This document shows positions 1 through 64,000 of a DNA stretch of 64,000 nucleotides, piece after piece. Numbering within the stretch: the first letter of the stretch is position 1; each line of letters starts with the position of its first letter. Source of the DNA: Marinomonas sp. CT5. Lineage in GTDB: Bacteria > Pseudomonadota > Gammaproteobacteria > Pseudomonadales > Marinomonadaceae. The position numbers and the translations under genes were made by a program. Below the pieces are notes generated by a model. It was not told where the DNA came from. It worked only from the letters and a program-made list of their open reading frames with translations, and searched no databases. The DNA lies in NCBI RefSeq assembly GCF_018336975.1, contig NZ_CP025572.1, positions 3,226,884 to 3,290,883 on the forward strand, read 5' to 3'.

Positions 1-113
1 GATAACCTCTTTGCATAATAAAAAGATGAGTCATGCAATACTTAGTATTAGAATACAGCTCTCAAAACTTGGTAACTGATACCAATAGTTGCTTCATACA
101 AGGCTAAGGAAAT

Positions 114-1325
114 ATGCCACCACTTTTTAAACACGCTAATTTTGTCCACTTCTGGATCGGGCAAATTGCCTCTTCTTTCGCTTTTCAAATGCTTAGCGTG
201 GGTATTGGCTGGCAAATGTACGACCTAACCAACAGTCCTATGGCGCTCGGTTTAGTAGGTCTTTGCCAGTTTCTGCCACAACTATTATTAACCTTAGTCG
301 TTGGTCACGTGGCCGATCGTTACAACCGTCGATTAATCTGTGTTTGCACTCGGTTCTCCATGGCGATGACAGTCGGAATGTTAGCCTATGGTAATATGAC
401 ATCGACAATATCCGCCGAGATGATTTATCTCTGCGCCGCGCTTTTAGGTACAGCAAGAGCCTTTGAAATGCCGGCAAATCAGGCCATCTTGCCTAACCTT
501 ATTCCTAACGAACTACTTTCTCGTGCTGTCAGCGCCATTGCTTCAGCGCGCGAGATTTCGGTTATCGCAGGCCCCGCACTGGGCGGTCTCATTTATCTTA
601 TTGGCCCCACCACATTGTACCTTTCTAGCATGACCTGTTTCTTCATTTCGTGCGTTATTATGTTCTTTTTACATTACAACTTTACAGTGAGAGGTAAGAC
701 GCCTATTAGCATGACACATCTGTTTGGCGGGCTTACTTTCATTCGTGGTAATAAAGTTATCTTGGGCTCAGTTTCCTTAGACATGTTTGCCGTTCTATTA
801 GGGGGCGCTACGGCACTCTTACCCATTGTCGCCAAAGATATTCTCCACACAGGCCCATGGGGATTAGGCTTATTACGCTGCGCTCCAGCGCTTGGGGCAC
901 TGCTCATGTCAGTGTATTTAGCGCGTCGGCCATTAACACACAGTGTGGGTAAAATCATGTTTGCGGCAGTGGCTACTTTTGGTGTCGCGACGATTTTATT
1001 TGGTTTATCTGAAAATCTTATTCTCTCTATGCTTGCTTTAATTCTACTGGGTGCTTCTGACATGATCAGCGTAGTCATCCGCTCAACTCTAGTGCAATTA
1101 GAAACGCCAGATGAAATGCGTGGTCGAGTTAGTGCCGCTAACTCTGTCTTTATTGGTAGTTCTAATCAGTTAGGAGAATTCGAGTCTGGAGTAACAGCAG
1201 CCTGGTTCGGTGTGGTTCCTGCCATCGTTATTGGTGGTGTTGGGACAATTGCCGTTGTCGGCATGTGGATGTATTTATTTCCGAACCTATTAAAGCGTGA
1301 CACCTTAGACAAAGAAAACGATTAA
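114..1325 (+). CDS. MFS efflux transporter (MFS_3 / EntS-like)
   Basis: This 403-residue protein is a polytopic inner-membrane transporter with about twelve hydrophobic segments. The loop between TM2 and TM3 carries a GHVADRYNRR motif, the MFS signature (GxxxDRxxRR), and an ALLGTARAFEMP segment follows, as in the MFS_3 group that includes siderophore exporters. A TAAGGA ribosome site lies 5-9 bases before the ATG and supports the start. The gene is alone on the plus strand and converges on a second MFS gene. The substrate cannot be read from the sequence; drug or siderophore export is a family-level guess. Confidence 0.85.
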   Translation: MPPLFKHANFVHFWIGQIASSFAFQMLSVGIGWQMYDLTNSPMALGLVGLCQFLPQLLLTLVVGHVADRYNRRLICVCTRFSMAMTVGMLAYGNMTSTISAEMIYLCAALLGTARAFEMPANQAILPNLIPNELLSRAVSAIASAREISVIAGPALGGLIYLIGPTTLYLSSMTCFFISCVIMFFLHYNFTVRGKTPISMTHLFGGLTFIRGNKVILGSVSLDMFAVLLGGATALLPIVAKDILHTGPWGLGLLRCAPALGALLMSVYLARRPLTHSVGKIMFAAVATFGVATILFGLSENLILSMLALILLGASDMISVVIRSTLVQLETPDEMRGRVSAANSVFIGSSNQLGEFESGVTAAWFGVVPAIVIGGVGTIAVVGMWMYLFPNLLKRDTLDKEND

Positions 1326-1355
1326 ATTTAATACTCGCCAAAGCCTGTCCCGAGG

Positions 1356-2531
1356 TCAGGCTGCACGCCTTAAAATAATATGAAACAAACTAAATAATAA
1401 CACCGCATAAAACAAAAAGCTGACAGCTAAAAAGGTCAGTCCAAACTGTTCGCCAATTAAGCCACTAAAAAATGGCAGAGTCATCGCTCCAAATACCGCC
1501 GCGCTCATCTGAAAACCAATAGCATGAACAGAATATTTCTTACCAACTCTTGTTACGGTTTGCGAAATCATACATGGGAAAATGGGTGCAGCGCAGAATC
1601 CCATTAAAGCCAAGCCCAAGTAGCTCATATACGTGGCAATATTCAGAGAAAAAGACAACGCACCTAAAACAACGCCAGCCAAACAAAGACGTAATAACTG
1701 ATCAACAGAAAAACGTTCAACCAAAAAACCAAAAACAGCACGCCCAAATGCCAAAGCGCCCCAATAAATCGCCACCCAAGTCCCGGCCGTAGCTAACGCG
1801 ATACCTCTTGACTCAGTCATCACAGTAAAGGCCCACTGCCCAACCCCGACTTCAACACCGGTATATAAAAAGAAAAAAACGATCTGAAAACGGATAACGG
1901 GGTGTTTCAATGCCTGTAGTTGAGTAATGGCGGGCAAGTCATCTGCTTGTTCCTCGGCTTTTTTAGGTGCATGTTTGTCGCTTTCCCAGAGGTTTCGACT
2001 AAACACAAACACCAAGGCCATAACAAATAATATACTAGCAAGAACCCCATAGCCCAACCGCCAATTCTGCGAAAAACTTACCAAAACAGTCGTCACAATA
2101 ATCGGCCCGGACGTTGCTCCGACACCGAATGCCGCATGTAGCCAATTCATATGACGAGTAGAGAAATGCTCTGCGGCATAGGTATTAAGTCCAGCATCAA
2201 TAGCCCCTGACCCCATTCCAATCACAATGGAAAACAGAACAAAAACAATAAAAGAAGTACTGAAATAGAAACCGAATAGACCAAAGCTAACTAGCAAGCT
2301 ACTAACAACCAGTAACCAACCCACACCGAGCCGAGCCATTAGATAACCGACAGAAAAGCTAGACATTAGATAGCCAATACCACCAGCGGCAATCACCAAA
2401 CCAAGCCAACCTGTCGGCACATCAAATTCCGTGCGAACAAATGGCCAATTAATACCATGGGCGGCATCTGGCAAGCCCAGACTAATAAAGCCTAGATAGG
2501 CAATAAACAACAATATGCCAGATGTGCGCAT
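1356..2531 (-). CDS. MFS transporter (FucP/YbjJ-like)
   Basis: This 391-residue membrane protein has about twelve hydrophobic segments. It opens with a GLPDAAHGINWP segment and has GMGSGAIDAGLNTYAAEHF near residues 105-125, typical of the FucP/YbjJ branch of the MFS that includes sugar importers and uncharacterised exporters. A central loop rich in Lys and Glu near residues 185-205 separates the two six-helix halves. It converges on the upstream MFS gene with only about 30 bases between them, and its last codons fall in a small AGCCTG/CAGGCT hairpin. The substrate is unknown. Confidence 0.85.
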   Translation of the reverse strand: MRTSGILLFIAYLGFISLGLPDAAHGINWPFVRTEFDVPTGWLGLVIAAGGIGYLMSSFSVGYLMARLGVGWLLVVSSLLVSFGLFGFYFSTSFIVFVLFSIVIGMGSGAIDAGLNTYAAEHFSTRHMNWLHAAFGVGATSGPIIVTTVLVSFSQNWRLGYGVLASILFVMALVFVFSRNLWESDKHAPKKAEEQADDLPAITQLQALKHPVIRFQIVFFFLYTGVEVGVGQWAFTVMTESRGIALATAGTWVAIYWGALAFGRAVFGFLVERFSVDQLLRLCLAGVVLGALSFSLNIATYMSYLGLALMGFCAAPIFPCMISQTVTRVGKKYSVHAIGFQMSAAVFGAMTLPFFSGLIGEQFGLTFLAVSFLFYAVLLFSLFHIILRRAA

Positions 2532-2642
2532 GAAATATCCCTGTCCAAAAAATAAGAGTGATTTGAACTCATTTATTGTGCGAATTAAATCTTTAAAATC
2601 ACTTAATAATCCCTTTGCATAAGTTCACTATTTAAAGACCTC

Positions 2643-2915
2643 TTAGCGCCACTTACGTTTTTCTTTTTCAATGGTTTTCCATTTCCAATTTGGCGCTTCA
2701 CCTTTCCAGTAATAAAAAACAATCAAAATAAGGGTGCTAATAACAACAGGAATGGCCCATCTAATCAGATCCGCTTTAGGATCATTCACGAAACTAACAA
2801 TCACAACGGTAAACAAATACAATACAAGAACTGTCCATCCTTGCCATGTATTTGGTTTACCCCATCCCCAACCATTTTTTTTGGCCGGAAACCACACTTT
2901 CTTTTTATCCGTCAT
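2643..2915 (-). CDS. Small two-TM membrane protein, unknown
   Basis: The gene encodes 90 residues. The N-terminus is basic and aromatic (FPAKKNGWGWGKPNTWQGW), two hydrophobic segments follow (about residues 25-42 and 52-70), and the C-terminus is very basic and Trp-rich (WKGEAPNWKWKTIEKEKRKWR minus its ends). I chose the ATG at 2915 because a TGAGG ribosome site sits about 9 bases upstream; the longer frame to 2948 has no such site. It lies downstream of folE beyond a terminator, so it is probably transcribed alone. I do not recognise the family, though small proteins of this shape next to transporters are common in marine gammaproteobacteria. Confidence 0.65.
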   Translation of the reverse strand: MTDKKKVWFPAKKNGWGWGKPNTWQGWTVLVLYLFTVVIVSFVNDPKADLIRWAIPVVISTLILIVFYYWKGEAPNWKWKTIEKEKRKWR

Positions 2916-2976
2916 ATCAAATGCCTCAAAGCAAATCGAGCTATACACCGAAACACTCTGCCCTAATTTACGCCAT

Positions 2977-3007
2977 AAAAAAAGAGCCTATGTAAATAGA
3001 CTCTTTT
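2977..3007 (-). terminator. Rho-independent terminator after folE
   Basis: Read on the minus strand, an AAAAGAG...CTCTTTT hairpin, extended by a TAT/ATA inner pairing, is followed by a run of seven T. It lies about 40 bases past the folE stop. Confidence 0.75.
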
Positions 3008-3044
3008 ATGTAGCATCACAGCAATTGTCTTTAACTAACCGCCT

Positions 3045-3728
3045 TTACTTAGCTAAGAATTCACCACGTGTTTTATCACTACGCTTAAATAAGCCACCTA
3101 AAGCGGTAGTTTGCGTTGAAGAGCTGGCATCCATAACGCCTCGCGCTTTAACACAATAATGCACAGCGCTAATACTTACCGCAACATTGTCGGTTTCTAG
3201 CAAAGTTTGCAAGGTGACTAAGATCTGCTGAGTCAAGCGCTCTTGCACCTGTGGGCGCTGAGCAAAAAAACGCACAATACGGTTAATTTTAGATAAACCT
3301 ATGATCTTTGTTTTGGGCAAATACGCCACTTTCGCCAACCCATCAATAGTCACAAAGTGGTGCTCACAAGTACTGGTAAAACTAATGTCGCTTACTTTTA
3401 CCATCTCATCCACTTTCATTTTATTTTCAATGACGGTGATCTTAGGGAATTGCGCGTAATCCAAACCAGAGAAGATTTCTTTTACATACATTTTGGCAAT
3501 ACGATGTGGGGTCTCAGCCAAGCTATCATCAGTCAAATCCAAGCCAAGGGTTGATACCACATCTTCAAAGGCATTTTTAATACGCTGATATTTTTCTTCG
3601 CTCGTCAGACCATTATCAATCATCGGGGTTTCTAAACCACTTTTAATAAGAGCATCACGTACTTTTGCTGCCTCGTCAGACAACGCGAGGCGGTTTAAAT
3701 CTGTTTGTTCCGCTATATTAGCTTTCAT
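3045..3728 (-). CDS. folE: GTP cyclohydrolase I
   Basis: The enzyme converts GTP to 7,8-dihydroneopterin triphosphate, the first step towards folate and monapterin. The 227-residue protein has the full family signature: [14 protein letters not shown] near residue 73, zinc ligands in STCEHHF (C121, H124) and in [11 protein letters not shown] (C192), and the [20 protein letters not shown] helix near 146-165. An AGGA ribosome site precedes the ATG. It lies 74 bases downstream of folM on the same strand, so the two are probably co-transcribed as a pterin unit. Confidence 0.97.
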
Positions 3729-3802
3729 AAATTTGTCCTAAGTTACTTAACCCTGTCCCATGACATGAAGGCGTTCAATAAAGAGAAGTCCTATTTAGCC
3801 AC

Positions 3803-4525
3803 TCAAGCTAAATGTCGGCCTCCATCCAGTGACAAGGTTCGACCTGTCATATAGCGACTGTCTAATATGTACTGTATCGCTAGCACACCTTCTTGTTCTC
3901 CCGGTTCTTTTCGCAACAATGACTTTTTTAGAGCCTTCTCACGATATTCCGCATCATCCCCGTCATTAAACATCAAAAGTGACGGTGCGACCGAATTGAC
4001 CTTAATTTGAGGGGCGAATCGTTTAGCAAACGAACAAGTTAAGTTCGCTAAACCTGCTTTACTCGCAGCATAGGCAATGTGCTTATCACTACCCTTTTCA
4101 GTCACATAATCCGTCATATGAATGATGTCTGCGTGCCCATTTTGGTCAGAACCCGCACATAATAATGCTTCGAAAGCTAGATTTATACGATAAGGTGCAA
4201 ATACATGAACATGCCACATTTTTTCCATCAACCTCGCCGTATCCGAACAACCTTCTTCTGATTCCCACTCAGAGGCATTATGAATAATCCCCCTAATCGC
4301 TGAATACCTATCTTGTATGGTTGCAATAAAATCATCTACACCTGACACAGATGAAAAATCGGCTTGTATACACGAAATTCCTTGCTCTTCTAATAGGTCA
4401 ATGTCTTCTCGTGCCGTGCGATACGTAATCACAATATCATGCCCTTGAGCAGATAACGCTTTAGCGCAAGCAAGACCTAGGCGCTGCCCTCCGCCAGTAA
4501 TAATAATTGGCATTTTACGCGTCAT
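3803..4525 (-). CDS. folM: Dihydromonapterin reductase, SDR family
   Basis: This is a 240-residue short-chain dehydrogenase. It has a Rossmann GGGQRLGLACAKAL motif at the N-terminus, an IHNASEW strand, a catalytic YAASKAGL (Tyr-x-x-x-Lys) motif near residue 152, and a TGRTLSLDGGRHLA C-terminus typical of FolM. FolM reduces dihydromonapterin to tetrahydromonapterin with NADPH and has weak dihydrofolate reductase activity. Placement directly upstream of folE supports a role in making the tetrahydropterin cofactor used by phenylalanine hydroxylase in this bacterial group (established for Pseudomonas relatives, inferred here). AGGAAAGGAC precedes the ATG. Confidence 0.9.
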   Translation of the reverse strand: MTRKMPIIITGGGQRLGLACAKALSAQGHDIVITYRTAREDIDLLEEQGISCIQADFSSVSGVDDFIATIQDRYSAIRGIIHNASEWESEEGCSDTARLMEKMWHVHVFAPYRINLAFEALLCAGSDQNGHADIIHMTDYVTEKGSDKHIAYAASKAGLANLTCSFAKRFAPQIKVNSVAPSLLMFNDGDDAEYREKALKKSLLRKEPGEQEGVLAIQYILDSRYMTGRTLSLDGGRHLA

Positions 4526-4762
4526 TAGTGTCCTTTCCTACTGAGTTATCATCATTAACAACATATAAAAATACTATCGATTTAGAAACTAGATTCAATT
4601 TATGCCAACGTTAAATTATTCACCTAAGCTTAGATACGGTCATGTTCAAAAAAAAGATCAATCAATACTATCTAAAATATTTTTACTTACGTAACTATTG
4701 ATACCACTTTCCATTATCAAGTTCTAAAGGAATGTGTTCTCAAAATGCCATAAGGAACGACA

Positions 4763-5686
4763 ATGACTTCACTTACAGAAAAAACTACGACTAGATCTTT
4801 ATCCGTTAGTAAGATCCCCCAAGAAGCTTTCGATTGGTATGACGAATACGCCCATGGTGATATAGATCGCCGTACCTTTCTATCTCGCCTTGGTACGCTC
4901 AGCGTAACAGGACTAAGTCTCTCTGTCGTGGCAAATGCACTAACACCTAACTATGCGCAAGCAGAGCAAGTATCTTTTAACGATCCTGACATTACTGCCA
5001 GTTATTTAGAGTTCGACTCTCCAAATGGCCACGGACGAGCTCGAGGCTATCTGGTGATTCCTAATAATGTCAACGCAGATAACAAATCCCCAGCCGTGCT
5101 AGTTGCCCATGAAAATCGTGGCCTTAACCCCTACATCAAAGATGTGGCCAGACGTTTAGCAAAAGCAGGATTTATTGCCTTTGCTCCTGACGCCCTCTTT
5201 CCTTTGGGGGGCTACCCCGGCAATGACGACGAAGGTAGAGCGATGCAAAAAACACTAGATGGCAATAAAATTGAGGGTGATTTTATGGACGCTGCCACTT
5301 TGATGAAGAATCATGAATTTACAACAGGTAAAGTAGGCATGGTGGGCTTTTGCTATGGCGGCTACCTGACGAATGCACTTGCTGCCGCCATGCCAGACAC
5401 CATCAATGCAGGTGCTCCTTATTACGGCACTCCAGCAAAATCCAACATAGATAAAATTAAAGCACCGTTACAATTACACTTTGCAGAATTGGATCAACGA
5501 GTGAATGCAACCTGGCCTGAATATGAAAAGACTTTAAAAGCCAACAAGGTAGATTACAAAGCCTATATTTACGCTAAAGCCAACCATGGCTTTCATAATG
5601 ACTCAACTGCACGTTACCAAGAAAAAAACGCTGAGCTTGCTTGGCAACGAACACTGGCTTTCTTTAAAGAAAATTTAAACGCGTAA
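4763..5686 (+). CDS. Dienelactone hydrolase family, exported (Tat-like)
   Basis: This is a 307-residue alpha/beta hydrolase. An N-terminal extension of about 30 residues leads to a Tat-like signal (DRRTFLSRLGTLSVTGLSLS) and a probable cleavage after NYAQA near residue 68. The mature domain has the dienelactone hydrolase fold: AHENRGLNPYIKDVARRLA, nucleophile motif GFCYGGY (Cys), then an Asp in LDQRV and His in ANHGFHND. The long acidic/aromatic stretch before the twin Arg (IPQEAFDWYDEYAHGDIDRR) recurs in YghX-type homologues. AAGGA precedes the ATG. The natural substrate is unknown. Confidence 0.9.
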   Translation: MTSLTEKTTTRSLSVSKIPQEAFDWYDEYAHGDIDRRTFLSRLGTLSVTGLSLSVVANALTPNYAQAEQVSFNDPDITASYLEFDSPNGHGRARGYLVIPNNVNADNKSPAVLVAHENRGLNPYIKDVARRLAKAGFIAFAPDALFPLGGYPGNDDEGRAMQKTLDGNKIEGDFMDAATLMKNHEFTTGKVGMVGFCYGGYLTNALAAAMPDTINAGAPYYGTPAKSNIDKIKAPLQLHFAELDQRVNATWPEYEKTLKANKVDYKAYIYAKANHGFHNDSTARYQEKNAELAWQRTLAFFKENLNA

Positions 5687-5692
5687 AAACAA

Positions 5693-5730
5693 AACATTAC
5701 AGCCTATTAAATTCAGTAGGCTGTAATGTT
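5693..5730. terminator. Shared terminator of two convergent genes
   Basis: A perfect 14-bp inverted repeat (AACATTACAGCCTA / TAGGCTGTAATGTT) with a 10-base loop. It lies 7 bases after the hydrolase stop, and its right arm encodes the last residues of the glycosyltransferase on the opposite strand. It probably serves both strands. Confidence 0.75.
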
Positions 5731-6807
5731 CTTCGCATTAAGAATCAGTGCATCTTGCTTAAAAGTAAAATCAATTCCAGGTATATTTGGCGTTTGTTTC
5801 CACAGGGACTCACACAAATCTGCGACACTGGTTTCATTATTAGATTGCAACCAAGCCACAACCGCACGAGCCACATTAGGATAGGATATTTGAAACACTC
5901 TGCTGGTTTCCAACCATTCTTGAATAACCTGAGAACTTAATACATCCGTTGTTTTCGCAACCCCTAAAAACTCTAACGCGATAGCATTGGAATGCTGCTC
6001 AATTTGGCCTCTTAATGGTTTTGCAAGAATACGTCGGCCGAGCTGCAACGCTTCTGAGTTGAGCTCAAAACCAGCATTGCAAAGTACCGACTCACATTCA
6101 CTTAAATTCTTTTGAAACAATTCTCGTCCAAAGGGAAAAACCTCTACATTACCATACACCCCAGGCTCAATATCCTTACAATGAAAACGAAAATGATAAT
6201 TTGGAACCGCCTCAAGCCAATCTAAAACTTCTTCACTGTTTTCAAAAGGTAGGTACACCAACACTTGATCCGAGTACGAAATATTTTGTAGAGGCTGGGT
6301 GTGAATAAGAGGTGGCAAAATAGGGTAACCAAAATGATGCCAATGGGCACCTAACTGAATTGCCGCTGGAGCAAAATTAGACATGATCCACTGCGCAACA
6401 AGATTCTTTTTATAACGTGGAATATCATATTTAAAAGCATACTGATGGCCAAATCCTACGCAAGCAACACCTTGGAGTTTCGCCGCCCAAGCAACAATCG
6501 GTTCAAAGTCAGTAATCACCAAATCATAGCTACGAGTATCAACCGAACGAATATCCCGATACAACTTGAAAAAATTAGCGTTTTTACAGGTTGCAAATAA
6601 ATCCAATTGCCCATTGCGAGCAGCAAAACTCAAACCTTGAAAAGTACGATAGTGCCCGAATATTGCCATATCAAAATACTCTTCTGCTGGCCGACCTGAA
6701 AACACAAAATCAACCTCAACTCCAGCCGCATGCATTTCCACAGCCATGGCTCTTGCTCTGGTTATATGTCCATTACCCGTTCCTTGGACACCGTACAATA
6801 TTTTCAT
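5713..6807 (-). CDS. MJ1255/VC2487-family glycosyltransferase
   Basis: This 364-residue protein starts MKILYGVQGTGNGHITRA, the nucleotide-sugar-transferase-like N-terminus of the Glyco_trans_1_3 (MJ1255/VC2487) family. Further family-like segments are LVITDFEPIVAWAA near residue 100 and SVLCNAGFELNSEALQLG near 275. I chose the ATG at 6807 because the conserved domain begins there and because it overlaps the stop of the upstream PAP2 gene as ATGA. That overlap implies translational coupling with a lipid-phosphate phosphatase, hence a guess at glycolipid or envelope polymer synthesis. The final codons lie inside the terminator hairpin. Confidence 0.85.
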   Translation of the reverse strand: MKILYGVQGTGNGHITRARAMAVEMHAAGVEVDFVFSGRPAEEYFDMAIFGHYRTFQGLSFAARNGQLDLFATCKNANFFKLYRDIRSVDTRSYDLVITDFEPIVAWAAKLQGVACVGFGHQYAFKYDIPRYKKNLVAQWIMSNFAPAAIQLGAHWHHFGYPILPPLIHTQPLQNISYSDQVLVYLPFENSEEVLDWLEAVPNYHFRFHCKDIEPGVYGNVEVFPFGRELFQKNLSECESVLCNAGFELNSEALQLGRRILAKPLRGQIEQHSNAIALEFLGVAKTTDVLSSQVIQEWLETSRVFQISYPNVARAVVAWLQSNNETSVADLCESLWKQTPNIPGIDFTFKQDALILNAKNITAY

Positions 6808-7319
6808 ATCAAAATCCCTATTGCTAGAGCTGCACAAGATGTTCCCAATAAAGCACCAATAACAGTGTCTGTAGGAAAATGAACGCCAAGAAAAATGCGA
6901 GAAAGCCCTACATTCGCAGCCCAAAAATACAAAATCATATTCATACTGGGAAACCATTCAGACAAACAATAAGCCATAAAGAATGCACCCGACGTATGAC
7001 CAGAAGGAAAAGAAAACTGATCTGAAGGAATAATAAAACTATTAAAATTATCTAATGCATCCGCTGGGCGGTTACGTTTAAAACCTCGTTTTAAAACCAG
7101 ATATAAAATTCGTTCTACTAAAAAGCCTAATACTAAAACCAACATCAAAGTCGCTTCTCCAGCGAACCAAAGCAGAAGCGCTAAAAAGGCATATAATGGG
7201 CCATCTGCTGAGAAAGAAACCGCTCTCCCAATACGAGTTAATGTGACTCGATGCTTACGAGCCATGCACCAAGAAAAAGTGTGTACATCTACTGCGTGGA
7301 TATTTTGAAGGATATTCAT
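6804..7319 (-). CDS. PAP2-family lipid phosphatase
   Basis: This 171-residue integral membrane protein carries the three PAP2 signature blocks: KRGFKRNRP, SFPSGHTSG with the catalytic His, and LSRIFLGVHFPTDT with the second His and an Asp. Such enzymes remove phosphate from lipid phosphates (phosphatidate, undecaprenyl diphosphate). I start at 7319 (MNILQNIHAVD) because a GAGGTG ribosome site sits 8-13 bases upstream; the frame extends to 7355 without support. The ATGA overlap couples it to the glycosyltransferase. Confidence 0.87.
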   Translation of the reverse strand: MNILQNIHAVDVHTFSWCMARKHRVTLTRIGRAVSFSADGPLYAFLALLLWFAGEATLMLVLVLGFLVERILYLVLKRGFKRNRPADALDNFNSFIIPSDQFSFPSGHTSGAFFMAYCLSEWFPSMNMILYFWAANVGLSRIFLGVHFPTDTVIGALLGTSCAALAIGILI

Positions 7320-7428
7320 ACGGTTCACCTCACCAGTTTGTCTTACTCTCAACATAGACCAGTAAAATGTCCGTTCTGTGGCATTCCAGTGACAACTTTA
7401 TGACAGGCTTTCATTGTGACAACATGGC

Positions 7429-7460
7429 AAAAAAATACCCCGCCATTGCGAGGTACTTTT
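7429..7460 (-). terminator. Terminator after the repeat lipoprotein gene
   Basis: On the minus strand, AGTACCTCGC, a four-base loop and GCGGGGTATT form a hairpin with a G-T pair, followed by a run of T. It lies about 20 bases after the lipoprotein stop. Confidence 0.7.
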
Positions 7461-7477
7461 AAATCTGAATCAGCCAA

Positions 7478-8047
7478 TTACTTCATGTGATTCATTTTAT
7501 GGAATTTTTCAATCATCGCTGTCGGTTTTACTTTTTTGTTACTACTGTTTAATGCATAAACTACCGTTTCGCCTTCTGGACCAGAACCTATATCTGTATA
7601 ACGTAAAGGCACTTCACCAACAGCACGAGCTTGATTCATCTCTTGTAGAGAACCAAAAACATATATACGACCTTCCATACGCATTTCGCCATAGAAAGAC
7701 TCTGCACCATTTAGTTCACCGTCATACATTTCAACAGCAGCGATGCCCGACATTTTTTTCTTATCTGCGTTAGTTAGACCAAAAACAACGGTTTCACCTT
7801 TTGGGCCCGCCCCAATACGCACTTTACGATAAGATGTTTCACCAACCTGTAAAAAGTCTTCATACACACCACGATCATCAAACACATAAATACGACCTTC
7901 ATGATGCACTTCGTACAAATCATCATTGTTCAAAGACATTGTTTCAGCTGTAGGCTTGGTATCATGCTTTTTTACCGTTTCACCACAAGCAGTTAAAAGA
8001 GTTAATGCAATTAAACTGGTTGCAACAGGTAAGAATTTCAATTTCAT
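7478..8047 (-). CDS. Lipoprotein with two tandem GRIYVF repeats
   Basis: This 189-residue protein has a signal peptide ending in a lipobox (LTLLTAC, Cys at 21), so it should be lipid-anchored. The mature part is two copies of a module of about 55 residues. Copy one (about 43-100) contains HEGRIYVFDD, VGETSYRKVRIGAGPKGETVVFGL and NADKKK; copy two (about 115-175) contains MEGRIYVFGS, VGEVPLRYTDIGSGPEGETVVYAL and NSSNKK. The repeats suggest an internal duplication with divergence. AGGAG precedes the ATG strongly. It is monocistronic, with a terminator downstream. The function is unknown to me. Confidence 0.85.
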   Translation of the reverse strand: MKLKFLPVATSLIALTLLTACGETVKKHDTKPTAETMSLNNDDLYEVHHEGRIYVFDDRGVYEDFLQVGETSYRKVRIGAGPKGETVVFGLTNADKKKMSGIAAVEMYDGELNGAESFYGEMRMEGRIYVFGSLQEMNQARAVGEVPLRYTDIGSGPEGETVVYALNSSNKKVKPTAMIEKFHKMNHMK

Positions 8048-8154
8048 GGTTTAGCTCCTAGGTTAGATTTACACCCACCTTAAAAGCAAAAAATGACACA
8101 ATCATTACACTATAGTGACAATACGCTGTCATTTTCATCTGACCTGACGAGAAA

Positions 8155-9144
8155 TCACAACCAGTTAGTCAGCATAATACCAATACCAAGTGATTGTGTT
8201 TGATGATTGTAATCCAATAGAGATTGTCCGTAGCCGTTAAAATACTGAATGTAACCGCGTGTTTTACCCCATAATGGAAAATTAAATCCCACCTGTATCG
8301 CACCTCGATTATTAGAAGATTTCAGATTATTTCTCAGCATAATATCAATGCTGTAATCATCGATAATGTGGATTAAATTAAATTCACCATAGCCGTAATA
8401 GTTTTCGATATCTGGGTTGTCATCCATATCTTTGCTTTCAGGAATGCGATACCAAGGCTTAAATGAAAAAGCAGTATCACCATGCTCAAACAAAAAATCC
8501 ATATAAAATCGATTCCAAGAACGCGAGAGATCTCCAGACTGTCCATTGGATTGATGAACAAAACCATAGGAAATATAATCTGGATTGATACCTAAAAATC
8601 CATGTTTTGGCTTAGTAACAATGAAAGCTTCAGGCTCATGATTGGTATCACGAAATGGTGCTGAAATTGTACTGTTATAAGCCTGCCAATAGGCCTGTTG
8701 CGTATAAGCAAACCAGAGGCTAGTGTCTCGTCCCACTACGTCATAGGCAACTGGAAACTTAAAACTCAACTGAAATTTAAACTCCACACTGTCCAAACTT
8801 TCAGAGTCTGTTTTATTCCCTAAAAAGGCCCGATCATTAGGATTAGACGTATAAGCAATTGGCAAAAAATAATTTGGCTTATGAGGTGTTAATACAAACG
8901 GGTTATTGACCGTTGCCGCTTCTCGATTCTCTCTTTGTTGCAACAACCCTTTGTCTTCTTTAGCACGTTTGGAGATTGACTCAGGCACCTGAGGCTCTTC
9001 TGGTGAGTATGAAGTATCTTCTTCACTCACATCAGGACTCGTATTTTTCGAGGCACTAGATGTAACGTCCTCTGACTTAATTGGCTCCACTTGAGCCCAA
9101 AGCAAACTTGGAACAAGCATCATTGAACAGACAATGGCTTTCAT
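8155..9144 (-). CDS. pldA: Outer-membrane phospholipase A
   Basis: This 329-residue protein starts at 9144, where an AAGG ribosome site and a short signal peptide ending SLLWAQ support the start. An acidic, low-complexity linker (residues 20-85) precedes the beta-barrel. The barrel carries the catalytic block YGFVHQSNGQSGDLSRSWNR with the His-x-Ser pair and the downstream Asn of the PldA active site. It ends in alternating hydrophobic strands with a C-terminal aromatic/Leu residue, typical of outer-membrane barrels. It is the last gene of a four-gene run, 31 bases after the CHMI-like gene. The linker is longer than in the enterobacterial enzyme. Confidence 0.9.
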   Translation of the reverse strand: MKAIVCSMMLVPSLLWAQVEPIKSEDVTSSASKNTSPDVSEEDTSYSPEEPQVPESISKRAKEDKGLLQQRENREAATVNNPFVLTPHKPNYFLPIAYTSNPNDRAFLGNKTDSESLDSVEFKFQLSFKFPVAYDVVGRDTSLWFAYTQQAYWQAYNSTISAPFRDTNHEPEAFIVTKPKHGFLGINPDYISYGFVHQSNGQSGDLSRSWNRFYMDFLFEHGDTAFSFKPWYRIPESKDMDDNPDIENYYGYGEFNLIHIIDDYSIDIMLRNNLKSSNNRGAIQVGFNFPLWGKTRGYIQYFNGYGQSLLDYNHQTQSLGIGIMLTNWL

Positions 9145-9175
9145 TATTAGGACCTTATAAGTGAAAAGCTCTATA

Positions 9176-9526
9176 TTAAGGAGAAAGAATAACCTTTTTG
9201 GCATAGGCTTCTCGCTCCATTTCACACACTTCAACGGAAAAGCTAACATCCTTTAATGAAAACTGTATTAAAGCTTCAAGAACGAAATGAGAAAGCTGCT
9301 GTCTCTGCTCCAATGACCGTCCCGAAAGCACTCTCAACACAACATGCACGAAAGCATCTTCTTTCCCAGCCATTAAAAAGTTCTTATACGGAACACTACG
9401 CAATTTTATATCTTCTTCCATAAACAGTTGAGATGCTATACACGCACCTTTTACGGCCTCTAATAAATCTGCCGGTGGCACTTCTTGTTCTAAGTTTTGA
9501 CTGTATTCAACAATACAATGCGGCAT
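9176..9526 (-). CDS. 5-carboxymethyl-2-hydroxymuconate isomerase family
   Basis: This 116-residue protein starts MPHCIVEYSQNLE; after Met removal, Pro becomes the catalytic N-terminal base of the CHMI/tautomerase superfamily. The segment AFVHVVLRVLSGRSLEQRQQLS near residues 58-80 is characteristic of CHMI (HpaF). In homoprotocatechuate degradation CHMI acts after ring cleavage, but no other hpa genes are here, so the substrate may differ. It lies between ghrA-like and pldA genes with gaps of about 30 bases. Confidence 0.85.
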   Translation of the reverse strand: MPHCIVEYSQNLEQEVPPADLLEAVKGACIASQLFMEEDIKLRSVPYKNFLMAGKEDAFVHVVLRVLSGRSLEQRQQLSHFVLEALIQFSLKDVSFSVEVCEMEREAYAKKVILSP

Positions 9527-9556
9527 ATCAGACTCCCTTTTATATATTTTATTTCA

Positions 9557-10492
9557 TTAATAACCGCGAAGTAGATCAACAGCGGGAGGGATATTTCCCG
9601 TCAATCGGTACGCTTTTATATTCTTAGCAACAATCTCACTTGCACTTACAAGGTGTGTAGGCGCAGAAATATGAGGCAACACAGTCACACGATCATGTTT
9701 CCAGTAAGCATGTTCCTGTGCCAAAGGTTCTTGTACAAAGACATCTAATACTGCATGAGACATATCCCCTGTCTCCAATTTTTTTAGCAAGGCTTCGTCA
9801 TCAATAACTGGCCCGCGAGCAAAATTGATCAGACTGGCTCCAATAGGTAGAAATGATAGATTTTGCTGTCCCATTAAACCTTGTGTTTCTTTCGTCAAAG
9901 GTAAAAGACAAACGAGTATATCAGTTTGTTTTAACAAATGAGTTAATCCATCCTCTCCATAAAAACACTCAACTCCATCAATCTGCTTGGGGTGACGACT
10001 CCAACCAGCAACAGAAAAACCGTTGGCCGCCAAACGTTGTGCACTGACTCTTCCAAGCTCCCCTAATCCCAGTACACCAATTCGACGGTCTTTAGCATGC
10101 ACCATAGGTTGTTGTTGCCAAACGGTATTGGCTTGCTGCTTTGCATAAATTGGCATGTCTCGATGAAGGTAAAGTGTCCATGCTAGAACGGCTTCCGACA
10201 TGGTTGCAGAAAGATTTTCATCAATTAACCGAACAATTGAAAAAGGAGGAGACTCTAATTCATTCAACATGCGTTCAACCCCAGCCCAAACACTGTGCAC
10301 CCATTTCAATGAAGGTAACGAAAGTAAATCGCTAGGGTTGGGGTTAGCAACAATCGCGATATCACATTGCAGACGTTGCTCTAACGTTAAATCATTTAAA
10401 GGGACAATCACTTCATTCGGCATGGCCGCAGAAAGCTGCTCTATCCAATTCGTTTGCTCAGCCACATCCGCACGACTAACAAAAGGAATCAT
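9557..10492 (-). CDS. ghrA: Glyoxylate/hydroxypyruvate reductase A
   Basis: This 311-residue D-2-hydroxyacid dehydrogenase has an NAD(P) loop GVLGLGELGRVSAQRLA near residue 138. Its catalytic residues are Arg in INFARGPVID, Glu in FVQEPLAQEH and His in VLPHISAPT. The spacing and the SVWAGVERML block match the GhrA branch, which reduces glyoxylate and hydroxypyruvate. The start overlaps the stop of the VOC gene as ATGA, implying coupled translation. Confidence 0.87.
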   Translation of the reverse strand: MIPFVSRADVAEQTNWIEQLSAAMPNEVIVPLNDLTLEQRLQCDIAIVANPNPSDLLSLPSLKWVHSVWAGVERMLNELESPPFSIVRLIDENLSATMSEAVLAWTLYLHRDMPIYAKQQANTVWQQQPMVHAKDRRIGVLGLGELGRVSAQRLAANGFSVAGWSRHPKQIDGVECFYGEDGLTHLLKQTDILVCLLPLTKETQGLMGQQNLSFLPIGASLINFARGPVIDDEALLKKLETGDMSHAVLDVFVQEPLAQEHAYWKHDRVTVLPHISAPTHLVSASEIVAKNIKAYRLTGNIPPAVDLLRGY

Positions 10493-10908
10493 TTTTCATA
10501 CACCTGAGTCAGATCTTTGAAGCCTTTTAATTCAATGGCATTACCACTTGGGTCCTTAAAAAACATCGTCCATTGTTCACCTGGTAGCCCTTCAAAACGA
10601 ACGCTTGGAGCAAGGTCAAAGACCACATTCGCTTCGGTTAAACGTTTAGCGACTTTTTGCCAATCATCTAACGCTAAAATCAAACCAAAATGAGGCATGG
10701 GAACCAGGTGGTCCCCTACTCGACCAGTGTTTGTTGTTTGCGCTGGCACGCCTAAATGAAGTGATAGTTGATGACCATAAAAGTCAAAGTCTATCCATGT
10801 ATCACTACTACGACCTTCAGCACAGCCTAAAATCTGAGTATAAAAAGCTCGAGTCTCTTCTAATGAGGTCACATGAAAGGCGTAATGGAACAAAGCGGAC
10901 ATAGGCAT
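10489..10908 (-). CDS. VOC (glyoxalase/dioxygenase superfamily) protein
   Basis: This 139-residue protein has the two beta-alpha-beta-beta-beta modules of the vicinal oxygen chelate fold. It starts with FHYAFHVTSLEETRAFYTQILG, has a histidine in GHQLSLHLG and ends with FFKDPSGNAIELKGF; the H and E positions are the usual metal ligands. It is the first gene of the run VOC-ghrA-CHMI-pldA. The substrate is unknown. Confidence 0.85.
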   Translation of the reverse strand: MPMSALFHYAFHVTSLEETRAFYTQILGCAEGRSSDTWIDFDFYGHQLSLHLGVPAQTTNTGRVGDHLVPMPHFGLILALDDWQKVAKRLTEANVVFDLAPSVRFEGLPGEQWTMFFKDPSGNAIELKGFKDLTQVYEK

Positions 10909-11313
10909 TCCTAAAAATCATAAATAGGTCTAAAAAATACAGCAAGCAGGCCAAAAGTAAACATAAGGAGGCTATACCGATACAAATAGCAAGTATTAGA
11001 AAAAGGAATAACTATCTGCTTAATTTAAGTCTTTAATGGATCCAACTGTAAGCCAATTAGCATTGATTAAAGCCATCACACTCCATTGCTAGTCAGTTTT
11101 TGTCGCCAAGCACACTTTTAAATGTTTCCTTGTATCAATGCTTTGTCACTTTTCATGGCGATTTGTATCAATTTGAAAAGCGATATATACACTCAAAAAA
11201 GTTTTTATATACTCAAAAGACAGTCATTGAATTTTTAGATTTTTCTAACTATTTATTTTTATTGACTACACTTATGGCTATTGAATGTGACAGATATTTT
11301 AAGGACAAAAATT
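10909..11313. promoter_or_regulatory. Divergent intergenic region upstream of the chemosensory operon
   Basis: This 405-base stretch is AT-rich and holds no convincing gene. Two exact copies of TTGTATCAAT lie at 11130-11139 and 11163-11172, 33 bases apart. A pair of ATATAC(AC)TCAAAA-like elements follows at about 11186-11222. These are candidate regulator sites for the operon starting at 11314. I could not assign a -35/-10 pair with confidence. Confidence 0.4.
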
Positions 11314-12486
11314 TTGCGACTTCTTTTGATTCATTGTTTTACATTGGTTATAGCAGGGATTCTAGTTTATGAATCTTTATTGTGGGAAGCACTTGCTCTT
11401 CTCGCAGCTTCCGGTTTTATTCCAGCTTTACTAACAAAATCCTCCCAAAAAGCTGCCAACAATTCAGGTGACATTGAAGAGGCAGCAACGGACAAAGATC
11501 CAACCGCCAAAGTGGATCCCATTCAAGCCGATCACGTTTCTATTCCTGAAGCGCTTTTTAGCCGAGATTTGGTTCCTCTGTTAAATGTTTGTGGTGAAGA
11601 TCTTAGCAATGTCCATGCAACGCAAAAAAATGCGGTAGAAGTACTCAACAATGCATTTGTTGAAACAAATACATTAATTGACCAACAAGCAAGCTGCATT
11701 CATCGCTTAGTTGAAACAGACTCTGACGAAAATAAGTACTACAGCGAAGTCATGCGGGAGTTTGCAGCACAAACCGCCACGACATTAGATAAGTTTATTG
11801 AAAGCACCATCGAAATGTCAGCCTCATCAATGGAGTTACTTTCAAAAGTAAACGAAATACATGATGAAATGCCTGAAATAGCCAAAGCGCTAAAGGACAT
11901 AGATGACATTGCTGACCAAACCAACCTTCTTGCCCTCAATGCAGCGATTGAGGCCGCCCGTGCAGGTGAAGCAGGACGAGGATTCGCCGTCGTAGCAGAT
12001 GAAGTTCGATCTCTATCGAACCGATCCTCAGGCTTTAGTGTTGCCATTCAAGCTCGTCTCAAAAAAATCCAAGATCAGGTCTCAAGCTTAACAAAAGCTA
12101 TGGAACATTTAGCCGCTCATGATGTGACTTACATTATGGAGTCTAAAAAGACCATGAACAGTGCCTTAGAGCATATTGTTAGCAAAGCAGAAAGTGATGC
12201 TGAAATCACGCTAGAACTCGAACAACTAGCTAAATCCTTAGAGTCCGCCATTTTCGATGCAACCAGAGCCCTACAGTTTGATGATATCAATGGTCAAAAT
12301 ATTGAATACACCATTGAAGTACTCAACTTCATGGGAGAGCAATTAAGCTCGGTTGATGATCAGTCTTCAGACAATATTGAACATGTACTAAGGGATAAAT
12401 TAGAAATAATCAAACAACGTAGCCAGCAAAAGCACAATCCTGTTTCTCAGAAAAACATTGAAAGTGGCGACATTGATTTATTTTAA
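11314..12486 (+). CDS. Membrane-anchored MCP-like protein with CheZ-like DxxxQ motif
   Basis: I place the start at TTG 11314 because AAGGA at 11301-11305 is spaced 8 bases from it, giving 390 residues. The N-terminus has one or two short hydrophobic segments (about 5-45) and no periplasmic sensor domain. The receptor tip is present: [20 protein letters not shown] and [15 protein letters not shown] near 200-235. The C-terminal half does not look like a normal return helix. It contains [14 protein letters not shown] near residues 319-332, whose DINGQ matches the DLTGQ (D143/Q147) catalytic motif of E. coli CheZ, and the protein ends SGDIDLF. I infer a hybrid of receptor hairpin and CheY-P phosphatase. 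It is the first gene of the che operon, in the position of the extra MCP in the P. aeruginosa che2 cluster. Confidence 0.85.
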
Positions 12487-12505
12487 ATAAGGATGCGAGG
12501 TTTAT

Positions 12506-12784
12506 ATGTCTGAAAACATAGTAATTAATTTGCCTGAAAGATTCGATTTTAGTACTCACGGATGGTTTACCAAAGCTTACGAGGACGCTTTAACGAAATC
12601 AAAAACCATTGTATTGGATTTTTCTCGAGTTACCTATGTCGACTCTTCGGCATTGGGAATGATGGTTCTGTTCCACCGACAACTAAGTACCAAGACCGGT
12701 AAAGGCGTCATTCGCAATGTGAACGGTACAGCAAAAGATATTTTAGACATGGCTAATTTTGAGAAGTTATTTAGCTATGAGTAA
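12506..12784 (+). CDS. STAS-domain anti-sigma-factor antagonist
   Basis: This 92-residue single-domain STAS protein has VTYVDSSALGMMVLF, matching the DSSGLG phosphorylation loop of SpoIIAA/RsbV; Ser47 is the likely phosphosite. In partner switching the unphosphorylated form binds a kinase or another target, and a PP2C phosphatase resets it. The next gene encodes both a PP2C and a HATPase domain and overlaps this one by 8 bases, so the pair is almost certainly a functional unit. GAGG precedes the ATG. Confidence 0.9.
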   Translation: MSENIVINLPERFDFSTHGWFTKAYEDALTKSKTIVLDFSRVTYVDSSALGMMVLFHRQLSTKTGKGVIRNVNGTAKDILDMANFEKLFSYE

Positions 12785-14432
12785 TGCAAGCAAAGTTCTT
12801 TTATTAGAGGATAACGCCTCCAGCCGCTTAATAGTGTCGAAAGCACTTGAAAGGAAAGGTATTGAGGTGGTCTTAACATCGACGCTGGAAGAAGTGCGTC
12901 AATGCTTTGGCGATAGCTCTATAAAACTTTTCTTATTAGATGTACACCTGCCAGATGGTATGTCCGATGAACTGATTCCAGAGATTCGTCAACTTTACCC
13001 TATGGCACCGATTCTGATGATTACCGCAGAATACGATACCGCTCACATGGCACAACTGTTTGATGCTGGCGTAAAAGACTTTATTCAAAAACCCATTCTT
13101 CCCTTGCTTTTATCAAATAAAGTACAAAGTTTTCTAGACTGGTCAGAAGTCGAACAAGCACTATTCAGAGCAAACGAAAACTACCTTTCAATCATGCAAG
13201 AAAAAGAACAAGAGGAAGAGCTTGCTTTCTTTGTCTACGATCACATTTTAAACACCCACTCATACCAAATAGAAGGGGTGAATGTTGCAACCCTGTCCAG
13301 TGGCAGGTTTTGCGGAGACATTTTGATCTCTGCTAAATCTCCCAACGGCAATTTAATTATTATGCTTGGAGACGCCACAGGTCATGGCATGGCCGCTGCA
13401 CTGACTATTTATCCTATGGTAGTAACCTTTCATGCCATGGTGAAAAAAGGTTTATCAACAGGTGCGATTTTATGTGAGCTCAGCGACAAACACGCTGAAA
13501 CCGTACCAAGCAATCGTTTTTTCGCCTGCATTTTGATTGAAATATCTTTATCAAAAAACACCATTAGCATCTGGAATGGCGGCATGCCAAACGTGCTTAT
13601 TTTCGATAAAAAGCAAAATCTTATCGATAAAATTCCAGCAAAAAATATGGCAATAGGTATTTTGCCAACGAATGATATCAATACGAAGTTTGAAACATTT
13701 TCTTTAGATAGTATTGAGTACATTTCATTTTTTAGTGATGGCCTGATTGAAAATAAAATGAATGAAAGCGCGATGCTCAACTTTAATGAAGCCTACTCCA
13801 TAATTGCCGAGTTCCCTGACGACCCTGCTTACACAATAACTCGCATGCATGCGATGGAAGCAGATTTAACCGTTAGCCATGATGACATGACCCTTTGCAG
13901 CTTAAATCTTGAGGTATTAAAGAAAGAACTCTCTGATAAGCCGCTCCCAAAACAAAGTCCAAAAGGCAACTTTTCATTTAATTTTGAATTAAATGGCGAC
14001 GCATTGCTCAACGAGAACCTCACTTTAAAACTCATTGAGCTGCTTGAAACTTATGGTTTTTCTCAGTCATTTTGCCAAAAAGTATTTACGGTTCTGACTG
14101 AATTGCTTGTTAACTCAGTGGATCATGGCATTTTAAACGTTGATTCTAGCCTGAAAAAAACAGACTTCATCTCTTACCTAGACCATAGAACGGCTGCGAT
14201 TAATCAGCTGAGTAATCAACAGAATATCACCGTATCGGTTCGTTGGGACTCACAACAAAAAGCGCTTTTACTGACCGTCTCGGACTCTGGTAGCGGCTAT
14301 CAAATGGAGAAAGAAATTACAGCTTCGAATGATCAAACCTATGGGAGAGGCTTAAGCATTATAAATACTTTATGCAATGACTTTACCTATGATCATAACA
14401 CCAACACAACACATACAACCTTACGATATTAG
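12777..14432 (+). CDS. Receiver-PP2C(SpoIIE)-HATPase regulator (HsbR-like)
   Basis: This 551-residue protein starts at ATG 12777 inside the end of the STAS gene. Its domains, in order, are: a receiver (1-120) with acceptor Asp55 in FLLDVHLP and Lys105 in FIQKP; a short helix; a PP2C/SpoIIE phosphatase (about 165-375) with Asp181 in CGDILIS and Asp199 in LGDATGHG; and a GHKL ATPase (about 420-551) with ELLVNSVDHG, SDSGSGY and GRGLSII boxes. This is the architecture of Pseudomonas HsbR, which both phosphorylates and dephosphorylates its STAS partner HsbA. Here the receiver could take phosphate from CheA, linking the array to a partner switch; that link is inferred from context. Confidence 0.9.
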   Translation: MSNASKVLLLEDNASSRLIVSKALERKGIEVVLTSTLEEVRQCFGDSSIKLFLLDVHLPDGMSDELIPEIRQLYPMAPILMITAEYDTAHMAQLFDAGVKDFIQKPILPLLLSNKVQSFLDWSEVEQALFRANENYLSIMQEKEQEEELAFFVYDHILNTHSYQIEGVNVATLSSGRFCGDILISAKSPNGNLIIMLGDATGHGMAAALTIYPMVVTFHAMVKKGLSTGAILCELSDKHAETVPSNRFFACILIEISLSKNTISIWNGGMPNVLIFDKKQNLIDKIPAKNMAIGILPTNDINTKFETFSLDSIEYISFFSDGLIENKMNESAMLNFNEAYSIIAEFPDDPAYTITRMHAMEADLTVSHDDMTLCSLNLEVLKKELSDKPLPKQSPKGNFSFNFELNGDALLNENLTLKLIELLETYGFSQSFCQKVFTVLTELLVNSVDHGILNVDSSLKKTDFISYLDHRTAAINQLSNQQNITVSVRWDSQQKALLLTVSDSGSGYQMEKEITASNDQTYGRGLSIINTLCNDFTYDHNTNTTHTTLRY

Positions 14433-14440
14433 GATGAATT

Positions 14441-14806
14441 ATGAGTAAAAAACTACTTATTGTTGATGACTCCCCTTCTGTTCGCCAAATGGTCGAAATG
14501 ACTCTTAAAGGTGCTGGTTATACAGTGCAAACGGCTAATGATGGACAAGCGGCATTAAGTCTTTGTAAGTCTGACCGCTTTGACTTTGTCCTAACAGATC
14601 AAAACATGCCCAATATGGATGGTCTGACTTTAATCAAGTCACTACGAGCCATGCCGACTTATGCTCGCGTACCACTCATTGTTTTGACAACAGAGGCTGG
14701 AGAAACCATGAAACAGAAAGGCAAAGCAGCTGGAGCCACTGGCTGGATGGTTAAACCATTTGACCCCAAAAAGCTGCTCGAAGTCGTTTCCAAAGTGCTT
14801 CGTTAA
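14441..14806 (+). CDS. cheY: CheY-like single-domain response regulator
   Basis: This 121-residue stand-alone receiver has Asp9/Asp10 in LIVDDSPS, acceptor Asp53 in FVLTDQNMPNMDG, Thr in VLTTEAGE and Lys105 in MVKPFDPKKL. There is no output domain. It sits 8 bases after the partner-switch regulator and just before cheA, so CheA is its probable kinase. It may act on a target other than the flagellar motor, as for CheY2 of P. aeruginosa. Confidence 0.92.
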   Translation: MSKKLLIVDDSPSVRQMVEMTLKGAGYTVQTANDGQAALSLCKSDRFDFVLTDQNMPNMDGLTLIKSLRAMPTYARVPLIVLTTEAGETMKQKGKAAGATGWMVKPFDPKKLLEVVSKVLR

Positions 14807-14839
14807 TAGTCTCATTTTGCAAATTCATTGAGAGACAGT

Positions 14840-16861
14840 ATGGATAATTTAAGTCAATACAATGAGGTTTTTTTCGAGGAGGCACAAGAACACCTCGAAA
14901 CAATGGAAACACTATTGCTTGCCTATGATGTCGATGCACCCGATATGGAAGAGCTCAATAGTGTTTTCCGTGCTGCTCACTCCATAAAAGGAGGCAGCGA
15001 CATTTTTGGCTTCAAAGCTTTGACAGGGTTAACTCATGTTATGGAAAACATGCTGGACTCTGCGAGAAATAATGAACTGACTTTAACCACCGATCTCATC
15101 ACAGTTCTATTAGAAACTACCGATGTACTAAAAAATATTCTCAGTTGTTATCGTGAAGAAGCTGAGATTGACTGGGACATTATTGAAGCAAGCAAGGAAC
15201 AGCTAGGTGCTAAGTTACAAGAAGTCACAGGAGCAGAAGAATCTAATGACCTGCTAAAAGAGGAAGAAGACCCAGGGTTTGGTTTTTTTGATGACGACGA
15301 AGCTGATGATGACCCAGGGTTCGGCCTTTTTGACGATGACGAGCCCAACTCAGAGGAAGAGCAAGGCTTTGGTTTTTTTGATGATGACGAACCCAACTCA
15401 GAGGAAGAGCAAGGCTTTGGCTTTTTTGATGATGACGATAATAAACAGAATGAAGAAAAAGAGTCTGCTGAAGAGAATGTTGGCTTTGGTTTCTTTGACG
15501 AAAACATGGGCGACTCAAAAAATGCAGACGATAAGCCACAGCAAGATGAAAACATTGGCTACGGCTTCTTTAATGAAGAGCCTCAAACTGAACCTGCAGC
15601 TACTCCTGTAGAGAATACACCGGCGCCACAACAAGCTGCAACGCAGAAAAAAGCAGCTGTAAAAGCACCGGCAAAAGCAACCGAAACCAAATCAGAAGCC
15701 ACCAGCATTCGAGTTGAAACGAATAAAATAGATAAGCTTGTTAACTTGGTGGGTGAACTGGTTATCACTCAATCCATGCTCAACTTAATCGGTAATGACG
15801 TAGGTGAAAGTGTCGCAGATAAAATGCAATCGGCTTTAACTGAGCTCGAAAGAAACACTCGAGAAATTCAAGAAGCCGTTATGTCAGTTCGTATGCTGCC
15901 TATTTCCTTTGTATTCAACCGTTTTCCCAGACTGGTTCGAGATTTATCAACCAAACTAGAGAAAAAAATCAACCTAATCATTGAGGGCGGAAATACAGAA
16001 ATTGACAAAAATTTAGTGGAGAAAATCTCAGACCCTCTTCTACATTTAATTAGAAACAGCGTTGACCATGGGATCGAAATGCCATCGAAACGCTTAGAGG
16101 CCAATAAAGACGAAACAGGCATAGTGAAACTTTCTGCGGCCCAGAAAGGTGGCGAAATTGTCATCACCATTACAGATGACGGCGCAGGGTTAAACCGAGA
16201 CCGAATCCTAGAGAAAGCCCTAGAAAAAGGTATCTCTTTACCTGAACCGTTAACCGATAGCGCGGTTTGGCAATTGATATTTGAAGCCGGCTTCTCCACC
16301 GCAGCCGAAGTGACCGATGTATCAGGTCGAGGCGTTGGTATGGATGTGGTACGAAGAAATATCGAGTCTCTCGGTGGACGTATTGATATCAGCTCAACCG
16401 CTGGAATGGGCACTGTCTTTACCATCAACTTGCCTCTGACACTGGCTATTCTTGACGGTATGACAGTCGAGGCATCGGATCAAGTATTCATCATCCCTCT
16501 TGTCAATATTGTTGAAAGCATCCAACCCGTTTCTGAGCAAATCAAACAGATAAAAGGCAAACAACTACTTTGGGTTCGTGATGAATACTGGCCTCTTATT
16601 GATATAGGTAAAACATTAGGAGGCAACGTAAACGCTACCGATATGGAATCAGGAATTGTTGTTCTTGTCGAAACCTCGAAGCAACGGTTTGGAATTGTGG
16701 TTGACTCACTTTTAGGTCAACAACAGGTCGTCATTAAAAACTTAGAGCGACATTATCGTCGCGTAGAAGGCATTGCTGGCGCAACCATAATGGGTGATGG
16801 CAGTGTGGCGTTAATTTTAGATGTCGATTCAATCACTCAATTTATTAAATCGGACTTATAG
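14840..16861 (+). CDS. cheA: Chemotaxis histidine kinase CheA with GFGFF repeats
   Basis: This 673-residue protein starts at ATG 14840. The Hpt domain has His47 in AAHSIKGGSDIFGF. Residues 145-245 carry six GFGFF-type motifs in a very acidic context where a P2 domain is expected. An Ala/Pro/Lys linker (250-288), a dimerisation domain (IDKLVNLVGELVITQSML), an ATPase domain with HLIRNSVDHGIE, ITDDGAGL and GRGVGMDVV, and a C-terminal CheW-like domain (about 540-670) follow. It phosphorylates CheY and CheB and possibly the upstream receiver-PP2C protein. The CheW ribosome site overlaps its stop codon. Confidence 0.96.
   Translation: MDNLSQYNEVFFEEAQEHLETMETLLLAYDVDAPDMEELNSVFRAAHSIKGGSDIFGFKALTGLTHVMENMLDSARNNELTLTTDLITVLLETTDVLKNILSCYREEAEIDWDIIEASKEQLGAKLQEVTGAEESNDLLKEEEDPGFGFFDDDEADDDPGFGLFDDDEPNSEEEQGFGFFDDDEPNSEEEQGFGFFDDDDNKQNEEKESAEENVGFGFFDENMGDSKNADDKPQQDENIGYGFFNEEPQTEPAATPVENTPAPQQAATQKKAAVKAPAKATETKSEATSIRVETNKIDKLVNLVGELVITQSMLNLIGNDVGESVADKMQSALTELERNTREIQEAVMSVRMLPISFVFNRFPRLVRDLSTKLEKKINLIIEGGNTEIDKNLVEKISDPLLHLIRNSVDHGIEMPSKRLEANKDETGIVKLSAAQKGGEIVITITDDGAGLNRDRILEKALEKGISLPEPLTDSAVWQLIFEAGFSTAAEVTDVSGRGVGMDVVRRNIESLGGRIDISSTAGMGTVFTINLPLTLAILDGMTVEASDQVFIIPLVNIVESIQPVSEQIKQIKGKQLLWVRDEYWPLIDIGKTLGGNVNATDMESGIVVLVETSKQRFGIVVDSLLGQQQVVIKNLERHYRRVEGIAGATIMGDGSVALILDVDSITQFIKSDL
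15272..15571 (+). repeat. Repeats encoding GFGFF/acidic motifs in cheA
   Basis: Six copies of a short unit encode [P/Q/V/I]-G-[F/Y]-G-[F/L]-F-[D/N]-(D/E)n. Two central units are near-identical at DNA level with a 48-base (16-codon) period, beginning with CCCAACTCAGAGG at 15344 and again at 15392. This suggests recent slippage or unequal crossing-over, while the outer copies have diverged. Confidence 0.85.
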
Positions 16862-16873
16862 GAGGCATTCAAT

Positions 16874-17356
16874 ATGACAACACTTCAGCAGGGGAATACG
16901 TCTTCAATGCCTGCAAAAGAGTTCTTAACATTTGTATTAGGCGATGAAGCCTATGCACTTGATATTATGACGGTTAAAGAAATTCGCGGTTATGAATCAG
17001 CAACCAAAATTGCCAATGCACCAGATTATATTAAAGGGGTAATTAACCTACGTGGCGATATTGTGCCGATTGTCGATTTACGAATTAAATTCAACATAGG
17101 CGAAGCCACTTATAACGAATGGACCATTGTAATCATGTTAAACGTGCGTGATCGCGTTGTTGGGATAGTTGTCGATGGTGTGTCCGATGTAATGAATTTA
17201 GAAGCCGAAGATATTAAACCCGCACCGGAATTTGGTGTAGCTTTCGATAGCCGTTATTTGCATGGACTTGCCGCTTTGGAGGACCAGATGGTCATCATCG
17301 TTGATATCGAAGAGCTCATATCAAGTGATGAGATAGGCGTATTCGAAGGTACATAA
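16874..17356 (+). CDS. cheW: Chemotaxis coupling protein CheW
   Basis: This 160-residue protein has the CheW fold: FLTFVLGDEAYALDIMTVKEI, then INLRGDIVPIVDLRIKF near residue 57, and a C-terminal LAALEDQMVIIVDIEELI. It docks the receptor tip to CheA. An AGGAGG ribosome site overlaps the cheA stop codon, implying coupled expression. The N-terminus has an extension of about 15 polar residues and the C-terminus ends in an acidic tail. Confidence 0.95.
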   Translation: MTTLQQGNTSSMPAKEFLTFVLGDEAYALDIMTVKEIRGYESATKIANAPDYIKGVINLRGDIVPIVDLRIKFNIGEATYNEWTIVIMLNVRDRVVGIVVDGVSDVMNLEAEDIKPAPEFGVAFDSRYLHGLAALEDQMVIIVDIEELISSDEIGVFEGT

Positions 17357-17428
17357 AAAAACAAACATTATTCACAGTTGGCCTTCAAGGCTTCACCGTA
17401 AACAAGATACATAGGAAGGGTTAATGCC

Positions 17429-19309
17429 ATGTTAAAAAGCCTATTTTCAAAGCGATTAGATGATAATCAAATAATTATCGACAAAGATGTCTGGGTAAAC
17501 GCTCAAGGTCAATTAGATGCTTTAACGCGATCTCAAGCTATCATAGAGTTCGACTTGCATGGCAATATCTTAGTTGCCAACGACAATTTCCTTAATACTC
17601 TTGGTTACACTCTGGAAGAGGTTCAAGGTAAACACCACAGTATTTTTGTGGACAATAAATATCGCAACAGTCGAGAGTATAAAGAGTTTTGGGCGAGACT
17701 AAACAACGGTGAATTCCAAAGTGGCGAGTTTTGCCGCTATAGCAAAACTGGAGAGGCCGTTTGGATTGAAGCAAGCTACAACCCTATTTTTGACGCCAAT
17801 AACAAGCCCTTCAAAGTGGTTAAGTTTGCGACGGATATCACCGAAAAGAAAAAACAGAATACGGATTATGTTAGTCAGTTAGACGCCATTTCTAAAGCTC
17901 AAGCCGTTATATCTTTTGAGCTTGATGGAACCATTATTAGCGCTAACGATAATTTTTTAAATACGCTTGGCTACACTCTTGGGGAAGTTCAAGGCAAACA
18001 CCATAGTCTGTTTATCGATTCCGAATACAAAAAATCAGAAGAGTATCGTAATTTCTGGCGCAGCCTAGCAAATGGTGAACATTTCATTGGCCGTTTTCCT
18101 CGCGTCCATAAAAACGGCAAAGTTATTTGGATACAAGCTAACTACAGCCCGATTCGTGACCCAAGCGGCACACCCTATAAAGTGGTGAAATTTGCAACGG
18201 ACATTACTGCGGAAGTCGAAGCCGAGCAGCAACTTCAGCTCACTGTAAGCCAAGTCAATGCCGCCATTGATGCCGCCGTAAATAATGACCTAACACAACG
18301 AGTGGCAACCGAAAATAAAACCGACATGATGCTGAGTATTTCGCAAGGGGTAAACTCTCTGCTTGATACCATGACGGACATTATCATTAACATTAAAAAT
18401 GCCTCTGATGCTGTGTATACCGGTGCTCGTGAAATATCCAACGGTAACACAGACCTTTCTAATCGTACCGAGCAACAAGCTTCTAGCTTAGAAGAAACGG
18501 CGTCTAGCATGGAAGAATTAACTGGAACGGTTCGCCAAAATGCCGACAGTGCTAAACAAGCAAACAATCTTGCATCCTCGGCAGTAACCATAGCCATTGA
18601 TGGCGGACATCTAATAGAAGATGTCGTGAAAACGATGGCGTCGATTAATGAGTCTTCGCAAAAAATTGCTGACATCATTGGCATGATCGATGGCATTGCT
18701 TTCCAAACGAATATCCTAGCGCTGAACGCCGCAGTCGAAGCGGCCAGAGCAGGAGAACAGGGTCGAGGCTTTGCCGTTGTTGCCTCTGAGGTAAGAACAT
18801 TAGCGCAACGTTCAGCCAATGCGGCAAAAGACATCAAAGACCTCATTTCTGAATCTGCGACCAAAATTAATAATGGTAATGAGTTGGTCAATAAATCCGG
18901 AGACACCATGCGAGAAGTTGTCTCTTCGATCAAGCAAGTTAATGACATTATGACTGAGATCGCGAGTGCATCCGCAGAGCAATCTTCTGGATTAGATGAA
19001 ATAGGCAAAGCCGTTAGTCAAATGGATGAGATGACTCAACAAAATGCCGCGCTGGTTGAGGAAGCCGCCGCAGCGGCTGAAAGTCTGTTAAGTCAAGCAG
19101 ATCAATTAACCAGTAATGTCAATCAATTCCAATTGGGTGACGACCATCAATCTCAACCGATGAAGCAAATCGCCCATTTGCAGAAGCCAACCACATCAAA
19201 GTCTCCTGCAACAAAAAAACTTCCTCCGGCATCAACACCGGTTAAAAAAGCCAATCCATTACCAAAACCTCAAATTGATGACGAAGACGATGGTTGGGAG
19301 GAGTTCTAA
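17429..19309 (+). CDS. Soluble PAS-PAS chemoreceptor with GWEEF tail (Aer2/BdlA-like)
   Basis: This 626-residue protein has no membrane segment. Two PAS domains (about 30-140 and 152-262) are close duplicates: both contain [21 protein letters not shown], a W-x-R-L/W-R-S-L helix and [12 protein letters not shown] or [16 protein letters not shown]-like segment follows (about 270-320), then a full receptor signalling domain with [22 protein letters not shown] at the tip. A Pro/Lys-rich flexible linker leads to the C-terminal pentapeptide GWEEF. GWEEF is the CheR2-docking pentapeptide of P. aeruginosa Aer2/McpB (PA0176), so this receptor should be modified by the CheR/CheB of this cluster. Ligand (redox, heme-oxygen or other) is not visible. 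Confidence 0.93.
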
Positions 19310-19314
19310 ATCTT

Positions 19315-20112
19315 ATGGAAAGGGAATTTGGCTTCACGTTACGTGATTTTAATAAGGTGCGAGCTATCCTTGTCGGATTGACAGGGATAAATCTCGCTGA
19401 CTCAAAAGAGTCCCTTGTATATAGCCGCCTAACTCCTAGAATTCGAAAGCTGGGGTTAGGCAGTACTAAAGACTACTTGAACTATCTAGAAGACAATCCA
19501 GATGAGCAAGAAAACTTTATCAATGCTCTAACCACCAATCTAACGTCGTTTTATAGAGAGCCTCATCACTTTAGTATTTTGGCGCAATATATAAATCAAG
19601 GAGAACCGGTTAAAAGAATTTGGTGTGCGGCATCCAGTACTGGCGAAGAGCCTTATTCCATAGCCATGAGCCTAGTAAAAGCCTATGGACGATTCAATCA
19701 TGATGTAAAAATCATTGCTTCAGATATTGATAGCAAAGTTCTCGAAGCGGCTAATCGTGGCACTTACCCAATAGAAAAAGTAGAAGCGTTACCTGATAAA
19801 AAGAGTTTTTTTATGAAAGGCAAAGGCAGCAATTTAGGTCTAGCCAAAGTTGTTCCGCAACTGCGTGACATGATTGAATTCATACGCATTAATTTACTAG
19901 ATGAAAGCCTTCCAATAGAACCCAACTTAGACGTGATATTTTGCCGTAACGTGATGATTTATTTTGATAAAGACACGCAAGCAAAAATACTAACTAAGTT
20001 ACTGGCCAAACTTCGTCCCGGTGGGCTCTATATTGCGGGTCATTCCGAAAACTTTTCTCACTTTTCCCACGTAATAAAACCCATTGGTCGAACAGCATAC
20101 ATTAAGCTGTAA
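19315..20112 (+). CDS. cheR: Chemotaxis protein methyltransferase
   Basis: This 265-residue protein methylates receptor glutamates with S-adenosylmethionine. The N-terminal helical domain contains LVYSRLTPRIRKLGL; the catalytic domain has TNLTSFYREPHHF, AASSTGEEPYSIAM for SAM binding, DVIFCRNVMIYFD, and LYIAGHSENF near the C-terminus. I start at ATG 19315. Its ribosome site GGGAGGAG lies inside the codons for the GWEEF tail of the preceding receptor, so the docking tail and CheR translation are physically linked. Confidence 0.95.
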   Translation: MEREFGFTLRDFNKVRAILVGLTGINLADSKESLVYSRLTPRIRKLGLGSTKDYLNYLEDNPDEQENFINALTTNLTSFYREPHHFSILAQYINQGEPVKRIWCAASSTGEEPYSIAMSLVKAYGRFNHDVKIIASDIDSKVLEAANRGTYPIEKVEALPDKKSFFMKGKGSNLGLAKVVPQLRDMIEFIRINLLDESLPIEPNLDVIFCRNVMIYFDKDTQAKILTKLLAKLRPGGLYIAGHSENFSHFSHVIKPIGRTAYIKL

Positions 20113-20121
20113 GGTTGAACT

Positions 20122-20742
20122 ATGGCATTAAAAGAATCGGTAATTGAACATTTTTCAACACGAAAACACTTCGACAATACGTTTGATATTATGTCGTACA
20201 AGGTACTACCAGGAGAATACTACGCAACCAACGAAGACGTCATGATTACCACATTGTTAGGGTCATGTGTCTCAGTTTGTTTGTATGATTCCACGGCAAA
20301 AGTAGGAGGAATGAACCACTTCCTTCTACCTGAAGGAGGAGATGCAAACGATCTACTGTCTTCGGCAGGTCGCTATGGTGTCTACGCGATGGAATTATTG
20401 ATCAATCACCTTATTAAACTGGGTGCTCGTCGAAGTCATTTTAAAGCTAAAGTCTTCGGTGGTGGCAGTGTGATCAAAGGCATGACGACCCACAACATAG
20501 GTAAGAAAAATGTCGAATTTATTCAATCTTACTTACAAAATGAAGGTATCTCTATCGAGTCCTCAGACCTGCTAGATGTCTATCCAAGACGGGTAAACTT
20601 CTTTCCTGCTAGTGGCCGAGTGATGATGAAGAAATTACGTCAACACCATGATACCGAAGCCATTAACTGTGAATTACGTTATAGAAAAGCGATCTCTTCT
20701 GTCAGTCAAGATAACGACTCAGGTGATGTTGACTTGTTTTAA
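20122..20742 (+). CDS. cheD: Receptor glutamine deamidase CheD
   Basis: This 206-residue protein has TTLLGSCVSVCLYD with active-site Cys49, GGMNHFLLP with His66, and FGGGSVIKGM in the second half, all hallmarks of CheD. CheD deamidates receptor glutamines and in some species binds CheC or CheY-P phosphatases. It ends in SGDVDLF, nearly identical to the SGDIDLF tail of the MCP-like protein at 11314. The extra C-terminal part (about 30 residues beyond the core) carries this tail. Confidence 0.93.
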   Translation: MALKESVIEHFSTRKHFDNTFDIMSYKVLPGEYYATNEDVMITTLLGSCVSVCLYDSTAKVGGMNHFLLPEGGDANDLLSSAGRYGVYAMELLINHLIKLGARRSHFKAKVFGGGSVIKGMTTHNIGKKNVEFIQSYLQNEGISIESSDLLDVYPRRVNFFPASGRVMMKKLRQHHDTEAINCELRYRKAISSVSQDNDSGDVDLF

Positions 20743-20759
20743 TCTTTTGATGGGGCACT

Positions 20760-21821
20760 ATGCAATCTAAAAAAACAAAGGTACTGATTGTCGATGACTC
20801 TGTTTCTATACAAAAAGTTCTACGGGAAGTCATTGAATCGGACCCAGACTTAGAAGTTGTCGGCGCAGCAAACGATGCTTTTGAAGCCAAGCAAATGGTG
20901 AATGACCTATCTCCTGATGTCATTACCTTAGATGTTGAAATGCCTAAAGTAAGCGGCTTACGTTTTCTTGAGGTATTAATGAAGGTCAAACCAACTCCTG
21001 TTGTGATGATCTCAACACTGACAAAAGCAAACGCGGATACAACATTAAAAGCACTAGAATTAGGTGCCGTTGACTACATTGCAAAACCACAGCTCAACCA
21101 AAAAGAAATGTTCTTGCGTTATCAAAAAATGGTCATCAAGAAAATTCGTATGGCGGCAGCGTGTAATATTAAGACGGGCATTGATCACACCTCACCTCCC
21201 TCTCCCTCCTCAACAAAAGAATCCTTCACTTCCAATAAAGTACTTGCTATTGGCGCTTCTACGGGAGGAACAGAAGCGATCAATTACTTGCTTGGACAAC
21301 TTCCCAGTGCGAATTTTGCCCTTCTGATTGTTCAACACATGCCTGCTGGCTTTACTTCTACTTTTGCTAGTAGATTAGACAGAACGACAGACTTTACTGT
21401 TGTTGAAGCACAAGGGGGCGAATTAATTCGTCCAGGAGTGGCTTACCTTGCTCCTGGTGATTTTCACATGAAAGTTATCCGCTCAAATGGCCAGCTCTAC
21501 ACCGAGATATTTAAGGCTGAAAAAGTAGCAGGCCATCGCCCTTCCGTTGATGTACTTTTTAAATCCGTTGCTGATGAAATTGGTCGTCACGCATTTGCCA
21601 CTTTATTAACCGGTATGGGGAAAGATGGCGCTCGTGGTCTAAAAGCGATAAAAAACACAGGAGGGTTTACTGTCGTACAAGATGAGTCGTCATGCGTTGT
21701 GTATGGTATGCCAAGGGTCGCGGTAGAAATGAATGCTGCAAGTATAGTGACGCCATTAAACAATATAAAAGAAACATTTATCGGCAAGCTACGCAAAACA
21801 CCGTCTAAACAAACCAGCTAA
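20760..21821 (+). CDS. cheB: Chemotaxis methylesterase CheB
   Basis: This 353-residue protein has a receiver (1-125) with acceptor Asp58 in ITLDVEMPKVSG. A linker of about 30 residues rich in Ser/Pro/Thr leads to the methylesterase domain with the catalytic triad: Ser in AIGASTGGTEAI, His in IVQHMPAGF and Asp in TGMGKDGARG. It removes methyl groups from receptors when phosphorylated by CheA. It is the last gene of the operon, followed by a strong terminator. Confidence 0.96.
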   Translation: MQSKKTKVLIVDDSVSIQKVLREVIESDPDLEVVGAANDAFEAKQMVNDLSPDVITLDVEMPKVSGLRFLEVLMKVKPTPVVMISTLTKANADTTLKALELGAVDYIAKPQLNQKEMFLRYQKMVIKKIRMAAACNIKTGIDHTSPPSPSSTKESFTSNKVLAIGASTGGTEAINYLLGQLPSANFALLIVQHMPAGFTSTFASRLDRTTDFTVVEAQGGELIRPGVAYLAPGDFHMKVIRSNGQLYTEIFKAEKVAGHRPSVDVLFKSVADEIGRHAFATLLTGMGKDGARGLKAIKNTGGFTVVQDESSCVVYGMPRVAVEMNAASIVTPLNNIKETFIGKLRKTPSKQTS

Positions 21822-21841
21822 TGTTCTGCGACACTTATAAA

Positions 21842-21881
21842 AAAAACGGAGATAGCAAGTTAAAGCAGTATCTCCGTTTTT
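21842..21881. terminator. Terminator at the end of the chemosensory operon
   Basis: AAAAACGGAGATA and TATCTCCGTTTTT form a 13-bp perfect stem with a 14-base loop and T/A tracts on both sides. It lies between cheB and the convergent glutamate-synthase-like gene and can serve both strands. Confidence 0.85.
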
Positions 21882-21903
21882 AAATGCAAATCAGTAAGTT
21901 CTC

Positions 21904-23466
21904 TTATTGCAACCTATCTTCCATAGAGGCAGGCTTTTCGGGCATGGCTATTATATTAATAAACTCAGGCCGAACATTGGGCATTGGATTCACTTCAGAA
22001 AACAATACTGATCGGCTTTGATTTTCTATAATACGAACATGTGAACGATTAAGCTCTCTAGGCTCTTTGACACCACAAGAGTGTGCAATCATCCCAATGC
22101 CATGCAACAACTGTGCGGCATAATTCGCTACTCGTTCAGACTTTTCAGCGGCAACCAAACCTTTCTGTAACTCAGGATTATGAGTCGTAATCCCAGTTGG
22201 ACAGGTATTTTTATTGCACTGTAGCGCTTGAATACAACCCAACGAAAACAAGAACCCACGAGCGCTAACCACAAAATCAGCACCCGCACTTAAGGCCCAA
22301 GCGGCCTTTCCTGGAACAATCAATTTCCCAGAAGCAATAATTTTAATATAGCGACGTAAGCCATAGGAGGTCACAATATTCACAACAGTCGGCAAGCTTT
22401 CACGTAAATGCATCCCCACATAATCCATTAACGGCTGAGGCGCTGCGCCAGTTCCACCATCGGAACTGTCAATAGTGATAAAGTCAGGACAGAAATCGAT
22501 GCCCTTTTTATGGATTAACTCGCACAGGGTTTCAAAAAACTTCAAATCTCCAACGACCATTTTGAAGCCAACGGGTTTGGAAGTGACCTGACGGACATGA
22601 CGAACCATGTTTAATAAGTCATCAATGGATTTTATATCGGTATGACCATTCGGACTAATGGAGTCCTGACCAACAGGAATACCTCGGGTATGGGCAATTT
22701 CCTCTGTTACTTTCGCGCCAGGCAGCATACCGCCTTTACCAGGCTTAGCGCCCTGACTCATCTTAATTTCAAACATCCGTACGTTTTCATGCGCAGCCAA
22801 ACTGGCTAATTTGGCATCATCCAAGTGCCCTTCTGAATTACGCACACCGTATTTTGCCGTACCAATTTGGAACACAAGGTCACATCCGCCTTCAAGATGA
22901 TAGGGTGACAATCCGCCCTCGCCTGTGTTCATCCAAATGCCAGCTTTACGTGCGCCTTTTGATAAGGCTTGCACTGCAGGTTTAGACAAAGCCCCAAAAC
23001 TCATACCTGAAATATTGACCACAGAGCGAGTGCGATAGGGCTTTTTTGCGGTAAATTCGCCGATACAAATTTCTTTAGGCTGTGACGCGTCTTCATCTAA
23101 TGTTGGAAAAGCGCAGTTAAGAAAGAAAATGTCACCTGGTGTTTCAAGGGACCGAGTTGAGCCAAAAGCAATAGTGGTATCCACTTTTTTCGCAGCGCGA
23201 TATGCCCAAGAGCGCTCAGCACGGTCAAATGGTCTCTCTTCTCGATCCATTGCAAAAAAATATTGGCGAAAAAATTCACCTAAGTGCTCAAAGAGATATC
23301 GGAATCGACCGACAACGGGGTAATTTCGTCTAATCGTATGAGTGGTTTGATGTGTATCTACCCAATACATGATCACAATAGAAATCAACACAAGGAAGAG
23401 TATAAAAACAAATAACAACGCGCCCCAATGAATAGTCAATGTCGCCGCCGAAGACAAAAAATCCAT
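21904..23466 (-). CDS. FMN-binding glutamate synthase family protein
   Basis: This 520-residue protein has an N-terminal membrane anchor (about 12-35) followed by the FMN/central domain of glutamate synthase large subunit. Visible blocks are VVNISGMSFGALSKPAVQALSKGA, MFEIKMSQGAKPGKGG, ISPNGHTDI, TIDSSDGGTGAAPQPLMD, and CIQALQCNKNTCPTG with conserved Cys residues. It lacks the N-terminal amidotransferase domain of true GltB, so ammonia or another amine donor is likely if it makes glutamate at all. It is a single gene. Confidence 0.9.
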   Translation of the reverse strand: MDFLSSAATLTIHWGALLFVFILFLVLISIVIMYWVDTHQTTHTIRRNYPVVGRFRYLFEHLGEFFRQYFFAMDREERPFDRAERSWAYRAAKKVDTTIAFGSTRSLETPGDIFFLNCAFPTLDEDASQPKEICIGEFTAKKPYRTRSVVNISGMSFGALSKPAVQALSKGARKAGIWMNTGEGGLSPYHLEGGCDLVFQIGTAKYGVRNSEGHLDDAKLASLAAHENVRMFEIKMSQGAKPGKGGMLPGAKVTEEIAHTRGIPVGQDSISPNGHTDIKSIDDLLNMVRHVRQVTSKPVGFKMVVGDLKFFETLCELIHKKGIDFCPDFITIDSSDGGTGAAPQPLMDYVGMHLRESLPTVVNIVTSYGLRRYIKIIASGKLIVPGKAAWALSAGADFVVSARGFLFSLGCIQALQCNKNTCPTGITTHNPELQKGLVAAEKSERVANYAAQLLHGIGMIAHSCGVKEPRELNRSHVRIIENQSRSVLFSEVNPMPNVRPEFINIIAMPEKPASMEDRLQ

Positions 23467-23512
23467 ACCAACCTCTTTATTATTAAATATAAGCTTAAAC
23501 CATAATTCTACG

Positions 23513-25933
23513 CTAAGAAGAAGGTTTTAATGTCGGATAATCATGGACAAATTCAGCAATAAACGCCTTCGCTGGTAATGGATGTCCAAAATAATAACCT
23601 TGATAGTAAAAACAATCGATCTCCCTTAATCTTTCATAGTGAAGTAAAGTTTCTACTCCCTCAGCAAGCACACTAATGTTTAATGCTTTTGCCATTGCAA
23701 TGACAGCATGAACAATCGCCTCGTCACTTTTATCAACAAGCAGGTCTCGCACAAAAGACTGATCGATTTTTAATCTATCTATCGGTAAAGACTTTAAATA
23801 TTTGAGAGAAGAATAACCAGTACCAAAATCATCGATAGAAAGGTGAACACCGAGGGATTTTATTTCATTCATTTTTTTGAGACAGGAATTCAAATCACTC
23901 AACAACATATTCTCTGTGATTTCTAAATCAACACAACAGGCTGGCACATCATGCTTCTCTAACTGTGATTTCAGCATAGGTAAAAAACCAACTTGTTGAA
24001 ATTGAATGGGACTGACATTGATAGATATTCGCCAAGACATCTGCCACTTATCTTCTTTTAACCAAGTCGCCACTTGAGACAAGGCTTCATTTAATACCCA
24101 ATGACCAATTTCAACAATGAGTCCAATTTCTTCGGCAATCGGAATAAACTCTGCTGGAGAGATAAAACCTTTTTCTTTATCTTTCCAACGAATCAGCGCC
24201 TCAGCGCCAATTAGTTCATTCTTATCATTGGTTTGAGGCTGATAATAAAGCTCAAATAGCTTAAATTCTGTGGCATGGTGAAGTGCTTTTTCCATTTCTA
24301 GTCGAGCATCAGAGACAGCTTGCATCTCTGGTTTATACAAAGCGAATGTATTTCTACCAGACTCTTTTGCACGATACAGGGCGGTGTCTGCTTGCTTCAA
24401 AACAACTTCGGCTGATCCTTCCTCGCCATAGAAAATCGTTCCACCTAAGCTTGCCGTGGTATGAATTTCATGATGACCCACTGTTTTGACTTGCTGGCAG
24501 GCATACATAACACTATCAGCAAAGCCAAACACGGCTTTTTCAACCTGTGCTCTATTGTCACCTAAATGAGTTAATAAAAATGCAAATTCATCCCCCCCCA
24601 TTCTGGCAAAGACAATATTCTCTTCTACCAAAGAAGAAAGTTGAACAGCCACGCTACAAAGTAATTGATCGCCAACATTGTGCCCCAATGAATCATTAAG
24701 AGTTTTAAATCGATCGAGATCCATAAAGACAACAGCAGAATAACTCCGTTCATGGCTTTTCAATTTACTTTTTAAAGCACTATCAAGCTTATCCGCCAGA
24801 TATTGCCTATTAGGCAACCGTGTAACAGAGTCATAATAAGCTAAACGATGAATATGCTCCTCGGCTTCTCTGCGCTCGGATATATCACGAATCAAAAGTA
24901 AAGTTTCGACTTGATCCAGCACTTTATATCGTGCCAATCGAATTTCTACCGGTAATTCAATGCCCTGTATCCGAAAAAAAGTTTCTACAGTCGTCGGAGA
25001 GTTCAATTCAAGTGTATTTAAGATAGCCGAGAAGCCGAGCCAAGAAGACGGTGCATGTAGCACATCTAATGATTGAGATTGAAGATCAGTACTTTTTTTC
25101 TTCAACATAGACTCAGCAGCGGTGTTAACTAAAATTATTCTATTATTTTCATCTAATAGAATAATGCCATCAGCAGCGTGCTCAATCATAGCTTTAGTAT
25201 GACTATTACTGCGCTCTAAATTATTAAGGGCGATGTTCAATTTGTCCCATAATTGAGAAAAAGTAGAATGCAAATTACCAAGTTCATCTGCTCTATGCTG
25301 CCGATAAAACGATTTTGACAACGGCAGCGCTTCTTTGTGGTTGGCTGTCGCTAAAGATTGGGTTAAACGTTTTAGAGGATAAGTAACTAGAAAGTAAAAA
25401 ACTAATGATATTAAAGAAGCTAACAATACATCTTTGAATAAATTATATATCAAGTTAGAAAGATGTTCGTTCAATATCTTCTCAAGTAGATAACGCTTTT
25501 CAGGCAATATAGACAAATGTCCGGCATGAAATTCAGGTGTTTTTAACCTTAACTCACGATTATAATTCTGTAAATCTGATAAAAAATAATTAGCTAATGA
25601 AGAAGATACAAAATAATTACGTTTAGATGCGGTTGCCTCGACAAATATCCCACCAGAGTCATCACGAACCTCGATATGAAAAATAGCAGGATTGAAAAGT
25701 AAGCTGTCGATTTGTTGTTGAGCAAAGGTGGTATCTAACCTAAAAATGGCTTCAGACATTGGCTCTTCTAATGCTGAAAGCAATACGTCGAAATCTTGGT
25801 TTATTTCTACTTTCTGGGATTTTACCCCTTCAATAAACTGAATCCCACTACTGACTAAACTTAAAACTACCGCAAGCACTAACGTTAAAATAGCTTGTTT
25901 AGTAAATAGTGATTTAGATAACACAACACCCAT
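23513..25933 (-). CDS. PAS-GGDEF-EAL c-di-GMP enzyme with periplasmic sensor
   Basis: This 806-residue protein has TM1 (about 12-34), a periplasmic region of about 130 residues, TM2 (about 168-187), a HAMP-like linker and a PAS domain (about 245-350). A GGDEF domain has an intact GGDEF at 446-450, and an EAL domain has EAL at 578-580, plus VSPIQF, EITENML, DDFGTGYSSLKY, LKIDQSFV and AEGVET. Both active sites look complete, so either c-di-GMP synthesis or breakdown is possible. There is no RxxD inhibitory site five residues before GGDEF. It is a single gene. Confidence 0.93.
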   Translation of the reverse strand: MGVVLSKSLFTKQAILTLVLAVVLSLVSSGIQFIEGVKSQKVEINQDFDVLLSALEEPMSEAIFRLDTTFAQQQIDSLLFNPAIFHIEVRDDSGGIFVEATASKRNYFVSSSLANYFLSDLQNYNRELRLKTPEFHAGHLSILPEKRYLLEKILNEHLSNLIYNLFKDVLLASLISLVFYFLVTYPLKRLTQSLATANHKEALPLSKSFYRQHRADELGNLHSTFSQLWDKLNIALNNLERSNSHTKAMIEHAADGIILLDENNRIILVNTAAESMLKKKSTDLQSQSLDVLHAPSSWLGFSAILNTLELNSPTTVETFFRIQGIELPVEIRLARYKVLDQVETLLLIRDISERREAEEHIHRLAYYDSVTRLPNRQYLADKLDSALKSKLKSHERSYSAVVFMDLDRFKTLNDSLGHNVGDQLLCSVAVQLSSLVEENIVFARMGGDEFAFLLTHLGDNRAQVEKAVFGFADSVMYACQQVKTVGHHEIHTTASLGGTIFYGEEGSAEVVLKQADTALYRAKESGRNTFALYKPEMQAVSDARLEMEKALHHATEFKLFELYYQPQTNDKNELIGAEALIRWKDKEKGFISPAEFIPIAEEIGLIVEIGHWVLNEALSQVATWLKEDKWQMSWRISINVSPIQFQQVGFLPMLKSQLEKHDVPACCVDLEITENMLLSDLNSCLKKMNEIKSLGVHLSIDDFGTGYSSLKYLKSLPIDRLKIDQSFVRDLLVDKSDEAIVHAVIAMAKALNISVLAEGVETLLHYERLREIDCFYYQGYYFGHPLPAKAFIAEFVHDYPTLKPSS

Positions 25934-26300
25934 TTTTACTCACTTAAACTTCTATGATTCAAGCTGCATAACAGCAATAGCTTCCATACTAGCTAATTGA
26001 TATCCCGTAAGGCAATCTGACATAACACCAACTTTGTTCGATCTGCCAACCTCCAAGATTGGCACTTTCTTATCAGTTAAACAAGAAAGTATAAAAAAAA
26101 TTTATGCAATTAGTGATCTATATCATGCTATTAAACACGTCAAAAGAAAGTGAAAGCTAGCCATTTAAAAATGAAAAAAGCCAGTATAAAAATCATACTG
26201 GCTTTATAATAAAAACAATATTGCTCTATGACGCCGTCTTCAAGTTCTATGACCTTTATGACGTTTTCTCACAGGCTTCAAAGATGTACTTATAACGACC
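25934..26300. other. Intergenic region between the GGDEF-EAL and phoX genes
   Basis: This 367-base stretch is free of genes. It contains the phoX terminator (26178-26205) and an 8-bp perfect inverted repeat, ACTTTCTT/AAGAAAGT with an 11-base spacer, at about 26064-26090. That repeat is not followed by a T run and could be an operator for the GGDEF-EAL gene. Confidence 0.35.
26178..26205 (-). terminator. Terminator downstream of phoX
   Basis: AAAGCCAGTAT and ATACTGGCTTT form an 11-bp stem with a short loop, and on the minus strand the right arm runs into TTTTTTC. It is about 95 bases past the phoX stop. Confidence 0.7.
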
Positions 26301-28199
26301 TTAGCCTATAACCGCACCATCTTCTCGAGAAATAGCGATCACACTCGAACGTGGCACAGACTGTCCACCATCAGGCCAGTGAGAATTCCCCTTCTCCCCT
26401 GGATGTTGAATGCTAATAAACATGGTGGTGCGCTCAGCATTCCATGCTGAACCAGTAATTTCAGATTCTTTTGGTCCAACAAGAAAACGACGAATTTCAC
26501 CGGTTTCAGGGTCTCCTACTAGCATCTGGTTATTACCTTGCCCTTGGAAGCCTTTTTCATTCGAATAGTTACCATCCGTTTGAATCCACAACAAACCTTT
26601 CGAATCAAACTTCAAACCATCTGGTGAGTTAAACATGTTGTCTTGGTTAATGTTCTTAGAACCTGCATTCGCGTCATCATACACAGCTGGATTACCCGCC
26701 AACACAAACAGATCCCATTTAAACTCTTTATGGGTATGATCTGCATCCATTGGAGCCCAGCGTACAATTTGCCCGAAGTTGTTTTTCACGCGAGGATTCG
26801 GTCCCTTAGCTGGGGTTTCATCGCCGCCAGCATTTGGCTTAACGCCACGGTTTTTGTTGTTGGTCAATGAGCAGTAAACTTCAGCTTTATGTGGGTGTGC
26901 AGCAACCCATTCAGGACGATCCATGGTTGTCGCACCGACTTTAGAAGCGGCCATACGAGTATGAATGGCAATTTCAGCTTCCGTCATACCTGTCGATTTT
27001 GGGGTCAATGCAACCCACTCACCACGATTATTATCATGGAATTTAGCCACATATAGAGTGCCTTCTTCGAGTAGATCACGATTATTGCCACCCGCTAGAT
27101 ATTTGTGTTTAGACACAAAGCGGTATAAGAACTCGCCACGTTCATCATCCCCAAGGTAAACCACAACATGACCATTTGCCGCAATGGTAAGTTCAGCGTT
27201 TTCATGCTTGAAACGACCTAAAGCAGTACGTTTTTTCGGGCGAGATGTTGGATCGAGTGGATCAATTTCCACGATATAACCAAAGCGATTTGGTTCATTA
27301 GGCTCTTTATCCAAATTAAAGCGATCATCGGCTAATGCCCAGTTATAACGACCTTCTGTGCTCACGCCATAACGCTTGTAAGCATCAGGCATTTTGTAGT
27401 CTTTACTGGCGGTGAAGTATCCATTGAAGTTTTCTTCACAGGTCAAATAAGTACCCCAAGGGGTCTGACCGTTACCACAGTTATTCCACGTTCCTTTAGC
27501 TACCAAACCTTTAGGGTCTTCTGAGGTCTGCATCCACTTGTGACCACGTGCAGGCCCTGTAATATCCATTTCAGTATCAGCAGTAATACGACGGTTGTAT
27601 GGGGAGTCTTGAACAATGCCCCATTTCCCACCACGTTGATCCACTTCGACAATAGAGACACCATGAGCCGCTTTGTTTTTACGCACATCATCCGCATTAG
27701 CAGGCATGCCATCAGAGCGATTGGCATGAAGAGTATCGCCATTCGTGTATTCATTGTTGATGGCCATAATTTGTTTGCCATCTTTGTTAAAGAAGGCCAT
27801 ACCATCGTTGTGATCACCAAAAGCTAATTCTTGAGAAGCTCCTGTGCCACCTGTCTTACCATTAAATGCAGGAGCATTGCTGAATAAAGGGTCTCCCCAA
27901 GAAGCAACCACTTCCCACTTGTATCCCTCTGGAACCGTGACCGTGTCTAAGGTGTTGGCTTTCACCATGCTAAACGCAAGACGTGATTCATTTGTTTCTG
28001 CGGCTAACGCTTTACTTGCCGCTAATGTCGTTGAGCCCATTACAAAGGCACCCGCGCCAACCGCCACACCACCACCTAAGAAGCCGCGACGAGAAACCAT
28101 TTTATTTGCCACTTCTTCGAACTCTACAGCTTCAGGTGCTGGACGTACCAATTCATCTAATTCATCAAAACTTAACTTCATACTCGTCTTACTATTCAT
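26301..28199 (-). CDS. phoX: PhoX-family alkaline phosphatase (Tat-exported)
   Basis: This 632-residue protein has a Tat signal with SRRGFLGGG at about residue 36, followed by an Ala-rich hydrophobic stretch. The rest is the PhoX/DUF839 beta-propeller: WGDPLFSNAPAFN, NNEYTNGDTLHA, NCGNGQTPWGTYLTCEENF, RFKHENAELTI, and SPDGLKFDSKGLLWIQTDG near the C-terminus. PhoX enzymes are periplasmic phosphomonoesterases using calcium and iron, common in marine bacteria, and usually induced by phosphate starvation. A clear Pho box was not found upstream, and some homologues in this family have not been shown to be phosphatases. Confidence 0.85.
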   Translation of the reverse strand: MNSKTSMKLSFDELDELVRPAPEAVEFEEVANKMVSRRGFLGGGVAVGAGAFVMGSTTLAASKALAAETNESRLAFSMVKANTLDTVTVPEGYKWEVVASWGDPLFSNAPAFNGKTGGTGASQELAFGDHNDGMAFFNKDGKQIMAINNEYTNGDTLHANRSDGMPANADDVRKNKAAHGVSIVEVDQRGGKWGIVQDSPYNRRITADTEMDITGPARGHKWMQTSEDPKGLVAKGTWNNCGNGQTPWGTYLTCEENFNGYFTASKDYKMPDAYKRYGVSTEGRYNWALADDRFNLDKEPNEPNRFGYIVEIDPLDPTSRPKKRTALGRFKHENAELTIAANGHVVVYLGDDERGEFLYRFVSKHKYLAGGNNRDLLEEGTLYVAKFHDNNRGEWVALTPKSTGMTEAEIAIHTRMAASKVGATTMDRPEWVAAHPHKAEVYCSLTNNKNRGVKPNAGGDETPAKGPNPRVKNNFGQIVRWAPMDADHTHKEFKWDLFVLAGNPAVYDDANAGSKNINQDNMFNSPDGLKFDSKGLLWIQTDGNYSNEKGFQGQGNNQMLVGDPETGEIRRFLVGPKESEITGSAWNAERTTMFISIQHPGEKGNSHWPDGGQSVPRSSVIAISREDGAVIG

Positions 28200-28424
28200 A
28201 ACACTGCCCCTATTTCTATAAAATATCAGTTGCTTAGTTAGTTGACCTTTAACAACTGGTTTAATCAGATTTTTTAAGTGAAATTCCCGCCCTGCAAAAG
28301 GAATCTTGAATTAAATTTACTGATAAAACATTACGTAGAAATGACAGTGAAACGACGAACTTATTTGCAGGCTAGAAAACAATAAGATGAGAAGCAGAAA
28401 TATATATGATCAAAGGCAGCTTTA

Positions 28425-28802
28425 TTATTTATAGATTTCTCCAGCATAGCGAACTTCTAAACCTTCTCGAATGGATTTCTTTAGTCCTTTCACTACCAAA
28501 CCATAGGAATGATCGACTAATCTTTCAATTTCACCATCGGGTAAATCACCATCCAAAATAATAGAGTTCCAATGACGCTTATTCATATGATAAGCGGGGA
28601 AAATCTCTTTAAATATATCGCGTAACTCAATAGCGTGATCAGGCTGACACTTAAGATTAAGTAACTGCTGGCCTTGTTTTCGTGACAGCAAAGCAAACAT
28701 TTTCCCCTGTACTTTGAATACTGCTGTTTCATTATCAAAGGGGTAACATTCCTCTGCCTCCGGCTTAGAAAGCAAGTAGAGCTTCAACGTTTTAATATCC
28801 AA
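28425..28802 (-). CDS. MmcQ/YjbR-family protein
   Basis: This 125-residue protein has the compact CyaY-like fold of the MmcQ/YjbR family, with PEAEECYPFDNETAVFKVQGKMFAL and the diagnostic AYHMNKRHWNSIIL near residue 80. I start at TTG 28802, since GAGGAG lies nine bases upstream and the protein then begins MDIKTLKLYLLSKPEAEE; a GTG at 28811 would overlap the ribosome site. Members may bind DNA; the function here is unknown. Confidence 0.8.
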   Translation of the reverse strand: MDIKTLKLYLLSKPEAEECYPFDNETAVFKVQGKMFALLSRKQGQQLLNLKCQPDHAIELRDIFKEIFPAYHMNKRHWNSIILDGDLPDGEIERLVDHSYGLVVKGLKKSIREGLEVRYAGEIYK

Positions 28803-28890
28803 AAAAACCACTCCTCTAAAACATGCTGTGAACGTCCTTATCTTGATAAAGACACGGGATCATCGCAAGTCGTTTTTACTTTCACACATC

Positions 28891-28934
28891 AATAAAAAAG
28901 CCGCTAACTGAACAAATCCAGTAAGCGGCTTTCG
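28891..28934 (-). terminator. Terminator of the ABC-F gene
   Basis: On the minus strand, AAAGCCGCTTACTG and CAGTTAGCGGCTTT pair (one mismatch) around an 8-base loop and run into TTTTTTATT, about 20 bases past the stop at 28955. Confidence 0.85.
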
Positions 28935-28954
28935 TTTTATCACGCTTTTAAGCA

Positions 28955-30538
28955 TTAACCTTGGTGAGCAAGGTACTCATCATAAGTGCCTTGAAAATCA
29001 ACCACTTTTTGCTCTTTTATCTCGATCACTCGATTTGCTAAAGACGATACAAATGCCCTGTCATGGCTAACAAAGATGAGTGTTCCATCGAAGTCGAGCA
29101 ACGCATTGTTTAACGCTTCAATCGCTTCCATATCCATATGGTTTGTTGGCTCGTCCATCACCAAAACATTGAGATCCATCATCATCAACTTACCAAACAA
29201 CAGACGGTTCTTTTCACCACCGGAGCAAACTCGTACTTTTTTATTAAAGTCATCGGCCGTGAATAACAAGCGGCCTAACATAGCACGCACTTTTAGGTCA
29301 TCATGTTTGGCTGTTCGCCATTGAGACATCCAGTCAAACAAGGTTAAATCGCAGTCAAAATCTTCCGTACTGTCTTGCGGGCAATAACCTATTACGGCAT
29401 TTTCAGCCCATTTTACTTCACCCTGTTTGGCATCTAACTCTTTCATTAAGCAGCGTAAGAACGTCGTTTTACCCGCACCGTTCTCACCAATGATCGCCAG
29501 CCTTGAGCCAGCCTCTAGAATCATGTCGCCGCCAGTAAATAATAATTCATCATAGCCATGACCAAGATCCTCTAGAATCAACGCATGACGATGGAGCTTC
29601 TTATCTTGCTTAAAGGTCAACGACGGTGTCATTCGGCTAGATTGCTTAACTTCTGCCAGCTCAATTTTTTCTAATTTCTTCGCCCTAGAACTGGCTTGCT
29701 TTGCTTTCGAGGCATTAGCCGAAAAGCGATTAACAAACGCCTGAAGGTCGTCCATTTCGGCGCTTTTCTTCGCGTTCTCGGTTAATAGCTGCTCACGAAT
29801 CAAAGACGAGGCTTCCATGAAATACTCATAGTTCCCTGGATAAATACGCAATTCACCAAAGTCGATGTCGGCCATGTGAGTACATACCGAATTCAAGAAG
29901 TGACGGTCATGGGAAATAATAATCATGGTGCATTTGCGTTGATTCAAAACACCAGCCAGCCAGTTGATCGTATGGATATCCAAGTTGTTAGTTGGTTCGT
30001 CCAATAGCAAAATATCTGGATTAGCAAAAAGTGCCTGAGCAAGTAATACACGAAGCTTCCAGCCGGGAGCCACTTGACTCATCAGGCCAAAATGAAACTC
30101 TTCCGCAATGCCGGCTTCCAAAAGAATATCACCAGCACGACTTTCTGCACTGTAACCATCCATTTCAGCAAATTCGGCTTCCAGTTCACCGGCACGCATG
30201 CCGTCTTCTTCACTCATCTCTGGTTTAGCGTAAATGGCATCACGCTCTTGTTTTACCTTCCAAAGAGCAACATCCCCCATAATAACCGCATCGACAACAG
30301 AGTATTCTTCAAAGGCAAATTGGTCCTGACTGAGGGTACCGACTTTCTCACCCGGTGTAATAGAAACGTTGCCTGACGTTGGCACTAATGCACCACTGAG
30401 GATTTTCATCAAAGTGGATTTACCACAACCGTTGGCGCCAATTAAGCCATAACGATTACCGTTACCAAACTTCGCTGAGATGTTTTCAAATAATGGCGTT
30501 GCGCCAAATTGCATGGTGATATTAGCCGTGGAAATCAA
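28955..30538 (-). CDS. ybiT: ABC-F ATPase (YbiT-like)
   Basis: This 527-residue soluble protein has two ABC domains and no membrane segments. Domain one has [13 protein letters not shown] (Walker A), a degenerate signature [18 protein letters not shown] and [11 protein letters not shown]. The linker (about 240-310) is basic and helical. Domain two has [29 protein letters not shown] and [15 protein letters not shown] proteins bind the ribosome E site and relieve stalled translation. The degenerate first signature and the overall sequence fit the YbiT branch rather than EttA, Uup or YheS. It is a single gene. Confidence 0.88.
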
Positions 30539-30707
30539 AAGAGAGTCCTGAAAAAGAAAATAGAAAACCGTTCAAATTTGCCGCCATTTGAGCGTACAAA
30601 ATATAAACATAAAGGTGGGCGAATATAGTGATTTACGGTGACAAAGTCGAGGAATAAGGTGTTTTTTTGATAAAGCGTTTCAAGAAATCTTGGATAAAAG
30701 CAAAATG

Positions 30708-31118
30708 TTAGGAATTTTCTTTGCTCGGAAACACATCATCAATGTCTTGATCGGTTTTTACCACGCCACTTTCAGGCACGTCTTCATTAGTATCGGAAGG
30801 TGTTTGCGGATCTTTGGGCTGCTCAGGCTCGCTCTGATTTTGCATGCCAGCATTCCAGTAAGCACTGAGTTGAGATATCAAAAAACTCATTACCTCTTTG
30901 GTCGCGCCATTGAGGATATTTTTTCTAGCCTTTCGAGTGATATCTAGCTGCGTTGATGCACCGAGAACGAAACTGGCAATCAATCCTTCTGGACTGGTTG
31001 CTTTCTCAAGAGCATGGTCAATCGCCCGCTCACGTGACGCTTTGGCTTGTTTTTCTAAACGCTGTGTTTTTCGATACAAACGGTCACGTTGTTGGTGCAT
31101 GCGTTTAATACCAAACAT
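30708..31118 (-). CDS. Hypothetical protein, third gene of a DUF883 operon
   Basis: This 136-residue protein begins with a very basic helical stretch (residues 1-45, rich in Arg/Lys/Gln) and a small Ala/Gly-rich region (SPEGLIASFVLGAST). The acidic, Pro/Ser/Thr-rich tail (95-136) is probably disordered. The start lies 3 bases after the holin-like gene's stop, with its AGGA ribosome site in that gene's last codons, so translation is coupled. It occupies the position of YqjK in the E. coli yqjDEK operon but I see no clear homology. Confidence 0.7.
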   Translation of the reverse strand: MFGIKRMHQQRDRLYRKTQRLEKQAKASRERAIDHALEKATSPEGLIASFVLGASTQLDITRKARKNILNGATKEVMSFLISQLSAYWNAGMQNQSEPEQPKDPQTPSDTNEDVPESGVVKTDQDIDDVFPSKENS

Positions 31119-31121
31119 TGG

Positions 31122-31499
31122 CTAATCCTCATCCGTAGGTATAACGGCATCTAATGTGCGAGCAAAATTCATGCTTTTTAAGGTCTTTTTAACCAAATAA
31201 AGCAGTACAAAAGAACTAAGAAAAGTCGCAATGGTTGCAGTGAATAGGATACCAACGAGAGAGAAGCCGTAACTCCATGCTACAGCGGCGATACTGGCTA
31301 TTAATAATAACCAAGTAGTAAGAAGCAGGAAAATCACACCGCACATTAGGGCAAGAAGCTGAGCACTGGATGCAACCCACAGTTTAGCCTCTAATGCTCC
31401 CAACCCTAATACACTTTTCAGCCAACTCTTATGAGTATCAATGACATCATCTATATCAGATTTATCTTGTTCTGAATCCGTGCGCGGTGGTGTTTCCAT
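31122..31499 (-). CDS. Phage-holin superfamily III-like membrane protein (YqjE-like)
   Basis: This 125-residue protein has an acidic polar N-terminus (1-28), two hydrophobic helices (about 45-70 and 75-102), and a short basic/acidic tail. This is the layout of YqjE / DUF1469. AAGGAACG precedes the ATG. Despite the holin name it is probably an inner-membrane partner of the DUF883 protein encoded just upstream. Confidence 0.8.
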   Translation of the reverse strand: METPPRTDSEQDKSDIDDVIDTHKSWLKSVLGLGALEAKLWVASSAQLLALMCGVIFLLLTTWLLLIASIAAVAWSYGFSLVGILFTATIATFLSSFVLLYLVKKTLKSMNFARTLDAVIPTDED

Positions 31500-31516
31500 T
31501 TAGAACGTTCCTTCGC

Positions 31517-31822
31517 TTATTTACGCTTGCAAAGGAAACTAGCTGCCAAGGCACCAGCTAAGAACGCAATACCGATAGTTTTAACTGGATTTTCTTTCGC
31601 GTACTCGCCAACAGCCGTAGACACTTTTTCAGATTGAACTTTAGCTGTATCAGCAATTTTGTGAGCTTGTTCGCTAATTTGATGAGCCACTTCTTCTATG
31701 CGCTCTTGACTCTTTTCTTTCATCTCAGCGGCGCTATCAACGCCCTTATGGGCCGCTTGTGCAGCGCTGTCTACTTTTTCATGTGCTTTTGATTGGGTCG
31801 TGCTTTTGGTTGTTGTAGCCAT
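31517..31822 (-). CDS. DUF883 (ElaB/YqjD) membrane-anchored protein
   Basis: This 101-residue protein has a long amphipathic, Ala/Glu/Lys-rich helix (1-75) followed by a glycine-containing C-terminal membrane anchor (KTIGIAFLAGALAASFLCKRK minus its ends), the hallmark of ElaB/YqjD/YgaM. In E. coli these are stationary-phase, C-tail-anchored inner-membrane proteins that can bind ribosomes. GGAG precedes the ATG. It heads a three-gene operon with the holin-like and 136-residue proteins. Confidence 0.88.
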   Translation of the reverse strand: MATTTKSTTQSKAHEKVDSAAQAAHKGVDSAAEMKEKSQERIEEVAHQISEQAHKIADTAKVQSEKVSTAVGEYAKENPVKTIGIAFLAGALAASFLCKRK

Positions 31823-32294
31823 ATCTTGATTCTCCTTTTTAGAACTAGAATTAACTTTTCAACGCCAATGTAGCGACAAAAAACTGAATACATTGTTAAA
31901 TACTATAGAAAAAGTAATAAAAATTTCTCGTCAGGTTTATCGTTAAAAAATTAAAAAACCAACAAGAAAACATTCTTAAACTTCGCTATTTACACTACGT
32001 GGTAAATTTATATTGGTCAAATACCTACAGGAAAACACGCTTTCTTTGCTTATTTTCTGGTTATTATTTAAAAATTCGCTTCATTCGGTAACATAGAATA
32101 AATAAATCAAGAAAAGGCCAATGGAGAATTCATGCAACTTCTTTACCTTTACCATAAAAATAAGTAAAAAAATGTCTAAAAGGATAAGCGATTGCTTACT
32201 ATAGGATATAGTTAAAGTATTTTGTTATACACTAACATTCCAACCAAACACATCTGACGACAACCTGCCAACACATATTCTATTCGGAGACGGA
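31823..32294. promoter_or_regulatory. Divergent region between the DUF883 and SPFH operons
   Basis: This 472-base AT-rich stretch should hold promoters for both directions. A 6-bp-arm inverted repeat, ATTTAC-N8-GTAAAT, lies at 31988-32007. A 12-codon ORF (32132-32167, MQLLYLYHKNK) has GGAG six bases before its ATG and could be a leader peptide, but this is weak. No confident -35/-10 pair was found. Confidence 0.35.
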
Positions 32295-34277
32295 ATGAGA
32301 GTTGACCTAGAAACTGGTTCTGCACAACTGGCATCCATACCTCGTTTTCAACAAGCGATGTTACACCGTCGACGCTTGCTGTCATGGGGCATTAGTATTG
32401 CCATACTCAGTGCTATTTTCTTTTTCAGCGGATTAATCTGTGCGCTCTTTTCTCCAGATAGCATCTGGTTACCCATTCTTATTAATATTAGCGCGGCCTT
32501 AACCTTACTAGTTGCCGCCTTTCAATCGTCTTACCGAGTTAGCACTTGGAGAGCAAGTACCTTTTCAGCTTTTGATGTTTCCTCGGCTGAGAATCAAACA
32601 ATAAATTTAAACACGGCTTCAGAAATAACCAATGCATCAGAAGACGATAAACAAAAGCCAAATCTTATTTCTGTGTTCTTTTCACGTTTTCATGAAAAGC
32701 ACATAACTCCAATTAAGAACGCAATTGGTGAAGATGTTATCTGGATCATTGCCCTTGCATCGATAGCACTGATTTCTCTTGATTCTGTCTGGCGTCTAGA
32801 TCTTCCTATATTACCTACCAGCAAGTTCGCCTATTTAATAGCCGGAACTATTCTTTTAATTGCCTTTGCATTATTAGTCGGCGAACGCTATTTAGCCAAC
32901 CACAAAGACGAATGGCCAGAAGCTGGCAACCTAGCCATGCAGACACGTATGACAATTTTGGTTCTCGTTATCAGCGCCCTTTGTCTTGGCTATGCAAGTA
33001 CCAGTGCTACTTGGCCTTTTCGTTTAGCGGTGCTAATTGGTTTACTTCCTTACCTTTTAGCTATTGAGCTGATTATTCGCGCCATCCTATCTATTTTTTC
33101 ACCATCCCGCCCTAGTTTGGAACCTAAGCTAACCACTATTAGCTTTCTAGCAGAGTTGCTACGTTGGCCCCCTAGGCCGTTGCTACTAATACAGAATAGC
33201 CTTCAACAAGGTTTTGGAATTGATCTTAGGCAAGTCTGGGCGTTTCGCTTTATACGCCGTGCTTTTTTTCCTGTCATTGCTGTCATTGCATTAACTGGCT
33301 GGGGCCTCACTTCCGTCTATGAAATCCCTATTAATGGGCGGGGTATTTATGAAAAATTCGGTAAACCTGTAGCGGTGATTTCTTCTGGATTACACCTAGG
33401 TTTACCTTGGCCTTTGGGTCGCGTCATCATGGTTGAAAATGGTGTCGTGCATGAATTAGCCACCACCCGTTCAGATACAAAAAAGGAAGAATTAGCGCCC
33501 GCAGAAGGACCAGCTCCTGCAGGAGCCAACCGACTCTGGGATGCCACTCATAACAGTGAAAAGTCTCAGATCATTGCCAGCAGTCAAAAAGACAAACAAA
33601 GCTTTCAAATTGTCGATATGGATGTGCGTTTTGTCTACCGAATTGGCCTGAGTAACCAAGACGCCTTGAATGCGACATACAACACTACGGATTTAGCCAC
33701 GCTCATACGCCGTACTGCAAGCCGTGTATTAGTTCATGACTTTGCAGGCCGAACCCTAGATGATTTACTCAGTGAACAACGTACTGCTCTTGCTCAAGAT
33801 ATAAATTCAGCGGTACAAAACGATTTAGACAATTTAAACAGTGGTGTTGAACTGCTTGCTACCGTCGTCGAAGCCATCCACCCGCCCGCTAAGGCCGCAA
33901 ATGCCTACCATAAGGTGCAAGCGGCACAAATTAAGGTACAGGCTCTTATTGCGAGAGAAAAAGGCAAAGCCGCCGAGCTAATGAATAGCGCTCAACAACA
34001 AGCCAGCCTAATCAAAAATCAGGCCCAAGCCAATGTCAAAGACACATTGAGCCAAGCACAAGCCGCGCAAATTAAGTTTAATGCCGAAAATACTGCATCA
34101 AACAACGCAGGTGATACCTTTTTGAAAGAACAATATTACCGTTTACTCAGCGACAATATGAGCCAAGTAAACAGCTTGATTATTGATGACAGAATCACTT
34201 CAAGTCATGCCCCAACCATCGATTTCAGAAGCTTCGTTGCCCCTGTCGATTCTACTAATAAAGCGAAAACCAATTAG
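32295..34277 (+). CDS. Polytopic SPFH (HflK-like) protein
   Basis: This 660-residue protein differs from ordinary HflK in having about six or seven hydrophobic segments in the first 350 residues (near 33-55, 60-78, 148-165, 178-197, 216-232, 240-262 and 325-345). The SPFH/band-7 domain (about 350-540) follows, starting YEIPINGRGIYEKFGKP and including GLPWPLGRVIMVENG and VDMDVRFVYRIGL. An Ala/Gln/Lys-rich coiled coil (about 540-610) follows, as in stomatin-like scaffolds. It is the first gene of a four-gene operon and probably forms oligomeric rings with the next two proteins. Confidence 0.85.
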   Translation: MRVDLETGSAQLASIPRFQQAMLHRRRLLSWGISIAILSAIFFFSGLICALFSPDSIWLPILINISAALTLLVAAFQSSYRVSTWRASTFSAFDVSSAENQTINLNTASEITNASEDDKQKPNLISVFFSRFHEKHITPIKNAIGEDVIWIIALASIALISLDSVWRLDLPILPTSKFAYLIAGTILLIAFALLVGERYLANHKDEWPEAGNLAMQTRMTILVLVISALCLGYASTSATWPFRLAVLIGLLPYLLAIELIIRAILSIFSPSRPSLEPKLTTISFLAELLRWPPRPLLLIQNSLQQGFGIDLRQVWAFRFIRRAFFPVIAVIALTGWGLTSVYEIPINGRGIYEKFGKPVAVISSGLHLGLPWPLGRVIMVENGVVHELATTRSDTKKEELAPAEGPAPAGANRLWDATHNSEKSQIIASSQKDKQSFQIVDMDVRFVYRIGLSNQDALNATYNTTDLATLIRRTASRVLVHDFAGRTLDDLLSEQRTALAQDINSAVQNDLDNLNSGVELLATVVEAIHPPAKAANAYHKVQAAQIKVQALIAREKGKAAELMNSAQQQASLIKNQAQANVKDTLSQAQAAQIKFNAENTASNNAGDTFLKEQYYRLLSDNMSQVNSLIIDDRITSSHAPTIDFRSFVAPVDSTNKAKTN

Positions 34278-34286
34278 GAGATTCCC

Positions 34287-35339
34287 TTGAATCCGTCACA
34301 TCCTCATCATGACCACGAATCAACTGCGGAGCCACATGTGGATCACACACACCATCACCCTAAAGCCGATGAAAAAAAGTCCTCATATTTTCGACGTTTA
34401 AGCTTTGCCTTGTTTTTAATTTTATTCGCCGCTGCTGCCGCTTGTTTAGTACAAGTCCGCTCAGGCGAAGCAGAAGTAATTACACGGTTTGGCAACCCAG
34501 TTCGTGTTTTATTGGACCCTGGTTTGGCTTGGCACTGGCCTGTCCCTTTTGAACTTTCCACCCCCGTTGATTTACGCTTACGAACAACTTCTAGTGGCTT
34601 ACAAGATGTCGGTACACGGGATGGTCTACGAATCATAGTACAAGCTTATGTGGTATGGCAGGTCAAAGCTGACGACAAAAACGTAAAACGATTTATGCGC
34701 GCAGTAAAAAACCAACCTGACGAAGCCGCACGTCAACTGCGTACTTTTGTCGGTTCCGCTTTAGAAACCAGCGCTAGCAGCTTTAACTTAGCTAACTTAG
34801 TCAACACCGACGCAAGCAAAGTACAAATTATCGATTTTGAAAAGAGAGTACGCCAACAAATTGAGCAACAGTTATTAGATACTTACGGTGTACGCGTTGT
34901 TCAAGTTGGCATTGAACGCTTAACATTACCTGTGGTGACTTTAGCAGCTACCGTTGACAGAATGCGTGCTGAACGGGAAACAATAGCAACTGAGCGAACC
35001 GCTGAGGGGAAACGCCAAGCCGCAGAAATCAATTCAACGGCTCAGCGCGATGCTCGAATCTTAAAAGCCGACGCCACGGTAAAAGCAGCAGACATTGAAG
35101 CGCAATCGCTCGTCGACGCTGCCAATATATATGGCAAAGCCCATGCACAAGCACCGCAACTTTACGATCTACTACGTTCTTTGGATACCTTAAGCAGCAT
35201 TATTAATCCAAATACTCATTTGGTCCTGCGCACTGATGCAGCCCCGTTTAATGCATTAGTCGATGGACCCGCACTTTTTTTGAAACCCAATAACACCCTA
35301 CGTTCCAGAGAAACAAAAGAAGAGGCTAAACGACCATGA
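34287..35339 (+). CDS. SPFH (HflC-like) protein with His-rich N-terminus
   Basis: This 350-residue protein opens with nine His in its first 24 residues (HPHHDH, HVDHTHHH), a probable metal-binding cytoplasmic tail. It has one TM (about 38-55), then the SPFH domain with VRSGEAEVITRFGNPVR, GLAWHWPVPFE, and YGVRVVQVGIERLTLP near 205. A coiled coil of AERETIATERTAEGKRQAAE type follows. That helix is diagnostic of HflC-like proteins. Its start is 9 bases after the first gene and its end overlaps the third by ATGA. Confidence 0.87.
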   Translation: MNPSHPHHDHESTAEPHVDHTHHHPKADEKKSSYFRRLSFALFLILFAAAAACLVQVRSGEAEVITRFGNPVRVLLDPGLAWHWPVPFELSTPVDLRLRTTSSGLQDVGTRDGLRIIVQAYVVWQVKADDKNVKRFMRAVKNQPDEAARQLRTFVGSALETSASSFNLANLVNTDASKVQIIDFEKRVRQQIEQQLLDTYGVRVVQVGIERLTLPVVTLAATVDRMRAERETIATERTAEGKRQAAEINSTAQRDARILKADATVKAADIEAQSLVDAANIYGKAHAQAPQLYDLLRSLDTLSSIINPNTHLVLRTDAAPFNALVDGPALFLKPNNTLRSRETKEEAKRP

Positions 35340-36379
35340 TTTTTGCTAAGAAAGCAGGCGAGCCAATTGGTCACTGGTTTCAGGCTGGGCGTTTGGCTTT
35401 TATCGCTTTGTATGCGATTACTCTAATCACCGCCTTTGGTTGGTTAACCAGTAACATAAGACAAATTGGTCCAGAAAATCGCGCCGTTGTACTTGCCTTT
35501 GGTGCCATTGATCGCATCCAAAACTCTGGATTGCTATTAGCTTGGCCACAACCATTTGAGCAAGTCATTATCGTTCCTGCGGCAGATCGTATCGTCGACC
35601 GTACCGTACAAACATTGATTCGCCCTAAAGACGTTGAGCAAAGGGGTTTTAGCTACATGGCCGATGACGCCACGGCCGGCCAGGGATATTTATTAACAGG
35701 GGATTTCGGTGTCGTGCAGATTGGCGTGCATTTATTCTACAAGGTAACCGACCCCTATGCTTATGTTATGCAGGGAGAACACATTCAATTCGCTTTAGAT
35801 AGAATTGTTGAACGCAGTGCCGTCATTGTATCGGCTTCTCGAGACCTCGATACCATTCTTGTTGCACGACCTGAGTTAGTTGGCTCCAGTGCCGAATCCG
35901 CACAAAAGCGTGAGCAGCTACGTAATGACTTAGTTCGAACTATCAATCAAAGCCTCTCTTCTCTGCAACAATCAGGAGCGAACTTAGGTATTCGTGTTGA
36001 TCGTGTCGATATTCAACCCAATCTTCCTGTAGAGGCTGTTGATGCATTTAACGCTGTCTTAACCGCCAGCCAGTTAGCTAAACAAACCATTGCCGAGGCC
36101 AACAATAAAGCCGCCGAAATACGTCAAAAAGCGAACCAGGTATCAGATAGCATTCTGCAAGAAGCCAAGGCCAAAGCGAATGAAAGACTTGCCAAAGCTC
36201 AAACGGACACAGCAACCATTCATGGCTTAGCAACCAACCAAACTGCACTGTCAGACCCAGGATTACTATGGCGACTTTATCGTCAACGCATCAACACCAT
36301 TCTTTCAAAAGCAGGCTCGGTGACAACCGTCAATCCTGAAGACGACTCCAGATTAATATTACAGGGCAAACAACCATGA
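35336..36379 (+). CDS. SPFH (HflK-like) protein
   Basis: This 347-residue protein has one N-terminal TM (about 17-38) and an SPFH domain with IGPENRAVVLAFGAIDR, GLLLAWPQPFEQ, TGDFGVVQIGVHLFYKV and GIRVDRVDIQPNLP. An Ala/Gln/Lys-rich coiled coil is followed by a C-terminal stretch. Compared with E. coli HflK it lacks the Gly-rich N-terminus. It overlaps both neighbours by ATGA, which implies fixed stoichiometry with the HflC-like protein and the ATPase. Confidence 0.87.
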   Translation: MIFAKKAGEPIGHWFQAGRLAFIALYAITLITAFGWLTSNIRQIGPENRAVVLAFGAIDRIQNSGLLLAWPQPFEQVIIVPAADRIVDRTVQTLIRPKDVEQRGFSYMADDATAGQGYLLTGDFGVVQIGVHLFYKVTDPYAYVMQGEHIQFALDRIVERSAVIVSASRDLDTILVARPELVGSSAESAQKREQLRNDLVRTINQSLSSLQQSGANLGIRVDRVDIQPNLPVEAVDAFNAVLTASQLAKQTIAEANNKAAEIRQKANQVSDSILQEAKAKANERLAKAQTDTATIHGLATNQTALSDPGLLWRLYRQRINTILSKAGSVTTVNPEDDSRLILQGKQP

Positions 36380-38358
36380 GCGAGTCCACTCACTCTCACC
36401 ATTCTCACGGACACCATGACCATGGACACAGCCATATTCATTTTGGCGCAGACATGCTTAGCCAAAAAGAGAAACGTACAGCCGCCCGCCAGCTGACCTT
36501 AGCGATGGTGGCTCTCGGCTTGTTAGCACTTGGACTGGTTTGGAACTGGTTGTTTCCAGAACAACAAGGAGTTAGCCAACTTTTACTTGGCTGTGCCTCA
36601 ATCATGGTGGCCTTTCCAGTTTTAAAGTCCAGTTTATATAGCCTCAAACACCCAAGCCTACATGGCATTACCGACCAACTTATTGCTCTAGCTATGTTGG
36701 GAGCTTGGGCCACAGGTGATTTATTAACAGCGGCGCTATTACCTATCATCATGATATTTGGGCATATACTAGAGGAACGCAGTGTTATTGGCTCTCAAGA
36801 GGCAATTGAGGCACTAAGCGCCCTAACGCAAAGCAAAGCCCGCAAAGTCAATGCTGACGGCACCGTCATCGAAGTGGAAAACTTAACCTTAAACACTGGC
36901 GATATTGTTGAAGTTCGCGCCGGCGACCGAATTCCTGCCGATGGCGTGGTGCTTGATGGCATCGCCAGTCTTGATACCGCGCCGATTACCGGAGAATCCG
37001 TACCACAAGAAGCAACAATAGGAACAGAAGTCTTTGGTGGTGCCATCAACTTAGACGGTTTGCTGCGCCTTGAAGTCACGCGCACAGGCGACGCTTCCAC
37101 ATTAGGTAAAGTCATCGCGCTGATGCAAAGAGCAGAACAAGCCAAACCGCCCATAACGCGTTTATTAGAACGTTATGCAGGCCAATACATGATATTAGTT
37201 CTGATGGTGGCAGCCATTACTTGGTTCTTAACTTATGACGCCCAAGCCATGCTGGCCGTTCTTGTTGCCGCCTGCCCTTGTGCCCTTGTACTAGCGGCTC
37301 CAGCGGCTTCTATTGCAGGTATTGCGGTTGCAGCACGGCATGGCATTTTAATTCGCAGCTCGGCTTTTTTAGAAGAATTTACCGAGTTAAATTCACTGAT
37401 CGTGGATAAAACAGGCACACTTACTCATGGAACACTTAGTCTGCAAGACCTTCAAGTTTCCCCCCAAACCACTGTACCCAAGACAGAACTGTATCAGCTT
37501 GCCGCTAGTCTTGGCGCCTCTAGTGGTCACCCAGTCAGTCGTGCTTTAGCAAGTTTATGTTCTCGTGAACACTATTTAGATTTACATGACGTACATGAAT
37601 ATCAAGGCTTAGGTGTTGTAGCAAATTCAGTGCAAGGTGAAGTCGCATTGGGACGACCAGAGCTCTTTACTCAACTAGACATTAACATCACTGAAATCCC
37701 AGAGCATGATGGTCCAATTGCAGGGTTATCTCTTAATGGCGAGTTTCTCGCTTGGTTTTTACTCGCTGATACACTCCGTACCGAAACCAAGCAGGCTTTA
37801 GCCGATTTACGAGAGCTCGGTATAGGCCGACAATTATTATTAACTGGTGACAGACAATCTGTCGCCGTCGCCCTTGCCCAAAAAGTCGGCATTACAGAAG
37901 TAATCGCTCAAGCCTTACCGGAAGACAAATTAAAGCAAGTCACGGGGGAAATTCAAAAAGGCTTCAAACCACTTGTCGTTGGAGATGGCATTAACGATTC
38001 TTTGGCATTAAAAGCTGGCGTAGTGGGCGTTGCCATGGGAGCCGGCGGCTCTGATATTGCTTTGGCTTCATCGGACATCGTCCTCATCGGCAGTGACTTA
38101 CGCCGTTTAGGAACTTGCGTACGTTTAAGTCGTCGATGCCGACGAACGCTTCACTTTAACGTCATCATTGGACTTAGCTGGACAGTCGCCATTATGGCAG
38201 CCGCGGCATTTGGTGTTTTTGGTATGGCTGGTGCCGTCATTGCCGCGATTCTACACAACCTAAGCACGCTGCTGGTACTCGCGAATACGGGGCGATTGCT
38301 TAGATTTGAAGAAGTTTTAGGGGAGACAGAAAAGCCATCGGACAAGATGGTTCAATAA
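36376..38358 (+). CDS. P1B-type metal-transporting ATPase, His-rich N-terminus
   Basis: This 660-residue protein starts with ten His in residues 6-22 and has no Cys-x-x-Cys HMA domain. Membrane helices, an actuator domain with TGES (205-208), Cys300-Pro-Cys302 in TM6, the phosphorylation site DKTGT at Asp344, an SGHPVSRAL (HP) motif and GDGINDSLAL are all present, so the pump should be active. The two residues that define Zn/Cd pumps are changed: TM7 has Ser near 601 (GLSWTV) where ZntA has Lys693, and TM8 has Asn at 628 (LHNLST) where ZntA has Asp714. Specificity may therefore differ from ZntA. It is the last of four coupled genes with three SPFH proteins. Confidence 0.92.
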   Translation: MSESTHSHHSHGHHDHGHSHIHFGADMLSQKEKRTAARQLTLAMVALGLLALGLVWNWLFPEQQGVSQLLLGCASIMVAFPVLKSSLYSLKHPSLHGITDQLIALAMLGAWATGDLLTAALLPIIMIFGHILEERSVIGSQEAIEALSALTQSKARKVNADGTVIEVENLTLNTGDIVEVRAGDRIPADGVVLDGIASLDTAPITGESVPQEATIGTEVFGGAINLDGLLRLEVTRTGDASTLGKVIALMQRAEQAKPPITRLLERYAGQYMILVLMVAAITWFLTYDAQAMLAVLVAACPCALVLAAPAASIAGIAVAARHGILIRSSAFLEEFTELNSLIVDKTGTLTHGTLSLQDLQVSPQTTVPKTELYQLAASLGASSGHPVSRALASLCSREHYLDLHDVHEYQGLGVVANSVQGEVALGRPELFTQLDINITEIPEHDGPIAGLSLNGEFLAWFLLADTLRTETKQALADLRELGIGRQLLLTGDRQSVAVALAQKVGITEVIAQALPEDKLKQVTGEIQKGFKPLVVGDGINDSLALKAGVVGVAMGAGGSDIALASSDIVLIGSDLRRLGTCVRLSRRCRRTLHFNVIIGLSWTVAIMAAAAFGVFGMAGAVIAAILHNLSTLLVLANTGRLLRFEEVLGETEKPSDKMVQ

Positions 38359-38378
38359 GATCCTTTTTGACGAGAAAT

Positions 38379-38413
38379 AAGATGACCTTTTCTTTAAGTC
38401 AAAAGGTCATCTT
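38379..38413. terminator. Terminator between the P-type ATPase and GST genes
   Basis: AAGATGACCTTTT and AAAAGGTCATCTT form a perfect 13-bp stem around a 9-base loop between two convergent genes. A terminal T run is weak on both strands, so the call rests on stem length and position. Confidence 0.6.
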
Positions 38414-38418
38414 GGAAA

Positions 38419-39012
38419 CTATTTAAAACCCTTTGCCAGCTCAATCGCTCGCCGCAACAAAGGCCAGCTCAATAAGCTCTGTTGATACTCACCCGCTTTA
38501 CCATTAAAAAACACGCCATAAGCATTCAATCGAAAGGCAAGAATTGCATAAAAAGCATCTACAGCTCCAGCTTGATCAAACATAAAAGGTCCTTTTGCTT
38601 GAGCAAAAATCATTTCAATACGTTCAACCTCGTTTCTCAACGCTTCGTTCAATTCCCCCAAGGGCGCAACATCATCGAATGTAAACGGACATCGGCCGCG
38701 CAGATTCATAAAACCCGAATGCATTTCCATACAAAGGCTTCTTGCTTGTGCTCTTTCTAATTGATTCTTTGGGTACAAAGCGCCATCAGAACATTCGTTA
38801 AAATATTCTGCAATCGCCAAGGAGTCATGCACAACAAAATCATCCACTAGCAGCGCTGGCACTAATCCAGTCGATGAATATTTCAATACCTCGGCTTTAT
38901 ATCCCTGTTTTTCTAAATTAATCGGAATAAGATCTAGCTTAATATCAGCAACCTGTCCGCACATAAGTGCACGAAGCGACCAAGTTGATAAGGTTCCCAC
39001 GACTAATTGCAT
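38419..39012 (-). CDS. Glutathione S-transferase family protein
   Basis: This 197-residue protein has the thioredoxin-like N-terminal domain with STGLVPALLVDDFVVHDSLAIAEYF, which holds the cis-Pro and the Glu/Ser glutathione-binding motif in altered form (DS-LAIAEYF). An all-helical C-terminal domain with GAVDAFYAILAFRLNAYG follows. The N-terminal VGTLSTWSLRALM matches the catalytic Ser/Cys region. It is a single gene; the substrate is unknown. Confidence 0.88.
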   Translation of the reverse strand: MQLVVGTLSTWSLRALMCGQVADIKLDLIPINLEKQGYKAEVLKYSSTGLVPALLVDDFVVHDSLAIAEYFNECSDGALYPKNQLERAQARSLCMEMHSGFMNLRGRCPFTFDDVAPLGELNEALRNEVERIEMIFAQAKGPFMFDQAGAVDAFYAILAFRLNAYGVFFNGKAGEYQQSLLSWPLLRRAIELAKGFK

Positions 39013-39049
39013 ACTGGCTTTTCCTTTCTCTACTAATGATTACTACAGG

Positions 39050-40327
39050 TTACTTTAGTTTGGTCACTAAAAGCTGTTCAACTCTAACTCCTTCTAAGTC
39101 CAATACTTCAAATTTATAACCTTCATGGATGAAAAATTCGGTCCGTTTCGGCAAGCGTTTCAAGCTATAAATAATAAAACCACCAAGCGTTTCATATTGA
39201 GTACGATCTGGAAATTCTTCTATGTCTAAACTGCGCATCACATCATTGATTGGAGTCAGGCCTTCGATCAACCATGAATTAGCATCACGTTGAACGATCT
39301 GCTCTTCATCATGAGGCGTTAACAAACCATTCATAAAACCACCTAGTAGGTCCTTAACAGTAACAATACCAACAATGGTGGCATATTCATTCACAATCAC
39401 AGCAAAAGCTTGAGGAGCCATTCTAAAAGCATTAAGCGCCTCAGAAAGAGTCAAAGTTTCAGGTAAATAAAACACTTCTTTATCTACCTTGTCTGGATTG
39501 ATCTGAGCTGGCTCACCTTTCAACACCAGACGTAGGATTTCTTTCGAATCAATAATGCCTTCAATTTTGTCCAAACTGCCATTACAGACAAGGAAGTCAT
39601 TATGGGGATGATCAATGATTTTTTGGCTGATTTCTTCACTAGTATCATCGATATCAAAATAAATAATCTGATCACGAGGTGTCATCGTGCTGGCAATATT
39701 GCGTGTTTCTAACTCAAACACATTACCAATTAGCTGATATTCCTGACTCTGCAAGCTGCCATCTTCTGCGCCGGCATCCATCATGGCAACTATGTCTTCC
39801 GTGGTGACGACTTCTTGACGCTCAATCGGCACATTAAACAAACGCAAAATCAAATTAGTAAAACCGTTAAACAAGAAAACCACAGGAGTGAGCACAAAAG
39901 TCACCCACAACATCGGTGTCACCATTCGAGTCGCTACAGCTTCAGGCATAATCATCGCCAACCGTTTTGGCAACAAGTCTGCAAACAAAATAAACAGCGA
40001 CGTTAAGCAAAGAAAGGAAAAGACAAAACTTATCTGGTCTAATAATGGCCCAGAATAAAACAAGCTAATCATTTGTCTAATGTAGGGTGTAAGTGCTTGC
40101 TCACCAACAATCCCACCTAAAATAGCAATTGCGTTTAGAACAACCTGAATCATGGCGAAAAACGCACCCGGTTTTTGCTGTAGATTCAGTACGGCCTGCG
40201 CTTTCAAATTACCTTCTTCTGCAAGCACCCTTAGCTTTATTTTTCTCGCTGCAGCCATGCCTATTTCAGACATAGCAAACAATGCACTGGCAACAATTAA
40301 CAAGCCAATACTAAAAACATCATTCAT
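39050..40327 (-). CDS. CNNM/CorC-family transporter-associated protein (YtfL-like)
   Basis: This 425-residue protein has a CNNM membrane domain (about 1-170, MSEIGMAAARKIKLRVLAEEG and FFAMIQVVLNAIAILGGIVGE). Two CBS domains (about 205-335, TMTPRDQIIYFDIDDTSEE and IIDSKEILRLVLKGE) and a C-terminal CorC_HlyC domain (about 350-425) follow. Family members take part in Mg2+/Co2+ or polyamine handling; YtfL itself has been tied to cation/amine efflux. It is a single gene with a 278-base upstream region. Confidence 0.88.
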   Translation of the reverse strand: MNDVFSIGLLIVASALFAMSEIGMAAARKIKLRVLAEEGNLKAQAVLNLQQKPGAFFAMIQVVLNAIAILGGIVGEQALTPYIRQMISLFYSGPLLDQISFVFSFLCLTSLFILFADLLPKRLAMIMPEAVATRMVTPMLWVTFVLTPVVFLFNGFTNLILRLFNVPIERQEVVTTEDIVAMMDAGAEDGSLQSQEYQLIGNVFELETRNIASTMTPRDQIIYFDIDDTSEEISQKIIDHPHNDFLVCNGSLDKIEGIIDSKEILRLVLKGEPAQINPDKVDKEVFYLPETLTLSEALNAFRMAPQAFAVIVNEYATIVGIVTVKDLLGGFMNGLLTPHDEEQIVQRDANSWLIEGLTPINDVMRSLDIEEFPDRTQYETLGGFIIYSLKRLPKRTEFFIHEGYKFEVLDLEGVRVEQLLVTKLK

Positions 40328-40605
40328 TATTTTCTCGCTTACTTTCCAGACACTAGGAAGGTTAAAAACAGGCTATCAATAGAGCGTAAAGCCATAAATA
40401 TTGGGGCATTATAGAAGGAACTTGAAGTGATACAATGCTTATTTTTTATACTTTCAGAAGGCTAAAATAAGATACTAAAAAGCCTTATGAAGACGTAGAA
40501 TAAAGCAATAAAAGAGCCGTTAAAAAAACATTAATTCGATATCAAATAGACTTTTGCAAAATGTCAGAAACACAATTGTCATGCAAAGATTTCAAAAGGT
40601 AAATC

Positions 40606-41013
40606 ATGATTATCACTCTTACCACGCCCGCCATGTTGTTCCCTGCGGTGTCATTGCTACTACTGGCTTATACCAACCGTTTTGTGACACTGGCTTCGAT
40701 TATTCGTAATTTTGATCCAAAACTTGAAGATGCAAATACCACCGAACAAATCACCAATTTACGCAAACGTATTTACCTTATCCGTCGTATGCAGGAAGCG
40801 GGGGTTATAAGCTTTTTTCTTTGTGTCATGTCCATGATGGCTATTTATCTTGAGTACCAACAAGTCGGTAGTTATATCTTTGGCGCAAGTCTGATTTGCC
40901 TAATGTACTCTCTGTATCTATCCGTTAGAGAAATCACTATATCTTGCGATGCGTTAGAAGTGCATTTACAACACTTTAGTACCAACTTTAAGAAGCAACA
41001 TCGTAAAAAATAG
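40606..41013 (+). CDS. DUF2721 membrane protein
   Basis: This 135-residue protein has an N-terminal hydrophobic helix (TPAMLFPAVSLLLLAYTNRF) and a cytoplasmic helical segment with LRKRIYLIRRMQEAG. A second TM (about 62-82) and a third short helix follow, matching DUF2721. AAGG precedes the ATG. It is convergent with the DUF1460 gene, 9 bases apart; the function is unknown. Confidence 0.82.
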   Translation: MIITLTTPAMLFPAVSLLLLAYTNRFVTLASIIRNFDPKLEDANTTEQITNLRKRIYLIRRMQEAGVISFFLCVMSMMAIYLEYQQVGSYIFGASLICLMYSLYLSVREITISCDALEVHLQHFSTNFKKQHRKK

Positions 41014-41022
41014 CCATTATCA

Positions 41023-41967
41023 TTACCGTAACACCTGAACATTAAAACCTTGCAAAGACGAGGTTTCAGGATACTGTGCAAAGTAGTCAGCAAAGTTTTC
41101 ATCTATCACTTTTTTATGAGTTAAGCTGGCGTGACGAAGAAAAAGTGTACCGTTTTTACGAATCGCAAGCCCTTGATGTGACACATTCATATTTGTGCCT
41201 ATGTATTTTTTTAACGCCCAATTTGGGCGAACCATACTGATAACACTCCCAGAAGGAATTCTATCTAATAAAGCTTGATTCACATGGTGGTCATCACCCA
41301 AAAAAACTTGAGTCAATGGAACATAAGGCAGGTAAGCTTTTTCTGGCTTAAAGCCTTCTCCTTGCTGATGTAACTTCGCTAATAATAACTGACAAGAACT
41401 CGATTTTTTTGCATCACAACGCATGACATCGCCAGTTAAGTTCTGATACCAAGCAGATTTATCAATTACGGCTTCCGCAACTTTAGCCCCTCCGCTTGCC
41501 ACATCAGGTGTAATATCTAACAACTTATCTTGATTATTATGAAACCAATCTAAACTTGGAAAATGGTTACGTTTTACAAAAGAAACTTTCCCCTCTTTGT
41601 AACGCAGGCTTATTAATCTCGCTATAAATTCATCAGAAGAAGCCGACATGGCTCCAGCCATTACAGTTTCTACATAGGTTGTACAATCAAATGCATCAAA
41701 ACGCGTTAAAGGGTCTTTGTCATATTGCCCATGTTTGCCTTCACCGACATTACCACCCACATATTCTGCACCTAAAAAAATCTGACTCAGAGACATCATT
41801 CGAGAAGCATTAGACAAATTCAATTGGTCAGCATTAGCATTAATTGTCTGGAGAAAAAGCACTTTATTCGCATCATTAATAGTATTGGCAGCCTCTATAG
41901 CAGGTGACAAGAATAAAGTGGTTATACCCACAAGGAAGACGTTTTTCATACACTTAAACATAGACAC
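41023..41967 (-). CDS. Exported DUF1460 amidase-like protein
   Basis: This 314-residue protein has a signal peptide (VFLVGITTLFLSPAIEAA). The NlpC/P60-type cysteine-peptidase fold of DUF1460 is marked by FDAFDCTTYVETVM with the nucleophilic Cys, NVSHQGLAI with the His, and RHASLTHKKV. FVKRNHFPSLDW near 180 is typical of this group. DUF1460 proteins hydrolyse N-acetylmuramoyl-L-Ala bonds or act on lysosome-like substrates. It is a single gene. Confidence 0.85.
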   Translation of the reverse strand: MSMFKCMKNVFLVGITTLFLSPAIEAANTINDANKVLFLQTINANADQLNLSNASRMMSLSQIFLGAEYVGGNVGEGKHGQYDKDPLTRFDAFDCTTYVETVMAGAMSASSDEFIARLISLRYKEGKVSFVKRNHFPSLDWFHNNQDKLLDITPDVASGGAKVAEAVIDKSAWYQNLTGDVMRCDAKKSSSCQLLLAKLHQQGEGFKPEKAYLPYVPLTQVFLGDDHHVNQALLDRIPSGSVISMVRPNWALKKYIGTNMNVSHQGLAIRKNGTLFLRHASLTHKKVIDENFADYFAQYPETSSLQGFNVQVLR

Positions 41968-42082
41968 TTTCTTTCCTACCCTATTTATGAATAAAGCCTG
42001 TCATTGGGCCGACAAAAAACGGCTTAAAAAATGAACACCTTAATGCTAGTATAAACATCCACTGAAAATAAAAGGCCGCACC

Positions 42083-42352
42083 ATGCAAATCAACAATATG
42101 TCGTTCCCATATGGCCAGCAAGGACTCCACCGTAGCCAAGAAAAATTAGATCAGGCTAGTCAGAAAGTTGCTCAGGCCTCCACCCAAACATTAAGTCAGC
42201 CTTCAACAAACAAAGCTACTGGCCTTCATGGTTCTCTGATTCAGGATGGCTTAATCGAAGCCAAAAGCAGTGAGCTAGAAGCGCAAGCTAATGCGAAAGT
42301 GATCGACGCTTCCGACAAGACCATTGGCCGACTAATCGATATCACAGTCTGA
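42083..42352 (+). CDS. Small Gln/Ser-rich protein, flagellar-rod-like C-terminus
   Basis: This 89-residue protein is rich in Gln, Ser and Ala. It ends EAQANAKVIDASDKTIGRLIDITV minus its first residues, which resembles the C-termini of flagellar rod and hook proteins and of small Pseudomonas proteins of the same layout. No export signal or membrane segment is visible. It stands alone, converging on the thioredoxin gene. A structural or export role in flagella is a guess from the tail only. Confidence 0.6.
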   Translation: MQINNMSFPYGQQGLHRSQEKLDQASQKVAQASTQTLSQPSTNKATGLHGSLIQDGLIEAKSSELEAQANAKVIDASDKTIGRLIDITV

Positions 42353-42373
42353 TCACACTCAGCGCTTACTCCC

Positions 42374-42712
42374 TTAAAGTGCTTTAGCCAAAAGCGTACG
42401 AACCTCATCGACAGAGGTAAAACGCACTGCGCGATCCACCTCCTGTCCGTCCTTGAGTAATATCAACGTTGGCCACAATTTCACCCCAAACTGACGCCCC
42501 AGTCGTTTGCCTTTGCCATCAAACACCTTAATATGAGCAACCTCTTTATAAGGTTTTATCGCCTCTTCCAAAGCACGAAAAGAAGCCTGACAGTAACCGC
42601 ACCATGGGGTGCCAAATTCTAAAATAGCCACCCCACTCAGGCTCTCTATCTCTTCTAAGTTAGGGGCTTCTTCTGAATATTCTGAGTTAAAGCCCTTTGT
42701 CAGTGCCTGCAT
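42374..42712 (-). CDS. Thioredoxin-family protein (WCGYC)
   Basis: This 112-residue thioredoxin fold has the redox motif WCGYC near residue 38 and a cis-Pro in VKLWPTLILL near 80. I start at 42712 because AGAGGA lies about 10 bases upstream; the longer frame to 42814 lacks support and overlaps the divergent VOC gene. No signal peptide is visible, so it should be cytoplasmic. The substrate is unknown. Confidence 0.85.
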   Translation of the reverse strand: MQALTKGFNSEYSEEAPNLEEIESLSGVAILEFGTPWCGYCQASFRALEEAIKPYKEVAHIKVFDGKGKRLGRQFGVKLWPTLILLKDGQEVDRAVRFTSVDEVRTLLAKAL

Positions 42713-42802
42713 AAAATATCCTCTTTTCAATATTTGAATAACCTCAATCCCTGTGAGATAAAACAAAATCAAACAATAATCACAGGATAAGGAAAATACA
42801 CC

Positions 42803-43180
42803 ATGTTTAGCCACATTATGTTAGGCGCTAACGATGTACAAGTATCAAAAACATTTTATGACGCCATTTTTAAAACGCTGGGTTGCAACGAAGGATTTGT
42901 TGATCCGAAAGGAAGATGTTTTTATCGCACAGACACGGGCACTTTTGCCATAACAAAACCCATTAACGGCGAAGCAGCAACACATGGTAACGGCAGTACT
43001 ATAGGATTTTCAGCCACATCTGAAGACATGGTTAATGCATGGCATGAAGCAGGTATTAAAAATGGTGGCACCACTTGTGAAGACGCACCTGGTATTCGCT
43101 CGCTAGGATCCATTCAGCTCTATCTTGCTTACCTAAGAGACCCATCTGGCAATAAGCTTTGCGCTATGTATAGACTATAA
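42803..43180 (+). CDS. VOC superfamily protein
   Basis: This 125-residue protein has the start SHIMLGANDVQVSKTFYDAIF with a metal-ligand His, and AYLRDPSGNKLCAMYRL near the end with an atypical Cys at the usual Glu position. The final ligand position therefore differs from canonical glyoxalase I. A GGATAAGG ribosome site precedes the ATG. It converges on the YkgJ-like gene; the substrate is unknown. Confidence 0.82.
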   Translation: MFSHIMLGANDVQVSKTFYDAIFKTLGCNEGFVDPKGRCFYRTDTGTFAITKPINGEAATHGNGSTIGFSATSEDMVNAWHEAGIKNGGTTCEDAPGIRSLGSIQLYLAYLRDPSGNKLCAMYRL

Positions 43181-43188
43181 AGCACATT

Positions 43189-43221
43189 AATGAGGTAGCT
43201 ACGCTGAGTGGCTACCTCGTT
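43189..43221. terminator. Hairpin shared by convergent VOC and YkgJ genes
   Basis: GAGGTAGC (43192-43199) and GCTACCTC (43211-43218) pair around an 11-base loop. The right arm contains the YkgJ stop codon. There is no strong T run, so this is a probable bidirectional terminator. Confidence 0.55.
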
Positions 43222-43502
43222 ATGTTAAATTCTTCCTTGCATTCATCTGAACCCATTTCAAACTCTCGGCAAATCCATGGTCGATTCTCGTAAATTGTAC
43301 AACGAAATGTCTCCCTATCTACGGCCGAGCACCAGCCATCATCCAGTCTCAGCATGGTTTCTCCGCCCCACTCATCCACTGAGATGTGCTTATCTGGAAC
43401 ACCAGTCTCGCTGATAATCATCACTTCCATGCGACAACAGCACGCTTGGCAGTTAGAGCAAGTCACTTCTGACTGGGCAATGTTTTTCAAAGCGATATTC
43501 AT
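43212..43502 (-). CDS. YkgJ-family cysteine-cluster protein
   Basis: This 96-residue protein has a Cys-rich pattern: TCSNCQACCCRM near residue 15, DGWCSA, FRCTIYENRPWICREF and DECKEEF. The spacing fits the YkgJ/zinc- or iron-chelating family. The Cys residues probably bind metal or an Fe-S cluster. The stop codon lies in the shared hairpin with the VOC gene; the function is unknown. Confidence 0.82.
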   Translation of the reverse strand: MNIALKNIAQSEVTCSNCQACCCRMEVMIISETGVPDKHISVDEWGGETMLRLDDGWCSAVDRETFRCTIYENRPWICREFEMGSDECKEEFNITR

Positions 43503-43657
43503 AGAGAACGGTGTAAGACCAAGACGTGTGGATTGTGTTATGGCCTTTGGAGTTTAAGACTAAAGATCACAACGAAACCAGCAATATACAGGTGATCTAG
43601 CCTGGAAGATATGAATAGACAATAAATCAACCAAACTAAATCACTCAAATTAAAAAC

Positions 43658-43682
43658 TTAAGGGGAGAAAGCTATACCTTAA
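43658..43682 (-). terminator. Weak terminator overlapping the 4HB receptor stop
   Basis: On the minus strand TTAAGG and CCTTAA form a 6-bp stem followed by GTTTTTAA. The left arm lies in the last codons of the receptor gene. Confidence 0.4.
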
Positions 43683-45291
43683 ATTTAATAACCAATTCAT
43701 TTAACTCAATAGCCAAACGAGTCAATTCTGTGGTACTTGCACTGGTTTGATTTGCTCCCACCACAGTTTGTGCCGCCAAGTCACTGATCGTAGCTATATT
43801 GCTATCAATTTCTTTTGCTACTGTCGATTGCTCCTCCGCAGCACTGGCGATAATATGGTTACTATCGCTAATAGCCACGATACGAGCGGTAATTTGCTCC
43901 AGAGCTTTAGACGCTTCAGCGGCAACCGTTTGGGCTTGGCTGGATTTTTGACTGCTACTTTCCATAGAAGTAACGGCTTCATTTGCAGAAAGTTGAACTT
44001 GTCGAACCATGGTTTCAATTTCGCCAGTCGACTCTTGCGTTCGGTGTGCCAGACTTCTTACTTCGTCAGCCACTACGGCAAAGCCTCGGCCAGCTTCACC
44101 TGCACGAGCCGCTTCTATAGCGGCATTCAAAGCCAATAAGTTAGTCTGTTCTGCAACGGCGCGAATCACATCTAAGATCTGACCAATTGATGCCACTTGC
44201 TCAGCCAATTGATTAATAACTCGCGTGCTCGTGGTCATCTCTTCATTCATATCAAGGATAACCGTAGTGGTCTCACTCACTCGAGCCTTACCTTCCGCAG
44301 CTAATTTCGCCGACTCGGCAGACGCTTCTGACGTTTGTTGTGCCGTTCTGGCCACTTCATCCACCGCAGAACTCATTTGCGTAATCGCCGCCGCAGCCTG
44401 TTGAACCTCTTCACTCTGCAGAGTCAAACTATTTGAAGAGCTTTCTGTCACGGAGCTTAACTCTTCAGCCGCCGAAGCTAGTTGACTCGAAGAATCCCCA
44501 ATATGTACGATGGCTTCACGCAAATTAACCTGCATCGCTTTTAAGGCTGTGGTTAAGCGAGTTAGTTCATCATTACCCTGTGCAGTAATCGGCTGTGTTA
44601 AATCTCCTTTAGCAATTATTTCTGCCGAGATCACCGCCTCCTGTAAGGGCTTGTTAATACTTTTTGATAGAACGACAGCAATGATGGATGCCCCTGCTGC
44701 TGCCACAACAATAATAACAATAATTAACGCAAAACTTTCCTCATACTGATTTAAAGAATCTGCGCTGGCTTCATCGGCCCCTTCTTGATTCGCTTTGACA
44801 ATTTCCTTCAAAAGGCGAACCATACTGTCCGCAGCTTTGTTCATATCAGGTACTAAGGTATTAACAGCATCTTCATTTCCCTTCATAGACAAAGAAACCA
44901 CTTCACCTTGCAACTTATAATAATTATCTTCTGCTTTCGTGAATTCGCCAAATAAACGCTTTTCACTATCCAGATAAATGGTGGCCTCATATTCTGATCG
45001 GTACTGATCCACTTCTTTCTTAACTTCTTCTAGTAAAGCTAACGTTCTTTTTTTATCAACTTCGTTAACTTCATTGAGCAACCTTAAAGTAAAGATCCTT
45101 ACTCGCATCAAATTACTGTTTACGTCACCTAAACTAGCAATAGCAGGCAAAACATTCGTTTCAATCATTTCTGAGTTAGTCCGAATATTCTTCATGGCAG
45201 TCATGGTGACGGCTCCTAGACAGACCAGTAAAAGTATGATGATTGAAAAAGCCATCAGTAAACGTGATCTAATATTTATATTCCTTAACAT
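43672..45291 (-). CDS. Methyl-accepting chemoreceptor with 4HB sensor
   Basis: This 539-residue protein starts at ATG 45291; AGGA sits nine bases upstream, and the frame's GTG at 45303 is unlikely. TM1 (about 8-28), a four-helix-bundle periplasmic sensor (about 30-190), TM2 (about 190-212), a HAMP domain and the signalling domain with [20 protein letters not shown] follow. The protein ends VIKFKV with no CheR-docking pentapeptide. It is alone on its strand. The ligand is unknown, and it probably joins a flagellar array rather than the che operon at 11-22 kb. Confidence 0.94.
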
Positions 45292-45387
45292 TTTTCCTCG
45301 CACCTTTTTTAAAAAATTAAACTAAAACAACACATACGACATAAATCCTTTTAAAGGCTGCGCTTTAACCATATGATTTATAATTAA

Positions 45388-46578
45388 TTATTTATTTTTT
45401 TTAGACATTCGTATGCTAGACAACCAACTCTCGAACTCTAAAGCAGATAAAGGCGGGGTATAAAAGTAGCCTTGAACAATCTGATATCCCATCGCCGTTA
45501 AACAAGACAGTTGTTGCTGTGTTTCCACTCCTTCTGCGATAGTCACAGCACCGAGCTTTTCACTAATTGAGAGCACGATTTCGCTCAACTCCTTGGAAAA
45601 CCTAGCTGGCAATTCGCTCACAAAAGCCCTGTCTAGTTTCAATTGGGACACAGGAAATTTCAGAAGCCTTTTTAAATTGGAATATTCCGTTCCAAAATCA
45701 TCTAAAGAAATATTAACGCCCATTAAATGGAGTTCACTTATCACATCAATAAAGGAATCAAACGGCTTTATTTTTTTACTTTCTGTCACCTCGATGACCA
45801 AACTTGAGGCTAGAATGTTGTTATCATTTAAAATCGATTGAATCTCATTTTTAATAGAGGGGGACTGAAAACTCAGTGGAGAGAAGTTAACGGCAATAAT
45901 GGGAATATGAATTCCCCTATCTCGCCATAATGCCAGTTGCTGACAAGACTGGCGTAGTACCCATAAATCTAATTCTGCGATGAGCCCAAAGTCTTCAGCA
46001 AGAGCAATAAAGTGATCAGGTGTAACACTTCCAAACGTGCTATTTGACCACCTAGCTAACACCTCGACACCGTAGAGACTATTATCAACAATATTTACTT
46101 GAGGTTGATAATTCAGCTTTAGCCGATTTTTTTTCAGGTCAGCACTAAGCGCCTGAGCCATTTGATAAGAACTTAAAGTACTATCTTGATTTATTGCAGT
46201 TTGATCATTTTGTATCAGTAAACTGTAATATTCTCGGTCAAATAGTTGGAATGCTTCAACCAACACTTTCACCCTATAAGTTTCACTATCACTAGGAGTG
46301 AATAACAGTTTGATCTCTTTTCCGACAATCCCTTTGAATTCACAAAACTGAAAGATGCGCTGTTCCGAATCTAACCAGAAGCAATCTAGTGGAAGAGCAC
46401 GGCTGCTATTTGCAGCTGAGTACTTATCATTACAGGAAACCATCAGATCATTACTGTCTAAAACAATAAAGCCACTGTTCGTTTCTTGTAACTCCTGCCA
46501 ATCACGCTCAGTATTCAAACCCCGTGTTTTCACCAAAAAATCCTTGTACTGCATGCTTCGATTAAAACAAATCATCAT
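45388..46578 (-). CDS. EAL-domain c-di-GMP phosphodiesterase
   Basis: This 396-residue protein has an N-terminal region of about 140 residues resembling a degenerate PAS domain, then an EAL domain. Catalytic positions are present: Glu in GVEVLARW, Asn in AVNFSPLSF, Glu in IEVTESK, DDFGTEYSN (Glu replaces the usual Gly after Thr), Lys in LKLDRAF, and Glu in IAEGVETQQQ. It is divergent from the XRE regulator gene, which has an operator array between the two. No clear ribosome site is seen before the first or ninth Met, so the start is uncertain. Confidence 0.87.
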   Translation of the reverse strand: MMICFNRSMQYKDFLVKTRGLNTERDWQELQETNSGFIVLDSNDLMVSCNDKYSAANSSRALPLDCFWLDSEQRIFQFCEFKGIVGKEIKLLFTPSDSETYRVKVLVEAFQLFDREYYSLLIQNDQTAINQDSTLSSYQMAQALSADLKKNRLKLNYQPQVNIVDNSLYGVEVLARWSNSTFGSVTPDHFIALAEDFGLIAELDLWVLRQSCQQLALWRDRGIHIPIIAVNFSPLSFQSPSIKNEIQSILNDNNILASSLVIEVTESKKIKPFDSFIDVISELHLMGVNISLDDFGTEYSNLKRLLKFPVSQLKLDRAFVSELPARFSKELSEIVLSISEKLGAVTIAEGVETQQQLSCLTAMGYQIVQGYFYTPPLSALEFESWLSSIRMSKKNK

Positions 46579-46615
46579 TGATTATTTGTCTTTCAGACAC
46601 AAAAGTTCTCCAATA

Positions 46616-46674
46616 TTGCCTAATAGGCAAAAACTGTCAAGTGAATTGCCCAACAGGTTTTGCCCTATTGGCAA
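46616..46674. promoter_or_regulatory. Operator array TTGCC-N5-GGCAA between EAL and XRE genes
   Basis: Two full inverted repeats, TTGCC-N5-GGCAA, lie at 46616-46630 and 46660-46674, and a half-degenerate one (TTGCC-N5-GG) at 46646-46660. Centres are 30 and 14 bases apart, so the two full sites are 44 bases apart, about four helical turns. They lie just upstream of the XRE regulator and in the promoter of the divergent EAL gene. This is a strong candidate for an autoregulatory operator. Confidence 0.7.
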
Positions 46675-46695
46675 AATTAAACGGATAATCTCGCC

Positions 46696-47106
46696 ATGAA
46701 TATTGGCCAAGTTATAAAAATTTTGCGGATTCAACGCAAAATGACTCAAGAACAAATTGCACTGGAAGCTGATATGGCTACCAGCAATATTTCACGAATC
46801 GAAAAAGGTTTGAGGCAACCGTCACAAAAGGTATTACAAAAACTAGCAAAAGCGTTAGGAACTAAGCCTTCCGTGCTTTACGCTGCCTGTGAACAACCCT
46901 TAAGCAACATCCCTAATTTTTTAAAGCAAAAGGAACAGGAAGAAAATAACAAAGGAAATAACGAAGAAAATGTAGAGCATTTATTACTCAAACATGACTC
47001 TCAAGCCGTGCTTAAGCTTTTCAGCGAGTTAACACCAGACAATAAGTCTTTATTATTAGAACAATTAAAGGCGTTACACCGCTGGCAAAGAAAACAAGAT
47101 CAATAA
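46696..47106 (+). CDS. XRE-family transcriptional regulator
   Basis: This 136-residue protein has an N-terminal helix-turn-helix (about 1-65, MTQEQIALEADMATSNISRIEKGLR) of the XRE/Cro-C1 type. A polar linker rich in Lys, Asn and Glu (80-100) leads to a short C-terminal helical region. It probably binds the adjacent TTGCC-N5-GGCAA array and controls itself and the divergent EAL gene. The effector, if any, is unknown. Confidence 0.88.
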   Translation: MNIGQVIKILRIQRKMTQEQIALEADMATSNISRIEKGLRQPSQKVLQKLAKALGTKPSVLYAACEQPLSNIPNFLKQKEQEENNKGNNEENVEHLLLKHDSQAVLKLFSELTPDNKSLLLEQLKALHRWQRKQDQ

Positions 47107-47140
47107 GCGCATTAAAAATAAGAAAAAAGCGTCTCTTTTT

Positions 47141-47800
47141 CTAAGCGCCATAATAGAAAATTGAAAAATAGTGACAAACCGTCCCACTGACTACAAACAA
47201 ATGCCACACCAAATGCCCATAACGTAAACGTGAATCAATAACAAAAAAGATCACACCAAGAGTATAAAGAACACCACCCAAAACTAATAACAACAAACCA
47301 TTTGGCTCCATCAAGGAAGACAATGGTTTTATTGCAATAAGAATGAGCCAACCCAACACCACATAAAGTGTCGTTGAAATGGCTGGATGAGAAGCTTTAC
47401 CAAAGGCTTTTAGAGCCACACCAATAAGCGCTAAGCTCCACACAGCAACAAGTAAAGACCATCCCCACACACCTTCTAATACCCCTAGCATAAAGGGGGT
47501 ATAAGTACCTGCGATTAATAGATAGACAGCCGAATGGTCAATCACCTTAAAAACATATTTGGCTTTACCCTTAGGCATAGCGTGATATAGCGTTGATGCC
47601 AAATACAAGAGAATCATAGTGCCTGAAAAAATGCTGACACCAACAACAAAACTTACATCTGCATAATCAATCGCACTTAAAATAAGAAATGGTGTTCCGA
47701 CAATCGCTGCGACTAGCCCTAAACCATGACTGATGCTATTGGCCACTTCTTCACCGAGAGATTGTCCCCGATCAGTGACCGTCGAAGTAAATTTTCCCAT
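47141..47800 (-). CDS. Hemolysin III (PAQR) family membrane protein
   Basis: This 219-residue protein has seven hydrophobic segments with SNSISHGLGLV, STLYHAMPKGKAKYVFKVIDHSAVYLLIAGTYTP split by TM3, and LVWHLFVVSGTVCHYFSIFYYG near the end. These are the conserved Ser/His/Asp positions of the HlyIII/PAQR fold. I start at 47800 where GGAG lies upstream; the frame extends to 47869 without support. The activity in bacteria is not established; a metal-dependent hydrolase is possible. Confidence 0.85.
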   Translation of the reverse strand: MGKFTSTVTDRGQSLGEEVANSISHGLGLVAAIVGTPFLILSAIDYADVSFVVGVSIFSGTMILLYLASTLYHAMPKGKAKYVFKVIDHSAVYLLIAGTYTPFMLGVLEGVWGWSLLVAVWSLALIGVALKAFGKASHPAISTTLYVVLGWLILIAIKPLSSLMEPNGLLLLVLGGVLYTLGVIFFVIDSRLRYGHLVWHLFVVSGTVCHYFSIFYYGA

Positions 47801-47916
47801 ACTCAAGTACTCCAAACGTTCGAACAAAATATCTATTGAAAGCATGGAACAAGCGAAGCCATTTAACAATGAAAGACAACGAATAAAGTATGCAAACTAC
47901 AAGAAACTGCGTCGTA

Positions 47917-49014
47917 TTAGGATTTCCTACAAATTTTCGGAGCCTGATAATCGAAGTTTAATAACGTAAAATAATTCTCCCCCAACGCAATGTTTCGAAA
48001 AGCATTATCATCAAGGTATTGAAGGATTCGGCTTGTCACTTCCAGCTCCCGCTGGTAGACCTTAAAAGTATTATTGCGAAAGGCGACAAAGTCAGACCCT
48101 GGTAAAATACGCTTAGAATAGTGATTCATAAAGGCAACGTATTGGCGACGATTGACAGGTTTACTGAAGTAATAGTCATCCAAAATTCGCCATGAAATAT
48201 CCAACATCAGATTTGGGTACTGATCCAACAAACGTGACAAAATAGCAATGTGCTCATCGATATTCATTTTAGACTGCTCGTGAGACAAGCCCATATGTGC
48301 CCAAACAATTTTGTTATTAGGATAAAGCGCCAGAGCTCGCTCCATTAAAGGCAAATATAAAGTTGAATCATCATTGTTGCCAATGTCCGAATGAATCGTA
48401 ATGGGGTAATCTCTTGCCCTCAATTCCGCCATAAAATCCGCCCACTTAGTAATATCTTTTGGCGTAGCGGGGGCATGACGATTATTAAATTGAGCTTGTT
48501 TCACTAGATTGACCTCCCCCATCCAATGAAACAATCCAGGATACTCCCTTTCATAAAGATTCATTAACGCAATAGTTGGTTCAGGATTCGATAAATCAGT
48601 AAAGGTCATCGATAAAGTGAGGTGGAGATCATCAGGTTTATATTCGACCATATTAGCCGCATTAACAAAATCGTTGCGTGTCGTCGGCGAAACAGGCGTA
48701 CCAGGGCATTTAAGATAATTTGAACAAGATGAGTTAGCTGGCAACATTTGCCCAATACCATACACATTGGCAAATCGAACGGTCGTTCGAGATAAATAGT
48801 CATTCACTTCCTTAAATGGAATCGCCCGACCATCAAAAGGCCTGTAGTGTACATGTGTATCCACAATAGGTGTGTAGGGTTCTGTCTCTCTATCGTAGCA
48901 AGCAGATTCCCCCTTAAAAGAGGCCAAGGAGCGATTCGATGGAGTGTTATCAGAAGAGGCACAGCCGCTCGTTAACAGTGAAGCAAGAACAGCAAAAGAA
49001 AAAAGACGACGCAT
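47917..49014 (-). CDS. Amidohydrolase-2-family lipoprotein
   Basis: This 365-residue protein starts at 49014 (MRRLFSFAVLASLLTSGC), a lipoprotein signal with the lipidated Cys about residue 18. The amidohydrolase-2 (TIM-barrel) domain has the metal motif IVDTHVHYRP, ITIHSDIG near 200 and IVWAHMGLSH near 235. Such enzymes act as decarboxylases or lactonases; the substrate is unknown. GGGG lies nine bases upstream of the start. Other upstream Met codons (49023, 49062) are possible but lack support. Confidence 0.8.
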   Translation of the reverse strand: MRRLFSFAVLASLLTSGCASSDNTPSNRSLASFKGESACYDRETEPYTPIVDTHVHYRPFDGRAIPFKEVNDYLSRTTVRFANVYGIGQMLPANSSCSNYLKCPGTPVSPTTRNDFVNAANMVEYKPDDLHLTLSMTFTDLSNPEPTIALMNLYEREYPGLFHWMGEVNLVKQAQFNNRHAPATPKDITKWADFMAELRARDYPITIHSDIGNNDDSTLYLPLMERALALYPNNKIVWAHMGLSHEQSKMNIDEHIAILSRLLDQYPNLMLDISWRILDDYYFSKPVNRRQYVAFMNHYSKRILPGSDFVAFRNNTFKVYQRELEVTSRILQYLDDNAFRNIALGENYFTLLNFDYQAPKICRKS

Positions 49015-49151
49015 GGCTAACATCCCCATCATCACATTTAAAAGGTTTAAGGAAAGGAACATTACAAAACATCCCTTTCTATGTGTAAACCACTATTGAA
49101 TGCAACTCAAAGAGCAAACTCAGCTCTCCTACCATACGTTAGGAAGTTTTT

Positions 49152-49919
49152 TTAAGAAGCGAGAAACAGCAACACACCACCAAATAGAATCCGATACCAT
49201 CCGAAGGCAACAAAAGTAAACCTTTGCAGGAACACCATAAACAGCTTCATCACAGCAAAAGCGCTTAAAAAAGCCACAATAAACCCGATAATTAAAGGCA
49301 TCCACTGTTCACCTGAAAACTCTTTATAATTAGAAAGCAAATCATAACCAGACGCTGCCATCATTACAGGCAATGCTAATAAAAAGGAAAATTCAGCACT
49401 GGCTTTTCTACTTACTCCCACCAGCAAAGCCCCCACGATGGTTGAACCTGCACGACTGGTACCGGGTATAAGCGCAAATATTTGAGCAATACCAATCCAC
49501 AATACCTGCTTAAAACTCAGATCATCCAAACTATCAACTTTCGGAGACTTATTTTTAAGCCACCATTCGGTCAGCAAGAAAATCACACCGCCAACAATAA
49601 ACATAATTGCCACAACAGATACAGAAAACATGGCTTTTATTTGATGACGAAACAAAAAGCCCACTATAGCAACAGGTAAAAAAGCCACGAATACCTGACA
49701 CCACAAGCGAAAATACTTAAATGAAATGCGTTCTTTATAATTCGCAACAACAGCCAAAATAGCCGCTAACTGAATAATGACTTCGAACGCCTTATTACCC
49801 TCTGTTTGCTCTATACCTAACCACTGGCTAACAACAATTAAATGGCCAGTTGAAGAGATAGGTAAAAACTCTGTAGCCCCCTCTACAAGACCGAGAATGA
49901 CACTTTGAATTACATCCAT
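49152..49919 (-). CDS. uppP: Undecaprenyl-diphosphatase
   Basis: This 255-residue polytopic enzyme recycles undecaprenyl diphosphate to the carrier lipid and can confer bacitracin resistance. It has the family motifs [16 protein letters not shown] (about 12-27) with catalytic Glu and Ser, and [18 protein letters not shown] (about 157-175), with eight hydrophobic segments. GGTAGGTAG precedes the ATG. It is a single gene. Confidence 0.95.
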
Positions 49920-50019
49920 TACTACCTACCTTGTTGATTATTTCTTGTTAAAAGCCCATTAAAAACTGCGCCAATAATATAAGTGTTCCATAGTGAAAGA
50001 AATATAAAACACATATAAC

Positions 50020-50051
50020 TTGACCTAGGATCTAACTCAAAGCTTTATACT
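50020..50051 (+). promoter_or_regulatory. MerR-type promoter with 20-bp spacer
   Basis: TTGACC at 50020-50025 and TATACT at 50046-50051 are separated by 20 bases, longer than the 17-bp optimum. This is the hallmark of promoters activated by MerR-family regulators that untwist DNA. It lies 26 bases before the zntR-like gene. A TTGA...TCAA inverted repeat of 13-base spacing overlaps it, but the dyad is imperfect. Confidence 0.7.
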
Positions 50052-50077
50052 AGTTATATAAAAAAGGAGAAAACAGC

Positions 50078-50515
50078 ATGTATCGTATTGGTGAACTGTC
50101 TAAAGCGTGTGGCATCAACAGCGACACTTTGCGCTTTTACGAAAAAAACGCCTTACTTTGCCCCTCAGGTCGATCAGAATCTGGCTATCGCCTATACACA
50201 GAAAAAGATAAAGAAATTTTACAATTTATCCTACGAGCCAAAGCTGTTGGGTTCACTCTTGCTGAAATTCGCGAGTTACTTTCTATAGAAGTCAATAAAG
50301 CCGACAATGCTTGCGCAGATGTAAAAGAACTTGTTGATACAAAAATCTCTGACGTCGAAAAAAAGCTTGCCGAACTAAAACGTTTCCAAACCTCACTAAA
50401 ACGCTTATCGGATGCCTGCTGCGGCGGTGAAGAAAGTGCGGAACATTGTACAATACTCGAAGCACTCGAATCGGATATAAACGATGTTCGACCCGAACAC
50501 AATCATAAAGAATAG
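50078..50515 (+). CDS. zntR: ZntR-like MerR-family metal regulator
   Basis: This 145-residue protein has a MerR DNA-binding domain (IGELSKACGINSDTLRFYEK) and a dimerisation helix. Its metal-binding loop has Cys at 79, 114, 115 and 124, the same numbers as E. coli ZntR. Position 119, which is His in E. coli ZntR, is Glu here, with a His at 123. That may alter specificity or affinity. The gene has a 20-bp-spacer promoter of its own. No target pump is adjacent; the P1B ATPase at 36376 is a plausible distant target. GGAG precedes the ATG. Confidence 0.87.
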   Translation: MYRIGELSKACGINSDTLRFYEKNALLCPSGRSESGYRLYTEKDKEILQFILRAKAVGFTLAEIRELLSIEVNKADNACADVKELVDTKISDVEKKLAELKRFQTSLKRLSDACCGGEESAEHCTILEALESDINDVRPEHNHKE

Positions 50516-50579
50516 ACACCTATCTTAGAGATTTCTAAAAAGTTAGGCCGATTAAAAGCAAGTGTAACCACCCGTTTTT

Positions 50580-51704
50580 TTAAAGGTCATGAAGTACCAA
50601 TCTGTTACGACCTTGCTTTTTCGCTAAATAAAGAGCTTGATCTGCATATTGATAAATTTGACTAAAAGTCGTTTGCCTTTCTCCTTCATGGTAATAAAGC
50701 CCTGTACTGAGTGTAATGTGGATCAAAGTACTGTTGTTAACTTTGATCTTAGTCTGTTCAACCTTCTGACGGATTTCTTCACAAATTTTGATTGCATCAT
50801 CTTGTGACTGCTCTAGAAACAAAATACAAAATTCTTCACCACCAAGCCGAGCAACAAAGTTAGGTGCCGAAATGGAATGTTGAAGTATGCTGGCGATCTC
50901 TTTAAGAACTTCATCACCGGCTGGATGACCGTATAAATCATTAACCTTTTTAAACAAGTCCAAATCAATAATGGCAAAACCAATTTGCTTCGGTCTATTC
51001 AGCAAAACTTTCTGGGCTTGTTCGGTAATGAATCGACGATTAGGCAGTTGGGTTAAATGATCACGATTATTTTGTAAGGTTAATCGCTCTTTATGGTGAT
51101 AAAGGCGAATTAACACTAAGAGCAATGCTGAAACTACCAATAAGATTGCCGCAATTAAACCCCATATCAAATATGTCAGCTCACTCTTTAAGCGTCGCTC
51201 TATATCGGAAGCTGTTTGAATAATATTATGAAACTCAACATAGGACTCGGTCAGTTCTAATTCCAATTGAGTAAGTTGCTTAACTAACGTCGCTTTTGCA
51301 CTTGGATCTTGCTCAAATAATATGGCCTGTTGACTCACCATTGGCAGGCGGCTTCTAATCTCATTTAACTCTTTTATTTTATCGGCATAAACAAAATCAT
51401 CCATTGTGCTGTTGTTCATTTTCCGGCTAACTAAGGGAACCCGATACTGAATTCGCAATAAGATACGTTCAAGTTCTTGCACATCAAAAAATGCACTGTC
51501 CGTTTTTAGATAGTTCAACGAGCGTTTCAGTAGATGTACATCTTCTTGTGCTTGAGTGATATCAATAGCCAAAGCAGTAAAGTCCGAGCCAAGTAACTGT
51601 CTAGATTGCTGCTGAAAGAAAAAAACAGCCCAAATACAAAGCCCTAAAAACAGCACAAAAATCAGCCAAATTCTAACTTGTATTTTATTAATGCTAATCA
51701 CCAT
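50580..51704 (-). CDS. Membrane diguanylate cyclase
   Basis: This 374-residue protein has TM1 (about 12-32), a periplasmic helical region of about 140 residues, TM2 (about 180-203) and a C-terminal GGDEF domain. The active site is GGEEF in VARLGGEEFCILF. No RxxD inhibitory site is found five residues upstream. Its start overlaps the preceding gene's stop by one base (TAATG), so it is coupled to the molybdopterin-fold protein and the Cache-GGDEF protein as a three-gene unit. Confidence 0.92.
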   Translation of the reverse strand: MVISINKIQVRIWLIFVLFLGLCIWAVFFFQQQSRQLLGSDFTALAIDITQAQEDVHLLKRSLNYLKTDSAFFDVQELERILLRIQYRVPLVSRKMNNSTMDDFVYADKIKELNEIRSRLPMVSQQAILFEQDPSAKATLVKQLTQLELELTESYVEFHNIIQTASDIERRLKSELTYLIWGLIAAILLVVSALLLVLIRLYHHKERLTLQNNRDHLTQLPNRRFITEQAQKVLLNRPKQIGFAIIDLDLFKKVNDLYGHPAGDEVLKEIASILQHSISAPNFVARLGGEEFCILFLEQSQDDAIKICEEIRQKVEQTKIKVNNSTLIHITLSTGLYYHEGERQTTFSQIYQYADQALYLAKKQGRNRLVLHDL

Positions 51705-52261
51705 TATTGAACAACTATTTCGTTAATAGCCCATATCCAATAATTCTTACTTTCAGAAAGATGATGGGCAAGACCAACATCTGAAGGAATAATTAACATC
51801 AAAGGCCCTAAATTCTCAGGAGTAATAAATCGACTGTTTAAACGCGTAGCCATTAAGTAACGATTTTTTTCTCTATTTTCTTTTTGAATAAATACTTCAT
51901 AACCATCAATAGCAATAAAGCGTAACCTTGGCACATCATTTAAGCCGTATTTGATTAAAAAATCATCCAGCCATACCCCGCTAAAACGGCCTTCAGGACC
52001 ATCAAAATGCCTCATTTCTTCCGTTTCAAAGAGAGGAAGGGACTCTATTTGTGCCATAGATATAGAAATTTCTTGATTGGGGGTTACTAAAGTCAGTACG
52101 GGCGATGTATCAGTAGAAGGCGTAAGATGGCTAGGATGAACTTCGACAGAATAAGCAGGCGTAATAAAAGAAGAAGACAATGCCGCTAGCAAGAACACAG
52201 CCATAAAGTAAAAATGAGCCCTTTTAAATTTGAACAAGGAACAACTCAATGAAACGTTCAT
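51704..52261 (-). CDS. Periplasmic Moco-oxidoreductase-fold protein
   Basis: This 185-residue protein has a signal sequence (FLLAALSSSFITPAYS) and a single small domain of the oxidoreductase-molybdopterin (sulfite-oxidase-like) type. Visible blocks are FSGVWLDDFLIKYGLNDVP, FIAIDGYEVFI and NLGPLMLIIPSD. No Cys ligand for molybdenum is present, so it is likely a non-catalytic or ligand-sensing relative. It lies between two GGDEF genes, overlapping the upstream one by ATGA, and so may act as a periplasmic accessory protein to them. Confidence 0.8.
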   Translation of the reverse strand: MNVSLSCSLFKFKRAHFYFMAVFLLAALSSSFITPAYSVEVHPSHLTPSTDTSPVLTLVTPNQEISISMAQIESLPLFETEEMRHFDGPEGRFSGVWLDDFLIKYGLNDVPRLRFIAIDGYEVFIQKENREKNRYLMATRLNSRFITPENLGPLMLIIPSDVGLAHHLSESKNYWIWAINEIVVQ

Positions 52262-53958
52262 AAAGACCTTTCTGAGTGTTCATCATTTTCGGCGCTCACC
52301 ACCACTCTATTTCGCCCCAGTTCTTTGGCTTTATAAAGCGCGGCATCAGCACGATTAAGCACCTGTTCGTAGTTGCTGTCTGCCATGCAATACATAGCAA
52401 CTCCAAAACTTGCTGTTATATAAAGCCCTTCGCTTACCTCTTCTTTTTCAAGCGCTTCTCGTAACGTCTCGGCAATATCTCTGGCCGCTTCCGTAGTGAT
52501 ATTTGGTAACAACACAGTGAACTCTTCGCCACCAAACCTAGCCACCATCCCTTTTGCCCCTACTTGCTCAGACAACAAAGTGGCCATTTTTTGCAGAACA
52601 ATATCACCAACTGTGTGTCCATATGAATCATTCACTCGCTTAAAGTGATCAACATCAACCATTATCACTGTAAAAGGATGCGGAGATTTCTGCGCTAAGC
52701 GGTATTCATTCTGCAACGCTTCATCTAAGGCCAAACGATTATAACTATGTGTCAATGGGTCTTGCCGAACGATGGCCTCTAAAGATCGATTACTGGCTTC
52801 TAACTCTGCCGTTCTGTTTTTTACTTTTGTCTCTAACATGACATTCATCTGCATCAACGACTGTTCTCTCACCAACAAAGAAGCCATCATTTCCTGCAAG
52901 GAACGACTTAAACTTGCCACTTCTATCAGCTTGCTATCGGATTGGAAGGTTATCTTTCTATCTCCCTGCTGAATACTCTTTGCAGTCTGCGCTAATCGCT
53001 CCAACGGACGACTTAATGTGCCCGCAAATTGATAAGCTAATAACATACAAAATAGGGTCGCAAACACACCGACGAAAAGTAGTAACTCATGTACTTCACT
53101 CACCGCTGACATGGCAATAGATAAAGGCTGGCGCACAATAATTTGCCAACCAAGACTTGATCCTTCTGGTGAGTCCACCGAGACCATACTCGTCAGATAT
53201 TCGTCTTTATCTTGCCAAACTAAAGATTTGAATTGACCATTTTTAGGTAATACCTTTGGTACTTCAATATCACCGACTTGATTCGTGTCTGGATATAAAA
53301 CCCGGTTATCGTGATCAATAATTAGAATATCGATCCCTTTTTTCTGTGACGATTCCGTCAAAGAAGATAATAAAACCTCTCTCACCCATGCCCAATCCGC
53401 ATGAGTAGCAATAACCCCTTTTAACTTGCCGTTTTCTCCTATCACGGGAGCAGCAAAATCAACAAAGCGAATAGGCGCACCGTCTTTAGATTTTGGCAGT
53501 AAACGTTCCAGCAACAATGCCTTATGTACGTTACCGACAAATGGACCGGAGCGGCCGTTAATAAACCAAGGCCGTTGACTCACATCGGCTCCTTGTAAAA
53601 CGCCATTACCAGAGGCTAAAACCACACCATCAACACTTGCGAAACCAATCCAAGCATAATTTTTGTAGGAACTTTGAATTTGATCTATCGTTTTCTGAAG
53701 TCGACTTAAATCCTGAGTTTCATACAAAGAAGTCCGTGAGCTAAGCAGCGTGACCTCGCGCTGACGCTCCATTAAATTGGCCGACAGCATATTTGCAATA
53801 GACTGGCTAAGATTTACTAAAGATTCACCGCTGGCAATAGAAAGACGGGTAGAGGTGAGTTGGTAAAAAGAGGTGACAAGCACCAAACTTAAGGATAGTA
53901 GTAAGCCTCCTGCTAACAAAGTAATACGTTTTCTAAAAGTATCCAAAGCACTTGGCAT
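52258..53958 (-). CDS. Cache-HAMP diguanylate cyclase
   Basis: This 566-residue protein has TM1 (about 12-32), a large periplasmic sensor of dCache type (about 40-275, with YAWIGFASVDGVVLASGNGV and DVSQRPWFINGRSG), TM2 (about 285-310), HAMP, a coiled coil and a GGDEF domain with GGEEF in VARFGGEEFTVLLP. There is no RxxD site. Both GGDEF proteins of this operon probably make c-di-GMP in response to periplasmic signals. The first gene of the three-gene unit. Confidence 0.92.
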   Translation of the reverse strand: MPSALDTFRKRITLLAGGLLLSLSLVLVTSFYQLTSTRLSIASGESLVNLSQSIANMLSANLMERQREVTLLSSRTSLYETQDLSRLQKTIDQIQSSYKNYAWIGFASVDGVVLASGNGVLQGADVSQRPWFINGRSGPFVGNVHKALLLERLLPKSKDGAPIRFVDFAAPVIGENGKLKGVIATHADWAWVREVLLSSLTESSQKKGIDILIIDHDNRVLYPDTNQVGDIEVPKVLPKNGQFKSLVWQDKDEYLTSMVSVDSPEGSSLGWQIIVRQPLSIAMSAVSEVHELLLFVGVFATLFCMLLAYQFAGTLSRPLERLAQTAKSIQQGDRKITFQSDSKLIEVASLSRSLQEMMASLLVREQSLMQMNVMLETKVKNRTAELEASNRSLEAIVRQDPLTHSYNRLALDEALQNEYRLAQKSPHPFTVIMVDVDHFKRVNDSYGHTVGDIVLQKMATLLSEQVGAKGMVARFGGEEFTVLLPNITTEAARDIAETLREALEKEEVSEGLYITASFGVAMYCMADSNYEQVLNRADAALYKAKELGRNRVVVSAENDEHSERSL

Positions 53959-54271
53959 AAATTGACAGACCTATTTATTCAATAAAAGTAGATAATACAT
54001 TCAATACTATAATAACAGTCTATATGTGCACTTTATATGCATGATTCAGTGTAAGTACACCGCGTGATCAATTTATTCTTCTTTCAACCACCTAACCACG
54101 ACAACCCAACAATAAAGCCTAATCATTAAAGAAAAAGGGATTCAGACAGAAAAAGCCGATTTGATTTTACTCTGCCCCCCTCTATCACCGATAATCTCAG
54201 GCAATGACTCATAATCAAGCTCAAAAAACGCTTGCTAGAACACCTCACACATTCAGTGGATACCCGATTTA
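53959..54271. other. Intergenic region upstream of the OsmC-YcaO gene
   Basis: This 313-base stretch lies between divergent genes and has no convincing ORF. Both promoters should be here but I could not assign them with confidence. Confidence 0.3.
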
Positions 54272-56464
54272 ATGGAAATCAAAGTTAATTTTCTCGACAA
54301 CCTACGACTAGAAGCCAAACTTGATGACTTCACCGTCACGGCCGACCAACCCATCCGCTACAAAGGCGATGGCTCTGCCCCAAGCCCATTTGATTACTTC
54401 TTAGCGTCCTCTGCGTTATGTGCCGCCTATTTTGTGAAGGTGTACTGCAAGGCCCGTGATATCCCCACGGATAACATTCGTCTATCGCAAAACAACATTG
54501 TCGACCCTGAAGATAGATACAATCAGATTTTCCAGATAAATGTAGAACTGCCTGACGATATATCTGAGAAAGACCGCCAAGGAATCTTGCGCTCTATCGA
54601 CCGCTGTACGGTGAAAAAGGTGGTTCAAACCGGCCCAGAATTTAAAATCGAAACGGTCGAAAACTTAGACGCTGACGCCAATGCCATGCTGATGGGTCAG
54701 CCTGACGGTTCCTCAAACACTTTTATCCCTGGTAAAGATTTACCTCTTGAAGAAACCATTGCCAATATGACCTCCATGTTGGCGGACCTTGGCATGAAGA
54801 TAGAAATCTCTTCTTGGCGTAATATTGTGCCCAACGTATGGTCTTTACATATTCGTGATGCGGCATCGCCTATGTGCTTTACCAACGGCAAAGGCGCATC
54901 AAAAGAAAGTGCATTATGTTCTGCGCTTGGTGAGTTTATCGAGCGCTTGAATAACAACTTTTTCTACAATGACCAATTCTTTGGAACCGAAATCGCCAAC
55001 AGCGAGTTTGTCCATTACCCAAATGAAAAATGGTTTGCGTTAACCGAAGACGATTCGTTACCTGAAGGCATCTTGGACGAATATTGTTTGGATATTTACA
55101 ACCCAGACGACGAGCTACGCGGCTCACATTTGATCGATACCAACTCAGGCAACAAAGCACGTGGTATTTGCACCATTCCCTATACGCGTAAATCCGACGG
55201 CGAAACCGTGTACTTCCCGTCGAACTTGATCGAAAACTTATTCTTAAGCAATGGAATGAGTGCTGGTAACAACCAGCAAGAAGCGCAAGTGCAGTGCTTA
55301 TCGGAAATTCTAGAACGCGCAGTAAAACGCCAAATTATTGAAGATGAAATTGTCCTGCCCGATGTACCAATGGCCGTGTTAGAGAAGTACCCAAGCATTC
55401 TTGCTGGCATTAAAGAGTTGGAAGAACAAGGCTTCCCTATTTTGGTAAAAGACGCGTCTCTAGGCGGCCAGTACCCAGTGATGAACGTCACCTTGATGAA
55501 CCCGAAAACAGGCGGTGTGTTTGCCTCTTTTGGTGCGCACCCAAGTTTTGAAGTGGCATTAGAACGCAGCTTGACCGAGCTGATGCAAGGCCGCAGTTTT
55601 GAAGGTTTAAACGATGTTCCCAAGCCAACCTTCAACAGCATGGCCGTCACTGAGCCAGAAAATTTTGTAGAGCACTTTATTGATTCCACTGGTGTTATCT
55701 CCTGGCGCTTCTTCAGTGATAAGCACGATTATGATTTCTGCGAATGGGATTTTTCTGGCACAAGTGAAGAAGAGTCCAACGCCTTGTTCGGTATCCTCGA
55801 AGACCTAGGCAAAGAAGTCTACGTCGCTGAACTCACCGATTTGGGCACATCAGCCTGTCGTATCCTAGTGCCGGACTACTCCGAAGTTTACCCTGTCGAA
55901 GACTTAGTCTGGGATAACACAAACAAAGCACTGGATTACCGTGAAGATATCTTAAATATCCACTCCCTAAACGATGAACAATTAGAAGCTCTTGTTAACC
56001 GTTTGGAAGAAAGCCAGCTGGATAACTACACAGACATTGCTACCTTGATCGGTATTGTCTTTGACGACAACACCGTCTGGGGACAGCTCACCATCATCGA
56101 GCTAAAAATTCTCATTTACTTAGCGCTTGGCGCTCATGAAGAGGCGTTAGAACTGGTTGGAGAATACCTACAGTTCAATGACAACACCGTCAAACGCGGC
56201 CTCTTTTTCCAAGCCATGAACTGTGTCTTAGAAGTCGCTTTAGATGAAGAGTTAGAGCTAGAGGACTTCATCCATAGCTTCAGCCGAATGTTTGGCAAAG
56301 ACGTGATTGAAAACGCAGTAGGTTCCGTCACAGGCAACGTACGCTTTTACGGACTCACCAAAACCAGTATGGAACTGGAAGGCATCGAGCCGCATTTACG
56401 CTTAATTGAAAGTTATAAAAAGCTGCATAAAGCGCGTCAAGCTTTCGCTGCGATGCAAAAATAA
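54272..56464 (+). CDS. ycaO: OsmC-YcaO fusion protein
   Basis: This 730-residue protein joins an N-terminal OsmC-like domain (about 1-135) to a YcaO domain (about 165-570) and a helical C-terminal region. The OsmC domain keeps two Cys at 50 and 112, matching the peroxidatic pair. The YcaO domain has GEFIERLNNNFF, SEILERAVKRQIIE and DLGTSACRILVPDYSE. YcaO domains use ATP to activate peptide backbone amides; E. coli YcaO is linked to ribosomal protein S12 methylthiolation. Start ATG 54272 has only a weak ribosome site. Confidence 0.9.
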   Translation: MEIKVNFLDNLRLEAKLDDFTVTADQPIRYKGDGSAPSPFDYFLASSALCAAYFVKVYCKARDIPTDNIRLSQNNIVDPEDRYNQIFQINVELPDDISEKDRQGILRSIDRCTVKKVVQTGPEFKIETVENLDADANAMLMGQPDGSSNTFIPGKDLPLEETIANMTSMLADLGMKIEISSWRNIVPNVWSLHIRDAASPMCFTNGKGASKESALCSALGEFIERLNNNFFYNDQFFGTEIANSEFVHYPNEKWFALTEDDSLPEGILDEYCLDIYNPDDELRGSHLIDTNSGNKARGICTIPYTRKSDGETVYFPSNLIENLFLSNGMSAGNNQQEAQVQCLSEILERAVKRQIIEDEIVLPDVPMAVLEKYPSILAGIKELEEQGFPILVKDASLGGQYPVMNVTLMNPKTGGVFASFGAHPSFEVALERSLTELMQGRSFEGLNDVPKPTFNSMAVTEPENFVEHFIDSTGVISWRFFSDKHDYDFCEWDFSGTSEEESNALFGILEDLGKEVYVAELTDLGTSACRILVPDYSEVYPVEDLVWDNTNKALDYREDILNIHSLNDEQLEALVNRLEESQLDNYTDIATLIGIVFDDNTVWGQLTIIELKILIYLALGAHEEALELVGEYLQFNDNTVKRGLFFQAMNCVLEVALDEELELEDFIHSFSRMFGKDVIENAVGSVTGNVRFYGLTKTSMELEGIEPHLRLIESYKKLHKARQAFAAMQK

Positions 56465-56481
56465 GCCCTTCCCAGACTCTA

Positions 56482-56507
56482 AAAAACGAGCCTCTTAGCT
56501 CGTTTTT
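56482..56507. terminator. Terminator after the OsmC-YcaO gene
   Basis: AAAAACGAGC and GCTCGTTTTT form a 10-bp stem with a 6-base loop. The right arm supplies the T run on the plus strand. Confidence 0.85.
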
Positions 56508-56636
56508 GGCTTGGGCGCTTGCCACCTGACAAGCGCCTTCTGATATAATCGAGAAGCCATCATAAAAGCCGACTTGGCCCAGCACCGTGATGTAACACCA
56601 ACCATATCAATGAATAAGAACAGGAAGTAGACCACC

Positions 56637-57809
56637 ATGATTCGCCAATCTGCTTTTGTTTCCATCGGTTTTATCGCAATAACAATCAGCGGGTGCGAAT
56701 CCTTATCGCTTTCTTTCGACTCCGTAGACTCTGTCAAACAGCTTTCTACACAGGTTAAAGAAGCCAAAGATATGGACGACGTAAAAGCCATCGGCAAACA
56801 AGCCGAAGTCACCCGAGACTTAATCAAGGCCGATCTAAACGCGATCAAAGCTCTGTACGCTGAGCTGGATCAAAGAGTCAATAAGCGCTGGGGCAAACAG
56901 AACTCCGAACTGCCTAACAAGAAGAAATACGTAAAATACACCAACGACTACCAAGCACGAACGATTGTCGATTTTGATAAAGGCACTGTCCGAGTAGAGA
57001 CCCTAGCCACTAGCGCCCCTCTAGACAGCCTAAAACAAGCCGTTACAACCACACTACTAACAACATCAGATCCCACTAAAACCGACATCTTTTCCAGCGA
57101 CGCCCCCAACACCGAAGGTGTGCCCTTCTTATACCCACAAGTCATTGACCATGATGGTGTCGTCGTACAATACCGCTGGAGAGCACAACGTTACGCGAAC
57201 TACCTAGTAAGCAATAAATTAAAAAAATCGACGGCAAATGGAAAATCAGTTTACGCGGTGGAGTTCAATCTCGTTGCACAACACGAACATCTTCGCCAAG
57301 AAAAATACAGTCAATATGTCATTGCTGCCGCCAAACGCTATAACTTATCGCCAGCCCTCATCTACGGCATTATTGAAACAGAAAGCTCTTTCAACCCTTA
57401 TGCTGTCAGCCCAGCCAACGCTTACGGGTTAATGCAAGTGGTGCCTGCTACGGCAGGACGTGACGTTTATAACTTAATCAAAAAAAGATCGGGCGAACCG
57501 ACCAAAGAAGTACTCTTCTCACCCGAAAATAACATAGATATTGGCAGCGCTTACCTGCATATTTTACAAACCCGCTACCTAGCGAAAGTGAGCAATAAAG
57601 TCAGCCAAGAATACTCCATGATATCCGCTTACAACGGTGGAACAGGCAACGTGTTAAAAACCTTTGACCGAGACAGAGCTAGGGCGATGAACAAAATTAA
57701 CCAAACGTCCACTAGCAATGTGTATAAGAAATTGAGATACGATCACCCAAGAAGTGAGTCTCGCTATTACTTAGAAAAAGTAACAAAAGCCAAGAAGAAA
57801 TATGAATAA
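56637..57809 (+). CDS. mltC: Membrane-bound lytic murein transglycosylase C
   Basis: This 390-residue lipoprotein has a lipobox in ITISGC (Cys about residue 20), an N-terminal DUF3393 domain (about 30-215) and a C-terminal SLT domain. The SLT domain has the catalytic Glu in IIETESSFNPYAVSP, and GLMQVVPATAG and SAYNGGTGNVLKTF further on. MltC cleaves peptidoglycan glycan strands with formation of anhydromuramic acid. It follows the OsmC-YcaO gene beyond its terminator and has its own downstream hairpin. Confidence 0.95.
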   Translation: MIRQSAFVSIGFIAITISGCESLSLSFDSVDSVKQLSTQVKEAKDMDDVKAIGKQAEVTRDLIKADLNAIKALYAELDQRVNKRWGKQNSELPNKKKYVKYTNDYQARTIVDFDKGTVRVETLATSAPLDSLKQAVTTTLLTTSDPTKTDIFSSDAPNTEGVPFLYPQVIDHDGVVVQYRWRAQRYANYLVSNKLKKSTANGKSVYAVEFNLVAQHEHLRQEKYSQYVIAAAKRYNLSPALIYGIIETESSFNPYAVSPANAYGLMQVVPATAGRDVYNLIKKRSGEPTKEVLFSPENNIDIGSAYLHILQTRYLAKVSNKVSQEYSMISAYNGGTGNVLKTFDRDRARAMNKINQTSTSNVYKKLRYDHPRSESRYYLEKVTKAKKKYE

Positions 57810-57815
57810 TAAAGC

Positions 57816-57846
57816 CGTGTCAGGCACTATATTGACCTGACACGGA
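57816..57846. terminator. Hairpin between mltC and the hydrolase gene
   Basis: CCGTGTCAGG and CCTGACACGG form a perfect 10-bp stem with an 11-base loop between convergent genes. There is no T run, so this is a probable but not certain terminator. Confidence 0.5.
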
Positions 57847-57856
57847 CTGAGGGTTA

Positions 57857-59797
57857 TTACATACGTTCGAAGTCTTTCTTTGCTTGTTTTAGAACAAAAT
57901 CCATATCAGCCGGCAACATAAATCCCTCTTGAATCAGGTGTTGTACTTGCGCTTCAACTTCATTCAAATACCCTTCTTCATCGCTATATCGCTCTGCGAT
58001 AGAAAGGCGACTATCTCCGGCTATCTCACCCTTTTCTTTTGGAAAAGCAATAAAAGAACCCGTTAAGCCACACAGATCCCCTTTAGCAAAGTTTTCGCCT
58101 CGCAAATTCCATCCCCAATACGTCCCAAGAGGCGCTGCGATGCTAGGTAACTTTATGCCACCTAATGCAATGCCATCAGAATCCAACTGCGGCACAAATA
58201 CTGGATAAGAATCACCCGCGAGAGGAGGAACAACACTGTGATCGCGTACTTTCAGTACATTGTAAATTGGCATATAAGCGTTATTACCCAAAATTGGTAA
58301 ATTTAATTCAGGTAAGGTAACAAGGGTGCCATTTGCCACACTTGGGAAGCGACTTTTTGGAGGCTCTACCCCTTCTTTTGTCCAATGCAACATTGCCATT
58401 GTTAATGCTCTCATGATGGGAGCGGGACTGGTTGGATTCGTCGGAAACTGACAAATTCGACTGCTTTTACTGACGGCTCCCCAAGGACTAAAATGCGGTG
58501 CCCCTGTTAAGAAATACAGACGTACATTCTCAGGCTCCGTCATAGGTGTACCATCGGGTGTCGTAGAAACAAGTGCCGCTCTTGCTTGCCAAAACTCTGT
58601 CGACGTATCAGTTTGCATAATTTTTGGACAAGTATCACTAGCTAAGCATTGCTTTAGAATACTATCCGTTTGCCCTGTTAATGGGTCCGTCAGTAATGCA
58701 TAACCAAAAGGAAATTGATCGCCTTGTACATCATGATCTTCGTGCTGTCTTGAATAGCGACCTGTTTTAGCAAAACGATAGTTAGTGTAGGTCTTACGTG
58801 ATCCGGCAATGTGAGCCATCACGCCATCAAATACTTTGATTCCAGCCCCATCTTCATTAAACCCTTGATAAATAAAATCACGAACGAAGCGACCTGACTG
58901 TGAAATGCCAAGCGCTATCGTATTGTCTATATTAGCCAAAGGAGAAACGACATCATGGCCACTGGAGCCGCGCAAAAAGCTTATAACATCAGCCGTTGCC
59001 ACAAAAGCCAGTCCAGCAGGTACAGAATCTTTAGCCATATAGATGAATTCATATATAGCCCCATTATCAAGTCCCTTAGGGCGAGTAATTTCGATCTTAG
59101 TTGGCGACAAATATTTGAAAGACAAACCAGGTGCAGTTGAACGCGGATCATCTGGATGCAGACGCACGGTTGATGTTGCTTTTGCAACATCCATACTGGT
59201 TGCAGGGTAAGATAGGTTGGCAGTAAGAGTGTCACCCTCTTTATCAAATACAAATTCTTCACGTGATAAACCAGTAACAGAAGGTACCGCTTGAAGGTTT
59301 AAACCTAACTTATCCTCAGGTAAGCCCGTTTGCCAACCACTCCAAACAACCGTATAGCCATTTTTCATCAAAAAGCCATCACCTATGCTGTCAAGCGTTT
59401 CAGGTATGTCAACGCTGCTTGCTAAGTTTAATAAGCTTAGAGAGAGGTTTCGCCCACGATTTAGAACCTCATAAAACAAACTACCATTACCTTTCGTGTC
59501 GTCCATAGGACGAAGAATAGAAACCTCGCTTGAAAAGTGAACAAGCCCATCTTTACCCACTGGAGCATATTCAAGGTCAACAATTTTTTTACCGCGGTTA
59601 GAGTTAGGATCAATTGCTAGCTCTGCTACACCATCGATACGTTCATACATACCCACATCAGCGAAAGCAGTCCCGCCAAAAACAGGACTAATAACATTCT
59701 TAACAGTAAAATTTGTGACTTTCGCCTGTGCGACTACAGGGACTATTATTAAAACAACTTTAAATATTACGCTTAACCATTTTTTGGTTATAAACAT
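57857..59797 (-). CDS. Exported alpha/beta hydrolase-domain protein
   Basis: This 646-residue protein has an N-terminal signal (SVIFKVVLIIVPVVAQA) and a large hydrolase domain of the PF20091 (Abhydrolase_10) type. The nucleophile elbow is GISQSGRFVRDF near residue 290. Other family-like blocks are LFYEVLNRGRNLSLSLLN and VVWSGWQTGLPE. It is likely periplasmic or outer-membrane linked, and could act on esters or long-chain substrates. It is a single gene. Confidence 0.83.
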   Translation of the reverse strand: MFITKKWLSVIFKVVLIIVPVVAQAKVTNFTVKNVISPVFGGTAFADVGMYERIDGVAELAIDPNSNRGKKIVDLEYAPVGKDGLVHFSSEVSILRPMDDTKGNGSLFYEVLNRGRNLSLSLLNLASSVDIPETLDSIGDGFLMKNGYTVVWSGWQTGLPEDKLGLNLQAVPSVTGLSREEFVFDKEGDTLTANLSYPATSMDVAKATSTVRLHPDDPRSTAPGLSFKYLSPTKIEITRPKGLDNGAIYEFIYMAKDSVPAGLAFVATADVISFLRGSSGHDVVSPLANIDNTIALGISQSGRFVRDFIYQGFNEDGAGIKVFDGVMAHIAGSRKTYTNYRFAKTGRYSRQHEDHDVQGDQFPFGYALLTDPLTGQTDSILKQCLASDTCPKIMQTDTSTEFWQARAALVSTTPDGTPMTEPENVRLYFLTGAPHFSPWGAVSKSSRICQFPTNPTSPAPIMRALTMAMLHWTKEGVEPPKSRFPSVANGTLVTLPELNLPILGNNAYMPIYNVLKVRDHSVVPPLAGDSYPVFVPQLDSDGIALGGIKLPSIAAPLGTYWGWNLRGENFAKGDLCGLTGSFIAFPKEKGEIAGDSRLSIAERYSDEEGYLNEVEAQVQHLIQEGFMLPADMDFVLKQAKKDFERM

Positions 59798-59939
59798 GCT
59801 ACTCTTCCCTTTCTGTATTATTCCATTTTCCTTTACATTTATTAAAAGCTGTTATCCTATTAACTTTTACTAGATTCAAAATAATTAATAGTGCTTCATA
59901 ATAAAAACAGAAAAAACATCACTATATTATTCAATAGGG

Positions 59940-59973
59940 CTTCTCTCTGAATAAAACATTATTCAGAGAGAAG
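59940..59973. terminator. Hairpin just past the Cache receptor stop
   Basis: CTTCTCTCTGAATA and TATTCAGAGAGAAG form a perfect 14-bp stem with a 6-base loop, 8 bases past the receptor stop on the minus strand. A T run is missing, but position and stem length fit a terminator. Confidence 0.55.
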
Positions 59974-59980
59974 TAAACGA

Positions 59981-61654
59981 TTAAACTTTGAACTTGCGCG
60001 TTATTTTATCAATAAGATCAGACTGTTTTTCCAAGCCAGACATTTGTCTAGAAGCCTCTTCTGCACCAGTGCTAACACTATCAGCAAGCACCACAATGTC
60101 ATTGATATTTTTCGCAATGTCATCAGCAACGGCCGACTGTTCGGTAGCTGCAGTTGCAACTTGTATATTTAGGAAGGTAAGATTTTGAATGGATTCCGTA
60201 CTGCTACTAATTAACGAACGGATATTAGACGTTGCTTCAAGTACTTTATTTCGCTGGTCTACAGAGCGCTCCATGTCGCTAATGGTTTTTGCCGCGCTGG
60301 TTTGCAACTTCTCTAAAATACCACTGATTTCGACTGTGCTGTCTTGACTACGTTTAGCAAGGGTTCTTACTTCATCCGCAACGACAGCGAAGCCTCGGCC
60401 TTGTTCACCCGCTCGCGCAGCTTCAATCGCAGCATTTAATGCTAAGAGATTTGTTTGCTCTGAGATACTCTGGATTACACCGAGAGCCGAGTGGATATCC
60501 TCTACATTGCCACCTAATTCACTGATAGATTTTTCAACATCCGTTAAAAGCAAGTTGAGGTTTTCCAATTGCTCATTTGACATTTCAACTTGTTGAAGAA
60601 CATCTTTCGTCTGACTATTAGCAGATTCAGCGGATACTCGAGTTGTCTCAGCATTACTCGCTATTTCACTGGCTGTAGAAGACATTTCATCAGCGGCGGC
60701 GGCAACTTGTAACGCCCCTTCTTTCTGTGTATTCACCGACTTAACCAACATTAACTGCTGTTCAGAAGACGTCTTCGCAATAAGGTTTAACTCGGTTATA
60801 GTCTCTTTTAAATGTGTAATATCGCTATTAAGAGAAGCAATAAAGCGATTAAAATCTTTTGAAATTTCATCAATTAAATCAATGTAACTATAAGGTAACT
60901 CCGTGGTTAAATCGCCATTGCCATTTGCAAGGTCAGCAACTGACTCTCGCAATTTGCTTAATGCTCGATAAAGTATCGAAACTGCTACAGAAACCAATCC
61001 AATAATAAGTAAAGTCACAATAACAGTGATAACTATATTTTGCGTTAATATCGAGTTCTTAGATTGATTTATTTCACCTTTAATCGTATCAACAATTTTT
61101 TTAGTTTCATCTAAATAGATACCGGCAATGATAACCATGTCCCATTCTGGCACATATACGGAATAGGCGAACTTCTCAGTAGGTTCTTCATCACCAGGTC
61201 GAATGTGATAGTATTTTACGAAATGAGTATTATCTTTTGCTGCTTTAATGAGTTCTTTAAAATAATAAGTCCCTTTAGCATCGGCAGTATTAATAAAGTT
61301 TTTCCCTGCATTTTTATTTCTAACACCATGTTGAATCATGGTGCCTTCAGAATTCAAAGAGAAAATATAGCCTTGACCGTCGTTAAATCGAATTGAATTT
61401 AAAATTTTCAACGCTTCAGGCAAGCCCTCTTTATTCGGCATCTTTGCATAGGGCTCGATTATTGTCTTTACCGAATCCATAACAGCAGTAAGGCCTTTTT
61501 TTTCCACTTCCAAAACGGAAGTGGAAATAGTCTTTGTGGTTTTCTCTTGCACTACACTAATAGCCGCCAACATGCCAAAAGCAGATAAGACACCAGCTAT
61601 GAGCAATGGTAGCAAAGTGAGTGCGTATATTTGAAACTTTAAAGAACGTAACAT
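59981..61654 (-). CDS. Methyl-accepting chemoreceptor with single Cache sensor
   Basis: This 557-residue protein has TM1 (about 10-33), a periplasmic sCache-type sensor (about 35-195, with [21 protein letters not shown] and [16 protein letters not shown]), TM2 (about 200-225), HAMP and a signalling domain with [20 protein letters not shown]. It ends ITRKFKV, without a CheR-docking pentapeptide, like the 4HB receptor. It is alone; ligands of such sensors are often small carboxylates, but this one is unknown. Confidence 0.93.
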
Positions 61655-62474
61655 CTAATAATCCCTTTTAGTAAAAACTCAAAGTATTTAATATTGCTAA
61701 AACCATCAACAATCTAAAATCCAACACCTTGTAATTCTTGTTATGTACTGTTTTTTATTGCAGACTTTATAAAATTATATCTAATGTAAAATTAGACTTT
61801 TCCACACACCTCTTTTCATTTTTTAACGTATTTTCAAAACATATAACCTTTTTATGTTACAAAATACCCCTTTTTGTCATAGTTAAGGTCACTTTAGCTT
61901 CTTTAGCCTTAGTATCCCTCAACCATACATAGCGACATAAGCTTCAGAATTACAAACCGTTTAATAAATTCACCTCTAATGACAGCACTTTATACTTCAA
62001 TGATTCAGATCAAAGAATCACCTATTACATTAAATGACACGACACAATCAAAAAACGAAGCTGGCCCTTAATTTAAAAAAATCAATACAAACATGAGAAC
62101 ATGAATTCAAATAGAGTACGACACATTCAGAAAACAAAAGACCGATTCCAAACCGAAAACACAGTGTCATCAAAAAGCGCTCTAAATTTGCCAAGAATCA
62201 CTTAATTTTTGCTTGAAAAATAATATCAAAGCCTAGTAGTAGAAAACTACCATTTTCTCACACCTCTAGACATTCAAAAAATGACTTAAACATTCATTTT
62301 TCGCACTTTTCGAACATTTTTATTTTCAATTTCGAACATTAAACCTAGTATCATCAGCGCTCAGGTAGAGCGGAGACCAATAAATAGATATTAGCTTGCA
62401 TAGTTATAGTGAAAATTTATTTCCCAATGCTTAAAAAAACACAAAAATAATGACACAAGATTGAGGATCGTTTC
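61655..62474. promoter_or_regulatory. Long AT-rich region upstream of the membrane hydrolase
   Basis: This 820-base stretch has no gene I can support. Four ACATT elements lie at 62270, 62290, 62314 and 62336, spaced 20-24 bases apart, on about one face of the helix. The last two are part of a longer direct repeat, TTCGAACATT, 22 bases apart. These look like regulator sites for the gene at 62475. Confidence 0.4.
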
Positions 62475-64000
62475 ATGATAAACAAAACACTCCGATTACC
62501 TCTTTTAGGAGGAGTAATCATAATATTGGGCTGTTTGTTAGCCTATTTCATCCAAACTTCGAATCATATTAGAGTTCAAGATGTCCGTTTTACGGGGACA
62601 AACGGTACAGAAATGAGCGCTCTCCTATATGTCCCGAAAAATGCAACCGCAAAAAGTCCAGCACCAGGAATTCTTGCGGTGCATGGATATTTTAATTCAC
62701 GAGAAGCTCAAGATGGCTTTGGGATAGAGCTTTCTCGACGAGGCTATGTTGTTCTTGCAATTGATCAAACAGGGCATGGCCACAGTCAAGCCCCTGCATT
62801 TGCAAATGCTTTTGGTGGTATTGACGGTCTAAAATATCTTCGTTCTCTTGACTTCGTAGATAAAGATAATATTGGTCTAGAAGGTCATAGCATGGGAGGA
62901 TGGACAGTTTTAAATGCCGCAGCGGCACTTCCCAATGGGTACAAATCGATAGTACTAGAAGGCTCTAGTACAGGAGCACCTTTTGCTCCTGAAGGCACAA
63001 CGAATTTCCCACGAAATTTAGCCGTTGTATTTAGTCGGTACGACGAATTTTCAGGCCTTATGTGGCATGTCGATAAGGCGCTAAATGTAGCAGAAAGTAA
63101 GAAATTACAGGATGTATTCGGTACCAACAAAAACGTTATTCAGGGACAGGTTTATGGGTCTATAGACGAGGGTACCGGCCGTATTCTTTATACACCGGGT
63201 GGAACTCACCCTATGGACCATATTAATTCAGTGGCTATCGGACACGCCTTGGATTGGTTTCAAAAAACACTTGATGGCGGTACCTCTCGTATAGAAAGCG
63301 ATCAAATTTGGTACTGGAAAGAAATTGGGACACTCATTGCTCTGATTGGTTTCGTTATTTTTGTCATGGGTGTATTTAGTAGCCTGCTCTCTATTCCCTA
63401 TTTTTCTTCTTTGCAACAAACGCCACCAAAAGCACAGGCTTCAACAAGAAACACTCGCTGGTGGATTACACTGCTAATTGGGGCTTTAATCCCTGCTATC
63501 ACATTTCTACCGCTAACTCGTTTAGGTGGAGAATTAATTCCAGTCAATGGGTTATTTAATCAACAATTCAATAATGAAATAAGCTTTTGGGCTGTAATAA
63601 ATGCTTTAATCATCCTTATTCTTGCAAAAATATTCGGCATAAATTTTCCCAAACTATTTGATAAAGTAACTCAATCTCTCGCATTATCAATTGCTGTATT
63701 TGCACTGTCTTATTGTGTTGTTTCAATGGCAGACTTTTTCTTTAAAGTTGACTTTAGAATTTGGTTTTTATCCTTTAAAGTGATGAGTCATCATCAATTA
63801 CATGCCTTTTTTGTATATTTAATTCCATTGTTTATTTTCTTTTCTATCACATTAAGATCTATGCACTCCGTATTATCTATTAAGGAAGACAGCATAGTTA
63901 AACAATACTTTTTCAATATTCTCGCGCTCACATTTGGTTTTCTTATCTTTCTAACTATTCAATATGGATTAATATTTACGGGCAATCTACCTATTTTCTT
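62475..64000 (+). CDS. Membrane alpha/beta hydrolase, 3-prime end off window
   Basis: I translated this open frame directly; it runs to the window edge without a stop. Start ATG 62475 has GAGGA seven bases upstream. A membrane anchor (about 9-27) precedes an alpha/beta hydrolase domain with GILAVHGYFNSREAQDGFG, the nucleophile elbow GLEGHSMGGWTVL near residue 140, and a likely His in TPGGTHPMDH. From about residue 278 it continues into several hydrophobic segments, so the hydrolase is fused to a polytopic membrane region. At least 508 residues are seen; the total length is unknown. The substrate is not apparent. Confidence 0.8.
   Translation, partial: MINKTLRLPLLGGVIIILGCLLAYFIQTSNHIRVQDVRFTGTNGTEMSALLYVPKNATAKSPAPGILAVHGYFNSREAQDGFGIELSRRGYVVLAIDQTGHGHSQAPAFANAFGGIDGLKYLRSLDFVDKDNIGLEGHSMGGWTVLNAAAALPNGYKSIVLEGSSTGAPFAPEGTTNFPRNLAVVFSRYDEFSGLMWHVDKALNVAESKKLQDVFGTNKNVIQGQVYGSIDEGTGRILYTPGGTHPMDHINSVAIGHALDWFQKTLDGGTSRIESDQIWYWKEIGTLIALIGFVIFVMGVFSSLLSIPYFSSLQQTPPKAQASTRNTRWWITLLIGALIPAITFLPLTRLGGELIPVNGLFNQQFNNEISFWAVINALIILILAKIFGINFPKLFDKVTQSLALSIAVFALSYCVVSMADFFFKVDFRIWFLSFKVMSHHQLHAFFVYLIPLFIFFSITLRSMHSVLSIKEDSIVKQYFFNILALTFGFLIFLTIQYGLIFTGNLPIF

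Follow-up and report, generated by a model that had tools for sequence, protein, structure and literature searches.

Gene Organization, Orthology, and Probable Output of a Chemosensory Operon Carrying a Partner-Switch Pair in Marinomonas sp. CT5

Introduction

Can a chemosensory array set the state of a switch that controls a sigma factor? This question is raised by ten genes of Marinomonas sp. CT5, located at positions 11314-21821 of the window, i.e., the whole stretch of 64,000 nucleotides that was analyzed (NZ_CP025572.1, positions 3,226,884 to 3,290,883). A preliminary, sequence-only reading described them as an F7-like chemosensory operon containing a partner-switch pair, made of an STAS protein and a receiver-PP2C-HATPase protein, and proposed that CheA could phosphorylate the receiver. 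The operon is the Marinomonas member of a published arrangement, which brings together, in one operon, a chemosensory array and a switch that in other systems governs the general stress sigma factor. We judge it moderately probable that it is a stage 2 F7 operon with a CrsR/CrsA switch, orthologous to Shewanella che1, and that the signal passes from the array to CrsR, then to the STAS protein, and finally to RpoS.

Organization of the Operon

The ten genes are all encoded on the forward strand, in the order mcpA-STAS-[REC-PP2C-HATPase]-cheY-cheA-cheW-aer2-cheR-cheD-cheB, and the flanking genes on either side are on the opposite strand (Table 1). All ten proteins have a Pfam match above the curated cut-off. 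The gene order initially read from the DNA was thus confirmed, with the key residues intact, and together with the Pfam domains it supports the description of an F7-like operon with a partner-switch pair.

Table 1. Features of the ten-gene operon (positions in the window).
Feature	Position	Strand	Basis
McpA-like chemoreceptor, 390 aa, TTG start	11314-12486	+	PF00015; McpA alignment (33 rows)
McpA C-terminal segment, separable, possibly CheZ-like	12139-12483 (approximate)	+	Bounds from alignment with small stand-alone proteins
STAS anti-sigma-factor antagonist, CrsA-like, 92 aa, DSSALGM (Ser47)	12506-12784	+	PF01740/PF13466; motif survey
CrsR-like receiver-PP2C(SpoIIE)-HATPase_c_2 protein, 551 aa, ATG start	12777-14432	+	PF00072, PF07228, PF13581; residues; tree
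CheY, 121 aa	14441-14806	+	PF00072
CheA (Hpt, dimerization, HATPase, and CheW domains)	14828-16861	+	Pfam
CheW	16874-17356	+	PF01584
Aer2-like receptor, two PAS domains, C-terminal GWEEF	17429-19309	+	Pfam; tail by eye in translation
CheR	19294-20112	+	PF01739/PF03705
CheD, C-terminal SGDVDLF	20122-20742	+	PF03975
CheB	20760-21821	+	PF01339/PF00072

The TTG start of mcpA, with AAGGA 8 bases upstream, lies 33 bases inside the longest open reading frame (from 11281). Its product comprises a short, hydrophobic N-terminus, an MCP signaling domain, a C-terminal segment with LQFDDINGQ, and an SGDIDLF tail. In CheA, for which Pfam reported no P2 domain, the linker between the Hpt and dimerization domains contains FGFF-acid repeats. 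These are not tied to CrsR, as they are missing from 18 of the 20 CrsR-linked CheA of the class set (whole-protein count). The promoter scan returned 17 sites, fewer than the shuffles (mean 25.0); one weak match (11186-11213) is located upstream of the operon.

In the CrsR-like protein, Asp55 occupies the phosphoacceptor column of the receiver, the acidic pair, Thr83, and Lys105 are also present, and so are all the inspected PP2C and HATPase residues. To judge from these residues, the receiver would be able, in principle, to accept a phosphate, as had been proposed. A PDB sequence search with this protein gave receiver-domain matches among the best 60 listed, 3eq2_A being the only one that extends into the PP2C region. 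In the DSSALGM motif of the STAS protein, Ser47 is the first serine after the aspartate, which, as in RsbV/SpoIIAA, would be the phosphorylated residue.

Recurrence of the Linkage

The repeated association suspected in the sequence-only reading, which called for a neighborhood survey, proved to be non-random. Within a class-wide set of 80 F7 loci, 26 contain a CrsR-like gene (24 of them an STAS gene as well), against about one expected by chance, according to our estimate based on two copies per 3.3 Mb genome. Conversely, the full ten genes are found in identical order in 20 of 80 CrsR-like loci (one of these, L043, with cut-short frames), and this order recurs across eight named genera. In Magnetococcales, McpA-STAS-CrsR is linked to another che system.

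The pair could nevertheless be functionally separate from the che genes, and merely adjacent to them by chance. Consistent with this, no CheA above 200 bits was detected in the stretch examined for 51 of the 80 CrsR-like loci, including the Pseudoalteromonas loci and that of Glaciecola pallidula (L061), in which STAS-CrsR is kept with no che match within 10 kb. However, chance adjacency is already contradicted by the class-wide survey and was rejected. Moreover, the STAS and crsR-like genes overlap by 8 bases, and RT-PCR indicates co-transcription of the block in Shewanella (PMC9855816). We regard this explanation as very improbable.

Phylogeny of the Partner-Switch Pair

The CrsR phylogeny (86 rows; a quick tree with SH-aLRT support only) places the operon protein in a 27-row clade (SH-aLRT 100), which comprises all 19 stage-2 rows and Shewanella CrsR. 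The second CrsR-like copy of the genome falls outside this clade and pairs with a Pseudomonas putida protein (SH-aLRT 98). The operon protein thus appears, from its position in the tree, to be orthologous to Shewanella CrsR rather than to HsbR; as it lies outside the P. putida/HsbR group, the identification of the operon pair as HsbRA was rejected. Two further STAS/REC-PP2C pairs are present in the genome, one of them flagellum-linked and HsbRA-like, and they could have targets in common with the operon pair.

The pair had also been described as inserted between the receptor and cheY. This wording compares with P. aeruginosa only; with respect to the published ancestor, the pair is not an insertion, since Ortega 2020 (PMC7184735) already has it in the F7 clusters regarded as ancestral, those of stages 1 and 2. 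A recent insertion was rejected on the basis of these clusters, the locus survey, and the CrsR tree.

Signal Input

In the model that we favor, the Aer2-like array would set CheA activity. Phosphate, either placed directly on Asp55 or acting indirectly through CheY, would set the balance between the PP2C-phosphatase and HATPase-kinase activities of CrsR, which in turn would determine the phosphorylation of Ser47 on the STAS protein.

The phosphoacceptor residue of the receiver is not the same everywhere. An asparagine occupies the phosphoacceptor position in 38 of the 41 Shewanella-group CrsR covering the site (S. oneidensis CrsR itself was not among the sequences fetched), while an aspartate is found in all 71 more distant matches of the same list (P0120-P0190) and in the Marinomonas rows. 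Canonical CheA-to-Asp transfer therefore looks impossible, from these sequences, in the very group where CrsR has been studied, and phosphorylation of the receiver cannot serve as the input in every system.

This opens an alternative, in which the array acts on CrsR without receiver phosphorylation, the McpA-like receptor or CheY-P binding CrsR, and Marinomonas Asp55 being fed by another kinase or by none. The Shewanella group keeps the operon despite its asparagine; McpA-STAS-CrsR occurs without an F7 CheA match in L106, and also in L087 and L100, both cut short by contig ends; and McpAso works with another array, that of CheA3 (PMC9855816). The conserved aspartate of the distant matches and Marinomonas rows, however, indicates that the site is held outside the Shewanella group, and we find this alternative unlikely. 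The operon would offer a suitable test bed: its CrsR has the receiver aspartate, unlike most Shewanella-group CrsR, which makes the array-to-sigma-factor step directly testable.

Output of the Switch

In Shewanella, CrsR holds RpoS sequestered and forms a partner switch with CrsA (PMC6482189). By analogy with Shewanella, the unphosphorylated STAS protein would bind the HATPase domain in Marinomonas, thus freeing RpoS, and RpoS would stay sequestered when the STAS protein is phosphorylated. RpoS was found above the curated cut-off in the Marinomonas genome, as well as in all ten other gammaproteobacterial genomes tested. On grounds of orthology, this sigma factor is the likely output of the operon's partner switch.

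The output of che-linked CrsR may not be RpoS in every case, as no RpoS match above the cut-off was found in any of the eight Magnetococcales genomes with the CrsR-like/che linkage, although these are MAGs, for which absence is weak evidence. The main STAS target could instead be FlgM or a diguanylate cyclase. Such outputs are known for HsbA, a paralogue of CrsA, which binds FlgM and HsbD (PMC6482189). The linkage kept in these Magnetococcales would fit with this, as would two diguanylate cyclases with a McpA/CheD-type tail, from genomes with an F7 CheD. Nevertheless, Marinomonas sp. CT5 already encodes a flagellum-linked pair of HsbRA type, whereas the che-linked copy in its genome groups with Shewanella CrsR, which makes an HsbA-like target distinctly unlikely here.

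The C-Terminal Segment of McpA

The McpA C-terminus follows the consensus QFxDxxxQ...G[DE][VI][DE]LF, and the same segment also occurs on its own, as a small protein encoded in F7 loci. Q321, D324, and Q328 are invariant in the alignment of 33 McpA, whose rows were chosen for an LF or FF ending, so that the invariance of the last Phe is a selection effect; two of the 35 rows of the first set (L043 and L105) did not qualify, and L100 was left out because it is partial. Another 26 class-wide McpA were selected without regard to the tail. In this genome, the GD-x-DLF ending is common to McpA and CheD only; the McpA/CheD-type tail is also carried by some other receptors.

We tentatively propose that ancestral F7 systems own an unrecognized CheZ-like module (QFxDxxxQ plus the docking peptide G[DE][VI][DE]LF), fused behind the McpA signaling domain, or separate where no McpA is found. 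It would dephosphorylate F7 CheY or the CrsR receiver, and the tails of CheD, some receptors, and the two diguanylate cyclases would serve for docking on one shared partner. As in CheZ, DxxxQ (D324-x-x-x-Q328) lies inside Q-aromatic-x-D-x-x-x-Q, followed by a linker and an acidic C-terminal peptide ending in Phe (here, GDIDLF). Profile comparison of the segment with CheZ gave a score of 31.6 (P 4e-4, HH probability 36), with DxxxQ in register, against at most 16.0 in 30 column shuffles and P 0.44 for an Aer2 control profile. The small proteins alone, however, matched CheZ (P 0.06) no better than the Aer2 control (P 0.03), which makes this reading less likely. Also unfavorable is the occurrence of QFxDxxxQ without the tail in the 80 F7 loci, where it appears in 14 frames that include 6 CheR. 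Furthermore, Pfam gave no match of McpA to the CheZ profile (PF04344), and nothing above cut-off for two small tail proteins. With the McpA model (mean pLDDT 76.4, pTM 0.41), the top Foldseek matches were chemoreceptors, and CheZ was absent from the 50 matches listed. The literature search found no paper on the tail peptide (six spellings) or on a CheZ-like receptor. Overall, we hold the CheZ-like reading to be unlikely.

If true, it would bear on two puzzles raised in Ortega 2020 (PMC7184735), namely the role of McpA for F7 while it sits in the F6 array, and the high conservation of its C-terminus. It would also bear on the lack of a cheZ gene in F7 clusters of stages 1 and 2. With McpA in the F6 array, the motility array would drain the stress-control array, constituting a physical cross-talk point. 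Stage 2 also implies a complete F6 system elsewhere in the genome; the look-up for it covered cheZ, which is present at a distance of about 0.45 kb from fliA.

Comparison with Known Systems

HsbR/HsbA of Pseudomonas share with the operon pair the association of a receiver-PP2C-HATPase protein with an STAS protein, but they form a separate branch, whose partner in the Marinomonas genome is the flagellum-linked copy.

The stage 2 F7 cluster, as outlined in Ortega 2020 (PMC7184735), has mcpA, an anti-sigma antagonist, and a serine phosphatase before cheY-A-W-aer2-R-D-B, and no difference in gene order was seen between this outline and the operon. The operon has mcpA, STAS, and phosphatase genes upstream and one cheW, and its placement in stage 2 is based on this gene order and on the CrsR phylogeny.

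A close relative already described is S. oneidensis che1 (so_2117 to so_2126), for which PMC9855816 reports the identical set of ten genes and RT-PCR data indicating a single transcriptional unit, internal promoters being still possible. The novelty implied by the sequence-only reading is thereby lost, as che1 already combines this set with CrsA/CrsR acting on RpoS (PMC6482189). Both systems also share one orthologous CrsR clade and an Aer2-like receptor with two PAS domains, and the locus of S. oncorhynchi (L038) has the gene order of the operon. What sets the Marinomonas operon apart from most of the Shewanella group is the phosphoacceptor position of CrsR, where its receiver has Asp55 in place of asparagine.

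Structure of the operon and the CheA linker

The operon of the sequence-only reading was borne out as a compact block of ten genes on one strand: genes of the opposite strand lie on both flanks, the end of the STAS gene overlaps the start of the gene for CrsR (the REC-PP2C-HATPase protein) by 8 bases, and all ten proteins have a Pfam match above the curated cut-off. The TTG chosen there for the front receptor, McpA, is also its best start here. The CrsR receiver has the acid pair, Asp55, Thr83 and Lys105 and, among the residues looked at, the PP2C aspartates and HATPase N-box residues are present. GFGFF-acid motifs occur in 3-5 copies in the CheA linker of 20 relatives with the stage 2 layout of F7 chemosensory clusters, and are absent from 54 of 58 class-wide F7 CheA; they possibly replace P2 for receiver binding.

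Location of the features described (G000:C1, the window's own genome; L-numbers, surveyed loci and relatives)
Feature	Location	Strand	Remarks
Operon mcpA-STAS-CrsR-cheY-cheA-cheW-aer2-cheR-cheD-cheB	window 11314-21821	+	
TTG start of mcpA	window 11314	+	AAGGA 8 bases upstream
CheA linker	window 15250-15650		GFGFF-acid repeats between Hpt and dimerisation domains; P2 domain not reported
Second full STAS and REC-PP2C-HATPase pair (L008, L010)	G000:C1:3365258-3367200		about 11 kb from fliA
Third STAS gene (L011)	G000:C1:2356700-2358236		with a REC-PP2C protein without HATPase domain
Shewanella hafniensis locus	L043 8521-13991		McpA, CrsR and CheA frames split or cut short in its assembly
Loci with all ten genes in window order	L027-L040, L043, L050, L053, L054, L076, L102		among the best 80 of at least 538 relatives

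Distribution of the che-linked pair

A scan of species genomes for CrsR-like loci confirmed at least 538 relatives, the best 80 loci of which were analysed. The suggestion of a repeated association between the pair and che genes held in this neighbourhood survey, since all ten genes occur in the window's order in 20 of these best 80 (named genera Aliiglaciecola, Bowmanella, Ningiella, Glaciecola, Cellvibrio, Shewanella, Reinekea and Marinomonas). F7 genes adjoin the pair in a different order in L056, L060 and L079, and a CheA above 200 bits was absent from the stretch examined in 51 of the best 80, Pseudoalteromonas loci included. One Saccharospirillaceae MAG (L041) has mcpA, STAS, CrsR, an Aer2-like receptor and cheD; CheA, CheW, CheR and CheB were not matched within the 19 kb examined.

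Approached from the F7 side, in a class-wide sample of 276 genomes, an F7-type CheD (threshold 1e-35) was found in 87, the window's among them, and 80 of the 89 CheD places were examined, the window's own not being counted. As many of these stretches end at contig ends, the locus counts are lower bounds: a CrsR-like gene above 250 bits is present in at least 26 of the 80 loci, accompanied by an STAS above 60 bits in 24 of the 26, and in all 26 but L172 (25/26) the CrsR-like gene follows cheD in the same orientation (stage 1 layout).

Eight Magnetococcales loci (L044, L046, L067, L072, L081, L086, L101 and L103) have an STAS/CrsR-like pair and a McpA-like receptor beside a different, less similar CheA. 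Of 19 genomes compared, all 11 gammaproteobacterial ones, the window's own included, gave an RpoS match above the curated cut-off, and none of the eight Magnetococcales MAGs did; in part of its range, this linkage may therefore have a target other than RpoS. The Magnetococcales receptor ends in EG[DE][IV]ELF in seven of the eight loci, and in EGGIELF in L072.

CrsR phylogeny and phosphoacceptor

A quick tree of 86 proteins, built after removal of most Pseudoalteromonas rows and having SH-aLRT as its sole support measure and several long branches, places the window CrsR in a 27-row clade with Shewanella proteins and all 19 stage 2 rows (SH-aLRT 100). The second REC-PP2C-HATPase copy of the genome groups with a P. 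putida protein (SH-aLRT 98). Given this separate placement and the proximity of the second copy to fliA, Marinomonas sp. CT5 carries both a che-linked CrsRA and, as a separate pair, an HsbRA-like one linked to the flagellum.

Among 44 proteins close to the Shewanella xiamenensis CrsR (48-100% identity, some unnamed), 41 cover the phosphoacceptor site, with Asn in 38 and Asp in three; all 71 more distant matches (P0120-P0190) have Asp. S. oneidensis is not named among these rows, and so it is from relatives that we infer a probable Asn in its own CrsR. Aligned rows with a readable receiver, the window included, have Asp, the exceptions being Asn in S. xiamenensis (P0031) and S. oncorhynchi (L038); in the same comparison, no receiver match was obtained at the site in Bowmanella L035, and no frame from L043 or L101. 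For the putative step from array to CrsR, Marinomonas is thus a better test place than the majority of Shewanella-group members.

The McpA segment and the tail shared with CheD

McpA and CheD share a C-terminal tail, G[DE][VI][DE]LF. In the window's genome, GD-x-DLF endings occur only on these two proteins, and a reversed control pattern gave zero. With a loose pattern over the last nine residues, CheD has this type of ending in 67 of 80 F7 loci. The strict pattern, which also admits TGG (at least one site ends with it), was matched at 124 sites, distributed over 68 of the 276 class genomes; its reversed control was matched at 12. The strict pattern occurs in 64 of 87 genomes with F7 CheD versus 4 of 189 without (Fisher 7e-38), an association partly built in because CheD itself carries the tail. 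The 51 frames among the matches listed comprise 21 McpA, 17 CheD, two small proteins, two GGDEF proteins, five other receptors (these last two groups confirmed by Pfam) and four unassigned short frames. The two diguanylate cyclases (L220, L232) end in G[DE][VI]ELF, as McpA and CheD do.

Q321, D324, Q328, G385 and F390 (window numbering) are invariant in 33 aligned McpA; as these rows were picked for ending in LF or FF, the invariance of F390 is partly by choice. [LM]QFxDxxxQ and the tail occur together in all 26 McpA of a class-wide set that was not picked by the tail. LQFxDxxxQ has six matches in the window's genome, McpA being the only receptor. Among 8343 stop-to-stop frames from 80 F7 loci, 14 have QFxDxxxQ without the tail, which is carried by 58 CheD, 26 McpA and seven others. 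One of the seven is a receptor; the other six are frames of 158-202 aa with [LF]QFxDxxxQ, in loci where McpA was not found. Profile comparison with the McpA C-terminal segment (probability 98.4, E 9e-15, the motif and tail in both sets raising the score) shows these small proteins to be that segment standing alone.

Against a CheZ profile, the McpA segment scored 31.6 (P 4e-4, HH probability only 36), its Asp and Gln falling in register with the catalytic residues. None of 30 column shuffles exceeded 16.0, and for the Aer2 control P was 0.44. The small proteins alone gave P 0.06 for CheZ and P 0.03 for the Aer2 control, and therefore do not by themselves strengthen the case for a link to CheZ. 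Ortega 2020 (PMC7184735) describes a highly conserved McpA C-terminus of unclear role, places McpA in the F6 array and, for organisms with stage 1 or stage 2 clusters, reports cheZ within the F6 systems alone; in the passages searched, neither the CheD match nor the DxxxQ motif is mentioned. No description of the shared tail or of the separable McpA segment was found in the literature searched.

Comparison with known systems

According to the papers cited here, CrsR-CrsA is a partner switch for RpoS, and its P. aeruginosa counterpart, HsbR-HsbA, has further links to FlgM and to the cyclase HsbD (PMC6482189). The che1 locus of S. oneidensis has ten genes, encoding two receptors (SO_2117, McpAso, and SO_2123, Aer2so), CrsA, CrsR and six Che proteins; RT-PCR indicated that so_2117-so_2126 form one transcriptional unit, and a role of Che1 in RpoS control was raised as a possibility (PMC9855816). 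In F7 stage 1, mcpA, the anti-sigma antagonist and the serine phosphatase lie behind cheB, and in stage 2, whose list includes P. aeruginosa and S. oneidensis, they have moved to the front (PMC7184735). The earlier view of the STAS/CrsR pair as an insertion did not stand, because the window cluster is stage 2 by gene order and the pair belongs to that order. The locus is ordinary, its architecture and likely role having already been published.
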